Assembly: GCF_005405285.1 (NCBI RefSeq)
Contig: NZ_BJDT01000002.1
Span: forward strand, 124,001-188,000
Length of the DNA stretch: 64,000 nt
From: Weissella sagaensis
GTDB lineage: Bacteria > Bacillota > Bacilli > Lactobacillales > Lactobacillaceae
Reading direction: 5' to 3'
The stretch's first letter is position 1; each line of letters starts with the position of its first letter. The notes under the pieces are model-generated. The model did not search any database. It had not been told where the DNA came from and saw nothing but the letters and a program-made list of their open reading frames with translations. Below, piece after piece: positions 1 through 64,000 of the stretch. The position numbers were made by a program, and so were the translations under genes.

Positions 1-93
1 GTCTTTAATAATTTTATTGTACAGTTTTTTACCTTAATCTTCAATCCATTATTATCGACCAAACTATCTAATAAGACCCCAAAGCACTTACGA

Positions 94-1473
94 TTAGTTA
101 AACTTATTAAACAAAGGTGTCCGTTGCCAAAAATCTTTTTTAATTGTTTGGCGTGCACGTCCGATGCCCATTGCATGCATTGGAATGTCATCTGTAATAA
201 TTGAGCCGGCTGCCACAAATGATTCAGTCGCAATTTCAACCGGACTAATAATTTTTGAACCAGAACCAATAAATGCGCGATCACCAACATTTGAGTGCCA
301 CTTATTTTTACCATCATAATTAACAAAAACCGTGCCAGCGCCAATATTAACATCTTTACCGACCGTCGCATCCCCAAGGTATGACAAATGCCCCATCTTT
401 GAACGCTCACCCAAAACGGCCTTCTTTACTTCAACGAAGTTACCGGCATGTGCTTGACGAGCTAAATAAGCAGCTGGACGCAAATGTGCATACGGACCAA
501 CAGTTGCATCTTCACGAACCTCGGCTTCTTCCAAATGACTGCTATCAATTTGGGCACCATCAGCAACAATCGAATCAATAATCTTGGTGCCAGACGTTAA
601 CACAACACCCTGACCAATTTTTGTTTTTCCCTTTAAGTAAACATTTGGTTCAATCAATGTATCACGTCCAATTTCCACATCGACGTCAATATATGTATTC
701 ATTGGATCAATCAGTGTTACACCCGCACGCATATGCGCTTCATTAACTCGTTGACGCATAATTTCATTTGCCTTCGCTAATGCAACTCGGTCATTAACAC
801 CCATCGATTCACCAAAATCACTAATTTGGAAAGCCCCAACAGTATGCCCTGATTCACGTAAAATTTCTAACGTATCTGGTAGATAATACTCACCTTGCGC
901 ATTATCATTATTGACATGCTGCAAGCTTTCAAAGAGTAGTTGGTTATCAAATACATAAACACCAGTATTGATTTCATCAACTTTCTTTTCATCATCATCG
1001 GCATCTTTTTGTTCAACAATCCGCAAGACATTGCCTTGTTCATCACGAATAATTCGACCATACCCTGTTGGGTCAGGTGCTTTAGCAGTCAAAACAGTGA
1101 CAGCATTATTTGATTGTTCATGATAACTATACAATTCTTCATACGTTGTTGTTGTAAACATTGGTGCATCACCAGATGCAATCAAGGTCATGCCTTTTTT
1201 ATCAGCTAATAACGGGGCTGCCATTTTAATCGCATGTCCTGTTCCGAGTTGTTCTGCTTGTACAGCAAATTCAGAAGTTTCTTTTAGAACCTCCTCTACT
1301 TGTTGTGCACCATTACCAACTACCGTAACAATTTTGCCAACATTAGCACGCTTTACTGTGTCAACTACCAACTGTACCATCGGTTTTCCACCGACTTCAT
1401 GTAAAACTTTTGGTCGGGTTGACTTCATTCGCGTACCTTTTCCAGCTGCCAAAACAATGACAAATCTCTCCAT
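94..1473 (-). CDS. glmU: Bifunctional GlmU: GlcNAc-1-P uridyltransferase / GlcN-1-P acetyltransferase
   Basis: Makes UDP-N-acetylglucosamine for peptidoglycan and teichoic acid synthesis in the cytoplasm by acetylating glucosamine-1-phosphate and then transferring UMP. The N-terminal half has the nucleotidyltransferase signature LAAGKGTRMKS near residues 8-18; the C-terminal half is a left-handed beta-helix with hexapeptide repeats and the HAGNFVEVKK and GAGTVFVNYDG acetyltransferase motifs. I start it at ATG 1473, not at the in-frame GTG 1482, because that GTG lies inside the AAGGGTGGG ribosome site. It follows purR by 13 bases, so the two are probably co-transcribed. The length of 459 residues is normal for the family. 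Confidence 0.97.
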   Translation of the reverse strand: MERFVIVLAAGKGTRMKSTRPKVLHEVGGKPMVQLVVDTVKRANVGKIVTVVGNGAQQVEEVLKETSEFAVQAEQLGTGHAIKMAAPLLADKKGMTLIASGDAPMFTTTTYEELYSYHEQSNNAVTVLTAKAPDPTGYGRIIRDEQGNVLRIVEQKDADDDEKKVDEINTGVYVFDNQLLFESLQHVNNDNAQGEYYLPDTLEILRESGHTVGAFQISDFGESMGVNDRVALAKANEIMRQRVNEAHMRAGVTLIDPMNTYIDVDVEIGRDTLIEPNVYLKGKTKIGQGVVLTSGTKIIDSIVADGAQIDSSHLEEAEVREDATVGPYAHLRPAAYLARQAHAGNFVEVKKAVLGERSKMGHLSYLGDATVGKDVNIGAGTVFVNYDGKNKWHSNVGDRAFIGSGSKIISPVEIATESFVAAGSIITDDIPMHAMGIGRARQTIKKDFWQRTPLFNKFN

Positions 1474-1486
1474 GATTCCCACCCTT

Positions 1487-2341
1487 TTATTTAACTTTAT
1501 TTTCTAAATTCTCTTCAAAATTAGCATAAATTTCATCTGCATAATTACCTGCAGTAACACTAATAATGCCATCATCCTTATTCGTATCAACATGGATCAA
1601 TGATGTATAATCATCAATCACACGGTGTGCCACGCGACCTTCAGCAACCACAGCCGCACCAACAACTTGGCCTTCAAATTCTTTAACTAGCGAAGCCATA
1701 CCACGAATTGTACCGCCGGCCTTCATAAAATCATCCACAATTAACACACGTGAACCCATAGGTAATGAACGTCGTGATAATTCCAGCTTTTCTAAACGTT
1801 GTGATTGACCAGTTACATAGTTAACCGACATTGTAGGTCCTTCAGTGACTTTTGTGTCATTACGGACAATAACAAAAGGCACATTTAGTTGCGCTGCAAC
1901 TGCTTGTGCAACAGGTACACCCTTTGTTGCAGCAGTCATAACTGCATCAATTGGCTCACGCAAGTATTGCGTTGCAATCAAGCGCCCGATTCGCTGCAAA
2001 AACCATGGTTGACCTAAAATATCTGATAGATAGACATAGCCCCCAGGCAATACCCGAGTTTCATCGTCGATTGCATTAACTAATGAAGCCACAAAATCTT
2101 TGGCATCAGCTTGCGTCATATAAGGTGTAAAACGAGCCCCGCCAGCAGCGCCTGGAATTGTCTCCAATAAACCAATGCCGCGCTCTTGGAAAGTACGCTT
2201 TAAAATTGTTAAATCTTCTGAAATGGAAGATTTAGCACTTTCATATTCTTCTGAAAAATGTGTTAGTGATACTAATGTACGTGGTCGTTCTAATAAATAA
2301 CGAGTCATATCTACTAGACGATCGCTTCGGCGTGTTTTCAT
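1487..2341 (-). CDS. purR: Purine operon regulator PurR
   Basis: PRPP-responsive transcription factor of the Bacillus/Lactococcus PurR family controlling purine genes. The N-terminal winged helix spans about residues 1-75 (MKTRRSDRLVDMTRYLL start). The C-terminal phosphoribosyltransferase-like domain carries the PRPP loop VLIVDDFMKAGGT at residues 199-211. The length of 284 residues is typical. It is the first gene of a purR-glmU unit. PurBox-like CGAAC sequences lie just upstream, so autoregulation is plausible; PurR acts as an activator in Lactococcus and a repressor in Bacillus, and the sequence does not say which applies here. Confidence 0.96.
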   Translation of the reverse strand: MKTRRSDRLVDMTRYLLERPRTLVSLTHFSEEYESAKSSISEDLTILKRTFQERGIGLLETIPGAAGGARFTPYMTQADAKDFVASLVNAIDDETRVLPGGYVYLSDILGQPWFLQRIGRLIATQYLREPIDAVMTAATKGVPVAQAVAAQLNVPFVIVRNDTKVTEGPTMSVNYVTGQSQRLEKLELSRRSLPMGSRVLIVDDFMKAGGTIRGMASLVKEFEGQVVGAAVVAEGRVAHRVIDDYTSLIHVDTNKDDGIISVTAGNYADEIYANFEENLENKVK

Positions 2342-2354
2342 AATTTTATAACCT

Positions 2355-2396
2355 CGAACGTTCGGTAATTTTTAATTTAATACTGGCATTATAACA
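2355..2396 (-). promoter_or_regulatory. purR promoter with PurBox-like site
   Basis: An extended -10 element TGTTATAAT reads on the minus strand at 2396-2388. Downstream of it, between start site and start codon, is the palindrome CGAACGTTCG (2355-2364). Read on the minus strand as ATTACCGAACGTT it matches the PurBox consensus AWWWCCGAACWWT at 12 of 13 positions. A related sequence CGGACGTTCG lies at 2476-2485. Confidence 0.6.
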
Positions 2397-2496
2397 CATT
2401 TGTTCATCTTAAGTTTTAAAAATGACAGCAAACACGAATTCAGCAACTATTTTAAACTTCGAAACCCGCTTTTATCGGACGTTCGTTTTTTGATTT

Positions 2497-2967
2497 TTAT
2501 TGCCAGGCAATATGTTGTTCCACCCCGTTAACAATCGTATGCAGTGCCAGTTCATTAATATTTGCATCATCAAATACTGGCAACATTTCCGCAAATGTAT
2601 TTGGCAAATGATACTGACCATGTAATAATTTTTCACGTGTTGTCCAAAAAATGTCACCTTCACGACTCGCATGAATTTCGCCAGTATAAGAGGTCGCTTT
2701 ATACAAAAACACAATGTAACGTGCCCCGTTCGCCAATGGCCATTCTTTAATGCCCTTCAATTGTGGCTCTACAATGGTCAGACCCGTTTCTTCATAAGCT
2801 TCGCGGTAAACTGATTGTGTCACCGTTTCTCCTACTTCAATATGTCCACCAGGAAACGTCACGCCTGCCCAATTGGGATTTTGTCGATTTTCAACTAAAA
2901 TCTCTTGCGTTACAGGATTTTCAATCATAATCATATTTGTTAATTCAATTTCCGTATATCTAGCCAT
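2497..2967 (-). CDS. NUDIX hydrolase, probable 8-oxo-dGTP diphosphatase
   Basis: A pyrophosphohydrolase of the NUDIX fold, 156 residues. The NUDIX box at residues 41-63 (GHIEVGE...REAYEETGL) fits G-x5-E-x7-RE-U-x-EE-x-GU completely. MutT/YtkD-like sanitation of oxidised nucleotides is the usual assignment, but substrate specificity cannot be read from the box. I chose ATG 2967, preceded by GAGAAAGG, instead of the longer frame opening at 3006; the longer start would lie inside the zwf terminator hairpin. The gene lies between zwf and purR and is probably transcribed alone. Confidence 0.85.
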   Translation of the reverse strand: MARYTEIELTNMIMIENPVTQEILVENRQNPNWAGVTFPGGHIEVGETVTQSVYREAYEETGLTIVEPQLKGIKEWPLANGARYIVFLYKATSYTGEIHASREGDIFWTTREKLLHGQYHLPNTFAEMLPVFDDANINELALHTIVNGVEQHIAWQ

Positions 2968-2989
2968 ACCAATGCCTTTCTCATTAACA

Positions 2990-3045
2990 AAAATAAACCT
3001 TCGCAATTTACCAGCAAGCTAGCATGTATCACGAAGGTTTATTTT
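2990..3045 (-). terminator. Intrinsic terminator of zwf
   Basis: Perfect 14-bp inverted repeat, AAAATAAACCTTCG at 2990-3003 and its complement at 3032-3045, with a 28-base loop. On the minus strand it ends in a T-rich tract directly after zwf. Confidence 0.75.
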
Positions 3046-3073
3046 GTTTATCAATTTTATAATTATTTAAATA

Positions 3074-4540
3074 TTAACCTTTAAAGACCCATTCATTATC
3101 ATCTTTAGCTAATAACTCATCAGATGCAGCTGGACCCATTGAACCTGAAACATAATTAGGGAATTGTTCCTTCTTCGCATCCCAAGCAGCTTGAATAGCG
3201 TCAACAAAACGCCATGCAGTACCAACACCATTCCAATCAGCGAAGTTTGAACCATCACCATTCATAGCATCATGGATCATTCGTTCATAAGGCTCTGGTG
3301 TAACGGCCTTATCTTCGTCTGATACTTGCCATGCCAAATCAATTGTACGTGTATCAAAGGCTGACTTAATATCCTTGGCGTTAATCTTAAATTCAATACC
3401 ACCCTTAGGATCAATCAAAATTGATAGCACCGGATTTGCTAATGAAATATCATCACCAAAGATATTCAAACCCTTCTTAAAGACAACATCAACACGCGTT
3501 GACTTGGCAGCTAAACGCTTTCCTGAACGAATGTAGAAAGGTACACCTTCCCAACGTGGCATATCAAATTGCAATTTTCCTGCCACAAACGTATTATTTT
3601 GTGAATCAGCAGGAACATCCATTTCATCCAAGTATTTCTTTTGAGATCCATCAGCAGATTCACCGTATTGTCCACGAACGAAGTTTTGTGCAACTTCTTC
3701 AGCTGAATTATAAATCTTCAAAGAATCAAATGCTGCGTTCTTGGCAGCACGAATTTCCTTATCAGTAAATGATGCTGGCTTTTCCATTGCTAACCAACCG
3801 ATTACTTGCATCGTGTGGTTTTGAATCATATCACGTAAAGCACCAGCTGTATCGTAATATCCAGCACGTTCTTCTACACCCAAGACTTCTGACAACGTTA
3901 CTTGAATGTTTTCGATGTAGTCTTTATTCCAAGCTGCATCAAATAATGGATTACCAAAACGAACAGCTGCAATATTTTGAACCATTTCCTTACCTAAGTA
4001 GTGGTCAATACGATAAATTTGATTTTCATCAAAAGCTTCTGATAATTCATTTTGCAATTTTTCAGCAGTTTCATATGATGAACCGAATGGCTTTTCAATC
4101 ATCAAACGGTTGAATTCACCATTTTTAGTAATTAAACCTTCTGAATTCAAATATTGCGCTACAGTACCAAAGAAGCGAGGCGCAACTGACATATAAAAAA
4201 TACGGTTACCCTTCAAATCATATTGCGCGTCTAACTTATTATTCAAAGCAAGCATATCAGCATAACCAGACTGGTCAGTGATATCTTGTTGAATATAGTA
4301 AAAGTGTTCAATAAATGCTTCGGCGTTTGCCTTATCTTCCGTAAAATCAGCAATAGATGTACGAACAACTTCACGGAATTCATCATTCGTCATATCTTGA
4401 CGAGCAGTTCCAATAATTGCAAAATGCTCTTGCAAAAATCCCTTCTTAAAAAGGTTGTAAGTAGATGGATATAGCTTACGCTTAGCTAAATCTCCTGTTC
4501 CACCAAAAAACGTCAACAATGTTGTAATTTCTTTAGGCAC
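3074..4540 (-). CDS. zwf: Glucose-6-phosphate 1-dehydrogenase
   Basis: Oxidises glucose-6-phosphate to 6-phosphogluconolactone, the first step of the oxidative pentose phosphate/phosphoketolase route, forming NAD(P)H. The sequence closely resembles the Leuconostoc mesenteroides enzyme: coenzyme loop FFGGTGDLAKRK at residues 11-22, catalytic and substrate motif RIDHYLGK at 177-184, and terminal WVFKG. The start is taken as GTG 4540, with AAAGGAG eight bases upstream. This gives 488 residues, close to the family length; the frame to 4609 would add 23 unrelated residues. The partner gene gnd lies at 18.4-19.8 kb. Confidence 0.97.
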   Translation of the reverse strand: MPKEITTLLTFFGGTGDLAKRKLYPSTYNLFKKGFLQEHFAIIGTARQDMTNDEFREVVRTSIADFTEDKANAEAFIEHFYYIQQDITDQSGYADMLALNNKLDAQYDLKGNRIFYMSVAPRFFGTVAQYLNSEGLITKNGEFNRLMIEKPFGSSYETAEKLQNELSEAFDENQIYRIDHYLGKEMVQNIAAVRFGNPLFDAAWNKDYIENIQVTLSEVLGVEERAGYYDTAGALRDMIQNHTMQVIGWLAMEKPASFTDKEIRAAKNAAFDSLKIYNSAEEVAQNFVRGQYGESADGSQKKYLDEMDVPADSQNNTFVAGKLQFDMPRWEGVPFYIRSGKRLAAKSTRVDVVFKKGLNIFGDDISLANPVLSILIDPKGGIEFKINAKDIKSAFDTRTIDLAWQVSDEDKAVTPEPYERMIHDAMNGDGSNFADWNGVGTAWRFVDAIQAAWDAKKEQFPNYVSGSMGPAASDELLAKDDNEWVFKG

Positions 4541-4665
4541 GATGGATGCTCCTTTGCTAGTTAGTTCATTAAAATGGTCGTTTAATAAGTTCGTTACTAT
4601 ATTCACCATTTAATTATAAACTTTTTATCATCTTTTTTCTATCATAATGTGAAACGCTTACTTAT

Positions 4666-6177
4666 TTAAATTTCTCCAAAATATTGGGTCGCTTTAATCG
4701 CTGATTGCCAGCCCTTGTGCAAACGTTGTCTTTGTTCTTTTGGTAACTGTGGCTCAAAATGCCGACCTGCTTGTACATATTGCTCTAAGTCTGACAAATC
4801 ACGCCAATAACCAACTGCTAATCCTGCAAGAAAGGCCGCTCCCATTGGGGTTGCGTCTTCATCTAATGAACGTTCAATTGCAACATGAGCAATATCAGCC
4901 TGGAATTGCATCAAATATGGATTACGTGATACAGAACCATCCGCCTTCATTGTTGCTAACGTATAACCCGAGTCCTTTTTCATAATATCTAAGATATCCG
5001 CTGTTTGATACGCGATTGATTGCAACGTTGCCTTAACAAAATCAGCCTTATTAGTCCCTCTAGTCATACCAAATACAGTTCCTTGTACATGTGGGTCCCA
5101 ATATGGTGCACCCAAACCATTAAAAGCAGGGACAACGTAAACTTCGTTATGATTTTTAGAATCTTCGGCTAACATCCATGCGTCTAATTGTGTATCAATC
5201 ATATCTAGTCGCTCATGCAACCACTGAATAGCAGTTCCTGCTGAAAAAATAGATCCTTCTAAAGCATAAACTGGTTGATCTTCAACTTGATAAGCAATCG
5301 TTGTTACCAAACGATTATTTGAAACAACTGGCTGTTCACCAGTATTCATAATCATAAATGCTCCTGCACCATAAGTGTTTTTAACCATCCCTTTTTCCAA
5401 GGCTAACTGACCCACCATTGAGGCATTTTGATCACCAATCACACTAGCAATTGGTACACGGCCACCAAAAAATGTCATTGGGCTGGTATGACCGATGACT
5501 TCACTACTTTTATGCACTTGTGGCAACATTGCTGCTGGAATATTGAATAATGCTAATAACTCTTCATCCCATTTTTGTGTATGAATGTTGTACAACATTG
5601 TTCGAGCTGCATTAGTTGCATCCGTTGCATGCACTGCACCATCTGTTAATTGCCATGTTAACCAGGTATCTACCGTTCCAAACAACAAATCACCACGTTG
5701 CGCTGCAGCTTGTGCATCAGGTACATTATCTAGCATCCAACGAATTTTAGTAGCTGAAAAATAGGCACTAATTGGTAATCCTGTTTTTTGGCGGATTAAT
5801 TCTGTTTTTTGTTCATCATCTGCAATTTTTTGTGCAATTGCTTGTGATTGTGTTGACGACCAACTAATAGCATTATAAATCGGTTGACCAGTATGACGAT
5901 TCCATACAATGGCCGTCTCACGCTGATTTGCAATGCCTAACGCTTTGATTTCGTCACCACGAATACCTGCATTAATCAATGCATCTGCGATGGCAGTTTG
6001 CGTTGCATGCCAAATATCCAAAGGTTGTTGTTCTAACCAACCTGGTTGTGGTGCTATTAACGTCATTGGAATCGATGCTGATGTCACACGGCGAGCATTG
6101 TGATTAAAAACGATGGCCCGTGTCCCTGTCGTCCCTTGATCAATCGCTAAAATGTATTCTGGTTTCTTAATCGCCAT
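4666..6177 (-). CDS. glpK: Glycerol kinase-like FGGY carbohydrate kinase
   Basis: Predicted to phosphorylate glycerol to glycerol-3-phosphate with ATP. FGGY features are clear: IDQGTTGTRA at residues 12-21, glycerol-contact RET at 86-88, SAYFSATK, the GDQ aspartate at 249, and LGAPYWDP near the C-terminus. Two positions are unusual. The canonical WQ(D/C)RRT segment reads WSSTQS from residue 106. The HPr-phosphorylated histidine of low-GC Gram-positive GlpK (YHFYG/YHFFG) is replaced by Thr235 in PMTFFGG. Length is 503 residues. No glpF or glpO is adjacent. Glycerol remains the best guess, with some doubt about specificity. Confidence 0.82.
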   Translation of the reverse strand: MAIKKPEYILAIDQGTTGTRAIVFNHNARRVTSASIPMTLIAPQPGWLEQQPLDIWHATQTAIADALINAGIRGDEIKALGIANQRETAIVWNRHTGQPIYNAISWSSTQSQAIAQKIADDEQKTELIRQKTGLPISAYFSATKIRWMLDNVPDAQAAAQRGDLLFGTVDTWLTWQLTDGAVHATDATNAARTMLYNIHTQKWDEELLALFNIPAAMLPQVHKSSEVIGHTSPMTFFGGRVPIASVIGDQNASMVGQLALEKGMVKNTYGAGAFMIMNTGEQPVVSNNRLVTTIAYQVEDQPVYALEGSIFSAGTAIQWLHERLDMIDTQLDAWMLAEDSKNHNEVYVVPAFNGLGAPYWDPHVQGTVFGMTRGTNKADFVKATLQSIAYQTADILDIMKKDSGYTLATMKADGSVSRNPYLMQFQADIAHVAIERSLDEDATPMGAAFLAGLAVGYWRDLSDLEQYVQAGRHFEPQLPKEQRQRLHKGWQSAIKATQYFGEI

Positions 6178-6225
6178 CTTCTATTCCCCAATAATTCTAT
6201 ATAAATTTGAAACTTATCTTTTTTA

Positions 6226-6254
6226 AGTATACCAACTCCTTTGATTTATGCTAA
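6226..6254 (-). promoter_or_regulatory. glpK promoter
   Basis: On the minus strand, extended -10 TGGTATACT (TATACT at 6231-6226) and a weak -35 TTAGCA at 6254-6249 with a 17-base spacer, about 50 bases upstream of the glpK start. No cre site was seen here. Confidence 0.5.
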
Positions 6255-6280
6255 ACTTTTCTCGTTAATAAAAACGGACA

Positions 6281-6334
6281 AACACATTAAAAATGTGTTC
6301 GATGCCAGATATAATTTAAATGATATCTGGCATC
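6281..6334 (+). promoter_or_regulatory. Two adjacent hairpins in the MFS gene upstream region
   Basis: AACACATT/AATGTGTT (6281-6288 and 6292-6299) and GATGCCAGATAT/ATATCTGGCATC (6301-6312 and 6323-6334) are perfect inverted repeats of 8 and 12 bp. They lie between the divergent glpK and MFS genes, about 40 bases before the MFS start. Only a short A/T tract follows, so this could be an operator, a leader structure or a weak attenuator. Confidence 0.5.
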
Positions 6335-6375
6335 AAATTTTAGTTTAAATAAAACTACATCATCATGGAGGATTT

Positions 6376-7575
6376 ATGATAAGTCAGTCGTCACAAGACG
6401 GCGATGTGCTCAGATCACAGCACGTCGAAATTAACGCTATTGTTCTTTATATCACAACTTTTTTCCAATCAACTGGCGCATCATTAATTTGGCCAATAAC
6501 AACTTTATATATGCATAATGTCTTACATAAAAATATGACAATATCAGGTAGTGTTGTCATGGGGCTTTCTGCTGCAATGATGCTTGGCAATTGGTTTGGT
6601 GGCAAACTTTTTGATCATTGGAATCCGTTTAAAGCCCTCGTCATTTCAGTTGGCCTAGCTTTAACCACACTGTTATGCTTAACTTTTTGGAATGGTTGGC
6701 CAGTATTTGCTATTTTTTTATTACTATTAGGTTTTTCAGATGGCTTAATTTATACATTATTAAATTCTTACGCCACAACAATTCAAAAAATTGATACACG
6801 TAAAGTTTTTAATTTACAATATTTATTTATGAATGTTGGTGTTGTTGCTGGTACTGCTATTGTTGGCTTTTTATTCGACCATGGTGTTCAATTGGTCTTT
6901 GGTAGTGCTGCCATCATGTATGGTATCTTTTTTATCCTGGTTTGCTACTATTTCAACGTCAAAGGTCTTGCTAAGCAAAGCGCTCGTGCTACCGCTAGGG
7001 CTTCTAAAAGCAACTTTAAAACCCCCGTTGTTATTTATGCCATTTTAGGATTAGCTTTTTCATTTTATATGGCATACATCCTCTGGGAAACTGTTATTGC
7101 GACTCACATGACTGATTTAGGCATGACGACCAAAGATTATTCATTCTTATGGACGCTAAACGGTATCGTCATTATATTTGGTCAAGGCTTGCTGGATCGT
7201 TTTATCGAACGTTTACCTGTACGTTGGACCGTATTAGTTGGTTCAACCTTATTTGCCGGCTCATTCTTAGTTTTGATTCAAGCGACAACTTATTCAATGT
7301 TTATTGTTAGTTTCTTGATTCTGACGATTGGTGAAATTTTAGCTAGTCCTCAAATTCCTGCTTGGGTAGATGATGTTAGTGATCCAAATGCTAAAGGACA
7401 TGCCCAAGGATTATTAACCATGTTTGTATCCTTAGGACGCGCAATCGGACCATTATACGGTGGCTTATTAATTGACAGTGGTTCGTATAAATTACTATTT
7501 ACGTCAGTCTTTATTATAATGTTGTTCTTCATCATATTAACTTGGTTACTCAGTAACTTACATAAAAGAGCATAA
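6376..7575 (+). CDS. Major facilitator superfamily transporter
   Basis: A 399-residue polytopic membrane protein with about 12 hydrophobic segments, an MFS-type cytoplasmic loop after TM2-3 (GNWFGGKLFDHWNP) and a charged central loop around residues 195-215. It resembles the YttB/multidrug-efflux branch of MFS; the substrate is unknown. The ribosome site GGAGG ends four bases before ATG 6376. The gene is monocistronic, between the hairpins at 6281-6334 and the terminator at 7621-7667. Confidence 0.85.
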   Translation: MISQSSQDGDVLRSQHVEINAIVLYITTFFQSTGASLIWPITTLYMHNVLHKNMTISGSVVMGLSAAMMLGNWFGGKLFDHWNPFKALVISVGLALTTLLCLTFWNGWPVFAIFLLLLGFSDGLIYTLLNSYATTIQKIDTRKVFNLQYLFMNVGVVAGTAIVGFLFDHGVQLVFGSAAIMYGIFFILVCYYFNVKGLAKQSARATARASKSNFKTPVVIYAILGLAFSFYMAYILWETVIATHMTDLGMTTKDYSFLWTLNGIVIIFGQGLLDRFIERLPVRWTVLVGSTLFAGSFLVLIQATTYSMFIVSFLILTIGEILASPQIPAWVDDVSDPNAKGHAQGLLTMFVSLGRAIGPLYGGLLIDSGSYKLLFTSVFIIMLFFIILTWLLSNLHKRA

Positions 7576-7620
7576 ATTATCAGACTGCTTCTGCTAAATT
7601 TAGGGCTGATATAACATTAA

Positions 7621-7667
7621 AAATCCTGATAGCTATTGATTTCATATATCAATAGCTATCAGGATTT
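7621..7667. terminator. Bidirectional terminator between MFS gene and addA
   Basis: Perfect 20-bp stem (7621-7640 with 7648-7667) and a 7-base loop, flanked by A-rich sequence on the left and CTTTTT on the right, so it can end both convergent transcripts. Confidence 0.9.
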
Positions 7668-7676
7668 CTTTTTATA

Positions 7677-10600
7677 TTAATTCGTTAGTTCGATTAAGGT
7701 TTCTGCGTTTAACGCATAAATAAACTTTCTAGGCACTGCTAATCCCATCGCAATTAACGCTTGTGAATAGATATTTATTTGACCAGCGTATCGCTGTTTT
7801 AAAGTTGTGGCTGCCTGTGCCGGCTTAACATGATCTGTTTTATAATCAAATAACCATACTTCATCACCTACCTGGAAATAACCATCAATAATTCCATGGA
7901 CCAACACCTTATCATCACCATCAAAGTTGCGATACAAACGATTGGCATCCAATAACAACGAAAAAGGCACTTCACGTTTCAGAGTATTCGCATGTTGCAC
8001 CATCTGCTGTCCTAGAACAGATTCAGTAAAGAAACGCTGAATTTTCGTCACACTAATTAATGGGGCAACTTTTTCATCAATCATTTTATCCGTAACTAAT
8101 TGTTGAATAAGCGCCCGAATCGTTGCGGTATCAATCTGACCATTAGCTAAATCAATCCGCTGCATCACTAAATGCGTCGCTGTTCCAATAGCTGCCGGTG
8201 AAACCTGCGGTGTACTAACCTGCATAAACGCCGGTTCGGGCAATGTTTCATCTAACGCACGTAATCCAGCAAAATCATCAGTCACTAAGCGTCGGTCGAC
8301 TGGAACCCGACCTTGTGGCAAGTCCGGATCTTCAAACAACCGTTTAATTTCTGAAACGGATTGATATGAGGTTGCGCGAGTGGCATTGTCATAAGGATAT
8401 TTAAATTCTAAAACTTGCCGCCAATCTTGGGTAACATCACTGGTAGACGTTGCAACAGCTATCGGCGTTGTTGTCTCCTTAATAATTGGTTGATAATTCG
8501 TCATCGCATCAGCTAATTCTTGCGCATTCAAAGCTTCCACATTGAATTCAAACGGTTGTTTAGGCGTTTTTATCCGAATATCATCAAATTGCATGTTATC
8601 ATCCGTATCGTATTTTACCAATGCTGCTAATTTTTCTGGCGCTTGGGGATGGCGTACTAATGCCATCCCCACTAAATCCATAAATGATTTACCAGCTAAA
8701 CGAACTGTCTCTGGCAACATCCATTCTGTCTCACCCGCGCTTTGTTGCCACATTGACCAAAGTTTTTGAACATTGTCATACGCACCCACAATAAACAATT
8801 GTTGCTCTGCACGTGTTAAGGCAACATATAACACGCGTAACGCCTCTGCATAGGCATTCTTCCGCTTCACCTGTGCGATGTATTCATGTTGTGGTGTCAA
8901 TAAATTCAAATGATGTGCAATATCAACATAGTTTAACCCACCACCAGCATGCGCATCTAATAAAATACTACCTTGCGTTTCACGAGTACTAATCATCGTG
9001 CGTGTTGCATTTAGCAAAAAGACAACTGGGAACTCTAGACCTTTGGAATGATGGATTGTCATCAAAGAAACTGTCTCTTGGGCAACATTCGCATCAGCTT
9101 CACCAAGATCCTTCGTTTGACTTTGCAACTGTGTGACGTAATTAATAAATTGATATAAACCAATAAAACTACTCTTTTGATAGGCTGCAGCACGTTCATA
9201 TAGTGCATGTAGATTAGCTTGCCGTTGGGCACCAGATGGTAAACCACCTACATAATCGAGCCAACCAGTTTCATTATAAATTGACCATAGTAATGTCACG
9301 ATTTGATTTTGGACTGCTAAGTCTCGAAAAATAGCCAAATCATGTAAAAATTGTTGGACTTTTTGCTGCGTTTGACTGGCTAATTGTGTATCATCCGTTG
9401 CCGTCTGGTTAGCGATATCGAGCTTGGCCATAGATTGAACAGCCGTATAAAAATCAGCATCCGTTGCTTGTAATCTAATTAAGGCCAAGCCATTTTCAGT
9501 AATATTATACAAAGGTGAACGCAAAACCGCTGCTAGCGGAATATCTTGATGCGGATTATCAATTACTTTCAAAAAACTCATCATGACAGAAATTTCAGTC
9601 GTTTGAAAATAATTTTCTGTACCATCAATCACAATGGGAATATTCATTTCACGAAAAACGTCCAACACTTCTAAATTTTGTCCCTTCGTTGGGACTAAAA
9701 TTGTGATATCACTATACTTAATTGGTCGTGATATTCCAGCTTTACGGTCAAATATGACAAATTTGGATTGCATTAATTCTTGAATTTTCAACGCCGTCAT
9801 GCGAATTTGACCAGTAGCCTTTGTATAACTCTCTGATGTCAACAATGATGCTGCTGTTTCATCTAATGATTCATCCTGATCGTCATTCAAATACACTAAT
9901 AAATCAGCTTTTTTCACTAATTCATCTGGATAATAATCAGCACCAGCTACTAGTTCAGCATCCCCTTCATAATCAATGTCACCTAATGATTGGCTCATCG
10001 ATTGGGCAAAGATGTAATTAATAAAATTGGTGACATTTGGTAACGAGCGAAAATTTTCTTGCAATGTAATCACAGTATTATCGGTAGTTTGTGGATATGT
10101 TGTCAGTTTATGCGCAAACAATGTTGGATCAGCTTGACGAAATTTATAAATTGATTGTTTAATATCACCTACTTGAAATAAATTATCGCCTGCAGTCATT
10201 TCATGCAAAATGGCTTCTTGTAATTGATTTGTATCTTGGTATTCATCCACCATAATTTCACTATAGTGTGCTTGCAACTCTTTTTTTACTTTTTCTTGAT
10301 TTACAATCTGCAATGCAAAATGCTCTAAATCATTGAAATCTAAAACTTTCCGCTGTAATTTTTCAGTTAGAAAATCATCACTAAATGCTGTGGTCAATGC
10401 CACAAGCTGTTGCATGACTTTTTTCGCGCCTTGAATAGCAAAACGTAAACCATCTTGATCTAAGGTAAAATATTGCGCTTGTAATTTATCAAATCGATCT
10501 TTTAAAGCTACTCGTTCAACCTTAACTTGTTCCCAAGCTGCCTTTAGTGCCGGATCGTGTTTTTTAGTAAAGTTTTTGCCTTTACCTTGATCGTCCTTTC

Positions 10601-11468
10601 CCCATCCCATCAAATCAGCATTCTGAACGACTTGGCGAATCGTATGCCAATCGCTTGTCTCATTTTGTACAACCTTTAAAACATTTTGATACGTTGTTTC
10701 ATCAGTTTGTAAATTTAATAACCGATTGATTGCCGGTGCGGCATCCATGGTATCTGGCGCTTGTTGGCTTAATTGATGTGCTTTATCATAAATCGCTTGT
10801 AATTCTGTTAAGATAACTGGGCGTAAGTAATTACGGTAAAAATCACTTTGGGTGAAATCATCAGTCCCAATATCATATAAATCTGCTAAATGACTTAGCC
10901 ATTCCTTAGTATCCGGGCGTGCTGTTGCAAAATTATATAATGAGAACACAGCATCTTGCAGACTTTGATCATCAGTCGTACTACTTGTAAACTGCGTTGC
11001 AAAAGTCGCAAACTCATCTTCGACATCTTGTGTATACTGCGTTTCTAATAATGTGTTATAGACTTCTAACATCACTAAAGTACGTTCTGCATCATCCATC
11101 AACCGAAACTGCGGATCTAAATCAATCGTATAATGATATTGTTCAATTAAACGTAATGCAAATGCATGCAAGGTTGAAATATTAGCAACATTTAATAACC
11201 GTAATTGTTTTAACAAGTGTTGTCGTTCTTGCCCACTAGCATTTGCTAATGCTTTACGAATTTCTGTTTCTAAACGCTCTTTCATTTCTGCTGCTGCTGC
11301 TTCCGTAAACGTCACAATCAAAAACTGATTGACGTTTTCCCCTGCCAATAAGCGTCGCAATACGCGTTCCACCAAAACACGAGTTTTACCAGAACCAGCA
11401 GAGGCAGAAACCAAAACATTTTGTCCTTTTGTGGTAATTGCTGCAGTTTGTGAGTCCGTAAAATTCAT
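7677..11468 (-). CDS. addA: ATP-dependent helicase/nuclease subunit A (AddA/RexA)
   Basis: Large subunit of the RecBCD-equivalent that processes double-strand breaks for RecA. Walker A SASAGSGKT is at residues 21-29. The UvrD-like Walker B VDEYQDTNQLQ lies near residue 400, followed by GDIKQSIYKFRQADP and the late helicase motif SLMTIHHSKGLEFPVVF. The C-terminal RecB-type nuclease has GTATHLVMQ and GIIDGYF...WLFDYKTDH. Length is 1263 residues, normal for the family. Its ATG overlaps the addB stop by one base (TAATG), indicating translational coupling, and AAGGAG lies inside the end of addB. Confidence 0.97.
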   Translation of the reverse strand: MNFTDSQTAAITTKGQNVLVSASAGSGKTRVLVERVLRRLLAGENVNQFLIVTFTEAAAAEMKERLETEIRKALANASGQERQHLLKQLRLLNVANISTLHAFALRLIEQYHYTIDLDPQFRLMDDAERTLVMLEVYNTLLETQYTQDVEDEFATFATQFTSSTTDDQSLQDAVFSLYNFATARPDTKEWLSHLADLYDIGTDDFTQSDFYRNYLRPVILTELQAIYDKAHQLSQQAPDTMDAAPAINRLLNLQTDETTYQNVLKVVQNETSDWHTIRQVVQNADLMGWGKDDQGKGKNFTKKHDPALKAAWEQVKVERVALKDRFDKLQAQYFTLDQDGLRFAIQGAKKVMQQLVALTTAFSDDFLTEKLQRKVLDFNDLEHFALQIVNQEKVKKELQAHYSEIMVDEYQDTNQLQEAILHEMTAGDNLFQVGDIKQSIYKFRQADPTLFAHKLTTYPQTTDNTVITLQENFRSLPNVTNFINYIFAQSMSQSLGDIDYEGDAELVAGADYYPDELVKKADLLVYLNDDQDESLDETAASLLTSESYTKATGQIRMTALKIQELMQSKFVIFDRKAGISRPIKYSDITILVPTKGQNLEVLDVFREMNIPIVIDGTENYFQTTEISVMMSFLKVIDNPHQDIPLAAVLRSPLYNITENGLALIRLQATDADFYTAVQSMAKLDIANQTATDDTQLASQTQQKVQQFLHDLAIFRDLAVQNQIVTLLWSIYNETGWLDYVGGLPSGAQRQANLHALYERAAAYQKSSFIGLYQFINYVTQLQSQTKDLGEADANVAQETVSLMTIHHSKGLEFPVVFLLNATRTMISTRETQGSILLDAHAGGGLNYVDIAHHLNLLTPQHEYIAQVKRKNAYAEALRVLYVALTRAEQQLFIVGAYDNVQKLWSMWQQSAGETEWMLPETVRLAGKSFMDLVGMALVRHPQAPEKLAALVKYDTDDNMQFDDIRIKTPKQPFEFNVEALNAQELADAMTNYQPIIKETTTPIAVATSTSDVTQDWRQVLEFKYPYDNATRATSYQSVSEIKRLFEDPDLPQGRVPVDRRLVTDDFAGLRALDETLPEPAFMQVSTPQVSPAAIGTATHLVMQRIDLANGQIDTATIRALIQQLVTDKMIDEKVAPLISVTKIQRFFTESVLGQQMVQHANTLKREVPFSLLLDANRLYRNFDGDDKVLVHGIIDGYFQVGDEVWLFDYKTDHVKPAQAATTLKQRYAGQINIYSQALIAMGLAVPRKFIYALNAETLIELTN

Positions 11469-14400
11469 TATTTTTCTCCTTGCGATGATGTCTGATTGTA
11501 CTGTGCGATGAATGCCTTCATTGCCGTCAAAACCTCATTGTCTTTAAGTGCACCACTAATATCGTTATATTTATTTCCCATCATGGCATCAAACATCATC
11601 ACCGGCGTATATGGTGAATACATTAATCCTGTACTCGTAGCACCATCCTTAAAAGGAGACAATGGAAAAGTACCTGCCAATATATTTTCAGCGATTTCTT
11701 TAATTTTAAATTCATTAAATAACAATAGCGTGTCCAAATCATCATCAGTCACTACGTCACTAGCTGCTTTAAATGAGCCATCCTTTTTACGATCAATCGC
11801 ATAGGGTGCGACAATTTCATCAGCACTTTCTAAACGACTAATATAATCCTCATCATTTTTCAAAACACCGCGATAGCGACCTTGTTCAACCATTAATTGT
11901 CCCGCGTTATCTTGCATTTGGGTGAACGTATCGCCCGTAACATTTTTCATTTCAATCCAGGGATTTTTCAATGACCAAAACAAGGCACCGCCCATCTGAC
12001 TTGCTGGTAACAACTGCTGATTTATCAAAATAGCGGTCCAATATGTCATTAACTGCAATTCAAGACCAACATATGCTTTTTTGTAATCAAATTTACGAGC
12101 TCCTGATTTGTAATCAATAATTGTCAAAAAATTACCAGCCGCTGTGGTAACCAAATCATACCGATCAATTTTGCCTCGGACGGTCACTTTACCAAATGGC
12201 ATTTCATACATTACAGGTTTTAATTGACTTTGTGGTAACCCAAAGCCAGCTTCTACACCAATTGTTTGTACACCACCTTGATCCAGTTGCCCCCGACGCA
12301 TACTCATAATCGTTTCATGAACTTGATCAGCCAATCGCTTCGTTAAAAAGCCCATACGATATGAACTATTAAAAATATCATAGGTTGGATCATCACTCTT
12401 TAAAAGGCCTTGTAACATGTCTTGTTCTAATTGCTGTAGCGCCTGTTCGGTCAGTTCACCTAAGGCTTTTTGTTGTGCAATTAATGCTTGGAATACTTGT
12501 TCTAACAATGCATGCATTAATGTTCCTTTTTCTGCTGGTGTTAATTGTAAAACTTGGCGTTCTTGTAGTTTTAATCCATACTGCAAGAAAAATTCAAATG
12601 GATTTCGTGAATAACTTTCTAGTCGTGAAATAGATACCTTTAATTCTTGACCAAATAATGATGTCACTAATGCTGGTTGTAAGAGCTCGGGTTCATTAAC
12701 ATAATAAAGACCGCCCAATAACTGTCTTAACTTATTCGGCGCAATTTGTTGTAGTTGTTGCGTCAGGTTCTGCCAAGCTGAGCTCAGCACTATTTGATCT
12801 TTTTGTTGTAATTTTGCTTGTCGATTAACAACAACTAATTGTGCAATTGTGCTTATTGGCGTACCAACATATGGTGTTAAATCATCACTATCAGGATCTG
12901 GTAAAGCATCAAATTGCTTTACTACTAAATTAAATTGTTTTTGAATCCGTGTGACATACGTTGACGGTTGTTGCCCACTATCACCATCACTAGTCGCATA
13001 CGTCCAAATCAAACGTTGATCAGCGATCATCATCGCTTTATACATCAATAATGATTCTTGTGCCATTTGTTGCTCGGAGGTTTCCTTTAAAAAGACATGT
13101 TCCGGTAAAATTGATTGTAATATATCGCGATCACCATCGTGCAAAATAGCTTTAGTACGGGTAACAGCTGGTAAATTATGATTGGTTGCCCCAAACACAA
13201 TGACTGTTTCATATCCCGTTCGTTGTACAATACCACTTTCTGAAATCCGCACTTGATCCATCGTTGCTGGAATACCTGCATACTTGGCATTATCAAAAGC
13301 TGCTTTAAAAATTTCTTGCATTTGCACGACAGTCATCGTGTCTTGATCAAAAATTGTGGCAAAATCATCTAAAACATCAATAAAGACCCGCCAAACTTGT
13401 TCAGGCTGCTGGGCTGCCCATAAATCACCACGTGCAATTGCTGTATCGCGCCAGTCTATCAAACGTTTTTGAATACCAATTTGCGTCATAAATTCATACA
13501 ACTTTACAGCCATATCACGAGCATTCGTTGCATGTTGCAAATCTTTTAAAAATGGCGCTACTACTTGGCTAATCTGATCGTGAATCAGCGACAATTGCGC
13601 ATCTTTACTAGCTACTCGTTCACGCGTTACTTTATCATCACTAACTTGTGCTTGCCGATCATAGCGCCAGGCATTTGTATTTGTCCATTGCCACCCGCCA
13701 AGATTTTTAGCTAGCACAAAGTTTTCAGTTTCTGTCAGCGCTTCGCGATAATCTGCTACCGATACATCTGCTGGTATAAATAATTCTGTTTTTAAAAAAC
13801 TCATAACATCAGTAATTGTGTATGCTGGTGCTAATCGCAATAATTTATCTAAAAAGGCTACTAATGGGTGAGCTGCCATCGGCCGATCTAAATCCATGAA
13901 CATGGGAATATTATAGCGTTCAAAAACTGCTGGCATAATATTTTCATATTGCCCTAAATCACGAGTCATCAACAAATAATCCCGATAACGCCGTTTACCA
14001 CTAGCAACTTCTTGACGAATTAGTCGCGCCATTTGTTCAACTTCTTGATAACGTGTGTGCAACTGCCACACGGCCACATCATCAGCTTGATAAACCGTTT
14101 GCGTGACACCAGTTTGCTCATACTGAATCCAAAATGATTCAATTGCCTGCATACTTGAACTAATTTTTCTTTGTGGTTCAATCGTCTTCGTTACGACCTG
14201 AATATCATGCTTAATTGAGAAATCACGTAATTGGCGGCCTAATTTTTTAGGGCGATAAAATAAATCGTTTTCACTGATTGCAGCTTGCGTCAAACTCGCT
14301 GCACCATCATCAGCTGGTAATGCTAAAATAACCCCCGCACTATACATAATCAAAGCTTCAACTAAACTTTGCTCCACTGATGTCATTTGCGAATAATCGT

Positions 14401-15034
14401 TAATTAAAAAGTAATGATGCGAGATATCTGTTTTACCGGTTGCTAAATAAACGCGTAACGCTAACAACAAGTCGCTACTTAGATATTGTTCACGTTGCAT
14501 CAACTCATTATCTAAATCAATCCCAATCGTTGCTAAATCGTGCAATTTCATCTGTAAGGTTTCTTGATTCGTTAATTGATCAGCCATCTCATTAACTTCT
14601 GACCAACGCACACCCGATTGCTTTAATTCTAGTAATTGGGTCGTGAATTGACCGATAAACCCTTGCTTTGATAGCAAATTACCATAAAGTTCTAAAGACT
14701 TTTTATTTTTTTGAAGTAACGTTTGTACCAACATGGTTAAGCCATTTTGTGACATCGTTGCTCGTTGATATAACGGATCATTTTGCATGTAATACCATGC
14801 TAAACGGCTCAAGGAAAACACGGATACTCGTGGCACTGAGACAGCTGCACCATAATGTCCCGACAAATTGGCCAATCGATTTAAAACCTTAATTTCCGTT
14901 TCAAATTTAATGTGATTAGGCACCAAATAAAATATTTCTGCTTGATCATCATTAGCTAAAATATGTTGTGCCCGCTCTAACAAAGCTAGCTCATGATCAG
15001 CACTTGCGCGACCAAACAATAATTCTAATGCCAT
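11468..15034 (-). CDS. rexB: ATP-dependent deoxyribonuclease subunit B (RexB-type AddB)
   Basis: Partner of AddA in break resection. The first residues (LLFGRASADHELALLE) occupy the place where Bacillus AddB has GRSGSGKT, so the Walker A is absent, as in the lactococcal RexB type. The C-terminal nuclease is retained (GKIDRYD, then FLTIIDYKSG). I found no cysteine anywhere in the 1188 residues: the AddB segment SYSRCPF is SYSRNPF, and the C-terminal cysteine cluster is missing, so no Fe-S clamp can form. The start ATG 15034 has GGGGGTAAG upstream. It is first in the rexB-addA operon. Confidence 0.95.
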   Translation of the reverse strand: MALELLFGRASADHELALLERAQHILANDDQAEIFYLVPNHIKFETEIKVLNRLANLSGHYGAAVSVPRVSVFSLSRLAWYYMQNDPLYQRATMSQNGLTMLVQTLLQKNKKSLELYGNLLSKQGFIGQFTTQLLELKQSGVRWSEVNEMADQLTNQETLQMKLHDLATIGIDLDNELMQREQYLSSDLLLALRVYLATGKTDISHHYFLINDYSQMTSVEQSLVEALIMYSAGVILALPADDGAASLTQAAISENDLFYRPKKLGRQLRDFSIKHDIQVVTKTIEPQRKISSSMQAIESFWIQYEQTGVTQTVYQADDVAVWQLHTRYQEVEQMARLIRQEVASGKRRYRDYLLMTRDLGQYENIMPAVFERYNIPMFMDLDRPMAAHPLVAFLDKLLRLAPAYTITDVMSFLKTELFIPADVSVADYREALTETENFVLAKNLGGWQWTNTNAWRYDRQAQVSDDKVTRERVASKDAQLSLIHDQISQVVAPFLKDLQHATNARDMAVKLYEFMTQIGIQKRLIDWRDTAIARGDLWAAQQPEQVWRVFIDVLDDFATIFDQDTMTVVQMQEIFKAAFDNAKYAGIPATMDQVRISESGIVQRTGYETVIVFGATNHNLPAVTRTKAILHDGDRDILQSILPEHVFLKETSEQQMAQESLLMYKAMMIADQRLIWTYATSDGDSGQQPSTYVTRIQKQFNLVVKQFDALPDPDSDDLTPYVGTPISTIAQLVVVNRQAKLQQKDQIVLSSAWQNLTQQLQQIAPNKLRQLLGGLYYVNEPELLQPALVTSLFGQELKVSISRLESYSRNPFEFFLQYGLKLQERQVLQLTPAEKGTLMHALLEQVFQALIAQQKALGELTEQALQQLEQDMLQGLLKSDDPTYDIFNSSYRMGFLTKRLADQVHETIMSMRRGQLDQGGVQTIGVEAGFGLPQSQLKPVMYEMPFGKVTVRGKIDRYDLVTTAAGNFLTIIDYKSGARKFDYKKAYVGLELQLMTYWTAILINQQLLPASQMGGALFWSLKNPWIEMKNVTGDTFTQMQDNAGQLMVEQGRYRGVLKNDEDYISRLESADEIVAPYAIDRKKDGSFKAASDVVTDDDLDTLLLFNEFKIKEIAENILAGTFPLSPFKDGATSTGLMYSPYTPVMMFDAMMGNKYNDISGALKDNEVLTAMKAFIAQYNQTSSQGEK

Positions 15035-15067
15035 TTCTTACCCCCATTAATTGTTTTGTTTGTTATC

Positions 15068-15076
15068 ATTTTACCA
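15068..15076 (-). promoter_or_regulatory. Candidate extended -10 of the rexB-addA operon
   Basis: TGGTAAAAT on the minus strand (15076-15068) is a TGn-extended -10 element 34 bases upstream of the rexB start. No convincing -35 was seen. Confidence 0.35.
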
Positions 15077-15200
15077 GTTTTATCTATTGGATTAAATTTG
15101 GTTATCGTCTGATTTGACTAACAAATTTCCTTAACACTATTGGAACAGTTTAAATAGATATAACTAGCTTGTAATTTCATTTGTTTAGTCATTTTAATCA

Positions 15201-15239
15201 CAAAAATACCCCGAAAGTTAAAAATTAACTTTCGGGGTA
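15201..15239 (-). terminator. Intrinsic terminator after the peptidase gene
   Basis: Perfect 15-bp stem (15207-15221 with 15225-15239) and a 3-base loop, followed on the minus strand by TTTTTG. It lies 55 bases after the pepV-like stop codon. Confidence 0.9.
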
Positions 15240-15293
15240 CACCTCATGAACCGTTAACGACTGTTTATGGCTGATTAAACATTAAAAATCTCT

Positions 15294-16697
15294 TTATTGA
15301 CATAATCGCCATAGAGATTCTGCGAAAATAGCCATCGTTTTAGTCAAATTAACAACTGGTATATTTTCATTCGCTTGATGGCTGGTCACTTTTAAATCCG
15401 GAAACTGACCGCCAAAAGCAACGCCTCGTTTCAATAAACGTGCATATGACCCACCATTTGATGTCCTAGGTGGTAAATACTGCCCAGTTTGTTTGGCATA
15501 AACATCGGATAAAACTCGTACCAATTCATCTTCAACTGGTACTAGATGTGGCGGCATCCCCGCTTGAACTTGATTTACCGTTGCTTGTAACCCATTTAAA
15601 TGGCGTTGAACTTGTGTAATAACCGCTTGTAAATTAACACCCTGCGGATAACGGAAGTTCAATAAGATTGTTCCCTGACCATGATTACTATAACGCATCA
15701 CCCCAACATTTAACGTTAAATCACCCATTTGTGCATCTTGATAGGCTAAGCCTAATCCATGCGCATATACATCTTGGTGAATGGTGATACCCACAAAATC
15801 AAGAAAAGCACGAGCATCCCCACCAAGGTCATAATGACTCAAAAAATGAGCAAGATAAGTGCCAGCATTTTTCCCATCAGCCGGATAAGCCCCATGCGCC
15901 TGTACACCCAACAACGACAGTTTAACTGTTTGACCAATTTGTTGTGCATCGCCGTTTAAAAAAGGCTGTTGTTGTAAGAAGTTATCAAAATCTTGCACCA
16001 AGTTAACACCGTGTGGTACTTGAATACGAGCTTTAGCTTCACCTGGCACGACATTTGGTCGATTTCCTGATATAAACCGCTCTAAAATATAAGTACCATT
16101 TGAAATACTAGGAAATCGTAATTGTACCGTTTGAAAAGCTTTTTCGCCATTAATAACCGGGAAGGCACCATCAGGCGAAAAGCCCAATGTCGGTTCGCCT
16201 TCTTGTTCAATATAGCGTGGTATATCACGCCAACCATTTTCTTCATCAGTTCCAATAATAAGTCGAATTTTTCGCTTTAATAATCGATTTTGATCAGCTA
16301 GCATCTTAATCGCATAATAAGCTGACATAAGATCTGCTTTCATATCAGCAGCACCCCGGCCAAAGTATAAACCATCTAATATTTCTGGATTAAACGCTGG
16401 TCGTAGCCAACCATCCCCCGCTGGAACAACATCGATATGTGTTAAAATGCCAACTGTTTCAATAGCATCTTGTGGTCCAAATTCAATCCATGTCACCATG
16501 TTATCAACACGCCCATACCTAAACCCATCGCGACTGGCAAACGCCTCCATTTGACTCAAAGCACGAATCATATCAATCCCAAATGGTGTCTGTGGCGTTT
16601 GCGTCTTTACATCCAACACAGAAGGAATCCGAATAATTTGATTTAAATCATTAATTAATGCTTGTTCATACTGTTTTGCTTGTGTCGCCCACGTCAT
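15294..16697 (-). CDS. pepV: M20 family dipeptidase, PepV-like
   Basis: Cytoplasmic zinc metallopeptidase predicted to cleave dipeptides or other short peptides imported by the cell. M20 ligands are visible: H87 and D89 (THIDVVPAGDGW), D118 (GRGAADMK), E152-E153 (GTDEENGW), D176 (SPDGAFPVINGEKA), and a C-terminal histidine in TSHQANEN. The pattern and 467 residues match PepV, although the usual GRGxxDDKGP is GRGAADMKAD here. Ribosome site AGAGGTAGGG precedes ATG 16697. It is a single-gene unit ending at the terminator at 15201-15239. Confidence 0.88.
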   Translation of the reverse strand: MTWATQAKQYEQALINDLNQIIRIPSVLDVKTQTPQTPFGIDMIRALSQMEAFASRDGFRYGRVDNMVTWIEFGPQDAIETVGILTHIDVVPAGDGWLRPAFNPEILDGLYFGRGAADMKADLMSAYYAIKMLADQNRLLKRKIRLIIGTDEENGWRDIPRYIEQEGEPTLGFSPDGAFPVINGEKAFQTVQLRFPSISNGTYILERFISGNRPNVVPGEAKARIQVPHGVNLVQDFDNFLQQQPFLNGDAQQIGQTVKLSLLGVQAHGAYPADGKNAGTYLAHFLSHYDLGGDARAFLDFVGITIHQDVYAHGLGLAYQDAQMGDLTLNVGVMRYSNHGQGTILLNFRYPQGVNLQAVITQVQRHLNGLQATVNQVQAGMPPHLVPVEDELVRVLSDVYAKQTGQYLPPRTSNGGSYARLLKRGVAFGGQFPDLKVTSHQANENIPVVNLTKTMAIFAESLWRLCQ

Positions 16698-16769
16698 TAT
16701 CCCTACCTCTAATTAAATTCTAATAGAGTTAGTGTACCGCGTTTTAACATTGCTGACAATCATTCACAA

Positions 16770-18101
16770 TTAGTGCTGACGCCTATGGTTATAGTAATAA
16801 AATACTGGTAATCCAACCGCAACTAATAGCAAAGAAATAACTGCACCAGTGAAATCATTAATAATCGTTGAAAAAATCACAAAAAGAGCACCGAAAATAG
16901 CAACTAATGGTGTAACTGGGAACAAAGGTGTCTTAAACAAAGTTTTCTCATCTAATGTTGCATCCGTCTTTTTACGACGCAAGATGAAAACACCAATAAA
17001 TGCAGCTGTATAAAAAATCCAAATTGTAAAAATAGCAATATCTGACAAACGATCAACACCATTTGTATAAACAATCGCTAAAGCAATTGTCATACCGGCA
17101 ACAGTCAAAATGGCATTTGTTGGCTCTTGCGTTTTACGTGTTAACTTTGATAAATATTTTGGAAATAAGCCATCCAAAGACATTGCATAGGCCATACGAG
17201 GAAATGACATCATTTTTCCATTCAAGGTCCCTAACATTGAAATAATAATGGCAATACTCAAAGCACGTCCACCTAAATCACCAAAAGCCGAGCGCATAAC
17301 AGCAAATGTTGCATTGTTTTGTAATGCAACGATTTTATCTGATGGTAATGCATGATACACACCAAACGAGACACCTACATAAGCAACTACAATGATACTA
17401 ACGCCACCAACAAGTGATCGTGGCAAATCGCGGCGAGGATTCTTTAATTCACCAGCAATATTAGCCAATAAAATCCAACCATCATAGGCAAATAATGTTG
17501 CCAAAATAGCCATTCCAAATCCACCACCGTGTGTCACAGTATGTGTCACAGTTTGTCCAAGAGCATCAACTTTCCCAAAAAATAGTCCATAAATAATTAA
17601 AATTGCAATGGGAATTAATTTAATTGATGTTGTTAATACTTGAAACCCAGCTGCCACACGATTTTCAAATAAGTTGACAGCTGCAATGAAGGCAACATAT
17701 AAGACAGAAATCCAAGTCGCATATTTTGTTGACACACCTAAAAAGTTAGCTGTTAAAAAGGCAGCATAACCTGCAATTGATGCTATAACTGCTGGTGCAT
17801 AAATAACGACTTGCATCCACCCTGTTAAAAAGCCAGCAACAGGACCATATAAAGATTCAATATAGCTATACAACCCTCCTGTCTTAGGTAAACGTGCGCC
17901 AATTTCTGCAATGGTTAAACCAGCCGCCAGCGTAATAATTCCTCCCGCTAGCCAAGCTAATAACCCTAATGTTGATGAACCAGCTGTTTGTAAAACACCT
18001 GCTTGTTTGAAAAAGATTCCAGATCCAATTACCGTCCCCACGACCAACGATAATCCTGACCAAATACCCATCGATCGTTTTAACTCGACATCCTGCGCCA
18101 T
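16770..18101 (-). CDS. APC-family amino-acid permease (SteT/LAT-like)
   Basis: A 443-residue integral membrane protein with about 12 TM segments. The first carries the APC signature GTVIGSGIFF at residues 22-31, with TGGLYSYIESLYGP after TM2. It belongs to the L-type amino-acid transporter/exchanger branch, which includes the serine/threonine exchanger SteT (YkbA); substrates cannot be read directly. AGGAGAG sits seven bases before ATG 18101. The gene lies behind a leader ORF rich in Asn codons and a terminator (18131-18266). This suggests expression tied to asparagine supply and makes Asn, or an amino acid exchanged with it, a candidate substrate. Confidence 0.85.
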   Translation of the reverse strand: MAQDVELKRSMGIWSGLSLVVGTVIGSGIFFKQAGVLQTAGSSTLGLLAWLAGGIITLAAGLTIAEIGARLPKTGGLYSYIESLYGPVAGFLTGWMQVVIYAPAVIASIAGYAAFLTANFLGVSTKYATWISVLYVAFIAAVNLFENRVAAGFQVLTTSIKLIPIAILIIYGLFFGKVDALGQTVTHTVTHGGGFGMAILATLFAYDGWILLANIAGELKNPRRDLPRSLVGGVSIIVVAYVGVSFGVYHALPSDKIVALQNNATFAVMRSAFGDLGGRALSIAIIISMLGTLNGKMMSFPRMAYAMSLDGLFPKYLSKLTRKTQEPTNAILTVAGMTIALAIVYTNGVDRLSDIAIFTIWIFYTAAFIGVFILRRKKTDATLDEKTLFKTPLFPVTPLVAIFGALFVIFSTIINDFTGAVISLLLVAVGLPVFYYYNHRRQH

Positions 18102-18130
18102 ATAATCACTCTCCTAATATAAAAATAAAC

Positions 18131-18170
18131 AAAAAAAGCAGTCACCCAATTTAGTAATTGGGTGACTGCT
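18131..18170 (-). terminator. Attenuator terminator ahead of the permease gene
   Basis: A 14-bp perfect stem (18137-18150 with 18157-18170) and 6-base loop, followed on the minus strand by seven T. It stands 30 bases before the permease start, so it ends transcription before the gene. The segment 18162-18151 (CCCAATTACTAA), covering 5' arm and loop, can instead pair with TTAGTGATTGGG at 18218-18207 inside the leader ORF: 12 pairs with one G-U. That alternative pairing would dissolve the terminator. With no clear terminator right after gnd, it could also stop gnd read-through. Confidence 0.85.
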
Positions 18171-18194
18171 CGATAAGTACTCACAGTTTAAGCG

Positions 18195-18266
18195 TTACAC
18201 AAAACGCCCAATCACTAATTGTGTTGAGTTCAAGCGATTATTATTATTGTTCATAAATACAATCAT
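18195..18266 (-). CDS. 23-residue leader peptide with five consecutive Asn codons
   Basis: Starts at ATG 18266 after AAGGAG and ends in TAA at 18195. It encodes MIVFM, then five Asn (AAC AAT AAT AAT AAT), then RLNSTQLVIGRFV. Codons 17-20 (TTA GTG ATT GGG) form the antiterminator strand described for 18131-18170. A ribosome stalled on the Asn run would leave that strand free and allow permease transcription; one that reaches the stop codon would cover most of it and let the terminator form. This matches known trp/his-type leaders; function is inferred from layout. I do not recognise the peptide as a named family. Confidence 0.78.
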   Translation of the reverse strand: MIVFMNNNNNRLNSTQLVIGRFV

Positions 18267-18314
18267 TTGTTTAACTCTCCTTAATCAATGTACGGGTTTT
18301 GCTTAACCAAATAA

Positions 18315-18343
18315 ATATTACCATACTTTATATCGCATAACAA
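18315..18343 (-). promoter_or_regulatory. Promoter of the leader-permease transcript
   Basis: On the minus strand -35 TTGTTA (18343-18338), a 17-base spacer and extended -10 TGGTAATAT (TAATAT at 18320-18315). Predicted start near 18308, giving an untranslated leader of about 175 bases up to the terminator. It begins only about 25 bases after the gnd stop codon. Confidence 0.7.
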
Positions 18344-18367
18344 CATAAATAAATATGTGTTTTTATT

Positions 18368-19795
18368 TTATGCTTCGTCATACCATGAATAATGATACAT
18401 TTCACCAGCTGGCTTATCGACACGTTCATACGTATGGGCGCCAAAATAATCACGTTGTGCTTGGATTAAATTAGCTGGCAATACTGCCGAACGATATGAA
18501 TCATAGTAAGCCACCGCTGCTGACAATGACGGCACTGGGACACCTGCAGTGGTGGCTAATGCAATCACACGACGGGCTGCAGCTTGGTACGACTCAGCAA
18601 TTTGTTTAAAGTAAGGTGATAGTAATAAATTGTGTAAATCAGGCGTTTCATCATATGCATCAGTAATGCGTTGCAAGAATTGCGCGCGGATAATTGCACC
18701 AGCACGCCACAATTGTGCTAATTCACCAAATGGTAGTGACCAATCGTAGTAATTTGAAGCCATTCGTAATTGATCAAATCCTTGCGCGTATGACATTACT
18801 TTACCAAAGTACAATGCCTTACGAATATCTTCAATCGTTGCATTTTGATCACCTTGGAATTCATAATTTGGGCCTGATAATACTTCAGCAGCTGCAACAC
18901 GATCAGTTTTCAATGCTGAAATATAGCGTGCATAGACAGATTCTGTAATTAATGATTGTGGTGCCCCCACTTCTAAGGCTGATTGTGATGACCACTTACC
19001 AGTTCCCTTATTACCAGCACGGTCCAAAATCATATCAACCATTGGGTTACCTGACCCCAAGTCATCATCACGCGTTAGAATATCTGCCGTAATTTCAATC
19101 AAGTATGAATCTAATTCACCTGTATTCCATTGCGCAAAAGTATCCGCTAAATGTTGCTTATCTAGTTTAAGAACACGCTTTAAAATATCATATGATTCTG
19201 CAATTAGCTGCATATCGCCATATTCAATCCCATTGTGTACCATTTTCACATAATGACCAGCACCATCAGGCCCAATATAAGTAACTGTTGGCTTGCCATC
19301 TTCAGGCGCTTTTGCTGCAATTTCTTGCAAAATTGGTTCGACTAAATCATAAGCACCCCGCTGACCACCTGGCATCATTGAAGGACCTTGTAAAGCTCCC
19401 AATTCACCACCAGACACTCCCATGCCAATAAAGTTAATCCCTGATTTTTCTAACTTTTTAGAACGACGAATCGTATCTTCAAAGAAAGTGTTACCACCAT
19501 CCAATAAAATATCACCCTCATTTAGATAAGGTAATAATTCTTCAATGACGGCATCAGTTCCGGCACCTGCCTTAACCATTAGCAGAATACGACGTGGCTT
19601 TTGAATTGATGCGACAAAATCTTCAATCGAATAACTAGGGACAAATCCTGAATCAGGATGCTTTGCCACCAAGTCTTCCGTACGCCCAGATGTACGATTA
19701 TAAAGTGCTACCTTATAGCCACGTGATGCGACATTCAAGGCTAAATTACGTCCCATAACAGCTAGTCCTACAACCCCAAATTCGGCTGTTGCCAT
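18368..19795 (-). CDS. gnd: 6-phosphogluconate dehydrogenase, decarboxylating
   Basis: Converts 6-phosphogluconate to ribulose-5-phosphate and CO2 with reduction of NAD(P)+; with zwf it supplies the phosphoketolase pathway. The N-terminal Rossmann motif is [13 protein letters not shown] with NRTSGRTED at residues 33-41, whose N-R-T pattern favours NADP. Active-site residues K184, N188 and E191 are in [17 protein letters not shown]; the C-terminus has the conserved [12 protein letters not shown] segment. Length is 475 residues, of the Gram-positive GntZ/GndA type. The GGGGGG ribosome site is eight bases before ATG 19795. No clear intrinsic terminator follows the gene directly. Confidence 0.97.
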
Positions 19796-19892
19796 ATTTA
19801 AATCCCCCCTATTTGTTCAAATAAAAATAGTCTATATTCATTATTTTAACCTGAGTCTTATAAAATAGCAGCCCAATATTTGATAATAAAAG

Positions 19893-20207
19893 TTAACTGG
19901 TATAGTTTGTTAATAATTGATTTTTCAACGATTCTGGTCCCATTGTTGTTAGAAAGCGTGCTATTGGATTTAAGTCATGCCGATTTTTAAACGCTAATGG
20001 TCTAATTGCAATCAACATCACAATTAAATTATTTTCTGTTAAAAATAATTGACCTGGTTCTAGTAATTTACCTTTAGTATGTTTGCCGATACGCCAACTA
20101 TGGAACATTACCTGGTCGACTTGCTTTTCTTTTAGTGCGTATTGACCATTATTGGTTTGTTGCATTACAACGCCGATCAATTCTGCTGTCGGATATTTAC
20201 TTGCCAT
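19893..20207 (-). CDS. Hypothetical protein, 104 residues
   Basis: I do not recognise a family. The translation is basic and mostly soluble-looking (MASKYPTAELIGVVMQQTNN start), with one hydrophobic stretch NNLIVMLIAIRPLAF in the middle and no cysteine. Ribosome site AGGAAGG precedes ATG 20207 at normal spacing and base composition matches its neighbours, which supports a real gene. It lies between gnd and a 45-residue small protein gene on the same strand; the terminator at 20300-20339 separates it from the latter. Confidence 0.7.
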   Translation of the reverse strand: MASKYPTAELIGVVMQQTNNGQYALKEKQVDQVMFHSWRIGKHTKGKLLEPGQLFLTENNLIVMLIAIRPLAFKNRHDLNPIARFLTTMGPESLKNQLLTNYTS

Positions 20208-20299
20208 AGTTTAACCTTCCTATTAATCTTTTGATATTTTATAACTCATTCATCTTCTATTTTACCTATATCTTATAATCACTGCTTTTTTAATAACAA

Positions 20300-20339
20300 A
20301 AAAACCGTACAAATGTATATCTACATCAGTACGGTTTTT
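20300..20339. terminator. Terminator after the 45-residue protein gene
   Basis: AAAAACCGTAC (20300-20310) pairs with GTACGGTTTTT (20329-20339), extended by an inner ATGTA/TACAT pairing. T tracts exist on both strands; on the minus strand it ends the small-protein transcript. Confidence 0.85.
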
Positions 20340-20363
20340 GTTTAATCACTAATTAGAATCGGA

Positions 20364-20501
20364 TTACTTTGATTCTAATTCAGCTTTACCCTTGGCCCAT
20401 TGTTGGATGTTAACAACTTCAGCATGACGAGCCTTCTTTGCTTGGTCATGTGAAACTGGACGACGGCTGGCCCATGAGTTATATGGTGACTTTACTGTCA
20501 T
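20364..20501 (-). CDS. Small basic protein, 45 residues
   Basis: Begins MTVKSPYNSWASRRPVSH, continues through AKKARHAEVVNIQQW and ends KAELESK. It is rich in Lys/Arg in the first two thirds, has two Trp and no membrane segment. The gene is well equipped: promoter TTGACT-17-TATACT, GGAGG seven to eight bases before ATG 20501, and its own terminator. This argues for a real, well-expressed small protein. I do not recognise it; a ribosome- or nucleic-acid-associated role would fit its charge but is only a guess. Confidence 0.8.
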   Translation of the reverse strand: MTVKSPYNSWASRRPVSHDQAKKARHAEVVNIQQWAKGKAELESK

Positions 20502-20521
20502 AGTTTAATTCCTCCATTTTT

Positions 20522-20568
20522 GTTATCGATAACTTTTAAAGTATACCGATATTTACCAAATTAGTCAA
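20522..20568 (-). promoter_or_regulatory. Strong promoter with palindrome at the start site
   Basis: On the minus strand -35 TTGACT (20568-20563), 17-base spacer, -10 TATACT (20545-20540). The 12-base palindrome GTTATCGATAAC at 20522-20533 falls on the predicted transcription start and may be an operator. Confidence 0.65.
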
Positions 20569-20616
20569 CTCCTCATTACCGTTAGATTACATAATTTCTA
20601 AATAAGAAATAATCAT

Positions 20617-20645
20617 TTGCTTTCTAGCTTTCGACTCCTTATAAT
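20617..20645 (+). promoter_or_regulatory. Promoter of the PNPOx-family gene
   Basis: TTGCTT at 20617-20622, 17-base spacer, TATAAT at 20640-20645, about 45 bases before the start codon. Confidence 0.65.
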
Positions 20646-20689
20646 TAGTAAGTGATATAGTCTGAATTTTATGAGGGAGGTCATTTATT

Positions 20690-21085
20690 ATGGCTAAATT
20701 AACTGATGACATGAAAAAAATGCTACAAGAACAATTCCCATTTTTAGCAACTGCTGATGAAAACGGTATGCCAAAAGTTGGACCAAAAGGATCATTACAC
20801 GTGTTAGACGACTCACATTTAGTATATTTCGAGCACACTTTCCATCATGCATACCATAATTTACAACAAAACGGACGAGCTGCTGTTGCCGTTGCTGACA
20901 GAGAGGCGCAAAAAGGATTCCGCTTTGAAGGCCAAGCTCACATACATGAAAATGATGATTTAGCTAATGAACTATTGCCTGAAAGTATTTTCGAACGTTT
21001 TCCACGCGCTGCTCTGGTTATTATCGATGTAGAGCATATTTTTAAATTAGACAACACATTAGAAGCAGGTACACAAATCGCTTAA
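20690..21085 (+). CDS. Pyridoxamine 5'-phosphate oxidase-family flavin-binding protein
   Basis: A 131-residue single-domain split-barrel protein of the PNPOx-like FMN-binding superfamily. The N-terminal FPFLATADENGMPKVGPKGS pattern is typical of the small general-stress type members, which bind FMN or related cofactors. Real pyridoxamine oxidase activity is unlikely for this short form, and the substrate is unknown. GAGGGAGG lies nine bases before ATG 20690. It is monocistronic, with its own promoter and terminator, and divergent from the small basic protein gene. Confidence 0.75.
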   Translation: MAKLTDDMKKMLQEQFPFLATADENGMPKVGPKGSLHVLDDSHLVYFEHTFHHAYHNLQQNGRAAVAVADREAQKGFRFEGQAHIHENDDLANELLPESIFERFPRAALVIIDVEHIFKLDNTLEAGTQIA

Positions 21086-21130
21086 CCGACTCTTCTATGT
21101 TCAACAATCAATAAAATTTATAGTCAAACC

Positions 21131-21182
21131 AAAGACCGACAAGCTGCTCATATTCAATGAGTTAGTTTGTCGGTCTTTATAT
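21131..21182 (+). terminator. Terminator after the PNPOx-family gene
   Basis: AAAGACCGACAA (21131-21142) pairs with TTGTCGGTCTTT (21167-21178), with further inner CTCAT/ATGAG pairing; a short T/A tract follows. Confidence 0.8.
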
Positions 21183-21257
21183 ATACCATCTATTTGGTTA
21201 AAGTATGATAAAATACTCTAAAAATGTATGAATTAATTAAAGAAAAGAGCCACTCCC

Positions 21258-22178
21258 ATGATTAACAAGCAACCATTATCTGCCAACTCTACTTGGTACC
21301 AAATCGATGAATTAACTTCCAACGACCGTGCATGGCTAATAAATTCCCAAAATATTCCAAACGAAATAATAAACTATGCTATCGATCCCTATGAAAGTGC
21401 ACGCATGGAATTTGATGATGACCATCATTATAATCTAATGATTTTTGACGTTGTTACTCCGACATCAAATCGTGCAACAACTGAACCAATTAGCTTTTTA
21501 TACAACATTGACCAACCTGATTTGTACATATTTACACGTAAAGAAACTGACTATGTTATTAATTACATCACAGAATTCACCAATAAAGCAGATGAAAATT
21601 CACAAATCCAACCCATTGATCTTATTCTCAACGTTGCTGAAAAACTGTCTGATGAATTTATGAAAGTAATTTTAAATATCAATCGGAAACGTCTTTCTAT
21701 TCAAAGTTCAATCAAGTCAACGAAACCTACTCAACCTGCCATTAATCAATTAATGTCCCTACAAACGGACTTAATTTATTTAATTAATTCATTACAAACT
21801 GACTATACATTACTAACAACGCTTAAAAATCATGATCATAACAATCTAAATTCTCGGCAAATCGAACGAATTGAAGATGTTGAGGTAGAACTAAAGCAAG
21901 CTTTAGATACTAGCAAACTATCTCAAGAAGTTACCAGTAGTGTTGCGAATGCTTTTGATAATGTTGCCAACGCTAATCTAAATTGGACAATGAAATTATT
22001 AACTGTGTCATCAATCGTTTTAACCGTCCCCACAATTATCTCTGGCTTCTTTGGTCAAAACGTCATTCTACCATTAACGCGTGTTAACGATGGTTGGATA
22101 TACACTATCTTGATTACCGTTATTTTTATGGTTATTATCACACTAATTCTATGGCGTTATGGTTTCTTTAAAAAATAA
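21258..22178 (+). CDS. CorA-like divalent cation transporter
   Basis: 306 residues with a long soluble N-terminal domain (about 1-235) and two C-terminal TM helices (about 243-262 and 280-301), the CorA plan for Mg2+ or Co2+ channels. Where classical CorA has the pore signature GMN at the end of TM1, this protein has G266-Q267-N268 (SGFFGQNV). The acidic periplasmic MPEL loop is also not evident; ILPLTRVNDGW occupies it. Altered ion selectivity is therefore possible. The ribosome site (AAAAGAG) is weak. An extended -10 TGATAAAAT lies about 45 bases upstream. Confidence 0.78.
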   Translation: MINKQPLSANSTWYQIDELTSNDRAWLINSQNIPNEIINYAIDPYESARMEFDDDHHYNLMIFDVVTPTSNRATTEPISFLYNIDQPDLYIFTRKETDYVINYITEFTNKADENSQIQPIDLILNVAEKLSDEFMKVILNINRKRLSIQSSIKSTKPTQPAINQLMSLQTDLIYLINSLQTDYTLLTTLKNHDHNNLNSRQIERIEDVEVELKQALDTSKLSQEVTSSVANAFDNVANANLNWTMKLLTVSSIVLTVPTIISGFFGQNVILPLTRVNDGWIYTILITVIFMVIITLILWRYGFFKK

Positions 22179-22185
22179 ATAAAAC

Positions 22186-22234
22186 AAAAAAATGTAACAA
22201 ACGTCGTTTAGAACGGCCTTCGTTACATTTTTTT
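22186..22234. terminator. Bidirectional terminator, corA-like gene / femX-like gene
   Basis: Seven A then ATGTAAC-type stem, 22186-22198 pairing with GTTACATTTTTTT at 22222-22234; A and T runs on either side let it serve both convergent genes. Confidence 0.85.
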
Positions 22235-22245
22235 ATTTATTCACA

Positions 22246-23511
22246 CTATCCTCGAGCCAAAATTTTCTTTAAGAAGCGATACACGGCATACTTGGTACTG
22301 TTAATCGGCTTAATAAATGAACCAACTTTTTCTTCTGCATGACCAGCAAAACCTTGTTTAAATCCTAATACACCATCAGAACCATCAAACACACCAGAAA
22401 TACCATAAAAATTATAATTTGGAATTTTACGTGCAACTGCCTGTTTAAACGCGTATTCTTGCACAGCATATGGTCCATAAAAATTCTTATATTCATCATA
22501 CGTTCCTGAATAAAGGTAAATCATTTCATTAGCTGTCGCCAAGAATAAAGCACCTGCAATGACAACAACATCCTTACCAGCTTCTTGTCGTGCAGTCTGT
22601 GCTTGCGCAATTCGTTTCTCATGTTGCTTATGTTGATCAGCATATTCAGCGCGTTGTCGTTTTAACTTTTTATAATTTGGTTTCTCAGAAATGCGTGTAT
22701 CTAAATTAGCCACAACTTCAGCTAAATGATCACGAGCTTGTTGTTGTCCCTTAATATAGGCTGGAAAATCCATTTCAGCAAACACAAAGTACGCATCATC
22801 ACCATATTCTTCAAAGACAGTTTCATAAAAATCTAAGTCTTTATCGTGATAGTCTAATCGATTAGCCGTATCTTGCGTTAAAGCCTTAAATGCTGGTAAT
22901 TCATCTTTGACTAAACGATGCACTTTGATACCAAATTGATCTGTTTTCTTCAAATAATATTTACCATCTTTGGCAAACGATGCCCGTAATGCCTTAGAAT
23001 CACCACCAGCATCTAATACTGGCTGTAGTGATTTCACATATTGCCAAGATGGTGATGAATTAGTCGTCCAGCCTTGGGTTGCTGGCGTATGTGTAAACCC
23101 AATTGCTGTTAGTGCATCAATCACAGTACGATTATCTGTACCAATTTGGTCACCGTCATCATTAAATTTACGATAAATTGCATTTGGCATAATTCGTAAA
23201 AATAGACCTCGATGTTCCTTGGCAAACGCCATAACACCTGCAACAAATTCTGTAACTAATTCTTGATTACTAAAATCAATCAACATACCACCGTCAATTT
23301 GAAAAAGATTTCCCATTTTAACTGGAATCCATCCCAAAACTGCAGCTGCTTGAACTTTATGATCTTCAACTAAACCAACTAATCTTGTTTGCCAGCCACG
23401 ACGAGCCAACAGGCGAGCTTGTGAGGCTGTTTGTAAATAACTACCATCAGCATGCGTTTGGGCAAATGCTTCAAATTCTGCCGTTGTTAATTCTTCAAAT
23501 GAACGTGTCAT
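22246..23511 (-). CDS. FemABX-family peptidoglycan aminoacyltransferase
   Basis: Predicted to use aminoacyl-tRNA to add an amino acid to the stem-peptide lysine of lipid II or its UDP precursor, building the interpeptide bridge. Family features are the GNAT-like N-terminal domain (DGSYLQTASQARLLARRGW near residues 22-40; GMLIDFSN) and the C-terminal YNFYGISGVFDGSDGVLGFKQGF motif. At 421 residues it is longer than Weissella viridescens FemX (about 335). The extra part is a Lys/Glu/Gln-rich helical hairpin around residues 255-310, as in FemA and MurM. Ribosome site AAGGATGAGAG precedes ATG 23511. Which residue it adds cannot be told. Confidence 0.88.
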   Translation of the reverse strand: MTRSFEELTTAEFEAFAQTHADGSYLQTASQARLLARRGWQTRLVGLVEDHKVQAAAVLGWIPVKMGNLFQIDGGMLIDFSNQELVTEFVAGVMAFAKEHRGLFLRIMPNAIYRKFNDDGDQIGTDNRTVIDALTAIGFTHTPATQGWTTNSSPSWQYVKSLQPVLDAGGDSKALRASFAKDGKYYLKKTDQFGIKVHRLVKDELPAFKALTQDTANRLDYHDKDLDFYETVFEEYGDDAYFVFAEMDFPAYIKGQQQARDHLAEVVANLDTRISEKPNYKKLKRQRAEYADQHKQHEKRIAQAQTARQEAGKDVVVIAGALFLATANEMIYLYSGTYDEYKNFYGPYAVQEYAFKQAVARKIPNYNFYGISGVFDGSDGVLGFKQGFAGHAEEKVGSFIKPINSTKYAVYRFLKKILARG

Positions 23512-23802
23512 GTTTAACTCTCATCCTTATCTTCATATATGTTATTTTAAATTATACGCTATCTGCCTTAAATTTTGGCAAACAACTCATAAATCTACGT
23601 TTTCCACAGTAAATAGTGTTAAAAATTTTAATAAAAAGTGTCCAAACAAGCAATTTGTATTGGTTTTTTACTATTTTTTTATGGCTTCAAACTTAAATTA
23701 AAAATAGTCGGTGGAAATCTAACCATCTTTTCCACCTTTTCACGCGAGTTTTCCACAAACAAGCGATCTTTTGCACAAGTTTTTCCACAGTTTAGCATAA
23801 AA
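23512..23802. other. Gene-free interval with a cluster of DnaA-box sequences
   Basis: No credible ORF is present. The interval holds four exact matches to TTWTNCACA on the plus strand: TTTTCCACA at 23600-23608, 23749-23757 and 23781-23789, and TTTTGCACA at 23769-23777. A near match TTTTCCACC is at 23728-23736. Three exact copies fall within 41 bases. The boxes lie upstream of the femX-like gene, whose promoter should also be here. No dnaA, dnaN or rpmH is nearby, so this is not a standard oriC. Confidence 0.6.
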
Positions 23803-23833
23803 AAAGTTGGACTCAATATTTGAGTCCAACTTT
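23803..23833. terminator. Terminator after the flippase gene
   Basis: Perfect 14-bp stem (23803-23816 with 23820-23833), 3-base loop. On the minus strand it runs into seven T, 20 bases after the flippase stop codon. Confidence 0.9.
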
Positions 23834-23851
23834 ATCGTAATATTCATCATT

Positions 23852-25843
23852 TTATTTTTTCAAATGCAACTTATGTGCTAATTTAACAGCACGAGCACCT
23901 AAAATTTCTTCACCAACATGCGTTTTTAAGATAGTAATACCATAAATAACGGTCCCGATCGCACCAGCAATTAGCAACAATAATAATTGTGCTGATTTAG
24001 TATCTGGCACAAACAAACCTAACGTGTACGTAATTGGCGTGACAACCGCATACATAATCAAGCTCCAAAACAGAATAACCATGAATGTTGCATTAAAGGA
24101 TGACCAATCAATATGATATAGCGTTGATAGATGATGAATCGCAATAATCATCCCCACCATAAATGCAATGGTTGTTGCAAGCAATGGTCCCATACCTTGT
24201 AGCCAGATGGTTAATGGTATTTGCAAAACAAATTTCAAAATGAAAATTAGTACTAACAGTCTAACTGTATAACCCAATCGTCCTAATCCTTGATAAATTG
24301 CTAAAACAACCATATATAAACTCAAGAAAATAGCTGAATAACTAGCAAATTGTAAAATTAAAGTACCATTAGTCAAATCAGATGTTTGATAAAACAAAAT
24401 ATAAAGTGGTCGTGCAATTGCCACCATCCCCAAAACTGCCGGCACCATAACAAACGCTAATAATTTAAAAGCAAATTGAATCTGATGGCCAATATTTTCA
24501 CGATCACCCAGCTCACGTGCTCTTGAAATCATTGGCAACGCTGTTTCAGACATCCCAACTGCTAGCGACACAACTAACATGACCAACTTATTTGAATTAA
24601 AAGCAAATTGGGCATACATTGCTTGCATTGCATCATTCGAAACACTAGTAAAGGCACGTATAATTCTAAAGAATGTATACTGATCAAATACTTGGACTAA
24701 GGAAATGGCTGACCCTGCAAAGATAACCGGTACTGATTGTCGTGCCATTCTGATTAAAATAGCACGAGCATCAAATTTCTTAACTTGAACACCCTGCTGG
24801 CGTTGTTCACTAAAGAAACGACGCCTACGTAAAATGCCAAATAGTAAAATAATAATCGCTGCCAAAGCACCCCAAAAGGCAGCAAACGTTGATTGGACAG
24901 TGGCATCAACCCAGTTACCATGATGTCCGACCATAATCCAATACGTCATGGCCAGCATGTACACGACTCGCACTAGTTGTTCAATAAACTGTGACCAAGC
25001 CGATAAAGCCATGAATTCAAACCCTTGCACATAGCCTCGCAACATTGATAGAACCGGAATAATCACAACAGCAGCCGATAAAGCTCTGATAACCCGAACG
25101 ACGTTAGGATCACCTTGTGATAATAACCCTGCTAACAAATACAATGCTGCACCAGAAACAATGCCTAAAATAGCACCTAAATTTAAAGCTTGCCGGAAAA
25201 TATGCCGAATTGCTTCATACTGACGCGAAGCACTATATTCAGCAACTAATCGTGCCAAAACGTTAGGCAACCCAGCTGTAGCAATCAGCAAAGCTACACT
25301 ATAAATTTGATAACCTTGTGAAAATAGTGAATTAGCTAAGTTATAGTACACATTACCAATCATTGCAATCCAAGGAATCACATATAATGCACCTAACAGA
25401 CGTGATGCTAAGCTACCAATTGTCATCCAAGCTGATCCACGTAACATTCGGGATTTTGCATCCTTCTCTGATTCTACTGGTGGTGTCATTGTTTCTTGAT
25501 TGGTTACTTCTGGTTGTACAGGCGGCGCTGCAACACTGTTTTTAAACACCTTCTCAGTTACTGGTTGTTTAGTCAGGGGCGTTGCTGAATTGCTAGTGAC
25601 CGTGTCGGGTACTTCATGTACTTTAAACGTTGCAACCCCATTTTTATGCATTTTAACGTTAGCACTATTTACTGTCAGTGGTTTCGTACGCTCTGACGTT
25701 GTATTTTCCGGAGAAAGTGCCTCATCATGCCGCTCATCAAAAATTTCATCAACTTTTTTACCATTAATAATTTGATTTAATTCTTCAAACGTAATATCTC
25801 GTCGAAATGGTGAATTTGATTGGGGTGTTTTATCGTCCTTCAT
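23852..25843 (-). CDS. MurJ/YtgP-type lipid II flippase (MOP superfamily)
   Basis: A polytopic membrane protein of 663 residues. The region from about residue 135 on has some 14 TM segments and resembles the YtgP/MurJ polysaccharide-transporter group (RGSAWMTIGSLASRLLGALYVIPW; TAGLPNVLARLVAEYS), which flips lipid-linked cell-wall precursors. The first 130 residues are an unusual hydrophilic, Thr/Pro/Glu-rich extension predicted to be cytoplasmic and disordered, which Bacillus YtgP (about 544 residues) lacks. GGAAGGGG precedes ATG 25843. Its neighbour, the FemABX-type ligase, also acts in cell-wall synthesis. Confidence 0.88.
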   Translation of the reverse strand: MKDDKTPQSNSPFRRDITFEELNQIINGKKVDEIFDERHDEALSPENTTSERTKPLTVNSANVKMHKNGVATFKVHEVPDTVTSNSATPLTKQPVTEKVFKNSVAAPPVQPEVTNQETMTPPVESEKDAKSRMLRGSAWMTIGSLASRLLGALYVIPWIAMIGNVYYNLANSLFSQGYQIYSVALLIATAGLPNVLARLVAEYSASRQYEAIRHIFRQALNLGAILGIVSGAALYLLAGLLSQGDPNVVRVIRALSAAVVIIPVLSMLRGYVQGFEFMALSAWSQFIEQLVRVVYMLAMTYWIMVGHHGNWVDATVQSTFAAFWGALAAIIILLFGILRRRRFFSEQRQQGVQVKKFDARAILIRMARQSVPVIFAGSAISLVQVFDQYTFFRIIRAFTSVSNDAMQAMYAQFAFNSNKLVMLVVSLAVGMSETALPMISRARELGDRENIGHQIQFAFKLLAFVMVPAVLGMVAIARPLYILFYQTSDLTNGTLILQFASYSAIFLSLYMVVLAIYQGLGRLGYTVRLLVLIFILKFVLQIPLTIWLQGMGPLLATTIAFMVGMIIAIHHLSTLYHIDWSSFNATFMVILFWSLIMYAVVTPITYTLGLFVPDTKSAQLLLLLIAGAIGTVIYGITILKTHVGEEILGARAVKLAHKLHLKK

Positions 25844-25868
25844 GCGTAGTCCCCTTCCTAATATTTAA

Positions 25869-25941
25869 TGACGCTACACAGACTCGAACTGTGATCTAAG
25901 ACTTAGGAGGTCCTTGTTCTATCCTGTTGAACTATAGCGCC
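25869..25941 (-). tRNA. tRNA-Arg(CCT)
   Basis: A 73-base cloverleaf on the minus strand: acceptor GGCGCTA/TAGCGTC with one G-U, D stem GTTC/GAAC, anticodon stem AGGAC/GTCTT with loop CTCCTAA (anticodon CCT, reads AGG), and T arm CACAG-TTCGAGT-CTGTG. The discriminator is A; CCA is not encoded. A TATAAT at 25966-25961 upstream could be its -10. Confidence 0.95.
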
Positions 25942-26042
25942 AGTATCAACCCAATATATTATTATACACAATAAATCTCATTGTTTGTAGATGTAATTCA
26001 CCATATTCAATAATGATAACGTATTTGACCATAAATAACACA

Positions 26043-26079
26043 TAAAAAAATCACTGTGTTCAGACGAATACAGTGATTT
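26043..26079 (-). terminator. Terminator after leuS
   Basis: AAATCACTGT (26048-26057) pairs with ACAGTGATTT (26070-26079); on the minus strand a seven-T tract follows. Confidence 0.85.
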
Positions 26080-26108
26080 CATTTACCTATTACAAATAAA
26101 TTGTCAAA

Positions 26109-28523
26109 CTAAACAACAAAGTTAACTAGCTTACCAGGTACGGCAATAACTTTCTTTGGTTCAGCACCATCAAGTTGCTTTTGAATAGCTTCTTCGTTAG
26201 TAGCAATCGTAATCATTGCTTCACGATCAGCATCAGCAGGAACAGTAACCCGACCACGTAACTTACCATTAACTTGTAAAATTATTTCTATTTCATCAGC
26301 TACCAAAGCAGCTTCATCATATGTTGGCCACTTAGCGTACGCAATTGACTCGTCAGCATGTAAGTAGCTCCACAATTCTTCAGTCATGTGTGGCGCAATT
26401 GGATTTAACATTTTAATAAATCCTTCAACATATTCAACTGCCAAGTTTTCTTGCTTATAAGCTTCATTGATAAAAATCATCATTTGTGAAACTGCCGTAT
26501 TAAAACGTAAGTTCTCGTAATCATCAGTTACTTTTTTGACTGTTTCATTGTAGATTTTATCAAGCTTGTGATCATTAACTGTTGTAATGTGATCGCGCAA
26601 CTTATCTTCATCATCAATAAACAAACGCCAAACGCGATCTAGCCAACGACGTGAACCAGCCAATCCTTCTTCTGACCAAGCAATCGATTGTTCCAAGGGT
26701 CCCATGAACATTTCATACAAGCGCAATGTATCTGCACCATATTCATCAACAACATCATCAGGATTAACAACGTTTCCTTTTGACTTTGACATCTTTTCAT
26801 GGTTTTCACCAAGAATCATTCCTTGATTAGCTAACTTTTGGAATGGTTCCTTCGTATGCACAACGCCTAAGTCGTACAATACCTTGTGCCAGAAACGTGC
26901 ATATAGCAAATGCAATACCGCATGTTCAGCACCACCGATATACAAATCAACATTTTTCCAGTAAGCTTCTGCTTCTGGTGACACAATTTCTTGATCATTG
27001 TGTGGATCCATATAACGTAAGTAGTACCATGATGAACCAGCCCACTGTGGCATCGTGTTCGTTTCACGCTTACCTTTACGGCCATTTTCATCAACAACAT
27101 TAACCCAATCATCAACATTAACCAATGGTGACTCACCAGTACCAGAAGGCATGATATTGTCAACCTCTGGCAAACGTAATGGTAGTTCTGACTCAGGTAC
27201 TAATGTTTGTTCGCCATCCTCCCAGTGAATAACAGGAATTGGCTCACCCCAATAACGTTGACGTGAGAAAATCCAATCACGCAAGCGGAAGTTAACCTTC
27301 TTATGGCCAGCATGATTTTCTTCTAGCCAATCAATCATCTTTGTAATGGCTTCTTCTTTATCCAAACCGTTTAAGAAGCCAGAATTGATGTGTTCACCAT
27401 TGCCAGTATAAGCCTCTTTTTCAAGATCACCGCCAGCAATAACAGGACGAATTGGCAAGTCGTATTTCTTAGCAAAATCATAATCACGACTGTCGTGAGC
27501 AGAAACTGCCATAATAGCACCCGTTCCGTATGATGCTAAGACATAATCACCAATCCAGATTGGTAATGCTTCACCATTAACTGGGTTAATGGCATAAGCC
27601 CCTGTGAACACACCAGTTTTATCTTTATTCAAGTCCGTACGCTCTAAATCTGACTTAGAAGCAATTTCAGCCTTCAAAGCTTCAACAGCATCACGTTGTG
27701 CATCACTAACAATCGTTTCAACAAGTTGGTGTTCTGGTGATAGGACCAAATATGTTGCACCAAACAACGTATCAGCACGTGTCGTAAAGACTTCAATTTC
27801 ATCATCAGTATTTTGTACTTTAAAATTAACTGATGCCCCAATTGAACGACCAATCCAGTGACGTTGTTGTTCCTTAATGGCTTCTGGCCAATCTAAATCT
27901 TCCAAATCATCAATTAAACAATCTGCATATGCCGTGATTTTCAAAGCCCATTGGCGCATTGGCACACGATAAACTGGATAACCCCCACGTTCAGTTTTAC
28001 CATCAATGATTTCCTCATTGGCAACCACTGTTCCACCGTTATAATCAGGGGCCCAGTTAACCATGATTTCATCTTCGTAAGCTAACCCTTTTTTATATAA
28101 TTGTTCAAAAATCCATTGTGTCCACTTATAATACTTTGGATCTGTTGTGTTAACTTCGCGTGACCAATCATAAGACAACCCCAATGATTTCATTTGGTGA
28201 CGGAAAGTCTTAACGTTTTTAGCCGTTACCGTTTTTGGATCTTCACCAGTTTTAATGGCGTATTCTTCAGTTGGTAACCCAAAAGCATCAAATCCCATTG
28301 GATGTAAAACATTATAGCCTTGCATCCGCTTCATACGTGATACAATGTCCGTCGCCGTATAACCTTCTGGATGACCAACATGCAAGCCTTGACCAGATGG
28401 AAATGGAAACATGTCCATTGCAAAAAACTTTTCTTTATCAGTTGCATTTGTTGTTTTAAATGTCTGATTTTCATCCCAAAAATGTTGCCATTTTTTCTCT
28501 ACTAATTTGTGTTGATATGCCAT
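26109..28523 (-). CDS. leuS: Leucyl-tRNA synthetase
   Basis: Charges tRNA-Leu. Class I signatures are present: the HIGH-type motif [16 protein letters not shown] near residue 47 and [14 protein letters not shown] in the C-terminal half, with the editing CP1 domain between them ([38 protein letters not shown]). I start at ATG 28523 ([12 protein letters not shown]); the GTG 15 bases upstream lies within the GTGAGG ribosome site. Length is 804 residues. No leucine T-box leader is visible in the 157 bases before the divergent PAP2 gene. Confidence 0.97.
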
Positions 28524-28680
28524 GATTGATAACCTCACTTTAATAGTCTTACTTTATCAAAAAAAGACCGAGCTTTCAATATTCATAAAGGATTCGTCAA
28601 ATTAATTCTTATTAATATTTTTAAGACATTTTGTGCTAAACTAATAAAATGAGAAATAAATAAGAAGGAGGTCGCAACAA

Positions 28681-29373
28681 GTGCACTTACGTAAATTTGA
28701 TTATTTCCAATTAGCCGTTGCTTTAGGTGGTTTAGCAATCTTTATTATCATGGCATTGGGTTATGTCTACAATCTTGGTTACATTGGCATAATCGATCAC
28801 TTTGGTTTCCGTTATATTCGTGAACCATTAACCCCTGAAAGATCCTGGTTTTTCCGCAACATTACACGTGCTGGTAACACAAAATGGACTGCTCTCGTCA
28901 TGGCTATCACCGCCATCATTGCATTATTGATTCGCAAATGGGATGTTGCTGTATTTATGGTTGTCAACGTTGGTGTCTTTGGTGGTGGCGTTATGAGTGT
29001 GTTTAAGCATATTTTCAAACGGCCACGCCCCGACATTTATCATGTTATTGAGCAATCAGGTTATTCATTTCCTTCAGGGCATGCGTTAAATGCCATTTTG
29101 CTCTATGGTTCATTAATTGTTTTAGTTCATTATTATTTAAAATCTGAAGATAATATTCGCTATGCTTTTATGACTTTGTTTGCGGCTTTAATTATTGCCA
29201 TTCCTGTTAGTCGTGTCTATTTGGGCGTACACTACTTGTCAGATGTTTTGGCCGGTTTTGGCTTGGGCGTCTTCCTATTAATCATGTCTAAGGAAATTAT
29301 TTTTAAATATCGTACACGAGAGGTTTTCGAAAATGCGCAAAATTCAAAATCTAGTTCAAATATCACTAAATGA
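28681..29373 (+). CDS. PAP2-family membrane phosphatase
   Basis: A 230-residue protein with about six TM segments and the complete phosphatidic acid phosphatase motif: KRPRPD, PSGHALN, and SRVYLGVHYLSD (K-x6-RP, PSGH, SR-x5-H-x3-D). The active site faces the outside of the membrane; undecaprenyl-pyrophosphate or phosphatidylglycerophosphate are the usual substrates. The start codon is GTG 28681 with a full AAGGAGG nine bases upstream. The 3' end overlaps the next gene by 41 bases in another frame, so the two are probably coupled. Confidence 0.88.
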   Translation: MHLRKFDYFQLAVALGGLAIFIIMALGYVYNLGYIGIIDHFGFRYIREPLTPERSWFFRNITRAGNTKWTALVMAITAIIALLIRKWDVAVFMVVNVGVFGGGVMSVFKHIFKRPRPDIYHVIEQSGYSFPSGHALNAILLYGSLIVLVHYYLKSEDNIRYAFMTLFAALIIAIPVSRVYLGVHYLSDVLAGFGLGVFLLIMSKEIIFKYRTREVFENAQNSKSSSNITK

Positions 29374-29845
29374 ATACCTAAACCCTGGTGACCTCGCGAT
29401 TGATGCCACTATTCATCATGGGGACATCACTCGTTTTTTAGCTAGTCGTATTGGTGATACTGGCAAACTTTTGGCTTTTTCAGAAAAAAAAGATGAAATC
29501 GATGATGTTGCTGCCTCACTATTCTTAAGTGGTCTGAACGACCGAGTTGATTTAATTAATAAAGATTTTTCAAATATTATTAACTACCTAGAACCAACAC
29601 AGCCCATTGGTGCTGCCATGTTTCAAGTAGATTCCAAAATGGATTTAGCTGCTGTGCAAAATGCTGCTAAGGCCATTTTAATGTTTTTAAAAACAGATGG
29701 TTTATTATGTTTGCTAAGTGACGATGCGCAATTGCTAAACACCAGCAAAGCCTACTTTGCAAAACTACCCGCCAATTCTTATAGCGTCTCTTACTATGAA
29801 GACCTATTAACTACCGAAAGTGCCCTCGTCATTCAACGGCACTAA
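29333..29845 (+). CDS. Degenerate YtqB-like SAM methyltransferase-fold protein
   Basis: 170 residues, overlapping the PAP2 gene by 41 bases, with AGAGG nine bases before ATG 29333. The fold resembles the YtqB/rRNA-methylase group: LAIDATIHHGDITRFLASRIG at residues 21-41 sits where YtqB-type enzymes have IDATxGNGHDTxFLA, and a later FLKTDGLLCLLS strand fits the Rossmann core. The glycine-rich SAM loop GNGHDT is changed to HHGDIT and the NLGYLPGGDK segment is absent. Binding or catalysis may be lost, so I call it only a relative of the family. Confidence 0.55.
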   Translation: MRKIQNLVQISLNEYLNPGDLAIDATIHHGDITRFLASRIGDTGKLLAFSEKKDEIDDVAASLFLSGLNDRVDLINKDFSNIINYLEPTQPIGAAMFQVDSKMDLAAVQNAAKAILMFLKTDGLLCLLSDDAQLLNTSKAYFAKLPANSYSVSYYEDLLTTESALVIQRH

Positions 29846-29903
29846 AAAAGTCATTGCTTATCTAACTAGTGTGGTCAACATCGTTAGTAAGCAATGACTT
29901 TTT
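29845..29903. terminator. Bidirectional terminator, methyltransferase-like gene / fructokinase
   Basis: AAAAAGTCATTGCTTA (29845-29860) pairs perfectly with its complement at 29888-29903; it serves the plus-strand pair and the sucrose operon arriving on the minus strand. Confidence 0.88.
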
Positions 29904-29914
29904 GTTTTATCAAT

Positions 29915-30793
29915 TTATTCGATTAACAATGATTTAGCTAAGTAAAAGCATCCTAAGATTCCCGCATTGTCCCCATGTTCAACAGGTACAATATAACGTT
30001 CTAAATCATCAACTGGCAAATAATCCGCTAATTGTCGTGCAAATGATTGACGAACCATTGGCAACAAGATTCGACGATGTGGTACACCACCACCAAATAC
30101 AATCTTATCTGGTCTTAAAATAGTCGTATAAGTTACCAAAGCCTGTGCTAAATAATCTGCTTCAATTTCCCAAGCTACATGATCATCAGGTAAAGACTTA
30201 GCTGATTCTTGCCAGCGTTCTTCAATGGCTGGTCCTGAAGCTAATCCTTCTAAACATGTATCGCCATGAAAGGGGCAATGACCGACATATTGGTCTTTAG
30301 GATGTTTGCGCATCATAATATGACCAGCCTCAGGATGTGAATGCCCACTTAGTAATTGACCATGTTGAATGATTCCTGCCCCAATACCGGTACCGACCGT
30401 TAGATAAACCACATTTTCAACATCTTTTGCGGCGCCGGAAACATACTCTGACCAACCGGCACCATTCACATCTGTCGTCCAATAGTAAGGTATGTCACGC
30501 CATGCTTTCATAGCTCCCAAAAAATCATAACCCGACCAACCTCTTTTGGGTGTATCCAAGACATACCCATATGTCCGACTGTGTGGATTAATATCAATTG
30601 GACCAAACGCAGCAACACCAATCGCAGCAATATCATCGAATTGATCAAAGAATGTCGTAACTTGCTTAATTGTTGCCGATCCATCTAACGTCGGGAAACT
30701 TTCACGTGCAATAACTGTATCTGGATCACTTACATCAGCTACTGCAACAACAAACTTTGTTCCGCCTGCTTCAATTGCTCCTAAAAGTGACAT
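29915..30793 (-). CDS. scrK: ROK-family fructokinase
   Basis: Phosphorylates the fructose released from sucrose. The ROK pattern is clear: GAIEAGGTKFV at residues 5-15, VGTGIGAGI, and the zinc-binding segment H-PEAGH followed by CPFHGDTCLEGLASGPA. Length is 292 residues. It is the last gene of the sucrose operon, 24 bases after the GH32 gene, and ends before the terminator at 29845-29903. AGGAG precedes ATG 30793. Confidence 0.95.
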   Translation of the reverse strand: MSLLGAIEAGGTKFVVAVADVSDPDTVIARESFPTLDGSATIKQVTTFFDQFDDIAAIGVAAFGPIDINPHSRTYGYVLDTPKRGWSGYDFLGAMKAWRDIPYYWTTDVNGAGWSEYVSGAAKDVENVVYLTVGTGIGAGIIQHGQLLSGHSHPEAGHIMMRKHPKDQYVGHCPFHGDTCLEGLASGPAIEERWQESAKSLPDDHVAWEIEADYLAQALVTYTTILRPDKIVFGGGVPHRRILLPMVRQSFARQLADYLPVDDLERYIVPVEHGDNAGILGCFYLAKSLLIE

Positions 30794-30817
30794 TTTATTT
30801 CTCCTATTTTAGTTATG

Positions 30818-32239
30818 TTAATATTTAACAGCATCTTTCTCTAACTCATACGTGGTCACTTGCACATCATCAAAGTTTATTCTATCTAGGATGATATTTG
30901 GATGAATCTCACTATAATACCGTTCTGTAAATACTGTTTCACCATCATTAATAAAAATTTCTGCTGAACTACGATCAATCAATAATTGTAACTTTATTAT
31001 TGCTGATTCGTTAACGTAAGCTATTCGTTTGTCTATGCGATCAGATCTTGAAATCGTTACCTTATTTTCTTGATGCGCAAATTGTAAGGCTAAGGCCGCA
31101 TCATCAGCCGCCATAAACGTTATCGTAAAATCTTCATCTGCCTTTAATTGCATTTGAATTTCGTGACTATCAGCATCTGATAGCAATAATTGCGTTGTTG
31201 AACCTGATACAAATGATATTTTATTTTTAGTCTGCTTAATCCTTAACTGATCTAGTTCGGCAACCGGTTGCATATAAACATGATTGTCCTTGAGCGTTAA
31301 TTCACGGGGAAAAGTTAATGCTCCTGCCCAGCCATCTTTTTTCTCAGGCATTTCACTTTCCCACATGGCCATCCAACCAAACATAATGCGTCGACCGTCT
31401 GGTGCTAACATGGTCTGGCTAGCATAAAAATCATGACCATGATCAATTTCAACAAACCCACTTCTTTCAAAGTTTGCTGTCGCCACATCCAATTTACCAA
31501 TCATATATCCTGTTTGATGTAGATTTAAATACTTTTCATGATCAGGTTGCATACCTTGTGGTGACATCAACAAAACATCTTGGTCAGCAAGTGAAAAGAT
31601 ATCTGGACACTCCCACATATAACCTTCTGTAGCGACTGATTGCGATTGCGCGATTGTACCTTCATAATGCCAACTCAACAAATCTTTTGATGAATAAAGC
31701 AATACGCGCCCTACTTTTGAATCTAGCGTTTGCCCACCAAGAATTACATAATAAGTGTCGTCGCTTTGCCAAAGTTTTGGATCACGGAAATTAGCTGTAT
31801 TATCACGGGGTGGCGTTGAAATAACTGGATTATTTGCATATTTTTCAAAATTAAGTCCATCTTCGCTAACAGCAATATTTTGATCCTCATAGAAGTCATC
31901 ATCATCACCACTATCGCCAAAATGATGTCCTGTGTACATCAAATACAATTTATCATCTTTAACAAGCGCACTTCCTGAAAAAATACCGTTCTTAGAAATT
32001 GGTTTTTCCGGTGATAATGCAATTGGCAATGATTCCCAATGAACAAGATCTAAACTACGGGCATGCCCCCAATGCATTGGTCCCCATTCTGCACTGTACG
32101 GATGGTATTGATAGAAAATATGATAATACCCTTTAAAATAAACAAAACCGTTTGGATCATTAATCCAACCTGATGGTGCTGCCACATGAAAATTAGGACG
32201 ATAACGTGGATTAGTTACTTGTATTAATTTTTCAGTCAT
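30818..32239 (-). CDS. scrB: GH32 sucrose hydrolase (sucrose or sucrose-6-phosphate)
   Basis: Cytoplasmic beta-fructofuranosidase without a signal peptide, 473 residues. The three GH32 acids are visible: D28 in WINDPNG, D153 in FRDPK and E210 in WECPDIF. A C-terminal beta-sandwich follows, with INDGETVFTERYYS near its end. It lies 20 bases after a proton-symporter-type permease, not a PTS transporter. The natural substrate is therefore probably free sucrose, although the family is usually named sucrose-6-phosphate hydrolase. AAAGGA is the ribosome site. Confidence 0.93.
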   Translation of the reverse strand: MTEKLIQVTNPRYRPNFHVAAPSGWINDPNGFVYFKGYYHIFYQYHPYSAEWGPMHWGHARSLDLVHWESLPIALSPEKPISKNGIFSGSALVKDDKLYLMYTGHHFGDSGDDDDFYEDQNIAVSEDGLNFEKYANNPVISTPPRDNTANFRDPKLWQSDDTYYVILGGQTLDSKVGRVLLYSSKDLLSWHYEGTIAQSQSVATEGYMWECPDIFSLADQDVLLMSPQGMQPDHEKYLNLHQTGYMIGKLDVATANFERSGFVEIDHGHDFYASQTMLAPDGRRIMFGWMAMWESEMPEKKDGWAGALTFPRELTLKDNHVYMQPVAELDQLRIKQTKNKISFVSGSTTQLLLSDADSHEIQMQLKADEDFTITFMAADDAALALQFAHQENKVTISRSDRIDKRIAYVNESAIIKLQLLIDRSSAEIFINDGETVFTERYYSEIHPNIILDRINFDDVQVTTYELEKDAVKY

Positions 32240-32259
32240 TATGTCAAATTCCTTTCTTC

Positions 32260-33534
32260 TTAAGCAGCTGGCTTAACTAATGGCTCACCATTTACATCTT
32301 GATCATCTCTTTTAATCATAAAGAATGCATAAACACCGGCAATGGCCACAATAACCGTAATGATATGGAAAGTTGTTGCGTAGCCTGAGTTATCTCGTAA
32401 CATTCCTAATGGTGTTGAAAGAACAACTTGACCTAATTGAGCCGCAACCTGAAAACCAATCATATATAAAGTAGCTGATAACTTGGTTTCAAAATGTAAT
32501 GTGAAATATCTAAAAATCGATAAAATAAAGAGTGGTGTTTCAAAAGAATGTAGCATTTTAACAAATGAAATCGCAACTGGATTATCAATAAATCCGCATA
32601 GGCCGATACGAATTGCCATAATTGTGATTCCTAGTAATAGCGTGTTACGTACGCCAATCTTATTCATAATAATGGGGACAATTCCCATCATAATAGCTTC
32701 TACAAAAACTTGGATTGAATTTAAATTACCATACATTTGTTGTCCTTGAGCAACTGACCCAAACAAACCTGCATAAAAGCTTGGGAACATTTGTTGATCA
32801 AACACTGTATAAAATGTCCATGTAAAAAAGATTAGAATAATAACAATCCAAAGATCACGTAACTTCAATAAGGAAAACATTTCCTTAACACTAGGTACTG
32901 ACGTTTGTGTTGCTTGGTTGCTACGCTTTTTTTCTTCTCGCTCTGCTTTAGGCACCCAAAGACAAACATTTAACAGTAATAGCACACCAAAAATTGAACC
33001 AATCCAAAAATTTAAATCAGGATTAATAACAAATAAATGTCCTGCCAATAGTGCTACCACTGCGTAACCAAATGATCCCCAAGCACGTGCTTGACCGTAT
33101 TCAAACTTAAATACCCGACTAAATCGCTCTATTAAAGCTTCATAGATACCCGTAGTTGCTAAAAAGCCTGCTGACAAGAAAATTGAACCCACTACCAACC
33201 CAATTGTAAAATTACTATTCAACATGGGTTCATATGCGTAAATAAAAAATGGCCCTACTAGCGCTGCACAGATACCACTAAATATTAGCAAATGTCTTTT
33301 AATTCCCAATTTATCTTGTAATGCCCCATAAAAGAACATCAAAATTAATGTCACTAATGAATTAGCAGAATAAATTGTCCCCACAGCACTACCGTTTAAA
33401 TTCAAACCACTTTTAGATGTTAACCATAATTGAAAAAATGACCACCAAATCCCCCAGGATGCAAAGTACAAAAACATTGTTACCGAACTTTGAAGATAAG
33501 ATTCATTTTTAAAAGCTTTCATATATTTTGACAC
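32260..33534 (-). CDS. Oligosaccharide:H+ symporter, probable sucrose permease (CscB/LacY type)
   Basis: A 424-residue MFS protein with 12 predicted TM segments of the LacY/RafB/CscB group. It shows YFASWGIWWSFFQLWL in TM1, GALQDKLGIKRHLL in the first cytoplasmic loop, and a charged central loop around residues 190-215. I start at GTG 33534, eight bases after AGGGGG; the frame opening at 33573 would give 13 extra residues and put the ribosome site inside the gene. It is first in the operon with GH32 and fructokinase, which makes sucrose the likely substrate. Confidence 0.87.
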   Translation of the reverse strand: MSKYMKAFKNESYLQSSVTMFLYFASWGIWWSFFQLWLTSKSGLNLNGSAVGTIYSANSLVTLILMFFYGALQDKLGIKRHLLIFSGICAALVGPFFIYAYEPMLNSNFTIGLVVGSIFLSAGFLATTGIYEALIERFSRVFKFEYGQARAWGSFGYAVVALLAGHLFVINPDLNFWIGSIFGVLLLLNVCLWVPKAEREEKKRSNQATQTSVPSVKEMFSLLKLRDLWIVIILIFFTWTFYTVFDQQMFPSFYAGLFGSVAQGQQMYGNLNSIQVFVEAIMMGIVPIIMNKIGVRNTLLLGITIMAIRIGLCGFIDNPVAISFVKMLHSFETPLFILSIFRYFTLHFETKLSATLYMIGFQVAAQLGQVVLSTPLGMLRDNSGYATTFHIITVIVAIAGVYAFFMIKRDDQDVNGEPLVKPAA

Positions 33535-33589
33535 AAGATAGTCCCCCTTCGAATAAACAAAAAATCGTGTCATGTAACTAAAACAAAAA

Positions 33590-33603
33590 TGTAATCGCTT
33601 TCA
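33590..33603 (-). promoter_or_regulatory. cre site of the sucrose operon
   Basis: TGAAAGCGATTACA on the minus strand fits TGWAANCGNTNWCA at every position. It lies at or just after the predicted transcription start, a position where CcpA represses. Confidence 0.8.
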
Positions 33604-33611
33604 CAATTGAT

Positions 33612-33649
33612 ATTATAAACCGGGTTTCTGGAGTATGTCAACCGGTTGA
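33612..33649 (-). promoter_or_regulatory. Sucrose operon promoter with two ScrR-type operators
   Basis: Both hexamers are consensus on the minus strand: TTGACA (33641-33636), 18-base spacer, TATAAT (33617-33612). Palindrome TCAACCGGTTGA (33638-33649) covers the -35, and AAACCGGGTTT (33617-33627) lies between the hexamers. CCGG-centred palindromes are typical of LacI-family repressors, and such a regulator is encoded next door. Confidence 0.8.
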
Positions 33650-33660
33650 TATAAAGCGAC

Positions 33661-33685
33661 AAAAAAAAGACCAGTTACCTGGTCT
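33661..33685 (-). terminator. Terminator after the LacI-family regulator
   Basis: AGACCAG/CTGGTCT stem (33668-33674 and 33679-33685) with a 4-base loop, then an eight-T tract on the minus strand. Confidence 0.85.
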
Positions 33686-33692
33686 CTCAAAA

Positions 33693-34676
33693 CTATCTGT
33701 TACTTGTTTCCCCTTCCCACAAATCGACAGGTAGTATATATTCCAATTCCGTCTTCGTTCCCGAAATCCGTTTTAATAAAACATCAACGGCTACTTTAGC
33801 CATTTCTTCAATTGGCTGAACAATTGTCGTTAATTCAGGCACCATATTTCTCATGAGTTCAGTACCATCATATCCGACAACCAATAAATCAGCAGGAATA
33901 TTTTGGCCACGTTCCTTTGCAATTGACATCACAATGCCTGCATCGACATCATTTGAAACAAATATCGCTTCCATATCTGGATATATCTCAAATAGTTCAT
34001 TATAACGTTGCTTTTTCTCAGCAAACGATAACCTAAAATCAATTGTGAAAGTATGTGGCTCTAATCCATAATCGGTCATGACCTTTTCATAAGCAGTACG
34101 CCGTCGCTGTGCTGGTGTTTCTAACGAACTTGGTCCATTTGTATGAATAATACGTGTAACACCAGCATTAATTAGTCGTTGTGTTGCTAAAATACCACCT
34201 TTATAATTATCAGATTCAACAATTGGAATATCACTATTCATAACACGATCAATTGCCACAACTGGTAGATGACTATATTTATACTCAGCAATCCCCTGAT
34301 TATGTGTTCCCAAAATTAAACCGTCTACTTGTCCTGCTAATAATTGATTTAAATAATCCGTTTCTTTATGTGTATCCTGCAATGAATTACCAATAATTAC
34401 TTTAAAATCTCGTTGATATAATTCATACTCTAAATAATTTACTAACTCACCAAAAAAAGGATTTGACACAGTTGGGAAAATAAGCCCAATCAATCCCGTC
34501 TTTTGCTTAAACAATTGCCGTGCGGCTGCATTTGGTTGATAATTTAATGTTTCCATTGCATCATGTACTTTTTCAAGCGTTTTCTCACTTAAATAGCCAC
34601 GATTATTAAGCACATGAGAGGCTGTTGTTTTTGATACACCCGCTAATTTTGCGACATCTTCTAACTTAGGTTTCAT
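33693..34676 (-). CDS. scrR: LacI-family sucrose operon repressor
   Basis: 327 residues: an N-terminal LacI helix-turn-helix with hinge (LEDVAKLAGVSKTTASHVLNN, residues 5-25; NYQPNAAARQL), then a periplasmic-binding-protein-like effector domain. It sits directly upstream of, and on the same strand as, the sucrose genes, whose promoter carries two LacI-type palindromes. ScrR function is therefore inferred from context. Its own extended -10 TGATATAAT (34730-34722) lies about 50 bases upstream. The ribosome site before ATG 34676 is weak. Confidence 0.85.
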   Translation of the reverse strand: MKPKLEDVAKLAGVSKTTASHVLNNRGYLSEKTLEKVHDAMETLNYQPNAAARQLFKQKTGLIGLIFPTVSNPFFGELVNYLEYELYQRDFKVIIGNSLQDTHKETDYLNQLLAGQVDGLILGTHNQGIAEYKYSHLPVVAIDRVMNSDIPIVESDNYKGGILATQRLINAGVTRIIHTNGPSSLETPAQRRRTAYEKVMTDYGLEPHTFTIDFRLSFAEKKQRYNELFEIYPDMEAIFVSNDVDAGIVMSIAKERGQNIPADLLVVGYDGTELMRNMVPELTTIVQPIEEMAKVAVDVLLKRISGTKTELEYILPVDLWEGETSNR

Positions 34677-34857
34677 TATACTAACCGTGCTTACCTTTCA
34701 AAAATTATCTTGTATAAGCTTATTATATCAAAGCTCACCAGTCATACGCTTTGATTTTGACCATCTAGATTCTCCAAAAATGCATGCTCTATTAGAAATC
34801 AAATAATCATTTTCATCAATAAGCCTTAACAATTTTTATTAATTATATAACAGAAAA

Positions 34858-34895
34858 ACCGTCAGACTAACAACATTGCGCTGTCGCTTGACGGT
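34858..34895 (-). terminator. Terminator after the rRNA methyltransferase gene
   Basis: ACCGTCA (34858-34864) pairs with TGACGGT (34889-34895); TTTTTC follows on the minus strand. Confidence 0.75.
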
Positions 34896-34944
34896 ACTCA
34901 AACATATTCAAAATCGACTTTTATTGTGCTTTGGCTTGCGCCGC

Positions 34945-36321
34945 TTAATTGTTAGGTTCAAAAACCGTTACCACTTCAACATGGGCTGTTTGTGGGAATT
35001 GATCTAATGGTTGCACATCCCCTTTGATGTGGAATCCCTTTTCAATCAAATACTTGGCATCACGCGCCATGGTTTCTGGATTACATGACACATAAACAAA
35101 GCGCTTAGGTCGAATTTCTGTTACTGCATCCAATAATTCATTTGTTAACCCACGGCGCGGTGGATCAACGAAAATAACATCCGCTTTAATTCCTGATTGT
35201 TGCCATTTACGCATTTGTTCTGGCGCATCTGCTGTAATAAAGCTGGCATTTTCTACATGATTATTCGCAACATTTTTTTGTGCATCAATAACAGCACGCT
35301 CAATTACCTCAACACCCAACACTTGTTTAACTTGATTAGCAACTGTTAACCCAATTGTACCTATACCAGAATAGGCATCAATGACCGTGTCTGTTAACTT
35401 TAATTCAGCTTTTTTAGCAGCTAATGCATATAACACTTCTGTTGTTTGTGGATTAACTTGATAAAATGAATTAGGACCAATTTCAAATTCAATTCCTAAC
35501 AAAGTATCATGAATAACATCTTCTCCCCATAGCGTTCGGTTATTACCAGACATCAACAAATGTAATGAACGCGGGTTATGATTTAAGACAACACTATGAA
35601 TACCAGGAACAACGGCAACAATTTCTTGTGCGATTATTGCTTCATCCTTAATTGTCGCAGTTTGAGAAACCAAAACAACCATTAATTCATGACTATAATA
35701 ACCACGACGCACCATAATATAGCGCATTGCCCCTTGTTGGGTATCATCATCAAACACCGTTACTTGGTGTTGATTTAAGATATTACGTACTGTGGCAATT
35801 GTCTGATCAATAACTGGATCGTTGACATAATAGTCCGTTAACGGCAAAATTTCTCCAGGTGTCCGTCGCTTAATGAAACCCGTTACTAATTTTTCACCAT
35901 CATATTTAATCGGTACGACTGTTTTATTACGATATTGAATAGGATGTGCCATACCAATAGTTGGTGCAATGGTTGCTGCTATCCCTGCTGTTTCGTAAAT
36001 TTTTTTAACTTGCGCCTGCTTTAACTTTAATTGGGCCTCATAACGTAAGTTTACATAGGGTGCAATCCCTACATCCAACAAGTAATCTTTGCCCATTTCA
36101 ACACGATCTGGTGACGGGTCAATAATACCCACAACTTCAGCACGCGCAAATTTACGATTTACCTGGGTAATTTCAAACTTAACAGTCTCGTCTGTAAATG
36201 CATTTGCCATGCGAATCGGATAATCATTCAACATAACAACACCGAATCCATTATAGAGCACTTCGACGACTTTTCCTGTTAGTATTTGCCCTAATCGTAC
36301 AGGCATGATTGTATGACTCAT
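34945..36321 (-). CDS. rlmCD: 23S rRNA (uracil-5-)-methyltransferase, RlmCD/RumA family
   Basis: Predicted to methylate uridines of 23S rRNA with SAM. An N-terminal TRAM domain (about residues 5-60) precedes a RumA-type catalytic domain. That domain has NSFYQVNPQTTEVLY, the SAM loop IDAYSGIGTIGL, FVDPPRRG and the nucleophile cysteine in YVSCNPETMARD. The only cysteine I see is that nucleophile: the C-x5-CGGC Fe-S motif is absent, with GIAPYVNLRYEAQLKLKQ in its place. The start is ATG 36321 with GAGAGAG upstream; the in-frame ATG 36360 overlaps a TATAAT box and cannot be the start if that is the promoter. Confidence 0.93.
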   Translation of the reverse strand: MSHTIMPVRLGQILTGKVVEVLYNGFGVVMLNDYPIRMANAFTDETVKFEITQVNRKFARAEVVGIIDPSPDRVEMGKDYLLDVGIAPYVNLRYEAQLKLKQAQVKKIYETAGIAATIAPTIGMAHPIQYRNKTVVPIKYDGEKLVTGFIKRRTPGEILPLTDYYVNDPVIDQTIATVRNILNQHQVTVFDDDTQQGAMRYIMVRRGYYSHELMVVLVSQTATIKDEAIIAQEIVAVVPGIHSVVLNHNPRSLHLLMSGNNRTLWGEDVIHDTLLGIEFEIGPNSFYQVNPQTTEVLYALAAKKAELKLTDTVIDAYSGIGTIGLTVANQVKQVLGVEVIERAVIDAQKNVANNHVENASFITADAPEQMRKWQQSGIKADVIFVDPPRRGLTNELLDAVTEIRPKRFVYVSCNPETMARDAKYLIEKGFHIKGDVQPLDQFPQTAHVEVVTVFEPNN

Positions 36322-36358
36322 ATTATCTCTCTCATTATCTTTAGCATTACTGTCTTTC

Positions 36359-36386
36359 ATTATACTAGTTTATCAATATCAGGCAA
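36359..36386 (-). promoter_or_regulatory. rlmCD promoter
   Basis: On the minus strand TATAAT at 36364-36359 with TTGCCT at 36386-36381 (16-base spacer). It overlaps the upstream in-frame ATG, which supports the internal start for the methyltransferase. Confidence 0.5.
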
Positions 36387-36427
36387 TCATTCTACTTAAT
36401 GCCTTAATTAATCGACTTCTATTTAAC

Positions 36428-36567
36428 TCACACGATTGTTATATTAGCCAAATCATGCTCGACAAAGTCGATACCCATACCAATCAGCCATGAATTGCTA
36501 CAATTATTTTGATTTCGCCTTTACTAAGGCGATAGCTAATTTTATCTATTGCAAGTATTGTTTTAAC
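36428..36567 (-). pseudogene. Possible remnant of a hypoxanthine phosphoribosyltransferase gene
   Basis: Within the 380 bases between rlmCD and the next gene, two overlapping minus-strand frames give VKTILAIDKISYRLSKGE and, after a frame change, WLIGMGIDFVEHDLANITIV. They resemble in order the C-terminal HPRT segments (K-IATLLDKPxRR and FVVGYGxDYxExYRNLPYIG). A single frameshift would join them. No start codon or ribosome site remains. The likeness is by eye and short, so the assignment is tentative. The same stretch has small hairpins (TCGCCTT/AAGGCGA near 36514-36531). Confidence 0.35.
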
Positions 36568-36615
36568 CAGCGTACCCCTTATTTTATGGCACATTTTGAG
36601 TACAAACGTACCCTT

Positions 36616-36662
36616 AAAAAAAGAGTAACAATCTAACCATTAACCTGGTAGCTTGCTACTCT
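36616..36662 (-). terminator. Terminator after the CynX/NimT-type transporter gene
   Basis: AGAGTAACAA (36622-36631) pairs with TTGCTACTCT (36653-36662) with one G-U, followed on the minus strand by seven T. Confidence 0.75.
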
Positions 36663-36701
36663 CAAGACGTATATTAAATCAACTAATCTAACTAAACTAG
36701 A

Positions 36702-37889
36702 CTATTCAAAAATCGTTTTATCACGTTCAGAAAACCACATTAAAATAATAAATACAACAATTGCAACAGCCATCACAGCTGTTTGCAAAATCCAGTTATT
36801 AAGTTGCGCATATAAAACACCATAAGCCCAAGGTGCACCTGCTGCAATGAGATAGCCACCCGTTTGTGCCATTCCTGATAACGCTGAACTCTCATTTGCG
36901 TTACGTGTCCGAATAGCATAAGAGGTTACCATATAGACAAACACAGCAGTTCCACCAATACCAATAAAGGCAGTGACAATTAACCACCAGACAAGACCAG
37001 CATGTTGATTAAACATCATTAGGATGGCAAGTAACCATAGACCCGTAGCACCTGTCATCAATGTCCGTCGTCCTTTATATGACGAGCGTTCCAAAAAACT
37101 AGGCACCCACATTGATACTGGAATTCCAATTAATGATAGGACACCAATTACCCAACCTGATTGTATGGCTGTTACACCTGTTCGTTGTGCAATCGTCGGT
37201 ACCCATGCAATCGACGTGTAAAAAACTGCCGATTGAATCCCTGCCATCACTAGTAATGACCAGGCATACTTATTACGCCAAGGATTAATTTTTCTCGTTG
37301 TCGTATGTGTTGTTTGTGTTACTGCCTTATCTAACTCCGGGTCAGTATTAACTAACATATGCGCTATCCAAGTCACCACTACTAGTAAAACAATGACTGT
37401 GATAAAGACAACTAGCATTTGCCAACTAAATGTTTTGGTAATTGGCACTGCGATAATTTGAAATACTGCTGTCATTAACGTCATGGTTGTACTGTACAGT
37501 GATGTATAAACGCCTATTTTGTTAGGTGTAAATTTCACTAATGTTGCTGGTAATAACACGTTAATAAAGGCGATACCAATTCCAACTAAAATTGTGCCAA
37601 TAAATAACATTGGTGCGCTCACAATACGGGCAATTGATCCAACCAAGACAAACAACAAAGCAGCTAATAATGTTTTTTCAATCCCAAAACGTTTTGTAAA
37701 AAATGTTGTTGTTGGCGAAACAACTGCAAATGTTAACAAAGGTAGTGTCGTTAATATACCTAGTTGAGATACTGGCAAGCCAAATGTATTAGCCACATTA
37801 TCAATAACTACGGGAATTGTTGTAAACGTTGACCGCATTACCACACCAAGCAAAACAATGCTTAAAATAAATAACCATCTTTTCTTCAT
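36702..37889 (-). CDS. MFS transporter, CynX/NimT type
   Basis: A 395-residue protein with 12 predicted TM segments. The N-terminus (VLLGVVMRSTFTTIPVVIDNVANTFGL) and loop TFFTKRFGIEKTLL resemble the CynX/NimT group, which includes cyanate and 2-nitroimidazole transporters. The substrate is unknown. AGAGG lies six bases before ATG 37889. It stands alone between its terminator and the FMN reductase gene. Confidence 0.82.
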   Translation of the reverse strand: MKKRWLFILSIVLLGVVMRSTFTTIPVVIDNVANTFGLPVSQLGILTTLPLLTFAVVSPTTTFFTKRFGIEKTLLAALLFVLVGSIARIVSAPMLFIGTILVGIGIAFINVLLPATLVKFTPNKIGVYTSLYSTTMTLMTAVFQIIAVPITKTFSWQMLVVFITVIVLLVVVTWIAHMLVNTDPELDKAVTQTTHTTTRKINPWRNKYAWSLLVMAGIQSAVFYTSIAWVPTIAQRTGVTAIQSGWVIGVLSLIGIPVSMWVPSFLERSSYKGRRTLMTGATGLWLLAILMMFNQHAGLVWWLIVTAFIGIGGTAVFVYMVTSYAIRTRNANESSALSGMAQTGGYLIAAGAPWAYGVLYAQLNNWILQTAVMAVAIVVFIILMWFSERDKTIFE

Positions 37890-38035
37890 ATAATACCTCT
37901 GTTTTCTATCAAATAAAATTTTAAAAGTCCGTTAAAAACTATACCGTCTTATTTTATAGCTGTCAAAAATAAATTTTACATTAGTTTTTAATGCATTTGT
38001 TATATGAAAAAATAATTACTTAACTAATAAACAAA

Positions 38036-38073
38036 AAATAGCAAACCACCAGTGTGTTAGTGGTTTGCTATTT
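38036..38073 (-). terminator. Terminator after the FMN reductase gene
   Basis: Perfect 14-bp stem (38036-38049 with 38060-38073). On the minus strand the stem leads into a T-rich tract. Confidence 0.85.
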
Positions 38074-38107
38074 AGATAATTAAATCAATGACTATTGATT
38101 TAATTTA

Positions 38108-38647
38108 TTAGTTCTTTGCAAATTCTGCAAATTGACCAGCTACGTTAGCCAAAAATTCTTTTGTGCCTTCGTTAGTGATCTTACCATTTTCATCAGCTAG
38201 TTCAGCAGTGTTACCAATGAACAATTCTGGTTGGTGCATAATCTTCATGTCTAAGAAGTCCAATGAGTTACGCAAAACATGGTGTGCTGCAACACCAGCA
38301 ATACCAGAAATTGATTGTGAAGCTGGCAATACTGGCTTACCTGCCCAAACACTTTGTCCCCAAGGACGTGAAGCAACATCCAAAGCATTCTTCAAAGCAG
38401 CTGGCACACTACGATTGTGCTCTGGCGTTACAATAATAAATGCATCTTGTGCCTTAACAGCATCACGGAATTCAGTATATTCTACTGGTGAAGCTTCATC
38501 ATAATCTTGGTTATACAAAGGAAGCTTTGCAATATCCAAATAAGTAACTTCTGCATCTGCTGGTAAACCAGCAACCAATGCTTCTGCTACACCCAATGAG
38601 TATGAGTTCTTACGAGTTGATCCAACAATTACACCATATTTTGCCAT
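38108..38647 (-). CDS. NADPH-dependent FMN reductase family protein
   Basis: A 179-residue flavodoxin-like protein of the YieF/azoreductase group, transferring electrons from NAD(P)H through FMN to quinones, chromate or azo dyes. Visible are the phosphate loop GSTRKNSYS at residues 9-17, PLYNQDYD, and TPEHNRSVPAALKNALDVASRPW, the conserved flavin-edge segment. AAGGAG precedes ATG 38647. It is monocistronic. The physiological substrate is unknown; a role in oxidative or quinone stress is usual for the family. Confidence 0.87.
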   Translation of the reverse strand: MAKYGVIVGSTRKNSYSLGVAEALVAGLPADAEVTYLDIAKLPLYNQDYDEASPVEYTEFRDAVKAQDAFIIVTPEHNRSVPAALKNALDVASRPWGQSVWAGKPVLPASQSISGIAGVAAHHVLRNSLDFLDMKIMHQPELFIGNTAELADENGKITNEGTKEFLANVAGQFAEFAKN

Positions 38648-38753
38648 GATATTTCTCCTTAAAATTAATCATTATGTACAACGTTTTCGTCGTTAATACT
38701 AACTTAACTTACTTTTACAAAGTTGTAAACACTTATTTTAAATAAGCAAAATA

Positions 38754-38787
38754 AAAACACACATATTATATGAAATACATGTGTTTT
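38754..38787 (-). terminator. Terminator after the butanediol dehydrogenase gene
   Basis: AAAACACA (38754-38761) pairs with TGTGTTTT (38780-38787); on the minus strand the stem ends in a T-rich run. Confidence 0.7.
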
Positions 38788-38803
38788 AGATATTATATTT
38801 AGT

Positions 38804-39856
38804 TTAATCTTCTTTAGTTAAATCAATCAAAATCTTCGCTTGTGACTTATCAGTTGATAGGCGATCAAATCCTTTTTCAACCACGTCATCCAAGTCAATC
38901 ATATCCGTAATAACAGGTTCAACATTAATTTGTCCTGAACTTACCAAATCAACAGTTTGTTGGAATGTTTCACGTGAATATGCAATCGTTGATGTTAACT
39001 TAACACCAGCATTCATCAATTGCATTGGATCAAATGAAATTGGGTGGGCAAAGATTGAAACAATAACAGCTGTTCCGCGAGCCTTAGTTACTGAAATAGC
39101 TTGCTCAAAAGTTGGTTGTACTCCTGCAACTTCAAAGGATACATCTGCACCACCACCTAAAATTTCACGAACTTTTGCTACAGGGTCCGCAAAATCAGCT
39201 GGATTCACAACATCAGTTGCGCCCATTGTGAGTGCCTTTTCCAAACGAACAGCTGATAAATCAACTGCAACAATCTTAGTTGCACCAGCTGCTTTGGCTG
39301 CAGCTGCTACCAAAACACCGATTGGACCAGCACCAAAAATAGCAACCTTTTGACCAAACTTTAAGCCACCTTCTTTAACAGCTTGAACTGCAACAGCTGT
39401 TGGTTCAATCGTTGCTGCTAACTTCAATGAGAAATCAGCTGGCAAAGCATACAAATTAGTTTCTGGTACATTAACATGTGCTGCAAAACCACCATCACAA
39501 CTTAGTCCAATAAAACTATAACCATCATACACATCAACATCATCAGGTGATTGTGCATGTGTAACAGTTGGATTTACTGATACATGATCACCAACTTTAT
39601 AATTCTTAACATCCTTACCAACAGATTCAATAACTCCTGAGAACTCGTGACCCATTGTTAATGGTGCTTGTCCACCCGTTAACTCATCCACCTTATCAAC
39701 TGGAATAAAAACAGGTCCTTCTAAGTACTCATGCAAATCACTACCACAAATTCCCGCATAGGCAACGCGAACAACGACTTCATTATCTTGCGCTGGCTTT
39801 AAATCTACATCTTCTACGCGAATATCTTTTACACCATGCCAAACTGCTGCCTTCAT
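38804..39856 (-). CDS. butB: Zinc-dependent 2,3-butanediol dehydrogenase
   Basis: Medium-chain dehydrogenase, 350 residues, predicted to interconvert acetoin and 2,3-butanediol with NAD(H). Catalytic zinc ligands C37 (GICGSDLHE) and H70-E71 (MGHEFSG) are present; the NAD loop is FGAGPIGVLVAAAAKAAG, with acidic D in VAVDLSA favouring NAD. The structural-zinc cysteine lobe is absent, as in Bacillus BdhA, with YSFIGLSCDGGFAAHVNVPE in that region. GGGGG precedes ATG 39856. It would act as a redox valve beside pyruvate-consuming routes; related polyol dehydrogenases cannot be fully excluded. Confidence 0.87.
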   Translation of the reverse strand: MKAAVWHGVKDIRVEDVDLKPAQDNEVVVRVAYAGICGSDLHEYLEGPVFIPVDKVDELTGGQAPLTMGHEFSGVIESVGKDVKNYKVGDHVSVNPTVTHAQSPDDVDVYDGYSFIGLSCDGGFAAHVNVPETNLYALPADFSLKLAATIEPTAVAVQAVKEGGLKFGQKVAIFGAGPIGVLVAAAAKAAGATKIVAVDLSAVRLEKALTMGATDVVNPADFADPVAKVREILGGGADVSFEVAGVQPTFEQAISVTKARGTAVIVSIFAHPISFDPMQLMNAGVKLTSTIAYSRETFQQTVDLVSSGQINVEPVITDMIDLDDVVEKGFDRLSTDKSQAKILIDLTKED

Positions 39857-40056
39857 GTTAATACCCCCAAATAATACGAGTAACTAGAAATTATATATAA
39901 TTACAATCAATTTATATTTCATAAACTTATCTATCAACAATTACATTTTATCGCTCTCAATATCCATAATCAACTAAGGCATTACTCCTATACGAAACAA
40001 CAAAATTCCCAAATACGGGAATCTTTATTAATTCAATCATTTTTGTGATTTTTTTA

Positions 40057-40098
40057 ACAAAAAAGTGGTTATATAGACTTGAAAACCTATATAACCAC
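40057..40098 (-). terminator. Terminator after the glutathione peroxidase gene
   Basis: Perfect 12-bp stem GTGGTTATATAG (40065-40076) and complement (40087-40098), followed on the minus strand by TTTTTGTT. Confidence 0.85.
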
Positions 40099-40139
40099 CG
40101 TTGTAGATTGTTTTATTTTACACAAATCAACATGTTTGC

Positions 40140-40610
40140 TTAGTCTTTCAACGCTGCTAACACATCATCCGTCATTTTTTCAGGTGTCGTAATTGGTGCG
40201 TAACGATGAATTAATTTACCATCACGCCCAACCAAAAACTTTGTATAATTCCACTTAATAGCACCATTACCAGATTGTTCTTTTAAATATGTAAACAATT
40301 CATCTTCATCTTGACCATTAACCATAACACGTTTTGTCATTGGAAAAGTGACACCATAGTGCATTTGGCAAAATTCGTTAGTTTCTCCATCACTATCAAG
40401 TTCTTGCTTAAATTGATTAGATGGCAATCCCAAAACAACTAGCCCTTCATCTTTGTGTTCTTTGTATAAAGCTTCTAATCCTTCAAGCTGAGGGGCTAGG
40501 CCACACTTACTTGCAGTATTGACGATAATAACGACCTTGCCTTCATAATCTTTTAAATTAATTGGCTTTCCATTCATTTCTGTTTCAGTAAAATCATAAA
40601 TTGTTGTCAT
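40140..40610 (-). CDS. Glutathione peroxidase family protein
   Basis: A 156-residue thiol peroxidase of the Gpx fold reducing peroxides. The catalytic triad is visible: C36 in NTASKCGL, Q66 in LPSNQF and Trp in KWNYTKFLV; a second Cys in NEFCQ may be the resolving thiol. In lactic acid bacteria such proteins usually use thioredoxin. I start at ATG 40610, preceded by GAAGGA; the upstream in-frame ATG has no ribosome site. An extended -10 TGTTATAAT lies about 50 bases upstream. Protection against the H2O2 made by pyruvate oxidase is a plausible role. Confidence 0.92.
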   Translation of the reverse strand: MTTIYDFTETEMNGKPINLKDYEGKVVIIVNTASKCGLAPQLEGLEALYKEHKDEGLVVLGLPSNQFKQELDSDGETNEFCQMHYGVTFPMTKRVMVNGQDEDELFTYLKEQSGNGAIKWNYTKFLVGRDGKLIHRYAPITTPEKMTDDVLAALKD

Positions 40611-40754
40611 TATTTGTATCCTTCTTTCTAAAAGAACGTTGTTCATTAAAATTAATTATAACAATCATTATCTTATTGGAAGCGTAACATAGTCATCAGC
40701 TACCTGTCTAACAAATCGTATTAGTGATAAGTGTTAATAACTAAGCACGCTATC

Positions 40755-41600
40755 TTAGTCATGCATAATCAATAAAGTCGTCCCCATAGGGTCTATAACC
40801 TTAATTTGTTTATCATTATTCACACTAACAGTCACCTCTTCTGATTGTGCGCGTTGTGCCAATAAATCAAAATACGCTTGGTCAACAACCACACGCCAAT
40901 CAATTAATCCTGCTTCATCCAAATGACGTAAATCACTGTTTTCACTCTGCCATAAGTTAACCGCATGATGGTGATGATAATGATTATTTGAATAAAAATG
41001 CGCTGAAGTTGAAACATTTGACACTAAGTCCATTTGTAAAAATTTTAAGAAAAACTTGTCAGCATCAACTAAATGACTCCCCATAAAATGCAAATGTCCA
41101 ATTTTCATACCGGTTGGAAAGCCTGTCCAATCATGTTGCTTTTGTGCTAATAGCTTATCGCCATCAACTTCATTTGTGCCCATTGTGACAAAGCCATCTT
41201 GCCATTTCCAATTCTGCGCATCCCGGTCATGATATAATTCGATACCATTCCCTTCAAAGTCATTAATGTAGATTGCTTCACTGACGTCATGATCACCAGC
41301 TCCCACTGGAATCTGTAAGGTTAATAGACGATGCAAAATGGATGCTAACTCGGCAGCATTTGGAAAAAGCAATGCCATATGATATAAACCAGTTTGTGCC
41401 ACCGTTTGTGGTTTTCCACCTAGTAACATCGTTAAAAATGGTGCTTCACCTGCATGAAATGCATAATTAATTTGCGTTTCGTCTGATGCAACATCCACTA
41501 ATCCCAAAACTTTTTCATAAAAGACCCGAGTCCGTTTTTCATCAACTACGCGTATTGTTAAATGTTGAATATCATATCGTGCTGTTTTCATTTTCACCAA
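40755..41600 (-). CDS. Glyoxalase/dioxygenase (VOC) family protein, CatE-like
   Basis: 281 residues with two VOC repeats: the first begins IQHLTIRVVDEKRTRVFYEKVLGL (residues 10-33 of this frame), the second KIGHLHFMGSHLVDADKFFLKFLQMDL. Metal-ligand candidates are H12 and E/H residues in GIELYHDRD and YHHHHAVNLW. It resembles the CatE/YfiE extradiol-dioxygenase-like group common in Firmicutes; activity is uncertain. The start is ambiguous: GTG 41600 has GAAAG at good spacing, while ATG 41591, nine bases later, has only GGTG close by. Confidence 0.78.
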   Translation of the reverse strand: MVKMKTARYDIQHLTIRVVDEKRTRVFYEKVLGLVDVASDETQINYAFHAGEAPFLTMLLGGKPQTVAQTGLYHMALLFPNAAELASILHRLLTLQIPVGAGDHDVSEAIYINDFEGNGIELYHDRDAQNWKWQDGFVTMGTNEVDGDKLLAQKQHDWTGFPTGMKIGHLHFMGSHLVDADKFFLKFLQMDLVSNVSTSAHFYSNNHYHHHHAVNLWQSENSDLRHLDEAGLIDWRVVVDQAYFDLLAQRAQSEEVTVSVNNDKQIKVIDPMGTTLLIMHD

Positions 41601-41689
41601 TTGACTTTCTTTTTTATTTTTTAATTTACTAAAAGTAAGTATATGCTTTTTAAAGATATTCGTAAAGAATTTATCTCATCTCAAAATAA

Positions 41690-41735
41690 CAAAAAAACCA
41701 GTATGACTAGCGCATTGGCGCAGGTCATACTGGTT
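41690..41735 (-). terminator. Terminator after the DUF4767-like gene
   Basis: Perfect 12-bp stem AACCAGTATGAC (41696-41707) and complement (41724-41735), then seven T on the minus strand; just after the stop codon. Confidence 0.88.
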
Positions 41736-41746
41736 AATTGCACTAT

Positions 41747-42877
41747 TTAATACTCTGTAACCGTCGCATCATCACTAATGGTGACATCTTCTTGTGGCGT
41801 TTCATCTGATTGTGCCTCGCTTGCAGCATTTTGTGTTTCCGCAACAATGCTAGCAAAATTATTCTTTAAGTCCGCATTTTGCGTTTCGGTAAGTGTCAAA
41901 TCTTTACCACTAGCCGTTTCTGTTGCATACACTTGTCCTTGACCTTCGTGAATAACAAAGAAATAAGAAGTAGGTGAATCAACACCTTGGCGCGATCCTG
42001 TTGCAACTGCAACGACTTGATAATCAGCTTTTTTATCAGCTTTTGGTGACCAAGTAAAGGCCACTTTATGATCATCGAGTTTCAAATGATCCTTTAATTG
42101 ACCATCTTTAAGGGCATCTGGAAATTTATATGCTAAGTGCTTTGGCGTACCACCATTATAGGTACCAACAAAGTCTTGGCCAACAGCGGTTTGCCATATC
42201 CCCATGTAATCTGCTAATTCTTTATTCTGTGCATCAGACCATTGGGCTGGCACCTTTTCTTCAGCTTTTTTCTTTTCACTACTTGCTTTTTTCTTTTCTG
42301 CATTTTCACTAGCATTTTTCTTTACTGAAGAAGATGCAGCTGCCTTTTTGCTGGTTTCTTTTTTAACATTTTCAGTTCCAATTTGGGCATTCTTTTGATT
42401 ATGATGCGTTACAACAACGCCACCACCAATCAAAACCACTAACACTATGATGATAGCAATTAACAAATCACTATTCTTCTTAGGTCCTTTTGGAGAAACT
42501 TGGTCAGCTTCATTGGCCATACGCGTCACACGTGACGGCTGTTCATCAAGCGTAGTTGTCACAGCTTCTTTTGTTGTCTGACTTGGCATCAAAATAATTG
42601 GTTTTTTGCGCTCATCAATAACCGTTTCGACTTCCTTTGGTGCCTCAGCTTGTTCATCGATACTAGATTCTGATGACATTTGCGCGTCATCCACCGCCGA
42701 TTGAGACGTGTCTTGTTTTACCTCCTCTTTTGCTTCGGGTACAACTTGCGCATCAAACTCTGCATGTTGTTGCACTCTTGCTTGCAAATGTTTTGTCATA
42801 TCATTATATTCATCTTTTGTAATAACGCCACTATTCAATAATTCTTGATACTGACGCAATCTTTCTTCATCGGTCAT
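41747..42877 (-). CDS. Single-pass membrane protein with SHOCT-like start and DUF4767-like domain
   Basis: 376 residues. Residues 1-36 (EERLRQYQELLNSGVITKDEYN) look like a SHOCT short domain. An acidic linker follows to about 133, then one TM segment (LLIAIIIVLVVLIGGGVVV, about 136-155), a Lys/Ser/Ala-rich spacer, and an extracellular domain from about 210 (QWSDAQNKELADYMGIWQ) like DUF4767. Lacking a signal peptide, it should sit N-in, C-out. DUF4767 is common in cell-envelope proteins of lactic acid bacteria with no known activity. The upstream intergenic region is long (about 400 bases). Confidence 0.75.
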   Translation of the reverse strand: MTDEERLRQYQELLNSGVITKDEYNDMTKHLQARVQQHAEFDAQVVPEAKEEVKQDTSQSAVDDAQMSSESSIDEQAEAPKEVETVIDERKKPIILMPSQTTKEAVTTTLDEQPSRVTRMANEADQVSPKGPKKNSDLLIAIIIVLVVLIGGGVVVTHHNQKNAQIGTENVKKETSKKAAASSSVKKNASENAEKKKASSEKKKAEEKVPAQWSDAQNKELADYMGIWQTAVGQDFVGTYNGGTPKHLAYKFPDALKDGQLKDHLKLDDHKVAFTWSPKADKKADYQVVAVATGSRQGVDSPTSYFFVIHEGQGQVYATETASGKDLTLTETQNADLKNNFASIVAETQNAASEAQSDETPQEDVTISDDATVTEY

Positions 42878-43201
42878 TGTCCACTCCTCTAATAACCTAT
42901 TTTTACTATATCTATTATCACATATAAAGTCACTTACGTGTTAATTTTACCTACAATGTTAGTTTACTATTATACGCTAAAAACTACCGCTACAAAACAA
43001 AGCCTATACCAATATTAAAATCACATCACGTATCATCATCACTATAATATAAACCCCTCCATACATTTCACAATCGTTAACGTTATCACAAAAGCCTTAA
43101 ATCAACTATTAATCACATTGTTTTAAACTAATACAGTCATTTTACATACTATTTAAATAAATATAATAAATTTTAATAACTATACCATTTTTGTTTTCAC
43201 C
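42878..43201. other. AT-rich divergent intergenic region, no gene seen
   Basis: Between the DUF4767-like gene (minus) and the nucleotidase-aldolase pair (plus). I found no ORF with a ribosome site, no RNA gene and no strong hairpin. It must hold the promoter of the minus-strand gene, but no consensus promoter stood out. Confidence 0.5.
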
Positions 43202-43230
43202 TTGATAACTTCCCTTTTTAGAGGTATACT
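43202..43230 (+). promoter_or_regulatory. Promoter of the nucleotidase-fba operon
   Basis: TTGATA at 43202-43207, 17-base spacer, TATACT at 43225-43230. Predicted start near 43237, some 40 bases before the first codon of the nucleotidase. Confidence 0.75.
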
Positions 43231-43276
43231 CTTCCTAAATAATGTTATGACATAATGTATAGAAAAGAGGGGCATT

Positions 43277-43864
43277 ATCAAAAAATTATTTATCGATATG
43301 GATAATACGCTGGTTGACACATTACCCGTGTTAAATGCAGAGAGTAAAAATATCCAAAAATATCATGTCAATAAACCAGATCAAATTCCTGGTATTTTTC
43401 GTAATTTACAGCCAATTCCTGGTGCCATTGATGGCGTCTTCAAACTAGCAAATTACTATGATCTTTACATTTTATCAACTGCTCCATGGGAAAACCCAAG
43501 TTCTTGGCAAGATAAAATTAATTGGCTTACCGAATACTTTGGCAATGATGAAAACAGTCCCTTTTACAAAAAGGTTGTATTAACTCACAAAAAAAATCTT
43601 GTAAAATTACCCAATAGTATCTTGCTTGACGATCGTCCTTATCACGGTGCAAGCGATTGGGACGATGAAATGCTTGATAGCTTTTGGTTACAATACGGAT
43701 ACGATCCTCGCCTAGTTTGGACTGACGACCTCGTGCCTTTTTTAATTAGCATTGCACAAAATGATGAGCAAACTTTACGCACAGCTATCGTTCAGGCTAA
43801 TGAGCAAAAGCAGTACCAGTTGCGTCATGCAACAACTGAATTTAAAAAAGAAAGCTGGGAATAA
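43277..43864 (+). CDS. 5'(3')-deoxyribonucleotidase-family HAD phosphatase with non-canonical AUC start
   Basis: HAD phosphatase of the NT5C type (195 residues), predicted to dephosphorylate (deoxy)nucleoside monophosphates. Motif I is FIDMDNT at the extreme N-terminus; LILSTAPWENPS is motif II and ILLDDRPYHGA motif IV. The first ATG (43298) lies between the two motif I aspartates and would delete the nucleophile. Upstream, in frame to the stop at 43253, there is no ATG, GTG or TTG. Ribosome site AGAGG ends six bases before ATC 43277, the expected place of the first codon (I/M-KKLFIDMDNTLVD). ATT 43274 is the alternative. It sits four bases before fba. Confidence 0.75.
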   Translation: MKKLFIDMDNTLVDTLPVLNAESKNIQKYHVNKPDQIPGIFRNLQPIPGAIDGVFKLANYYDLYILSTAPWENPSSWQDKINWLTEYFGNDENSPFYKKVVLTHKKNLVKLPNSILLDDRPYHGASDWDDEMLDSFWLQYGYDPRLVWTDDLVPFLISIAQNDEQTLRTAIVQANEQKQYQLRHATTEFKKESWE

Positions 43865-43867
43865 TTA

Positions 43868-44749
43868 ATGACTATTGTTTCAGGAAAAAACATAATCAAC
43901 AAAGCTCGTCAAAACAGTTATGCGATTGGCGCATTTAATACTAATAATCTTGAATGGACCGAAGCCATTTTACGGGTAGCACAAGCACAACAGGCGCCAA
44001 CAATTATCGCCGCTTCAATGGGTGCCGTTAAATACATGGGTGGTTTTAAAACTGTCGTCGATTTAATCCATGATTTGCATGATGATTTAAACATTACCGT
44101 ACCAATTGCTATCCATCTTGACCATGGTGACTTTGAAGCCGCCAAAGCAGCTATAGCAGCTGGTTTCACGTCGGTTATGTTTGACGGTTCAAGCTTACCC
44201 ATTGATGAAAACCTTGCTAAAACACAAGAAATCGTAAATCTCGCACATGCTAAAGGCATCTCTGTTGAAGCCGAGGTCGGTTCAATAGGCGGTGAGGAAG
44301 ACGGCATCATCGGTGGCGGCGAAATCGCACCTATCCCGGATGCTGTGGCAATGGTTAATACAGGCATCGACTTTTTAGCTGCTGGTATTGGTAACATTCA
44401 TGGTCCTTATCCTGATAACTGGAAAGGGCTACATCTAGACCACTTAAAAAACATCACCTTAGCGGTTAACGAGGCCATTGGTCACGAAATGCCTATCGTC
44501 TTACATGGCGGTTCTGGCATCCCCGACGATCAAATAAAGACCGCTATTTCAATGGGCGTTTCAAAAGTTAACGTTAATTCAGAAGCACAGCTCGCCTTCC
44601 ATGAAGCGCTACGTGAATTTATTCTAGCTGATCATGATTTAGAAGGAAAAAATTATGATCCACGTAAGTTGCTGGCAACTGGTGTTAAAGGCATTGAATC
44701 TGCTCTCACTGAACGCATTGATGTCTTTGGCAATGCTAATAAAGCTTAA
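43868..44749 (+). CDS. fba: Class II fructose-bisphosphate aldolase
   Basis: Zinc-dependent aldolase splitting fructose-1,6-bisphosphate to DHAP and glyceraldehyde-3-phosphate, 293 residues. D85 and H86 in IHLDHGD are the catalytic Asp and a zinc ligand; further ligands are in GIGNIHGPYP and VLHGGSGIPD; EAEVGSIGGEEDG is the class II signature. Resemblance is strongest to FbaA-type enzymes, but tagatose-bisphosphate aldolase is a close alternative. It follows the nucleotidase by three bases and has only a weak GGGAAT ribosome site, so translation is probably coupled. Its presence beside a phosphoketolase-type metabolism suggests gluconeogenic or DHAP-linked use. Confidence 0.9.
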   Translation: MTIVSGKNIINKARQNSYAIGAFNTNNLEWTEAILRVAQAQQAPTIIAASMGAVKYMGGFKTVVDLIHDLHDDLNITVPIAIHLDHGDFEAAKAAIAAGFTSVMFDGSSLPIDENLAKTQEIVNLAHAKGISVEAEVGSIGGEEDGIIGGGEIAPIPDAVAMVNTGIDFLAAGIGNIHGPYPDNWKGLHLDHLKNITLAVNEAIGHEMPIVLHGGSGIPDDQIKTAISMGVSKVNVNSEAQLAFHEALREFILADHDLEGKNYDPRKLLATGVKGIESALTERIDVFGNANKA

Positions 44750-44761
44750 TATGCCTGATTC

Positions 44762-44796
44762 AATCACTAAATTCTATCGAATTTAGTGATTTTTTC
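44762..44796 (+). terminator. Terminator after fba
   Basis: Perfect 13-bp stem (44762-44774 with 44779-44791), 4-base loop, then TTTTTC. Confidence 0.92.
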
Positions 44797-44825
44797 TATT
44801 GTGGCGTGTCATGATTCATGCATAC

Positions 44826-44851
44826 AAAAAAACAACCTAGCTTAGGTTGTT
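44826..44851 (-). terminator. Terminator after the GDPD gene
   Basis: AACAACCTA (44831-44839) pairs with TAGGTTGTT (44843-44851), followed on the minus strand by a T tract; 15 bases after the stop codon. Confidence 0.85.
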
Positions 44852-44866
44852 TTTCATCCATTCACT

Positions 44867-46525
44867 TTAAAAATTATTTTTCGTAAACATCATGCTCTTC
44901 CAAAGTACCAATGCATAATTTGGCTGCTTCTTTATCTTGGTTAAGTATGCCCGTGTTTTTTTAGGCTCATCAGTAATAAAGCCATCTACGCCATATGCAT
45001 ACATCGTCATAATATTAACATGGCCGTCTACTGTCCATGCATATAATTTTTTACCTACTTGATGTGCCTGATCGCTTGTTTTTGGCACAACGCTTGAATA
45101 TTCAAGTGCATAAAATTGATGCGACTTGTCACGATTAATCGTATTATTGAGTGGCGATAGTAGCCCGCTCGTGGCATTAATATAATCAGATAGACGCTTC
45201 AATGCATTTTGATTTAACGATTGAATCTGTGCCTTATTTTGTTTTATTGCTTGTCCATATTTGCTACTAAAATCTTTTAGCTCTTGATTGCTAATTGATG
45301 AATTAATTTTTAACTCAATTAACAATTTTTGATTTAACTCATTGGCTTTATTAAGATAGTCACCAAAATTGGATACGCTAACTTTATGCCCATTTGAATC
45401 ATAGCTGATATTTTTTAGTTCCGACCAATTCGTCTCACTAATTTTATATTTTTGCCCATTAAGCGCTGTAATCTTAGCATCATGGCTTAGTACATAAACC
45501 CCATCTTTTGTATGTTGAATATCAATTTCAACATAGTCTGGCTTTGTTGCGCTCACTTTTTCCAAATTTTCAATGGCATTTTGCGCATCGTTCTTAGACG
45601 TTACACCCATATGGGCCATCACTAATTGTGAATCCATAGGTTGTTGAATAAATCGATTTGCTAAGCTTAACGATAACCCGCCAGTTGCGCCCATCGTTGC
45701 AATCGTTAGCAACCACGTTATTTTAGCCGGCTCCCTACCAATACGTGGATTTAAATTAGTCGTAAACAACAATAATACTTCAGCAGTTATAAAATACAAC
45801 ATGCCCATCAAAAAGGCCGTTAATACGTTCACCATCAAAGTACTAAAATCTGAATTGCCTAATTGATCAACTAGATACTGTAATCCCATTAATACGCCAA
45901 CTGATATTAATAATTGTCCAACTAATCGTAATACCGCCATAATACTTGCGCTTAATTGATGACTATTTCTATGCCAACTTTTAGTTAATGCGTTTTTTAG
46001 CTTATCATCCGCAACGACTAGATAATACATCGAATCCTTAAATCTAAGTAAAACTAGCACTATACCTATATAAACAAATGCTGCAATTACTTTTAACCAA
46101 AATCCACTAATCATACCAATAAAAGTTTCAGGAATTGGAATGTAATTAATAACGGGCACTTTCAATCCGACTTGATTCAGCGGTAATAAAATTAATAATA
46201 AAATAAATGTAAAAACATATATTTTAATTCGATGCATATTATGCAACAACGTTTTAATACTTAATTTGTGATAATGATATAAAATAACCCCAATCAACAA
46301 GATAACAAAGACTAAATAAACTAAAAAATAGCCCAACATCGACATACCATATTGTAAACCATTTGCTTTTAAGTCACTCAACAACGCTGATACTCCTGAC
46401 GTATCAAGCTGATAAGCTGGTGGCAAATAGTCATTAATATACCCAATGCTGACTGATGCAATATAATTATAAACCAATAACAACATCATCATTAACGTTG
46501 TTTGTTTTAAATAATGATTATTCAT
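44867..46525 (-). CDS. Membrane glycerophosphodiester phosphodiesterase
   Basis: 552 residues. The N-terminal half (to about 300) has some eight TM segments like the GDPD membrane domain. The C-terminal half is a GDPD TIM barrel: AHMGVTSKNDAQNAIENL corresponds to HRG...ENT, then VEIDIQHTKDGVYVLSHD holds the E-D and catalytic His, with KLLIELKIN and LYAWTVDG later. The usual HRG is AHMG, but His is kept. The enzyme should hydrolyse glycerophosphodiesters, or teichoic-acid-like polymers, outside the membrane. ATG 46525 follows GGGAG at six bases; the longer frame start lacks one. Confidence 0.87.
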   Translation of the reverse strand: MNNHYLKQTTLMMMLLLVYNYIASVSIGYINDYLPPAYQLDTSGVSALLSDLKANGLQYGMSMLGYFLVYLVFVILLIGVILYHYHKLSIKTLLHNMHRIKIYVFTFILLLILLPLNQVGLKVPVINYIPIPETFIGMISGFWLKVIAAFVYIGIVLVLLRFKDSMYYLVVADDKLKNALTKSWHRNSHQLSASIMAVLRLVGQLLISVGVLMGLQYLVDQLGNSDFSTLMVNVLTAFLMGMLYFITAEVLLLFTTNLNPRIGREPAKITWLLTIATMGATGGLSLSLANRFIQQPMDSQLVMAHMGVTSKNDAQNAIENLEKVSATKPDYVEIDIQHTKDGVYVLSHDAKITALNGQKYKISETNWSELKNISYDSNGHKVSVSNFGDYLNKANELNQKLLIELKINSSISNQELKDFSSKYGQAIKQNKAQIQSLNQNALKRLSDYINATSGLLSPLNNTINRDKSHQFYALEYSSVVPKTSDQAHQVGKKLYAWTVDGHVNIMTMYAYGVDGFITDEPKKTRAYLTKIKKQPNYALVLWKSMMFTKNNF

Positions 46526-46727
46526 ACGATCTCCCAAAAATAAATTACTACTACCATAAACCAGCTATATGTTATGACGTTCAATAACTATTTACCAGTT
46601 CTTTAAATAAAACAACATTCATAAAGATACTCACTTCTATATAATTAGTATATAGTGAAACGGCACTTTTACAACAAAGTTTTAAATTAATCGTGAACAA
46701 TAAACTCGCTATTAAAAATAACCAACA

Positions 46728-46764
46728 AAAAAGCTACCAAATCAGATAGATTTGGTAGCTTTTT
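46728..46764 (-). terminator. Terminator after pox
   Basis: Perfect 16-bp stem (46728-46743 with 46749-46764), 5-base loop, A/T runs at both ends. Confidence 0.92.
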
Positions 46765-46820
46765 ATCACAATTCATAATCTTATCGTATTTAATAGATAT
46801 TATAAATTGTTTAATTTAGA

Positions 46821-48641
46821 TTAGAAGCTGAACTTGTTACCGTTTTCTTCTTTGATGTACTTTGAAGTTAGGCCTTCAGCTTCAAGGAACTCACGGAATG
46901 GTACCAATTCTTGTGCTTCATACTTTTCCTTGTATGCGTTAACAACATCTTCGCTATACAAGTTAGTGTCAAGCTTCAAAGTTTCAACTGGAATTGGACG
47001 ATCCTTAGTAATCTTAGCATCGATAACCACAACACGACCTTGGTTGTAGTATTCAACAGCTTCCTTCATAACACTGTCAATATCTTCGATACGGCTAACA
47101 GTTAGACCAACAGCTCCTTGAGCTTCACCGATCTTAGCGTAGTCAACATCACCAAAGTCAACACCAAAGTTATAAGTATTAGTATCTTCATACTTGTTCT
47201 TAATGAAACCATACTCAGTGTTTGTGAAGACAACGTTAATAACAGGCATGTCATAACGTACGTTTGTCACAACGTCTGGGTAAGTCATTGAGAAGGCACC
47301 ATCACCCATCAAGTTCCATACTTGACGTTCTGGGAAGATGTTCTTGGCACCGATACCACCTGGCAAACCAATTCCCATTGTTGCAAACAATGGTGAAGTA
47401 CGCCATAGGTTCTTTGGTGTCATGTGCAAGTGACGAATTGACATTTGTGTTACGTTACCAACATCAGTTGAGAAGATTGCATCTTCTGCAGCATACTTGT
47501 TAATAGCATTGTAAACTTGGTAAGCTTGTAGGTCACCCTCAGTCTTTTGCTCCAACTTGTTCATGTAGTCACGCCAGTTTTGAACGTTCTTAACGTTAGC
47601 ATTCCACCAAGTTGATTCCTTAACTTCTGAAACCTTACCAAGGATAGCATCAATTGCTTCACCAGCATCACCCAAGATAGCAACGTCAGTTTGGTGACGC
47701 TTACCTAGCATTGCAGGGTTGTTATCAATTTGGATGAACTTGTCAACGTTACGGAATGTTCCCTCAACCTCTGAGAATGGGAAGTTAGTTCCCACAAACA
47801 ATACCGTATCTGCTTCAAGAACAGCTTCGTTAGCTGGCTTCCAACCAACACGGAAAGTTGAACCAGTGAAGGCTTCAAAGTCCCATTCGAAAGTTTCAAA
47901 GTTCTTACCAGTTGTGATAATAGGTGCTTTGATCTTACGAGCCAAATCTTGAACAGCTGATCCGTGACCCATAGTACCAACACCAGCATAGATTACTGGA
48001 CGCTTTGCAGCGTTCAATAATTCAACAGCTTCATCAATATCTTCTTCTTCAACAGGTGCTGACTTGTAGTTTTTAAACTTCAAACCTGATGAGTACAAAG
48101 GTGTTGAGTAAATTGAATCTTCATCAAGTTCTGCAAAACCAAAGTCTGCAGGAACTTCAAGTACGGCAACTCCGCGCTTTGCAATAGCAGTACGGATCGC
48201 ATCATCAACCAAGTGAGGCAATTGCTCTGCAGTCGCAACACGACGGTTGTAAACAGCAATGCTCTCGTACATTGGGTTTTGGTTTAATTCTTGGAATGAA
48301 TCCATGTTCAACTCACGAACAGGCTTTGATCCCAAGATAGCCAATACAGGAACGTTATCCATTGCTGCATCGTACAAACCGTTAATTAAGTGAGTTGCAC
48401 CAGGTCCACCAGAACCAACAGCAACACCTAGCTTACCACCGAACTTCCATTGCATAACTGCAGCCATAGCACCAACTTCTTCGTGCTTAACTTGCAAAAA
48501 CTTAATGTTATTCTCTGGATCACCCATAGCATTCATAAAGCCACTCAACGTTCCAGAAGGAACACCATAAACTGTAGGTACCCCCCAGCCTTCCATGACC
48601 TTCAATGCTGCTAATCCAGCAGAAATTTTCTTATCTGACAT
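46821..48641 (-). CDS. pox: Pyruvate oxidase
   Basis: TPP- and FAD-dependent enzyme turning pyruvate, phosphate and O2 into acetyl phosphate, CO2 and H2O2. 606 residues, family length. The TPP activation glutamate lies in [10 protein letters not shown] (E54/E55); the FAD region has [13 protein letters not shown]; the Mg-TPP motif is [11 protein letters not shown] with [14 protein letters not shown] lies eight bases before ATG 48641. A consensus promoter with a cre-like site just downstream points to carbon catabolite control, as reported for pox genes in related bacteria. It provides ATP through acetate kinase under aerobic growth. Confidence 0.96.
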
Positions 48642-48666
48642 TCCACATTCTCCTACTCGACGCGTT

Positions 48667-48680
48667 TGAAAACGCTTACT
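48667..48680 (+). promoter_or_regulatory. cre-like site of pox
   Basis: TGAAAACGCTTACT matches TGWAANCGNTNWCA at 13 of 14 positions. It lies 12-25 bases downstream of the predicted pox start site, a repressing position. Confidence 0.7.
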
Positions 48681-48698
48681 TTTCTTTTACCACTTAAA

Positions 48699-48728
48699 AT
48701 TATATTGGAAATAGTGGCCACGTGTCAA
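48699..48728 (-). promoter_or_regulatory. pox promoter
   Basis: On the minus strand TTGACA (48728-48723), 18-base spacer, TATAAT (48704-48699): both hexamers are consensus. Confidence 0.8.
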
Positions 48729-49104
48729 GTTGGCTTTTATATAAAAATATTGTTTTTTTTATGTATTTTTATCAAATTTTTTTATAATTCGCATGCTATT
48801 TTTAAAAAAATAGCTAATTATAATATAAAAACAATCATTTGCATTACAAACAAATAGTAAAAATCTACACTAAAAAACAAACTAATATTTATATATAAAG
48901 TGTCTTTATTTTTTTGAAATAGCTAAACTTTAGAAAAATTTAAACTTTTAAACATATTTTATTCCAATCTATCGCAAATAAAATTCTTTTTTATTCAAAT
49001 TCACCCTTTTTATGATTTAAATACCTAATAACATTTATAACCTAAGTTAAATACATTAGCAAAATTGAAATTTAATTTCATTAACGAATCATAATATTGT
49101 TTAG
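48729..49104. other. Very AT-rich gene-free interval between pox and murQ
   Basis: Long A and T runs (for example around 48750-48800 and 48890-48960) and no ORF with a ribosome site. No RNA gene or strong stem-loop was recognised. It may act as UP-type AT-rich DNA for the two divergent, cre-controlled promoters. Confidence 0.5.
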
Positions 49105-49133
49105 TTGTAATTCTATTTCATAACTATTATAAT
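49105..49133 (+). promoter_or_regulatory. mur operon promoter
   Basis: TTGTAA at 49105-49110, 17-base spacer, TATAAT at 49128-49133; predicted start near 49140. Confidence 0.7.
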
Positions 49134-49145
49134 GCAAACTATAAT

Positions 49146-49159
49146 AGATAGCGCTTACA
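49146..49159 (+). promoter_or_regulatory. cre-like site of the mur operon
   Basis: AGATAGCGCTTACA matches the cre consensus at 12 of 14 positions, just after the predicted transcription start. Confidence 0.55.
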
Positions 49160-49175
49160 AAAGGAGCTTTATACG

Positions 49176-50063
49176 ATGAATTTAGATCAATTAACAACCG
49201 AACAACGCAATGAACGCACCATGAACTTAGATAGCCTTAATATTCATGAGGCTGCTGTATTAATGAATAATGAAGATCAAACTGTTGCAAATGCAGTTGC
49301 GCAAGCACTTCCTACTATTGAAGAAGCCATTGCTAAAACAACGGCTTCACTTAAAGCTGGTGGTCGTATTATCTACATGGGAGCTGGTACAAGTGGTCGT
49401 TTAGGCGTCTTAGATGCAGCTGAATGTGTCCCTACTTTTGGTGTGAGTCCAGAAACAGTCGTAGGTTTAATTGCTGGTGGTGAAAAAGCCATGATCCATG
49501 CCGTTGAAGGTGCTGAAGATAGCCTTACTTTAGGCCCAAGTGATTTGCAAAGCTTACAATTAAACGACAAAGATACTGTTATTGGTATCGCTGCCAGTGG
49601 TCGAACACCATATGTCGTTGGTGGCTTAGACTATGCACAAAGCGTTAATGCAGCAACTGTTAGTTTAGCTTTAAATATTAATGCCATTATCAGTCAACAT
49701 GCTCAAACAGCTATTGAAATTAATGTCGGCCCTGAATTTTTGACCGGTTCAACCCGTTTGAAATCTGGGACTGCCCAAAAAATGGTCCTTAACATGATTT
49801 CAACTATTTCAATGATTGGTATTGGTAAAATTTACAAAAACCTCATGGTCGATGTACAACCTACTAATGAAAAATTAGTTGAACGTTCAAAAGGCATTAT
49901 CATGACAGCAACTGATTGTTCATATGACGTTGCCGCAAAAGCATTTGCGGCTGCTGAACAACATGTTAAGCCTGCAATTGTTATGATTTTAACAGGGGTA
50001 AACTATGCAGATGCCAAAGCTAAATTAAAGCAAGCTGATGGCTTTATTAATCAAACATTCTAA
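49176..50063 (+). CDS. murQ: N-acetylmuramic acid-6-phosphate etherase
   Basis: Cleaves the lactyl ether of MurNAc-6-phosphate to GlcNAc-6-phosphate and lactate, the key step in recovery of cell-wall amino sugar. 295 residues with a SIS domain: [23 protein letters not shown] at residues 68-90 and [25 protein letters not shown]-like start ([11 protein letters not shown]) is typical of MurQ. AAAAGGAG precedes ATG 49176. First gene of murQ-PTS-murR, all on the plus strand with short gaps. Confidence 0.95.
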
Positions 50064-50081
50064 TCAAAGGGGTATAACATC

Positions 50082-52058
50082 ATGGCAAATGAAAACTATG
50101 ATCAAATGGGACAAGACATTTTTAAAAACGTGGGTGGTGAAGAAAATGTCGATAAAGTCATCCATTGTATGACGCGTGTTCGTTTAACACTAAAAGACGA
50201 AAATAAAGCTGATATTGAGCAACTAAAAGCCATTCCAGGTGTGCTAGGCGTGGTTGAAGACGAGACCTTGCAGGTTGTCGTTGGACCCGGTAAAGTCAAC
50301 AAAGTTGCACAAAGTATGGTAGATTCGGTTGGTGTTAAACTAGGTGAAAACTTCCCAAGTACAAAAAACAGTCAACCTGATAACGCAAACTTACAAGATC
50401 AAACTAGCCAAAATAAAGCTGCAGCAAAACAAAAATATAATAAGCCCAATAAATTCAAATCTATTTTGAAGTCATTAGCTAATATCTTTGTGCCAATGAT
50501 CCCTGCCCTAGTGGGTGCCGGAATCATTGCCGGTATTGCTTCTATTTTCCAAAATTTGGTAACAGCTGGTACATTAACTGGCGATAATGTCACACAATTT
50601 GTAACCGTCTTAAATGTTATTAAAAATGGTTTGTTTGCTTATTTGGCTATTTATACAGGTATCAATGCCGCTTCTGAATTTGGCGCTACCCCTGCTTTAG
50701 GTGGTACTGTAGGAGCCGTCACGTTGTTATCCGGTGTCACACCTGATACACCAATTCAAAATTTATTTAATGGTCAAGATATCGCTGCAGGTCAAGGTGG
50801 TATCATCGGTGTCATTTTCGCCGTTTGGATTTTATCATTAGTCGAAAAAAGATTACATAAATGGGTACCTGATGCAGTTGATATCATTGTTACCCCAACA
50901 TTAAGCTTATTAGTGATTGGCTTGGCAACTATTTACCTAATCATGCCAATTGCCGGTGTCGTTTCAGATGGTTTGTTACAATTTATCAATGTGGTCTTAA
51001 ATGTTGGTGGGCCAGTTGCTGGCTTTATCTTAGGTGCGCTATTCCTACCAATGGTGATGCTTGGTCTACATCAAATTTTAATTCCGATCCACTTAGAAAT
51101 GATTAACCAAATGGGTAGTACACCACTATTGCCAATCCTTGCCATGTCTGGTGCCGGCCAAGTTGGTGCTGCTTTTGCACTCTGGTTATACTTCCGTCAT
51201 AATGACAAGCAAGCCGAACTAGTTCAAAACATCAAAGGTGCACTCCCTGTTGGTTTGCTTGGTGTTGGTGAGCCTTTAATTTATGCTGTAACATTGCCGC
51301 TAGGCCGGCCATTTATCACCGCATGTATCGGTGGTGGTATTGGTGGTGCCGTCATCGGAATGCTTGGTCATGTTGGTGCCATCGCTGTTGGTCCTTCAGG
51401 CTGGGCACTAATTCCATTGATTGCCAACCATAAAGTCGTCTACTATCTAATAGGTTTAGCTGCTGGTTATGTCGGTGGTTTCATTTGTACTTACTTCTTT
51501 GGTATTCCAAAGGATATGAAAATCGTGGCAACGGACCAAGTGACTACCAACTCAGCACGTACTGATGGCCCAATTGTTCCTGAAGTTGCTGAAACTAAGT
51601 CATTTACAACTGAATTAACAGCTCCTGTTAACGGTCGTTTGATTGCACTTTCTGATGTGCCAGACGACGTCTTTTCCGCAGGTATGATGGGTGATGGTGT
51701 TGCCATCGAACCAAGTGATGGCCATGTTGTTTCGCCAATTGACGGTACCATTCAAGCAGTATTCCCAACCAAGCATGCAATCGGCATTATTGGTAATAAT
51801 AATGAAGAAATTTTAATTCATATGGGGTTAGATACTGTTAGTTTACAAGGTCAAGGATTTGAGACATTGGTCGAAGCAGGTCAATCTGTAAAAGCTGGTG
51901 AGCCAATTACAAACATGGATTTAAACATTATTAAACAAGCTGGTTACGCTACTGTAATCCCAATACTAGTAACAAACAGTGCTGATTTTGCTTCTGTTAC
52001 TGATATTTCTGCGCAAGATGTTCAAATCGGTGATACAATCATAACGATTAAATCATAA
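50082..52058 (+). CDS. murP: PTS transporter EIIBCA, probable MurNAc-specific
   Basis: 658-residue three-domain PTS permease. EIIB (about 8-85) has the phospho-cysteine in VIHCMTRVRLTLKDE. EIIC (about 120-480) has some ten TM segments with LGVGEPLIYAVTLPLGRPF. The C-terminal glucose-type EIIA (about 510-650) has the phospho-histidine in ILIHMGLDTVSLQG. E. coli MurP is EIIBC and borrows EIIA-Glc; here EIIA is fused. Specificity for MurNAc is inferred from position between murQ and an RpiR-type regulator, 18 bases after murQ. The protein itself would be called sucrose/glucose-family PTS. Confidence 0.88.
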   Translation: MANENYDQMGQDIFKNVGGEENVDKVIHCMTRVRLTLKDENKADIEQLKAIPGVLGVVEDETLQVVVGPGKVNKVAQSMVDSVGVKLGENFPSTKNSQPDNANLQDQTSQNKAAAKQKYNKPNKFKSILKSLANIFVPMIPALVGAGIIAGIASIFQNLVTAGTLTGDNVTQFVTVLNVIKNGLFAYLAIYTGINAASEFGATPALGGTVGAVTLLSGVTPDTPIQNLFNGQDIAAGQGGIIGVIFAVWILSLVEKRLHKWVPDAVDIIVTPTLSLLVIGLATIYLIMPIAGVVSDGLLQFINVVLNVGGPVAGFILGALFLPMVMLGLHQILIPIHLEMINQMGSTPLLPILAMSGAGQVGAAFALWLYFRHNDKQAELVQNIKGALPVGLLGVGEPLIYAVTLPLGRPFITACIGGGIGGAVIGMLGHVGAIAVGPSGWALIPLIANHKVVYYLIGLAAGYVGGFICTYFFGIPKDMKIVATDQVTTNSARTDGPIVPEVAETKSFTTELTAPVNGRLIALSDVPDDVFSAGMMGDGVAIEPSDGHVVSPIDGTIQAVFPTKHAIGIIGNNNEEILIHMGLDTVSLQGQGFETLVEAGQSVKAGEPITNMDLNIIKQAGYATVIPILVTNSADFASVTDISAQDVQIGDTIITIKS

Positions 52059-52085
52059 TATACTAATTATCAAATGGAGTAACAC

Positions 52086-52928
52086 ATGAATTCATTATTC
52101 GCCCGTTTAGTGGCTGAAAAACATTTTACAGCGAGCGAACGCAAAATTGCTGATTTATTACTTAAAAATCCACAATGGTTTCTCGACGCAACAGCTGCTA
52201 AAATTGGTGAAAAAACTCAAACTAGTAGCGCTGCTGTGGTACGCTTTGCTAAAAAATTAGGTTACTCAGGCTTTCCAGCACTACGCTTGGACATTGCCTT
52301 AGCAACGACTGATAATACGCAACCCTCATTGAGTGAAATCACTGCAGATGAATCTGTTGATGCCATCCTAGCAAAAACCAGCGCACGCTTTAAATTAATT
52401 CCTGATACTATCGCGCAGCAAAATAATGCAGTTAATTTTCTTACTGCGACACAATTAATTGAACAAGCTCAGCATATCTTCGTTTATGGTATTGCCGCTT
52501 CTTCTTTAGTCGCACAGGATTTACAACAAAAATTTACACGTATTGGCATTGAAGTGATTTATCATGCTGATTTTCATCAAATGATTACCAGCGTACAAGC
52601 TATTGCAACGGATAATGATATTAGCATTATTATTTCTGAATCTGGCAATACTTATGAGACACTAAAATTCCAAAAAATTAGCCTTGATTTGCACTTAAAA
52701 ACAATTGTGATGACTAGTAATCCGGATACCCCACTGGCAACTAACAGCCATATGGTATTACAGACTGCGACACCACAATTTGATAAAGTACGTTTCGCAT
52801 CAACTACTGGTCTATTATCACAATTATATGTTGTCGATATTTTATTTTATACTTATATCAGTCATCATTATGATGACGCACAAGAAAAAATTGCTTTAAC
52901 AAGAGCCCGAATTGATCAAGATTTGTAA
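52086..52928 (+). CDS. murR: RpiR-family regulator, MurR-like
   Basis: 280 residues: an N-terminal RpiR helix-turn-helix (FTASERKIADLLLKNP, then KIGEKTQTSSAAVVRFAKKLGYSGFPALR, residues 15-63) and a C-terminal SIS domain (IFVYGIAASSLVAQDLQQKF; ISIIISESGNTYET) that probably senses MurNAc-6-phosphate. Last gene of the mur operon, 27 bases after the PTS gene, closed by the terminator at 52934-52980. Activator or repressor is not decidable here; E. coli MurR is a repressor. Confidence 0.88.
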   Translation: MNSLFARLVAEKHFTASERKIADLLLKNPQWFLDATAAKIGEKTQTSSAAVVRFAKKLGYSGFPALRLDIALATTDNTQPSLSEITADESVDAILAKTSARFKLIPDTIAQQNNAVNFLTATQLIEQAQHIFVYGIAASSLVAQDLQQKFTRIGIEVIYHADFHQMITSVQAIATDNDISIIISESGNTYETLKFQKISLDLHLKTIVMTSNPDTPLATNSHMVLQTATPQFDKVRFASTTGLLSQLYVVDILFYTYISHHYDDAQEKIALTRARIDQDL

Positions 52929-52933
52929 CTATT

Positions 52934-52980
52934 AAAAACGCCACTGGCACCTTAAAGTAATGGGTGTCCGTGGCGTTTTT
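52934..52980. terminator. Terminator between mur and dha operons
   Basis: AAAAACGCCAC (52934-52944) pairs with GTGGCGTTTTT (52970-52980), with further inner GGCACC pairing; A and T runs allow use from both sides. Confidence 0.9.
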
Positions 52981-52990
52981 ACTTATATTT

Positions 52991-53590
52991 TTAATGAACA
53001 ACTTCTAACAACATTTTAAATAATAATGCACTAGATGTCGCACCTGGATCAATATGGCCCACTGAACGTTCACCTAAGTATGAAGCGCGTCCTTTACGAG
53101 CTACCATATCTTTCGTGGATTCTTTAGCTGTCTCCACCATATCATAATCAAGTTCACCAACTTGCATTGCCTTAACGACGGGATCCCAAACATCAATCAT
53201 GGTCTTATCTTGTAATTCAACCTTACCACGAGTCTTGATACCTTCTAACCCTTCAGCTAAAATATCACCTAGTTGTTCATATGACGTAATAGTTTCAACT
53301 GATTTAGTAGCTTTCGTCATCTTCATAAACGCTGACCCATACAAGGGTCCTGACGCACCACCAACTTTAGATAGCATCGCCATTGATAAAGCTTGGAATG
53401 TTGCACTAATGTCTTTTGGTGTTGTCTTAGCAACACTTTCTTCGTACGCGATAACACCACGAGCCATATTATTACCGTGATCACCATCACCAATTGGTGT
53501 ATCTAAATCACTCAAATAATCTTTATTTTCTACAATGGCTGTACTAAATTTTGCTAACCATGCTTGTACTTCTGTAACTGTTAAATTCAT
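52991..53590 (-). CDS. dhaL: Dihydroxyacetone kinase ADP-binding subunit DhaL
   Basis: 199 residues. Holds the tightly bound ADP that passes phosphate from DhaM to dihydroxyacetone on DhaK. Typical motifs are LDTPIGDGDHGNNMARG at residues 25-41, with the Mg-binding aspartates, and SYLGERSVGHIDPGATSS near the C-terminus. Third gene of dhaM-dhaK-dhaL, 18 bases after dhaK, with GGGGAG before ATG 53590. Confidence 0.96.
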   Translation of the reverse strand: MNLTVTEVQAWLAKFSTAIVENKDYLSDLDTPIGDGDHGNNMARGVIAYEESVAKTTPKDISATFQALSMAMLSKVGGASGPLYGSAFMKMTKATKSVETITSYEQLGDILAEGLEGIKTRGKVELQDKTMIDVWDPVVKAMQVGELDYDMVETAKESTKDMVARKGRASYLGERSVGHIDPGATSSALLFKMLLEVVH

Positions 53591-53608
53591 GTGTGCTCAC
53601 TCCCCTAA

Positions 53609-54595
53609 TTACCAAGCAATCGTTGAAACTTCACTCTGCAAAGCTGCTACAAGATTTTCATCACCTAAATCAATCAAAGTTAATGAAATACCGGCCATAT
53701 CTAATGACGTCATGTAATCGCCAACCTTCGTGAAGGTTACTTCAACACCTTCATCGGCAAGCAAATGCAAAACATCATTCATAAAAATATATTGTTCCAT
53801 CAACGGTGTAGCCCCCATACCGTTTACCAAAACCCCCACTTTTGTTGGTTTTTTGGCATAATCAGCCAGAATTTTAGTAACTAATTCTTGTGCTAATTCC
53901 TTAGATGGACGAATTTTTTCGCGACGATAACCAGCTTCACCGTGGATACCAACACCAAATTCAATTTCTTCTTCACCTAATTTGAAACCAGGCTTACCAA
54001 CTTCTGGTACTGTGGCTGCACCCAAGGCCACACCAATTGTTTTGATTTTAGCAACGGTTTGATCACCTAATTCTTTTAATTCAGATAATGAAGCGCCATT
54101 ACGCGCTGCATCACCCAAAATTTTGTGAATAAGAATCGTCCCCGCAACGCCACGCTTGCCAGCCGTAAACTCGCTGTTTTCAACTGAAATATCATCATCG
54201 ACAACCACAATTGCGACTTCATGATCATTCATTTCCGACATTTCTTGTGCCATTTCAAAGTTTAAAATGTCACCGGTGTAGTTCTTAACGATTAACAAGA
54301 CCCCTTCACCTTGATCAACTTCATCAATCGCTGTCAAAATTTGATCAGGAGTTGGGGATGTGAACACGTCCCCAACAACAGCAGCACTCAACATCCCATC
54401 ACCAATAAAACCAGCATGGGCTGGCTCGTGACCACTACCACCACCTGACACCAAAGCAACCCGCTTTTCAGCAATATCATTTTGTGCAAGTACACGTGAG
54501 TCGTCAACACGATGAATTTTATCAGCATAACTACCAGCCAATCCGTTCATCATTTCATCAATAATATCCGCCAAGTTGTTAATTATTTTTTTCAT
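53609..54595 (-). CDS. dhaK: Dihydroxyacetone kinase substrate-binding subunit DhaK
   Basis: 328 residues. Binds dihydroxyacetone covalently through a histidine, here in FGVGIHGEAGY (about residue 218). Other signatures are VSGGGSGHEPAHAGFIGDGMLSAA at about 50-73 and NYTGDILNFEMA. Together with DhaL and DhaM it makes DHAP using PEP by way of EI and HPr. AGGGGAA precedes ATG 54595. The fba and glpK-like genes in the window also touch the DHAP/glycerol node. Confidence 0.96.
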   Translation of the reverse strand: MKKIINNLADIIDEMMNGLAGSYADKIHRVDDSRVLAQNDIAEKRVALVSGGGSGHEPAHAGFIGDGMLSAAVVGDVFTSPTPDQILTAIDEVDQGEGVLLIVKNYTGDILNFEMAQEMSEMNDHEVAIVVVDDDISVENSEFTAGKRGVAGTILIHKILGDAARNGASLSELKELGDQTVAKIKTIGVALGAATVPEVGKPGFKLGEEEIEFGVGIHGEAGYRREKIRPSKELAQELVTKILADYAKKPTKVGVLVNGMGATPLMEQYIFMNDVLHLLADEGVEVTFTKVGDYMTSLDMAGISLTLIDLGDENLVAALQSEVSTIAW

Positions 54596-54604
54596 GTTAT
54601 TCCC

Positions 54605-55003
54605 CTAATACCACTTATCTGCAACCGTCTTTTTAGCTTCAGTAATAATTGTGTTTAAGTCATCCGTCACCCCTACCGTAATGGCTGCCGCAAATGCGCC
54701 CTCAATCAACGGCACATCTATTAAATGGTAGCGTTGCTTTTGTTCATCATTAATTAAATCTAACGCCATTTCAACATTCAAAACAGCACTACCAAGATCA
54801 GCAAATGCCAAAAAATGTGTATCTGAGTCAGAAGCCTCAATAATATCGGTAATCCGTGTTACATCAGAACCAATTCCGCCATCGCGGGTTCCCCCTAATG
54901 AATAAATCTCAGTATCTTCAGAAATATTCATTTCTTCTATCAATTCTTTTAACCCGTCAGTCACCTTTTGACTATGCGAAACAAGCAACAAATTATACTT
55001 CAT
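54605..55003 (-). CDS. dhaM: PTS-dependent dihydroxyacetone kinase phosphotransferase DhaM
   Basis: 132 residues, a single EIIA-Man-like domain with the active histidine near the N-terminus (LLLVSHSQKVTDGL) and the conserved GGTRDGGIGSD and FADLGSAVLNVEMAL segments. It lacks the HPr and EI-like domains of E. coli DhaM, as is normal in Firmicutes. I take ATG 55003, five bases after GGGGAG; ATG 55006 is too close to it and the frame opening at 55033 precedes it. First gene of the operon, whereas dhaK is first in many other bacteria. Confidence 0.93.
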   Translation of the reverse strand: MKYNLLLVSHSQKVTDGLKELIEEMNISEDTEIYSLGGTRDGGIGSDVTRITDIIEASDSDTHFLAFADLGSAVLNVEMALDLINDEQKQRYHLIDVPLIEGAFAAAITVGVTDDLNTIITEAKKTVADKWY

Positions 55004-55048
55004 CATATCTCCCCTTGCATCTAGTATTAACATTCATTTAAAAACATA

Positions 55049-55074
55049 TTTTGTATCCCCCTCTGGATACAAAA
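55049..55074 (-). promoter_or_regulatory. Inverted repeat upstream of dhaM
   Basis: Perfect 10-bp repeat TTTTGTATCC (55049-55058) and GGATACAAAA (55065-55074) around a 6-base centre, 46 bases upstream of the dhaM start. There is no T run after it on the minus strand, so an operator or 5'-UTR hairpin is more likely than a terminator. Confidence 0.5.
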
Positions 55075-55111
55075 AAACATATCACTTCCATATGCATATA
55101 TCACCCAAAAA

Positions 55112-55125
55112 TGAAAGCGGTATCT
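55112..55125 (+). promoter_or_regulatory. cre-like site upstream of dhaM
   Basis: TGAAAGCGGTATCT matches the cre consensus at 13 of 14 positions, about 110 bases upstream of the dhaM start. The rest of the interval 55126-55400 is AT-rich; I see no gene and no convincing promoter hexamers. Confidence 0.6.
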
Positions 55126-55404
55126 TTCCTTTTAATAAAGCTTACATGGTTATAATAAAATGTACAATAATTAATTTTTTCTAATAATCAGTTTGTGGCC
55201 GCCTTCACAATCGAATTTTTTAATAAAATTCTAGTGACCATTATAGAATTTTATATATCATCAGTTAACTTTGCGCATCTCATATCATTCATGAAATGTT
55301 TTTACATTTTAAATAATAATTGCATCTAAATTATGCAAGTAATTGCCAAAAATTTAGATTGCGATTAGCCAAATTTTTTTCTTCACAAATGAATCTTATG
55401 ACAA

Positions 55405-55447
55405 TATAAAAAAGGCTATTAATCCAGTAATTGGATTGATAGCCTTT
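55405..55447 (-). terminator. Terminator after metK
   Basis: AAAGGCTAT (55411-55419) and ATAGCCTTT (55439-55447) with inner AATCCA/TGGATT pairing, then a T tract on the minus strand. Confidence 0.88.
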
Positions 55448-55455
55448 AAACATTT

Positions 55456-56649
55456 TTACTTATTAAAATAAGCCTTTAACTCGTCAACCTTATCCAAACG
55501 CTCCCATGGCAAGTCCAACTCTGGACGACCAAAGTGACCGTAAGCAGCAGTTGCTTCATAACGTGGCTTACGCAAATCCAAATCGTCAATAATACCTGCC
55601 GGACGCAGTTCAAACAAATCACGGATTGCAGCGACTAAGTCATTATCAGCAACTTTTGCTGTACCAAATGTTTCAACGTTAACTGAAACTGGTGCAGCAA
55701 CACCGATTGCGTAAGCAACTTGGATTTCAACCTTGTCTGCCAAACCTGCAGCAACGATGTTTTTAGCAATATGACGCGTTGCATAAGCAGCTGAACGGTC
55801 AACCTTTGTCGCATCCTTTCCTGAGAAAGCACCACCACCGTGACGAGCATAACCACCATAAGTATCAACGATAATCTTGCGACCAGTCATACCAGCATCA
55901 CCCTTAGGCCCACCGATTACAAAACGACCAGTTGGGTTAATAAAGTAACGCGTATCATCATCAACCATATCAGCAGGTAAAATTGGATCAATGATATATT
56001 CACGAACATCTTGGCGTAATTGTTCTAAGGATACTGAAGCACGGTGTTGTGTTGATAACACAACCGTATCAATACGAATAGGTGCACCATTTTCATCAAG
56101 TTCAACTGTCACTTGTGCTTTAGCATCAGGCAACAAGTAGTCCAAAACGCCTGCACGGCGAATATCAGCTTGCTTTTTAACTAATTTATGTGACAACACA
56201 ACTGATAGTGGTAAATACTCATCAGTCTCATTTGTTGCAAAACCAAACATTAATCCTTGATCACCGGCACCAATTTGATCAAGTGGATCAACACCACCGT
56301 CTTCACGTTGTTCGATAGCTGAATCAACACCTTGAGCGATATCAGGTGATTGCTCATCCAAGGTAATCCCAACGTGGATATCATCTGCTAAGAAGCCAGC
56401 TTCTGGATCATCATAACCAATACGCTTTAGTGTATTGCGCACAATATCATTAATATTAACGTATGCACGCGTTGACATTTCACCAAAAACATTAACATAA
56501 CCAGTTGTTACTGATGTTTCTACGGCTGTACGGGCTTCTGGATCTTGCTTTAAGACAGCATCCAAGATGGCATCTGAAATTTGATCTGACACTTTATCTG
56601 GGTGTCCTTCTGAAACGGATTCTGACGTAAACAAACGCTTTTCTGACAT
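55456..56649 (-). CDS. metK: S-adenosylmethionine synthase
   Basis: Makes SAM from methionine and ATP, 397 residues. Signatures are [15 protein letters not shown] at residues 13-27, [12 protein letters not shown] (about 117-128) and [19 protein letters not shown] in the central domain. AAGGAG lies 13 bases before ATG 56649, longer than usual. It is preceded by a SAM-I riboswitch with its own terminator (56694-56834), so SAM should end its transcription. Confidence 0.97.
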
Positions 56650-56693
56650 AATATATCAATATCTCCTTTTTACTTTTACAAAAATCAAAAATA

Positions 56694-56834
56694 AATAAAC
56701 CCCGAGTACCACACATAGGCGGCATGTCGGGGTTTGAGTCGATATGCGCCTATCTACTAGAAATTACCACATCACCTTAACGGTAGTTGGTGTCAGATCA
56801 TGGGGTCCAGTCCCTCCCTGACTCTTGATAGGAT
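56694..56834 (-). promoter_or_regulatory. SAM-I (S-box) riboswitch with terminator, upstream of metK
   Basis: On the minus strand the aptamer (56834-56749) reads CCTATCAAGAG, GGAGGGACTGG, CCCATGA, ACCAAC, GTGGTAATTTCTAG and closes with GATAGG. These are the S-box core elements, with P1 formed by CCTATC/GATAGG. The expression platform is AAACCCCGA (56735-56727) with TCGGGGTTT (56705-56697) and a T-rich tail. ATAGGCG on the 3' side of P1 can pair with CGCCTAT in the terminator loop, giving an antiterminator. High SAM should therefore switch metK off. Confidence 0.9.
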
Positions 56835-56866
56835 GTCGAGTTATTTACTTTTTTTATACTTCAACT

Positions 56867-56895
56867 ATAATACTGATTTTTTTTTAATTACGCAA
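56867..56895 (-). promoter_or_regulatory. Promoter of the metK leader
   Basis: On the minus strand TTGCGT (56895-56890), 17-base spacer, TATTAT (56872-56867), about 35 bases before the riboswitch aptamer. Confidence 0.5.
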
Positions 56896-56907
56896 GTTAA
56901 TTTTTTA

Positions 56908-58464
56908 CTAAACCCTGGTTTGATGATCACACCTCTCTTTTAAAGCTTCTCGAACAAAAGATACCATTGCACTGACACCTGGATTATTCGCAACTTTCAC
57001 ACAGCGTCCCAAACGCCGTAACCGATGTGCTGCAGTCACAATTTCATGATGTGCCCCACGCAAAACAATTAATTGGAAATCATATTGTGGCTTATGCATT
57101 TCATGCACAATTTTATCATTATTAACATCTGATGGATCAAGCCATACAACTTTAATACCCAGTCGCTTTAACTTTTGTGTGGCATTTTTTACAGTTTCAC
57201 CCCACCATGAAATAATTAAAACTTGGTAATTTGCTTCGATCATAGGTTCTACTGATTCATGCACTTGTTTGACTACATCACGCTCATTCGTAACGGGTAT
57301 ATTTAATTGCCGAATTAATCTAATAAACTTAGTATCCAATCGTTGTCGTGCTGAATAATAATATGCCGTTGTTAATTCTTCAACCAACAAACCGTTCATA
57401 CCTTCTGATGTTAATAAATACTCATTTGCTTGTCGATCAATAAATAACCATTCATCCCCATCATGTACCAAACGTCCTTGTATTTGATGCCATAGCACAA
57501 CGTCTTCAGACACCAACTGATTATACTTATCAACTAAGCGCAGTAATGGGTGATATTCACTCACACACGTTTGATTTAATTCACTGGTTAGTTGTCGAAT
57601 TCTCTCAGAACGACTAATTTGTTGGGCTTGCGTTGTTTTCATTTGTTGCATCTGCTGCTGATGCTGTTGTGATAGCGATAATTTCAGCTGTAAATCAGCT
57701 ATTTTTTTATATAACGCACGATTATCTGTTTTAGGACAGATATGTTTAGTATCTGGTTTAAGCTGCGTACGTTGTTCTTGCTTTATTTTTGTCTGTTTTT
57801 TACGTACTTGTTCACGAATCGCTCCCATCTCTTGTTGTTGCTTTTTAATTTTAAATTGATACGTTGCATTCGTTTCACATACTGTTTCTAATTTTTGCGT
57901 CAATTCTTGATTAAGTAGCATCTGATCACACAATGCTTTTTCCTTTTGCGATAATGCTACTTTTAATTGCTGATATTGTTGTGTTAATTGTAATTTACTT
58001 TCAGTTAGTTGACGTAACCGTTGTTTGAGCGTTTGATTGGCTCGCTTTGTTTTATCACTAATATCATTTGGCAAGCTTTTTTCCAATACTTTCGGCTGCT
58101 GTTGCTGATAAAAAGTTGCTTCTGTTATGTCACCTAATAATAACTCGTTCAATTTCTCAACAAGCTCATCCACCCGATATCGTTCACCGCTAGGCAAAAT
58201 AGCCATCAACTTCATGAAACGACGATCATGACAATAAGTGATTGCGGTCACATCCAATGGACACTGTACTAATTTTGTGTCTATTTGTTTTTGGATAGTC
58301 CCTAGCATGACCCGACTTGTTTGACTAAATTTAGCTAACTGGGGTTTAGATAATAAACTATCATTACGATACGTTGTCTGAATTAATTTTCCAAAAGGCT
58401 TTAAATCATCAACTAATTTTTTGCCAGTCGTTCCAGATTTAATAGGCCGCTTACTAGTTCTCAT
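56908..58464 (-). CDS. Coiled-coil protein with C-terminal DUF2325-like domain
   Basis: 518 residues, not assigned to a function. N-terminal 130 residues are basic and without a known domain; about 145-310 is a long Gln/Lys/Glu-rich coiled coil. The C-terminal 100 residues (VLIISWWGETVKNATQKLKRLGIKVVWLDPSD ending with KVANNPGVSAMV, in parts) resemble DUF2325, a small Rossmann-like domain. No membrane segment. ATG 58464 follows GAGGAT; the frame opening at 58497 places that site inside the gene. It reads away from the lac locus and ends next to the metK leader promoter. Confidence 0.7.
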   Translation of the reverse strand: MRTSKRPIKSGTTGKKLVDDLKPFGKLIQTTYRNDSLLSKPQLAKFSQTSRVMLGTIQKQIDTKLVQCPLDVTAITYCHDRRFMKLMAILPSGERYRVDELVEKLNELLLGDITEATFYQQQQPKVLEKSLPNDISDKTKRANQTLKQRLRQLTESKLQLTQQYQQLKVALSQKEKALCDQMLLNQELTQKLETVCETNATYQFKIKKQQQEMGAIREQVRKKQTKIKQEQRTQLKPDTKHICPKTDNRALYKKIADLQLKLSLSQQHQQQMQQMKTTQAQQISRSERIRQLTSELNQTCVSEYHPLLRLVDKYNQLVSEDVVLWHQIQGRLVHDGDEWLFIDRQANEYLLTSEGMNGLLVEELTTAYYYSARQRLDTKFIRLIRQLNIPVTNERDVVKQVHESVEPMIEANYQVLIISWWGETVKNATQKLKRLGIKVVWLDPSDVNNDKIVHEMHKPQYDFQLIVLRGAHHEIVTAAHRLRRLGRCVKVANNPGVSAMVSFVREALKERCDHQTRV

Positions 58465-58584
58465 TAAAATATCCTCTATGTCATTTGTTATATTCATATG
58501 CTACTTTGTTTTTTTAAACATAACAATATTTTTCATGACGTATAATTATCTCAATATGTAAAAATTCGTTCTTCATAACTGCAC

Positions 58585-58620
58585 AAAAAAACGACTTAAA
58601 AATCAACATTTCCAAGTCGC
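58585..58620 (-). terminator. Terminator after lacS
   Basis: CGACTT (58592-58597) pairs with AAGTCG (58614-58619); seven T follow on the minus strand. It is 11 bases after the lacS stop codon. Confidence 0.75.
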
Positions 58621-58630
58621 TTTATCTTAA

Positions 58631-60530
58631 TTATTTAAAAGAAATTGGTTGTAGATCATCACCATGCTGTACATGTTTTTCATCAACCGCAAAATTTTGA
58701 ATACGTTTAGGATCAACAAAGAACATCACAATTGTATCCTCATAGCCATTTGCTTCAAACAATTGACGATCAAACGTCATCAACAAATCACCCTGATGGA
58801 TTTCTTGACCATCAATGAAATGCAAATCAAAACCAGCACCTCTTAGGTTAACAGTCCCCATACCAACGTGAATAATTGCAGCTAGCCCATTTTCAGATTC
58901 AATACCAAAAGCATGCTGTGTTGAAAATGTAAAACGAATTTTACCATCAAATGGCGCATAAACTTTATTATCACTTGGTTGAATAACGTAACCCGTACCC
59001 TCAAACAAGTCTAATGATGGTTGTGCTTGATTTAATTCAGCCAACGATGTGATAACACCACTAGTTGGTGCACTAATCAACTGTTGTTGTGTCACGACAT
59101 TTGTTGGTGTGGTAATGCCCTCTTCAGTTGCTAATTTTGATTCTAGTTCAACAACAACCTGTGCGTGCGCTTTTTCAGACAACTTTACTTTCCACAAGAA
59201 AATAAGTAATGATCCTGCAGCCAAAATTAATGGTGTGTAGAATGAAAACAATTCAAAAGTATGAATATTACTTGCTGTCATATCTTTGGCAGTTGCTGAT
59301 CCCGTCATACCGGCTGTCACAGCGATAAATCCAACAATTCCATTTGAGAAGGCCCCTGAAATTTTATCTAATAGTGGTCGAATTGATAATGTAACTGCTT
59401 CATTACGTTTACCACTTTGTAGTTGACCATATTCAATAGCGTCTGTCAGTGTTAAGACCGTCACTAATTGTGCATAGTTAAAGTTGAATAGTACTAATCC
59501 TACCGTTACCAATGTTGGGTTGTCATGAGCTGTTAAGAAAATAACATAAGCCAAAATCATACAAATCTGACCGATACTAAATAAAACCTTACGTGTTACA
59601 AACTTGTTTAACATACCAAATAATGGTGCTGTAAAGAAGCTAACGATAGTCGCAACCACACCGGCAATCCAGAATTGGTTTGGTTTGTCTAAAACATACT
59701 TGAAGTAATAGAACAAAACACCATTTGTTGCCACATATGCAACTGAATACAATAGGTATGACAATGAGGTCCATAACATTTGATCGTTATGCGCGATGCC
59801 AAGGAAAACATCTTTAATAGACGTTTTTTTTATTGGCCGACTCACGAATAACGTTGTTCTTTTCCTTAGTCCCCCATGCAGTAGCTGCTGCAGATAGAAT
59901 AGCAATTATTGAAATAATAACGGCAAATGCTAGCCATCCTGCACTACCTTGTTCATGCTTACCAGTTGCCAAGTAAGTAAAGTAGGTTGTAATCGGTACC
60001 ACAATGATTGTTAATCCGTTCCAACCAATCGTTCCTGTGAAACTACCCCACACTGTAAATACACTACGTTCAGAACTACTTTCAGAAATCGCTGGTACCA
60101 TTCCCCAGTAAACAACGTCACTAAACGAATAGAAAATATCTAATGCCACAAAGACAATGACAAATAAAATTGCAAACAATAATGGACTAATTTTTGATAA
60201 CCCAAATAATCCTGTAAAACTAACAATTAACAGAATTGCACTAACAATCGTACCAATCATTAACCAAGGTTTGAACTTCCCATATTTAGATTCCGTATTA
60301 TCAACGATATTTCCTAAAATCGGATCTAATACAACCTCAGCTAAACGAATAATCACAACTAATGATGTAATTAATCCGATCAGTTTATTCGCAACAGATG
60401 GTGCTAAGTCAGCAAACATACTTGATGTCACATACACAATAAAGTAAGTACTTAATGCCCCATAAAATGCTGAATGCCCTAAATTCCCCAGAGCGAAACT
60501 AATTCGCTCCTTATAACTCGTCCTATTCAT
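58631..60530 (-). pseudogene. lacS: LacS-type galactoside:cation symporter with EIIA domain, frameshifted
   Basis: GPH-family permease as in Streptococcus LacS, split into two frames. The 5' part (60530 to 59814) covers TM1-6 and ends early after ESANKK. The 3' part (readable from about 59840 to 58631) resumes with KKTSIKDVFLGIAHNDQMLW, the remaining TM segments, and a C-terminal EIIA domain with phospho-histidine in AAIIHVGMGTVNLRGAG. The break is at an A8 tract (59831-59824, minus strand); seven A would join the frames seamlessly. It may be a true mutation, a phase-variable tract, rescue by slippage, or a sequencing error. It is second in an operon with the GH42 gene; GGAG precedes ATG 60530. 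Confidence 0.85.
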
Positions 60531-60544
60531 CTCTTATTTCTCCG

Positions 60545-62590
60545 TTAATTTTTCTTAACTAAAACTAAACCATCATATGCTGCCATTTGATGATTACCGA
60601 CTGCTATTTCTTCACCTGTCAAAATATCAATAACCGGTGTTGTGATGGTTATCGTTGTTGCTTTATCTGCAAAATTTTGGACAAAGAAATATGCTTGATT
60701 GTTATCTTCACGTATATTGACATGAATCGCCTTTGTCATCTTTTCAATCGGTGATGCTGGTTCTAATTGCAAATCAGTCACAATCTTTTTATAGAAAGTT
60801 GCTAAATATGCTTGGTCAAAACGGGCACCCACATAGTACGCTGCTCCCTTACCAAATTTATTGACAGTTACTGCTGGTGAATCAGCATACCAATCACTGG
60901 TATAATGTGCTAATGCCTGCGCCGTATCCAGTTCCATAATCGTTGCATAATCATGCGCTTGTACTTGTTGCGTCGTATCGGCAACAGCTACTGATTGCGT
61001 AGGATATAATGTGTCTGTTTCAATCGGTTCCATACCATAAACTTCATGCAATGGCTTTAACCAGCCGCCAAGATAAGCCAAATAACGTTCATCTACTTGC
61101 CCTGAAATATATGATCCCACTAACGTACCACCTTGTGCGACATACGCATTAAGCTTATCCGCAAAGTCTGTTGTCATCAAAAAATGCATGGGATCAATGA
61201 CTAATTGATAAGTAGACAAATCATCTTGTGTACTAATAAATTCAACTGGTATGTCATGTTCCCAGAAATATTGGTACTGCTCTTGAATAGTACGCCAATA
61301 CTTAATTGTTTCACCTGCATAATTACGTACATCACTCAAAGCCCACATATTGTCATAATCATAAACAATCGCTACCTTTGCTTGTTGCGCTGTTGTATCT
61401 AATACTGGTTGCAACGCCATTAAGTTTTCACCAACCTGCGTCACTTCTTTGAATATCCGGGTATCATCTCTTAAATCATGGCCAATAACAGCTCCATGGT
61501 ACATTTCCGATGAGCCTCGTGACTGATGCAACTGGAAATAATTAATAGCATTTGAACCGTGGCTAACTTCTTGTAACACACCCATACGATGCATGCCTGG
61601 TGCCTTTGGTCGATTAACTGGATGCCAATTTACCTGTGATGGCGTACTTTCCATAATCATATAATTATCATGCTTATAACTACGCATAACATCATTCATC
61701 ACAGCCGTATTCATTGCTAATTGAGCAGTTGTCTTAGCATCACTACGCCAACTTGGATATGAATCCCAACTAATAACATCCACATGCTGCGCAAACTTTT
61801 GATAATCTAAATCAAAGAACACATGCTCATCATCTGGATTACCACCCATGAAATTCGTCGTGATTTTAATATTCGGTGTCACTTCTCGTAGCACCTGTGC
61901 TTCTGCCTCAAAGAAATCAATTGTTTGTTCAGAAACAAAACGATGCCAGTCTAAATTAAGACCTAATAAATTTTCATCACCACGTGGTGACGGCGCAACA
62001 ACTTGATCCCAGCTGGTATACGTATGGCTCCAAAATGTTGCCCAATATGCCTTATTCAAATTTTCTAAAGTTTGATATTTAGCTTGTACCCATTTACGAA
62101 ATGCCGCCTGACATAAATCACAATAGCATTGTCCACCAAATTCATTTGAAACATGCCATAAAATCAAACTTTTGCGCTTCCCATATCGTTCGGCTAATTT
62201 CCGATCAATATTTTGCACCTTTTGTCGATAGGCCGGACTAGTGTAGCAATGGTTGTGTCGTTCACCAAACAAAGCCCGTTGTCCATTCTCGTCAACTCGT
62301 AATACCTCTGGATATTTTTCAGCAACCCACCGTGGTCGTGCTCCACTTGGTGTCGCTAGAATAACATTCATATCTTGTTGCTCAGCTCGATCAAACACTT
62401 CATCAAGCCAACCAAAATTATATTCACCTTCGCTTAGTTCTAATTTTGCCCAAGAAAAGATGCCAATTGTAATGGTATTAATGTGTGCTTTTTTAAAATA
62501 TGTAAAATCCTTGGCAATAATTTCTGGATGGTCCAGCCATTGCTCAGGATTATAATCACCACCGTGTATAAATTCCTTTATTTGTGTCAT
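60545..62590 (-). CDS. GH42 beta-galactosidase
   Basis: 681-residue cytoplasmic glycosidase releasing beta-linked galactose from lactose or galacto-oligosaccharides. E150 in WHVSNEFGG is the acid/base and E314 in MIMESTPSQVNW the nucleophile. The GH42 zinc cluster cysteines are C115, C155, C157 and C160 (RHNHCYTSP; QCYCDLCQ). No signal peptide. I take ATG 62590, with GAGG six bases upstream, over the frame start at 62602. It is followed after 14 bases by lacS. Oligosaccharide specificity is common for GH42, so lactose is not certain. Confidence 0.94.
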   Translation of the reverse strand: MTQIKEFIHGGDYNPEQWLDHPEIIAKDFTYFKKAHINTITIGIFSWAKLELSEGEYNFGWLDEVFDRAEQQDMNVILATPSGARPRWVAEKYPEVLRVDENGQRALFGERHNHCYTSPAYRQKVQNIDRKLAERYGKRKSLILWHVSNEFGGQCYCDLCQAAFRKWVQAKYQTLENLNKAYWATFWSHTYTSWDQVVAPSPRGDENLLGLNLDWHRFVSEQTIDFFEAEAQVLREVTPNIKITTNFMGGNPDDEHVFFDLDYQKFAQHVDVISWDSYPSWRSDAKTTAQLAMNTAVMNDVMRSYKHDNYMIMESTPSQVNWHPVNRPKAPGMHRMGVLQEVSHGSNAINYFQLHQSRGSSEMYHGAVIGHDLRDDTRIFKEVTQVGENLMALQPVLDTTAQQAKVAIVYDYDNMWALSDVRNYAGETIKYWRTIQEQYQYFWEHDIPVEFISTQDDLSTYQLVIDPMHFLMTTDFADKLNAYVAQGGTLVGSYISGQVDERYLAYLGGWLKPLHEVYGMEPIETDTLYPTQSVAVADTTQQVQAHDYATIMELDTAQALAHYTSDWYADSPAVTVNKFGKGAAYYVGARFDQAYLATFYKKIVTDLQLEPASPIEKMTKAIHVNIREDNNQAYFFVQNFADKATTITITTPVIDILTGEEIAVGNHQMAAYDGLVLVKKN

Positions 62591-62641
62591 AATTAACCTC
62601 AACGTTATCCTTATCTTTGCTAATTAACCGTTACTTTTAAT

Positions 62642-62655
62642 TGTAAGCGGTTTCA
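62642..62655 (+). promoter_or_regulatory. cre site in the lac divergent promoter region
   Basis: TGTAAGCGGTTTCA fits TGWAANCGNTNWCA at all 14 positions. It lies midway between the GH42 gene and the divergent LacI-type regulator. The cognate regulator could bind a similar sequence, so the site may be shared. Confidence 0.75.
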
Positions 62656-62715
62656 GCAAATGATATAGTGTTATTTAGTAAATTTATTTACTTATTATAT
62701 GAAAAGGATTATTTA

Positions 62716-63726
62716 ATGACTTCGATTAAAGAAATCGCATTGATATCTGGCTTTTCACAGAGTACTGTGTCTCGATTATTTAATCATGACGCTACCCTTT
62801 CCGTATCAGATGCAACTCGCAACAAAATATTGGCTACTGCAAAAAAACTACATTACCCATTACCACAAACAACAACAAAGAAAACTTACCAAGTTGCTGT
62901 TTTATTTGCACTAAATCCGCAACGTGAAATTGAAGATGTTTATTACTACGATTTACGTCGTAGCATTGTGCAACATGCTAAGGATGAATATATAGATGTC
63001 ACCTTTATAAACCACCTTGAAAATCAAGATTTAACCAAGTTCGATGGTGCTATTGCGGTCGGTTATTTTGATGATGCACAACTTATCGAAATAAATACAG
63101 CTTTCTCACATATTCTATTTATCGATAGTAATCCTGAACCTGAACACTTTAGTTCTGTACAACCTAATTTAGAATACGCCACAACTAAAGCTGTTAATTT
63201 ATTCATTCAACGGCAATTAACAAATATTGGCATTGTCACTGGCCAATATTGGGATGTCAATACACCTAGCCACTTAATTGTTCGTCTAGATAGTCGCTTA
63301 AATTACTTTAAAAACATCATGACAGATGCAGCGTTATACAATGATGAATTATTATTCAAAGCACGTGACTTTACAGTTTCTAGTGGTCATGAAATAGGCA
63401 CGGAAATTGCCAACAAATTAAAAACTGGGTTAGCGTTGGATGCTTTGTTTATTTCATCTGACTCACTTGCCATTGGTGTTTTAGATGCCTTAAACGAAAT
63501 TAGCCCTGAGTTAGCGAAACGTTTAGCCATCATTAGTATTAATGACAGTCCCAGCGCTGCCTACACGCAACCATCATTGACAACATTTCACATTGATATT
63601 GATTACCTGGTCACACTTAGTTTTAATAAACTATACGATATGATAACCTTCCATAATCAATCGCAAGAAATAACGTTAGTCACACCGACCCTAGTTTATC
63701 GCGATACTTTCACTAAAAATGACTGA
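62716..63726 (+). CDS. LacI/GalR-family regulator of the GH42-lacS operon
   Basis: 336 residues with an N-terminal LacI helix-turn-helix (MTSIKEIALISGFSQSTVSRLF, in parts; hinge KKLHYPLPQ) and a periplasmic-binding-protein-type effector domain (VAVLFALNPQREIED; ALFISSDSLAIGVLDAL; IISINDSPSA). It resembles GanR/LacR regulators. ATG 62716 has AAAAGGA seven to eight bases upstream; the longer frame from 62668 lacks a site and its extra residues are not LacI-like. Divergent from the GH42-lacS operon with a cre between them. Confidence 0.88.
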   Translation: MTSIKEIALISGFSQSTVSRLFNHDATLSVSDATRNKILATAKKLHYPLPQTTTKKTYQVAVLFALNPQREIEDVYYYDLRRSIVQHAKDEYIDVTFINHLENQDLTKFDGAIAVGYFDDAQLIEINTAFSHILFIDSNPEPEHFSSVQPNLEYATTKAVNLFIQRQLTNIGIVTGQYWDVNTPSHLIVRLDSRLNYFKNIMTDAALYNDELLFKARDFTVSSGHEIGTEIANKLKTGLALDALFISSDSLAIGVLDALNEISPELAKRLAIISINDSPSAAYTQPSLTTFHIDIDYLVTLSFNKLYDMITFHNQSQEITLVTPTLVYRDTFTKND

Positions 63727-63733
63727 CATACAA

Positions 63734-63770
63734 AAAACACGTGTTTCGGCTAACGCCAAACACGTGTTTT
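63734..63770. terminator. Bidirectional terminator after the lac regulator
   Basis: AAAACACGTGTTT (63734-63746) pairs with its complement within 63758-63770; A and T runs on either side. Confidence 0.88.
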
Positions 63771-63809
63771 TCATTTCGTAAACATTCATATATTGAACGT
63801 TTAATTTAC

Positions 63810-64000
63810 TTATGCCAAAGCCTTAACAACTGCTTCGTTAAATGCTGGAATATCTTTTGGTTCACGACTTGTAATCAAGTTACCATCAATAACAACAGAT
63901 TCATCTTCAATACGTGCACCAGCATAGTACAAATCAGGTTGTACAGTTAAGTATGACGTCATTGTACGACCATGTACCAAACCAGTTTGGATCATTAATT
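63810..64000 (-). CDS. DJ-1/PfpI-family protein, C-terminal part
   Basis: Only the last 60-odd codons are in the window; the 5' end lies beyond 64000. The segment IQTGLVHGRTMTSY followed by RIEDESVVIDGNLITSREP and DIPAFNEAVVKAL matches the end of PfpI/general stress protein 18-type proteins (deglycase or protease I family). The catalytic cysteine region is outside the window. ATG 63995 is internal, since the frame stays open to the edge. Confidence 0.8.
   Translation of the reverse strand, partial: LMIQTGLVHGRTMTSYLTVQPDLYYAGARIEDESVVIDGNLITSREPKDIPAFNEAVVKALA

Follow-up and report, generated by a model that had tools for sequence, protein, structure and literature searches.

The window analysed here is a 64,000-nucleotide stretch of the Weissella sagaensis genome. 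On its reverse strand lies a gene for an APC-superfamily amino-acid permease, preceded by a short Asn-rich reading frame and an intrinsic terminator. From upstream to downstream, the elements of the locus are as follows.

18315-18343, reverse strand: putative promoter TTGTTA-17-TAATAT (-35 at 18343-18338, -10 at 18320-18315), with a TG one base before the -10
18277-18282, reverse strand: AAGGAG, the Shine-Dalgarno sequence of the leader ORF, read from the sequence
18195-18266, reverse strand: leader ORF MIVFMNNNNNRLNSTQLVIGRFV, 23 codons, read from the sequence
18237-18251, reverse strand: control codons 6-10 of the leader, AAC AAT AAT AAT AAT, read from the sequence
18221-18228, reverse strand: strand 1, CTCAACAC, just 3' of the Asn run; pairs with strand 2 in RNAalifold
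18207-18218, reverse strand: strand 2, TTAGTGATTGGG, corresponding to leader codons 17-20; its GATTGGG is invariant in 17 leaders
18190-18209, reverse strand: hairpin 2:2', GGGCGUU/AACGCUU, an alternative partner for the 3' end of strand 2 in the fold of the window
18151-18162, reverse strand: strand 3, CCCAATTACTAA, made up of the 5' arm and the loop of the terminator; pairs with strand 2 as antiterminator by sequence and duplex energies
18131-18169, reverse strand: intrinsic terminator, stem 18169-18156/18151-18138, loop ACTA, T7, from sequence, scan and fold
16770-18101, reverse strand: APC-superfamily amino-acid permease, 443 aa (PF13520, E 3.5e-58), the putatively regulated gene
15294-16697, reverse strand: PepV-type dipeptidase (NF005591 over cut-off)

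The leader ORF runs from an ATG at 18266 to a TAA at 18197-18195, and codon 13 is a sixth Asn codon, beyond the run at codons 6-10. A first-pass annotation of this DNA had placed a leader with an AAGGAG and five consecutive Asn codons at 18266-18195 of the reverse strand, and all of these were read there directly. The terminator, which our terminator scan also listed, has a stem of 14 bp (16 including flanking pairs) and a T7 tract at 18137-18131, 29 bases 5' of the permease ATG at 18101. The 14-bp terminator with T7 described previously is thus real, but the term “GC-rich” was generous, as 7 of the 14 stem pairs are G-C. The 12-bp pairing, including one G-U, that had been noted between strand 2 (18218-18207) and strand 3 (18162-18151) is exact to the base. 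When folded, the leader of the window has a z of -6.2, and none of 200 shuffles was equally stable.

The promoter is the weakest element of the locus. The sequence previously proposed for it is present, but it is a modest match, with 8 of 12 consensus bases; it falls under the threshold of our scan and hence was not listed. This site is the best in a consensus scan in some relatives only, and L005, L006, L011 and L013 differ.

Conservation of the leader among permease orthologues

We searched 28 genomes of the same genus and found an intact permease orthologue in 26 (L001-L026, 63–100% identical); named records of these genes belong to W. hellenica (99% identical), W. bombi, W. paramesenteroides, W. 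thailandensis, W. fangxianensis, W. confusa, W. muntiaci, W. oryzae, W. viridescens, W. uvarum and W. halotolerans. The two genomes left out were G004, in which the permease is in pieces, and G019, which has remote paralogues only. In G004, which is rated 66% complete, the orthologue lies at G004:C18:190351-191547 in several short pieces, one of them with a stop.

The leader was observed upstream of the permease in 17 of the 26 orthologues and is absent from nine. Fifteen of the 17 leaders have an Asn run of 5–7, and the remaining two, from W. muntiaci and W. oryzae, have mixed Asn/Asp runs (DDNNDD and DTNDDN). The 107 run codons of the 17 leaders comprise 78 AAT and 15 AAC (93 Asn), 13 GAT and 1 ACC. 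In nine leaders the run consists of Asn alone; Asp occurs within the run or at its end in six leaders beyond the two mixed ones. All 17 leaders have a purine-rich box 5' of the ORF and, by a fixed rule, a terminator between leader and permease. ACTCA and GATTGGG are invariant across all 17, and in each of them GATTGGG has its pairing partner in the terminator 5' arm. Counted from the leader ATG, GATTGGG lies in frame 2 in 12 leaders, in frame 1 in two and in frame 0 in three. It is therefore the RNA that is conserved, not the end of the peptide. By eye, L001-L013 keep the sequence of hairpin 2:2', and L014-L016 and L018 depart from it.

On a tree of the permeases, the leader falls into two groups, of 13 and 4 rows, and its distribution requires two changes versus 10.1 for shuffled labels; one origin of the leader with later losses is possible. 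A covariance model made from the leaders matched 16 of 397 Lactobacillaceae genomes, all of them Weissella (16 of the 26 Weissella genomes listed, and 1 of 40 genera with strict filters). Because the model was built from the 17 leaders, these 16 matches arise by construction; the informative part of the search is that each genome had a single match, at the permease with the Asn leader, and that there was none outside Weissella.

Mutually exclusive pairings

In the window, the duplex between strand 2 and strand 3 has an energy of -16.1 kcal/mol versus -5.0 ± 1.7 kcal/mol in dinucleotide shuffles, of which none in 1000 was as low. With the whole terminator 5' arm as target, the z was -3.0, and 4 of 500 shuffles were as low. 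Across the 17 leaders, the duplex ranged from -10.9 to -18.0 kcal/mol, with 0–7 of 1000 shuffles as low (0 in nine leaders), and the whole 5' arm gave a z between -2.3 and -4.6 in every leader. For comparison, 22 other hairpins in the window that resemble terminators had a median z of +0.39 and a lowest value of -2.4; the weakest Asn leaders, at z -2.3, do not go beyond this lowest background hairpin. Judged by sequence comparison, the leader and its pairing are not due to chance.

The terminator and the antiterminator share strand 3, and the two pairings are thus mutually exclusive. RNAalifold in addition found a hairpin between strands 1 and 2, formed by CUCAACAC with GUGAUUGGG, which contains one compensatory pair (C-G in 15 leaders, U-A in two). 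In ribosome-free RNA, the probability of this 1:2 hairpin is at most 0.15 in 15 of the 17 leaders (0.00 in the window), 0.60 in L004 and 0.86 in L013. Strand 2 of the window is also able to close on AACGCUU in the fold, and in L014, L016 and L018, three of the four members of the viridescens-uvarum group, the start region of the ribosome-free leader pairs with strand 2. On the leader alignment, RNAalifold returned only 16 pairs, because in L014-L016 and L018 MAFFT had misaligned the 3' arm of the terminator. We therefore judged changes in the terminator and in the 2:3 pairing by eye; the 2:3 core showed one-sided changes and lost pairs, and no change on both sides.

Folding in the presence of a ribosome

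For these folds we took the RNA through to strand 3 and masked the footprint of a ribosome. When the ribosome was stalled at the last codon of the run and the RNA 5' of it was masked too, the antiterminator had a probability of 0.54–1.00 in all 10 leaders tried, out of the 17. When the 5' RNA was left free, the probability was at least 0.61 in 13 of 17 leaders; in L013, L014, L016 and L018, with this RNA free to pair across the ribosome, it was 0.00–0.19.

The first-pass annotation had held that a ribosome at the stop codon covers most of strand 2. Folding bears this out for the window, but it holds in only 8 of the 17 leaders (the window included); in the other nine (L004-L011 and L015) the antiterminator remained unblocked. 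Before strand 3 is made, the 1:2 hairpin has a probability of 0.85–0.98 in seven of these nine, 0.39 in L011 and 0.00 in L015. Ribosome-free RNA of the window that ends before strand 4 folded into the antiterminator with a probability of 0.99, and full-length ribosome-free RNA folded into the terminator in the 10 leaders tried. The predicted folding reproduces a switch only in part, and the anatomy of the leader is clear, unlike its kinetics.

A proposed attenuator and its alternatives

The locus has the ORF, the codon run, the terminator and the antiterminator that form the core anatomy of the trp-type attenuator class. We consider it very probable that the leader is a trp-type, ribosome-mediated transcription attenuator that lies upstream of the permease and responds to how much charged tRNA-Asn is available. 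Transcription would start 5' of the leader, and a ribosome would begin the leader peptide. With ample Asn-tRNA, the ribosome would pass the Asn codons and either cover strand 2 or let the 1:2 hairpin close behind it; with strand 2 so occupied, strand 3 would pair with strand 4, the terminator would form, and transcription would stop before the permease. When Asn-tRNA is scarce, we infer that the ribosome would stall in the Asn run, leaving strand 2 free for the 2:3 pairing, and that polymerase would read on into the permease gene.

Trp-like attenuation was also the reading of the first-pass annotation, which had made it depend on conservation of the leader ORF and of the alternative pairing in relatives. 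Both are kept, together with the codon run and the terminator, in 17 of the 26 orthologues, and the reading continues to offer the best fit. It is strengthened by the 1:2 hairpin, which had been missed before, by the missing Asn synthetases, and by the Ser/Thr, Thr and Ser leaders of related permeases.

Alternatively, the terminator might just end the transcript of gnd, which lies directly upstream in the window, and the small ORF might be a functionless (AAT)n microsatellite, AAT repeats arising easily through slippage. However, gnd lies upstream in 10 of the 17 leader loci, and leader and terminator persist in the other seven, which have no gnd match within 1.5 kb upstream. In L007, L008 and L010 a separate hairpin with a T tract is visible by eye after gnd and before the leader. 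The run, moreover, keeps to the Asn frame, its changes to AAC being synonymous, and the cores of strands 1 and 2 do not vary. With the leader kept where gnd is not found, and with frame and strand cores conserved, we rejected this explanation as scarcely credible. We also rejected nascent-peptide arrest, in which the leader peptide and a small ligand would together stall the ribosome, as in TnaC and the Erm leaders. A C-terminal VIGRF common to 11 of the 17 leaders would suit such a mechanism, but the remaining six have another peptide sequence 3' of the run, in five of them because the ribosome would read strand 2 in a different frame, whereas the run itself and the nucleotides of strand 2 are kept; arrest of this kind is therefore very unlikely.

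The hairpin might also be selected by a trans factor such as an RNA-binding protein in place of the ribosome, and the invariance of ACTCA over all 17 leaders goes beyond what loose pairing requires. Such a factor leaves unexplained the conserved Asn-rich ORF with its ribosome-binding site, as well as the fact that related genes have other control codons, and we find it highly improbable. The runs of W. muntiaci and W. oryzae, and the six further leaders whose run contains or ends in Asp, raise another question, namely whether the leader responds jointly to Asn and Asp, and not just to Asn, upstream of a permease that carries both. Set against this, the run is purely Asn in nine of 17 leaders, and we regard joint sensing as unlikely relative to an attenuator that responds to charged tRNA-Asn.

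The permease and asparagine supply

The best PDB sequence matches of the permease are 9h76 and 6f2g, and no NCBIfam equivalog scored over its cut-off among the 25 matches listed. SteT, a Bacillus homologue, is reportedly a Ser/Thr exchanger. For B. subtilis, PMC10882977 reports L-Asn uptake through AimA, a promiscuous APC transporter, and through BcaP.

None of the 28 Weissella genomes has a recognisable Asn synthetase: AsnA matched none, and AsnB had no match over its cut-off in any of them, one of the genomes being 66% complete. By their extent, the partial AsnB matches look like domains of other amidotransferases. AsnRS is present in all 28 genomes. Weissella should therefore need external Asn, and we infer that the permease imports Asn and perhaps also Asp.

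The PepV-type dipeptidase is adjacent downstream in 11 of the 17 leader loci. In the window, the gap of 72 bp between permease and dipeptidase (16698-16769) has no listed terminator and contains a promoter-like site at 16759-16731; the dipeptidase is possibly read through from the permease.

Leaders on related permeases

Of 20 upstream regions of a sister permease (53–60% identical), 18 contain a Ser/Thr-rich leader (L031-L047 and L049), and one of the two misses, L050, belongs to a remoter paralogue. In W. sagaensis this leader is MNERSLKFNMMTSSNLTVLPNSWVF (L036, G000:C1:163150-163810). Before a third permease, leaders with at least three consecutive Thr, for example TTTTSTT, occur in 18 of 25 loci (L149, L168-L190); the W. 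sagaensis version is MFKSQIKNNNLITTTTSTTVLAGWGI (L149, G000:C1:165701-167059). Outside Weissella, where the homologues were the 65 among the best 80 loci, we found Ser or Ser/Thr leaders at nine, in Lactobacillus and Limosilactobacillus (L096, which is weak, L103, L108, L109, L110, L111, L115, L117 and L139), with 56 lacking one by our rule. A terminator follows six of these nine by rule, and the L. johnsonii leader MKYLHRTNLNTSSSSSSTSSGT is succeeded by a terminator.

In the duplex test, the Ser/Thr leaders had a median z of -1.8 (15 of 18, the other three being without a terminator by rule) and the Thr leaders a median z of -1.6 (18 given of 25). Their 2:3 pairing is less well supported because of these weaker values. 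The Asn leader looks like one member of a set whose control codons follow the gene. We are inclined, on balance, to propose a Lactobacillaceae family of APC-permease attenuators whose control codons would have been swapped among paralogues, with Ser in Lactobacillus and with Ser/Thr, Thr, and Asn or Asn/Asp in Weissella, and would report what is imported; the Asn leader would be its first Asn-specific member. Substrates in this transporter family are hard to assign from sequence, and leader codons offer a direct prediction. Since the related permeases have other leader codons, the prediction of substrate that each leader gives is a testable one.

Relation to known leader systems

Leader attenuation is textbook knowledge for biosynthesis operons, in the form of the trp, his, thr, ilv and pheA leader-peptide attenuators of Proteobacteria. 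Firmicutes mostly use T-boxes, and few leader peptides have been described in them (His, Ile/Leu). The Proteobacterial attenuators also appear in the background of PMC9413887. The Weissella leader is like them in its run of codons for a single amino acid, in its 2:3 and 3:4 pairings with a predicted 1:2 hairpin, and in the terminator before the gene. It differs in having Asn (or Asn/Asp) codons, in preceding a permease instead of a biosynthetic operon, in matching no Rfam leader family, and in a ribosome-free default state that is less clear.

In Staphylococcus aureus, the ilv-leu operon has an Ile/Leu attenuator peptide, and PMC5794164 cites predictions of branched-chain leader attenuation in Lactococcus lactis and streptococci. 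The doubt that had been voiced about leaders of this kind in lactic acid bacteria consequently needs care. Like the Weissella leader, these are cases of leader-peptide attenuation in Firmicutes, lactic acid bacteria included; there, however, the codons are branched-chain and the operon is biosynthetic. His leader peptides have been predicted by the same comparative logic at hisS paralogues in bacilli (PMC2965389) and at his operons of the B. cereus group, Eubacteriales and Erysipelotrichales (PMC9413887), with His codons and synthetase or biosynthesis genes in place of Asn codons and a permease. For Lactobacillales, the available sections of PMC2965389 and PMC9413887 list T-boxes and no attenuators. 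No Asn leader peptide was described in the titles and abstract openings among the matches listed, a scope that takes in few subscription papers and preprints. An Asn-sensing leader on a permease, if true, would add a new sensed amino acid and would extend this kind of control from biosynthesis to import, in organisms that lack a recognisable Asn synthetase.

T-boxes, like the leader proposed here, sense tRNA charging; the Weissella locus has a leader ORF instead. A T-box (RF00230) was rejected at the leader, where no match reached the gathering score and the best had 9.6 bits versus a cut-off of 93, and no other Rfam leader family matched over its gathering score at 18050-18420. Elsewhere in the W. 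sagaensis genome, there are 20 T-box matches at E up to 0.001. No Rfam leader family reached its curated score at six loci whose leaders are of the Ser/Thr or the Thr type, and no T-box or curated riboregulator was found at the nine leaderless Weissella orthologues, at three loci of other genera, or at the 20 scanned of the 65 homologues of other genera. Two other RNA matches were recorded: a RAGATH-18 RNA at L086:724-789, with 47.7 bits versus a gathering score of 44.9, and a SAM riboswitch at 56747-56834 on the reverse strand of the window, with 51.6 bits.
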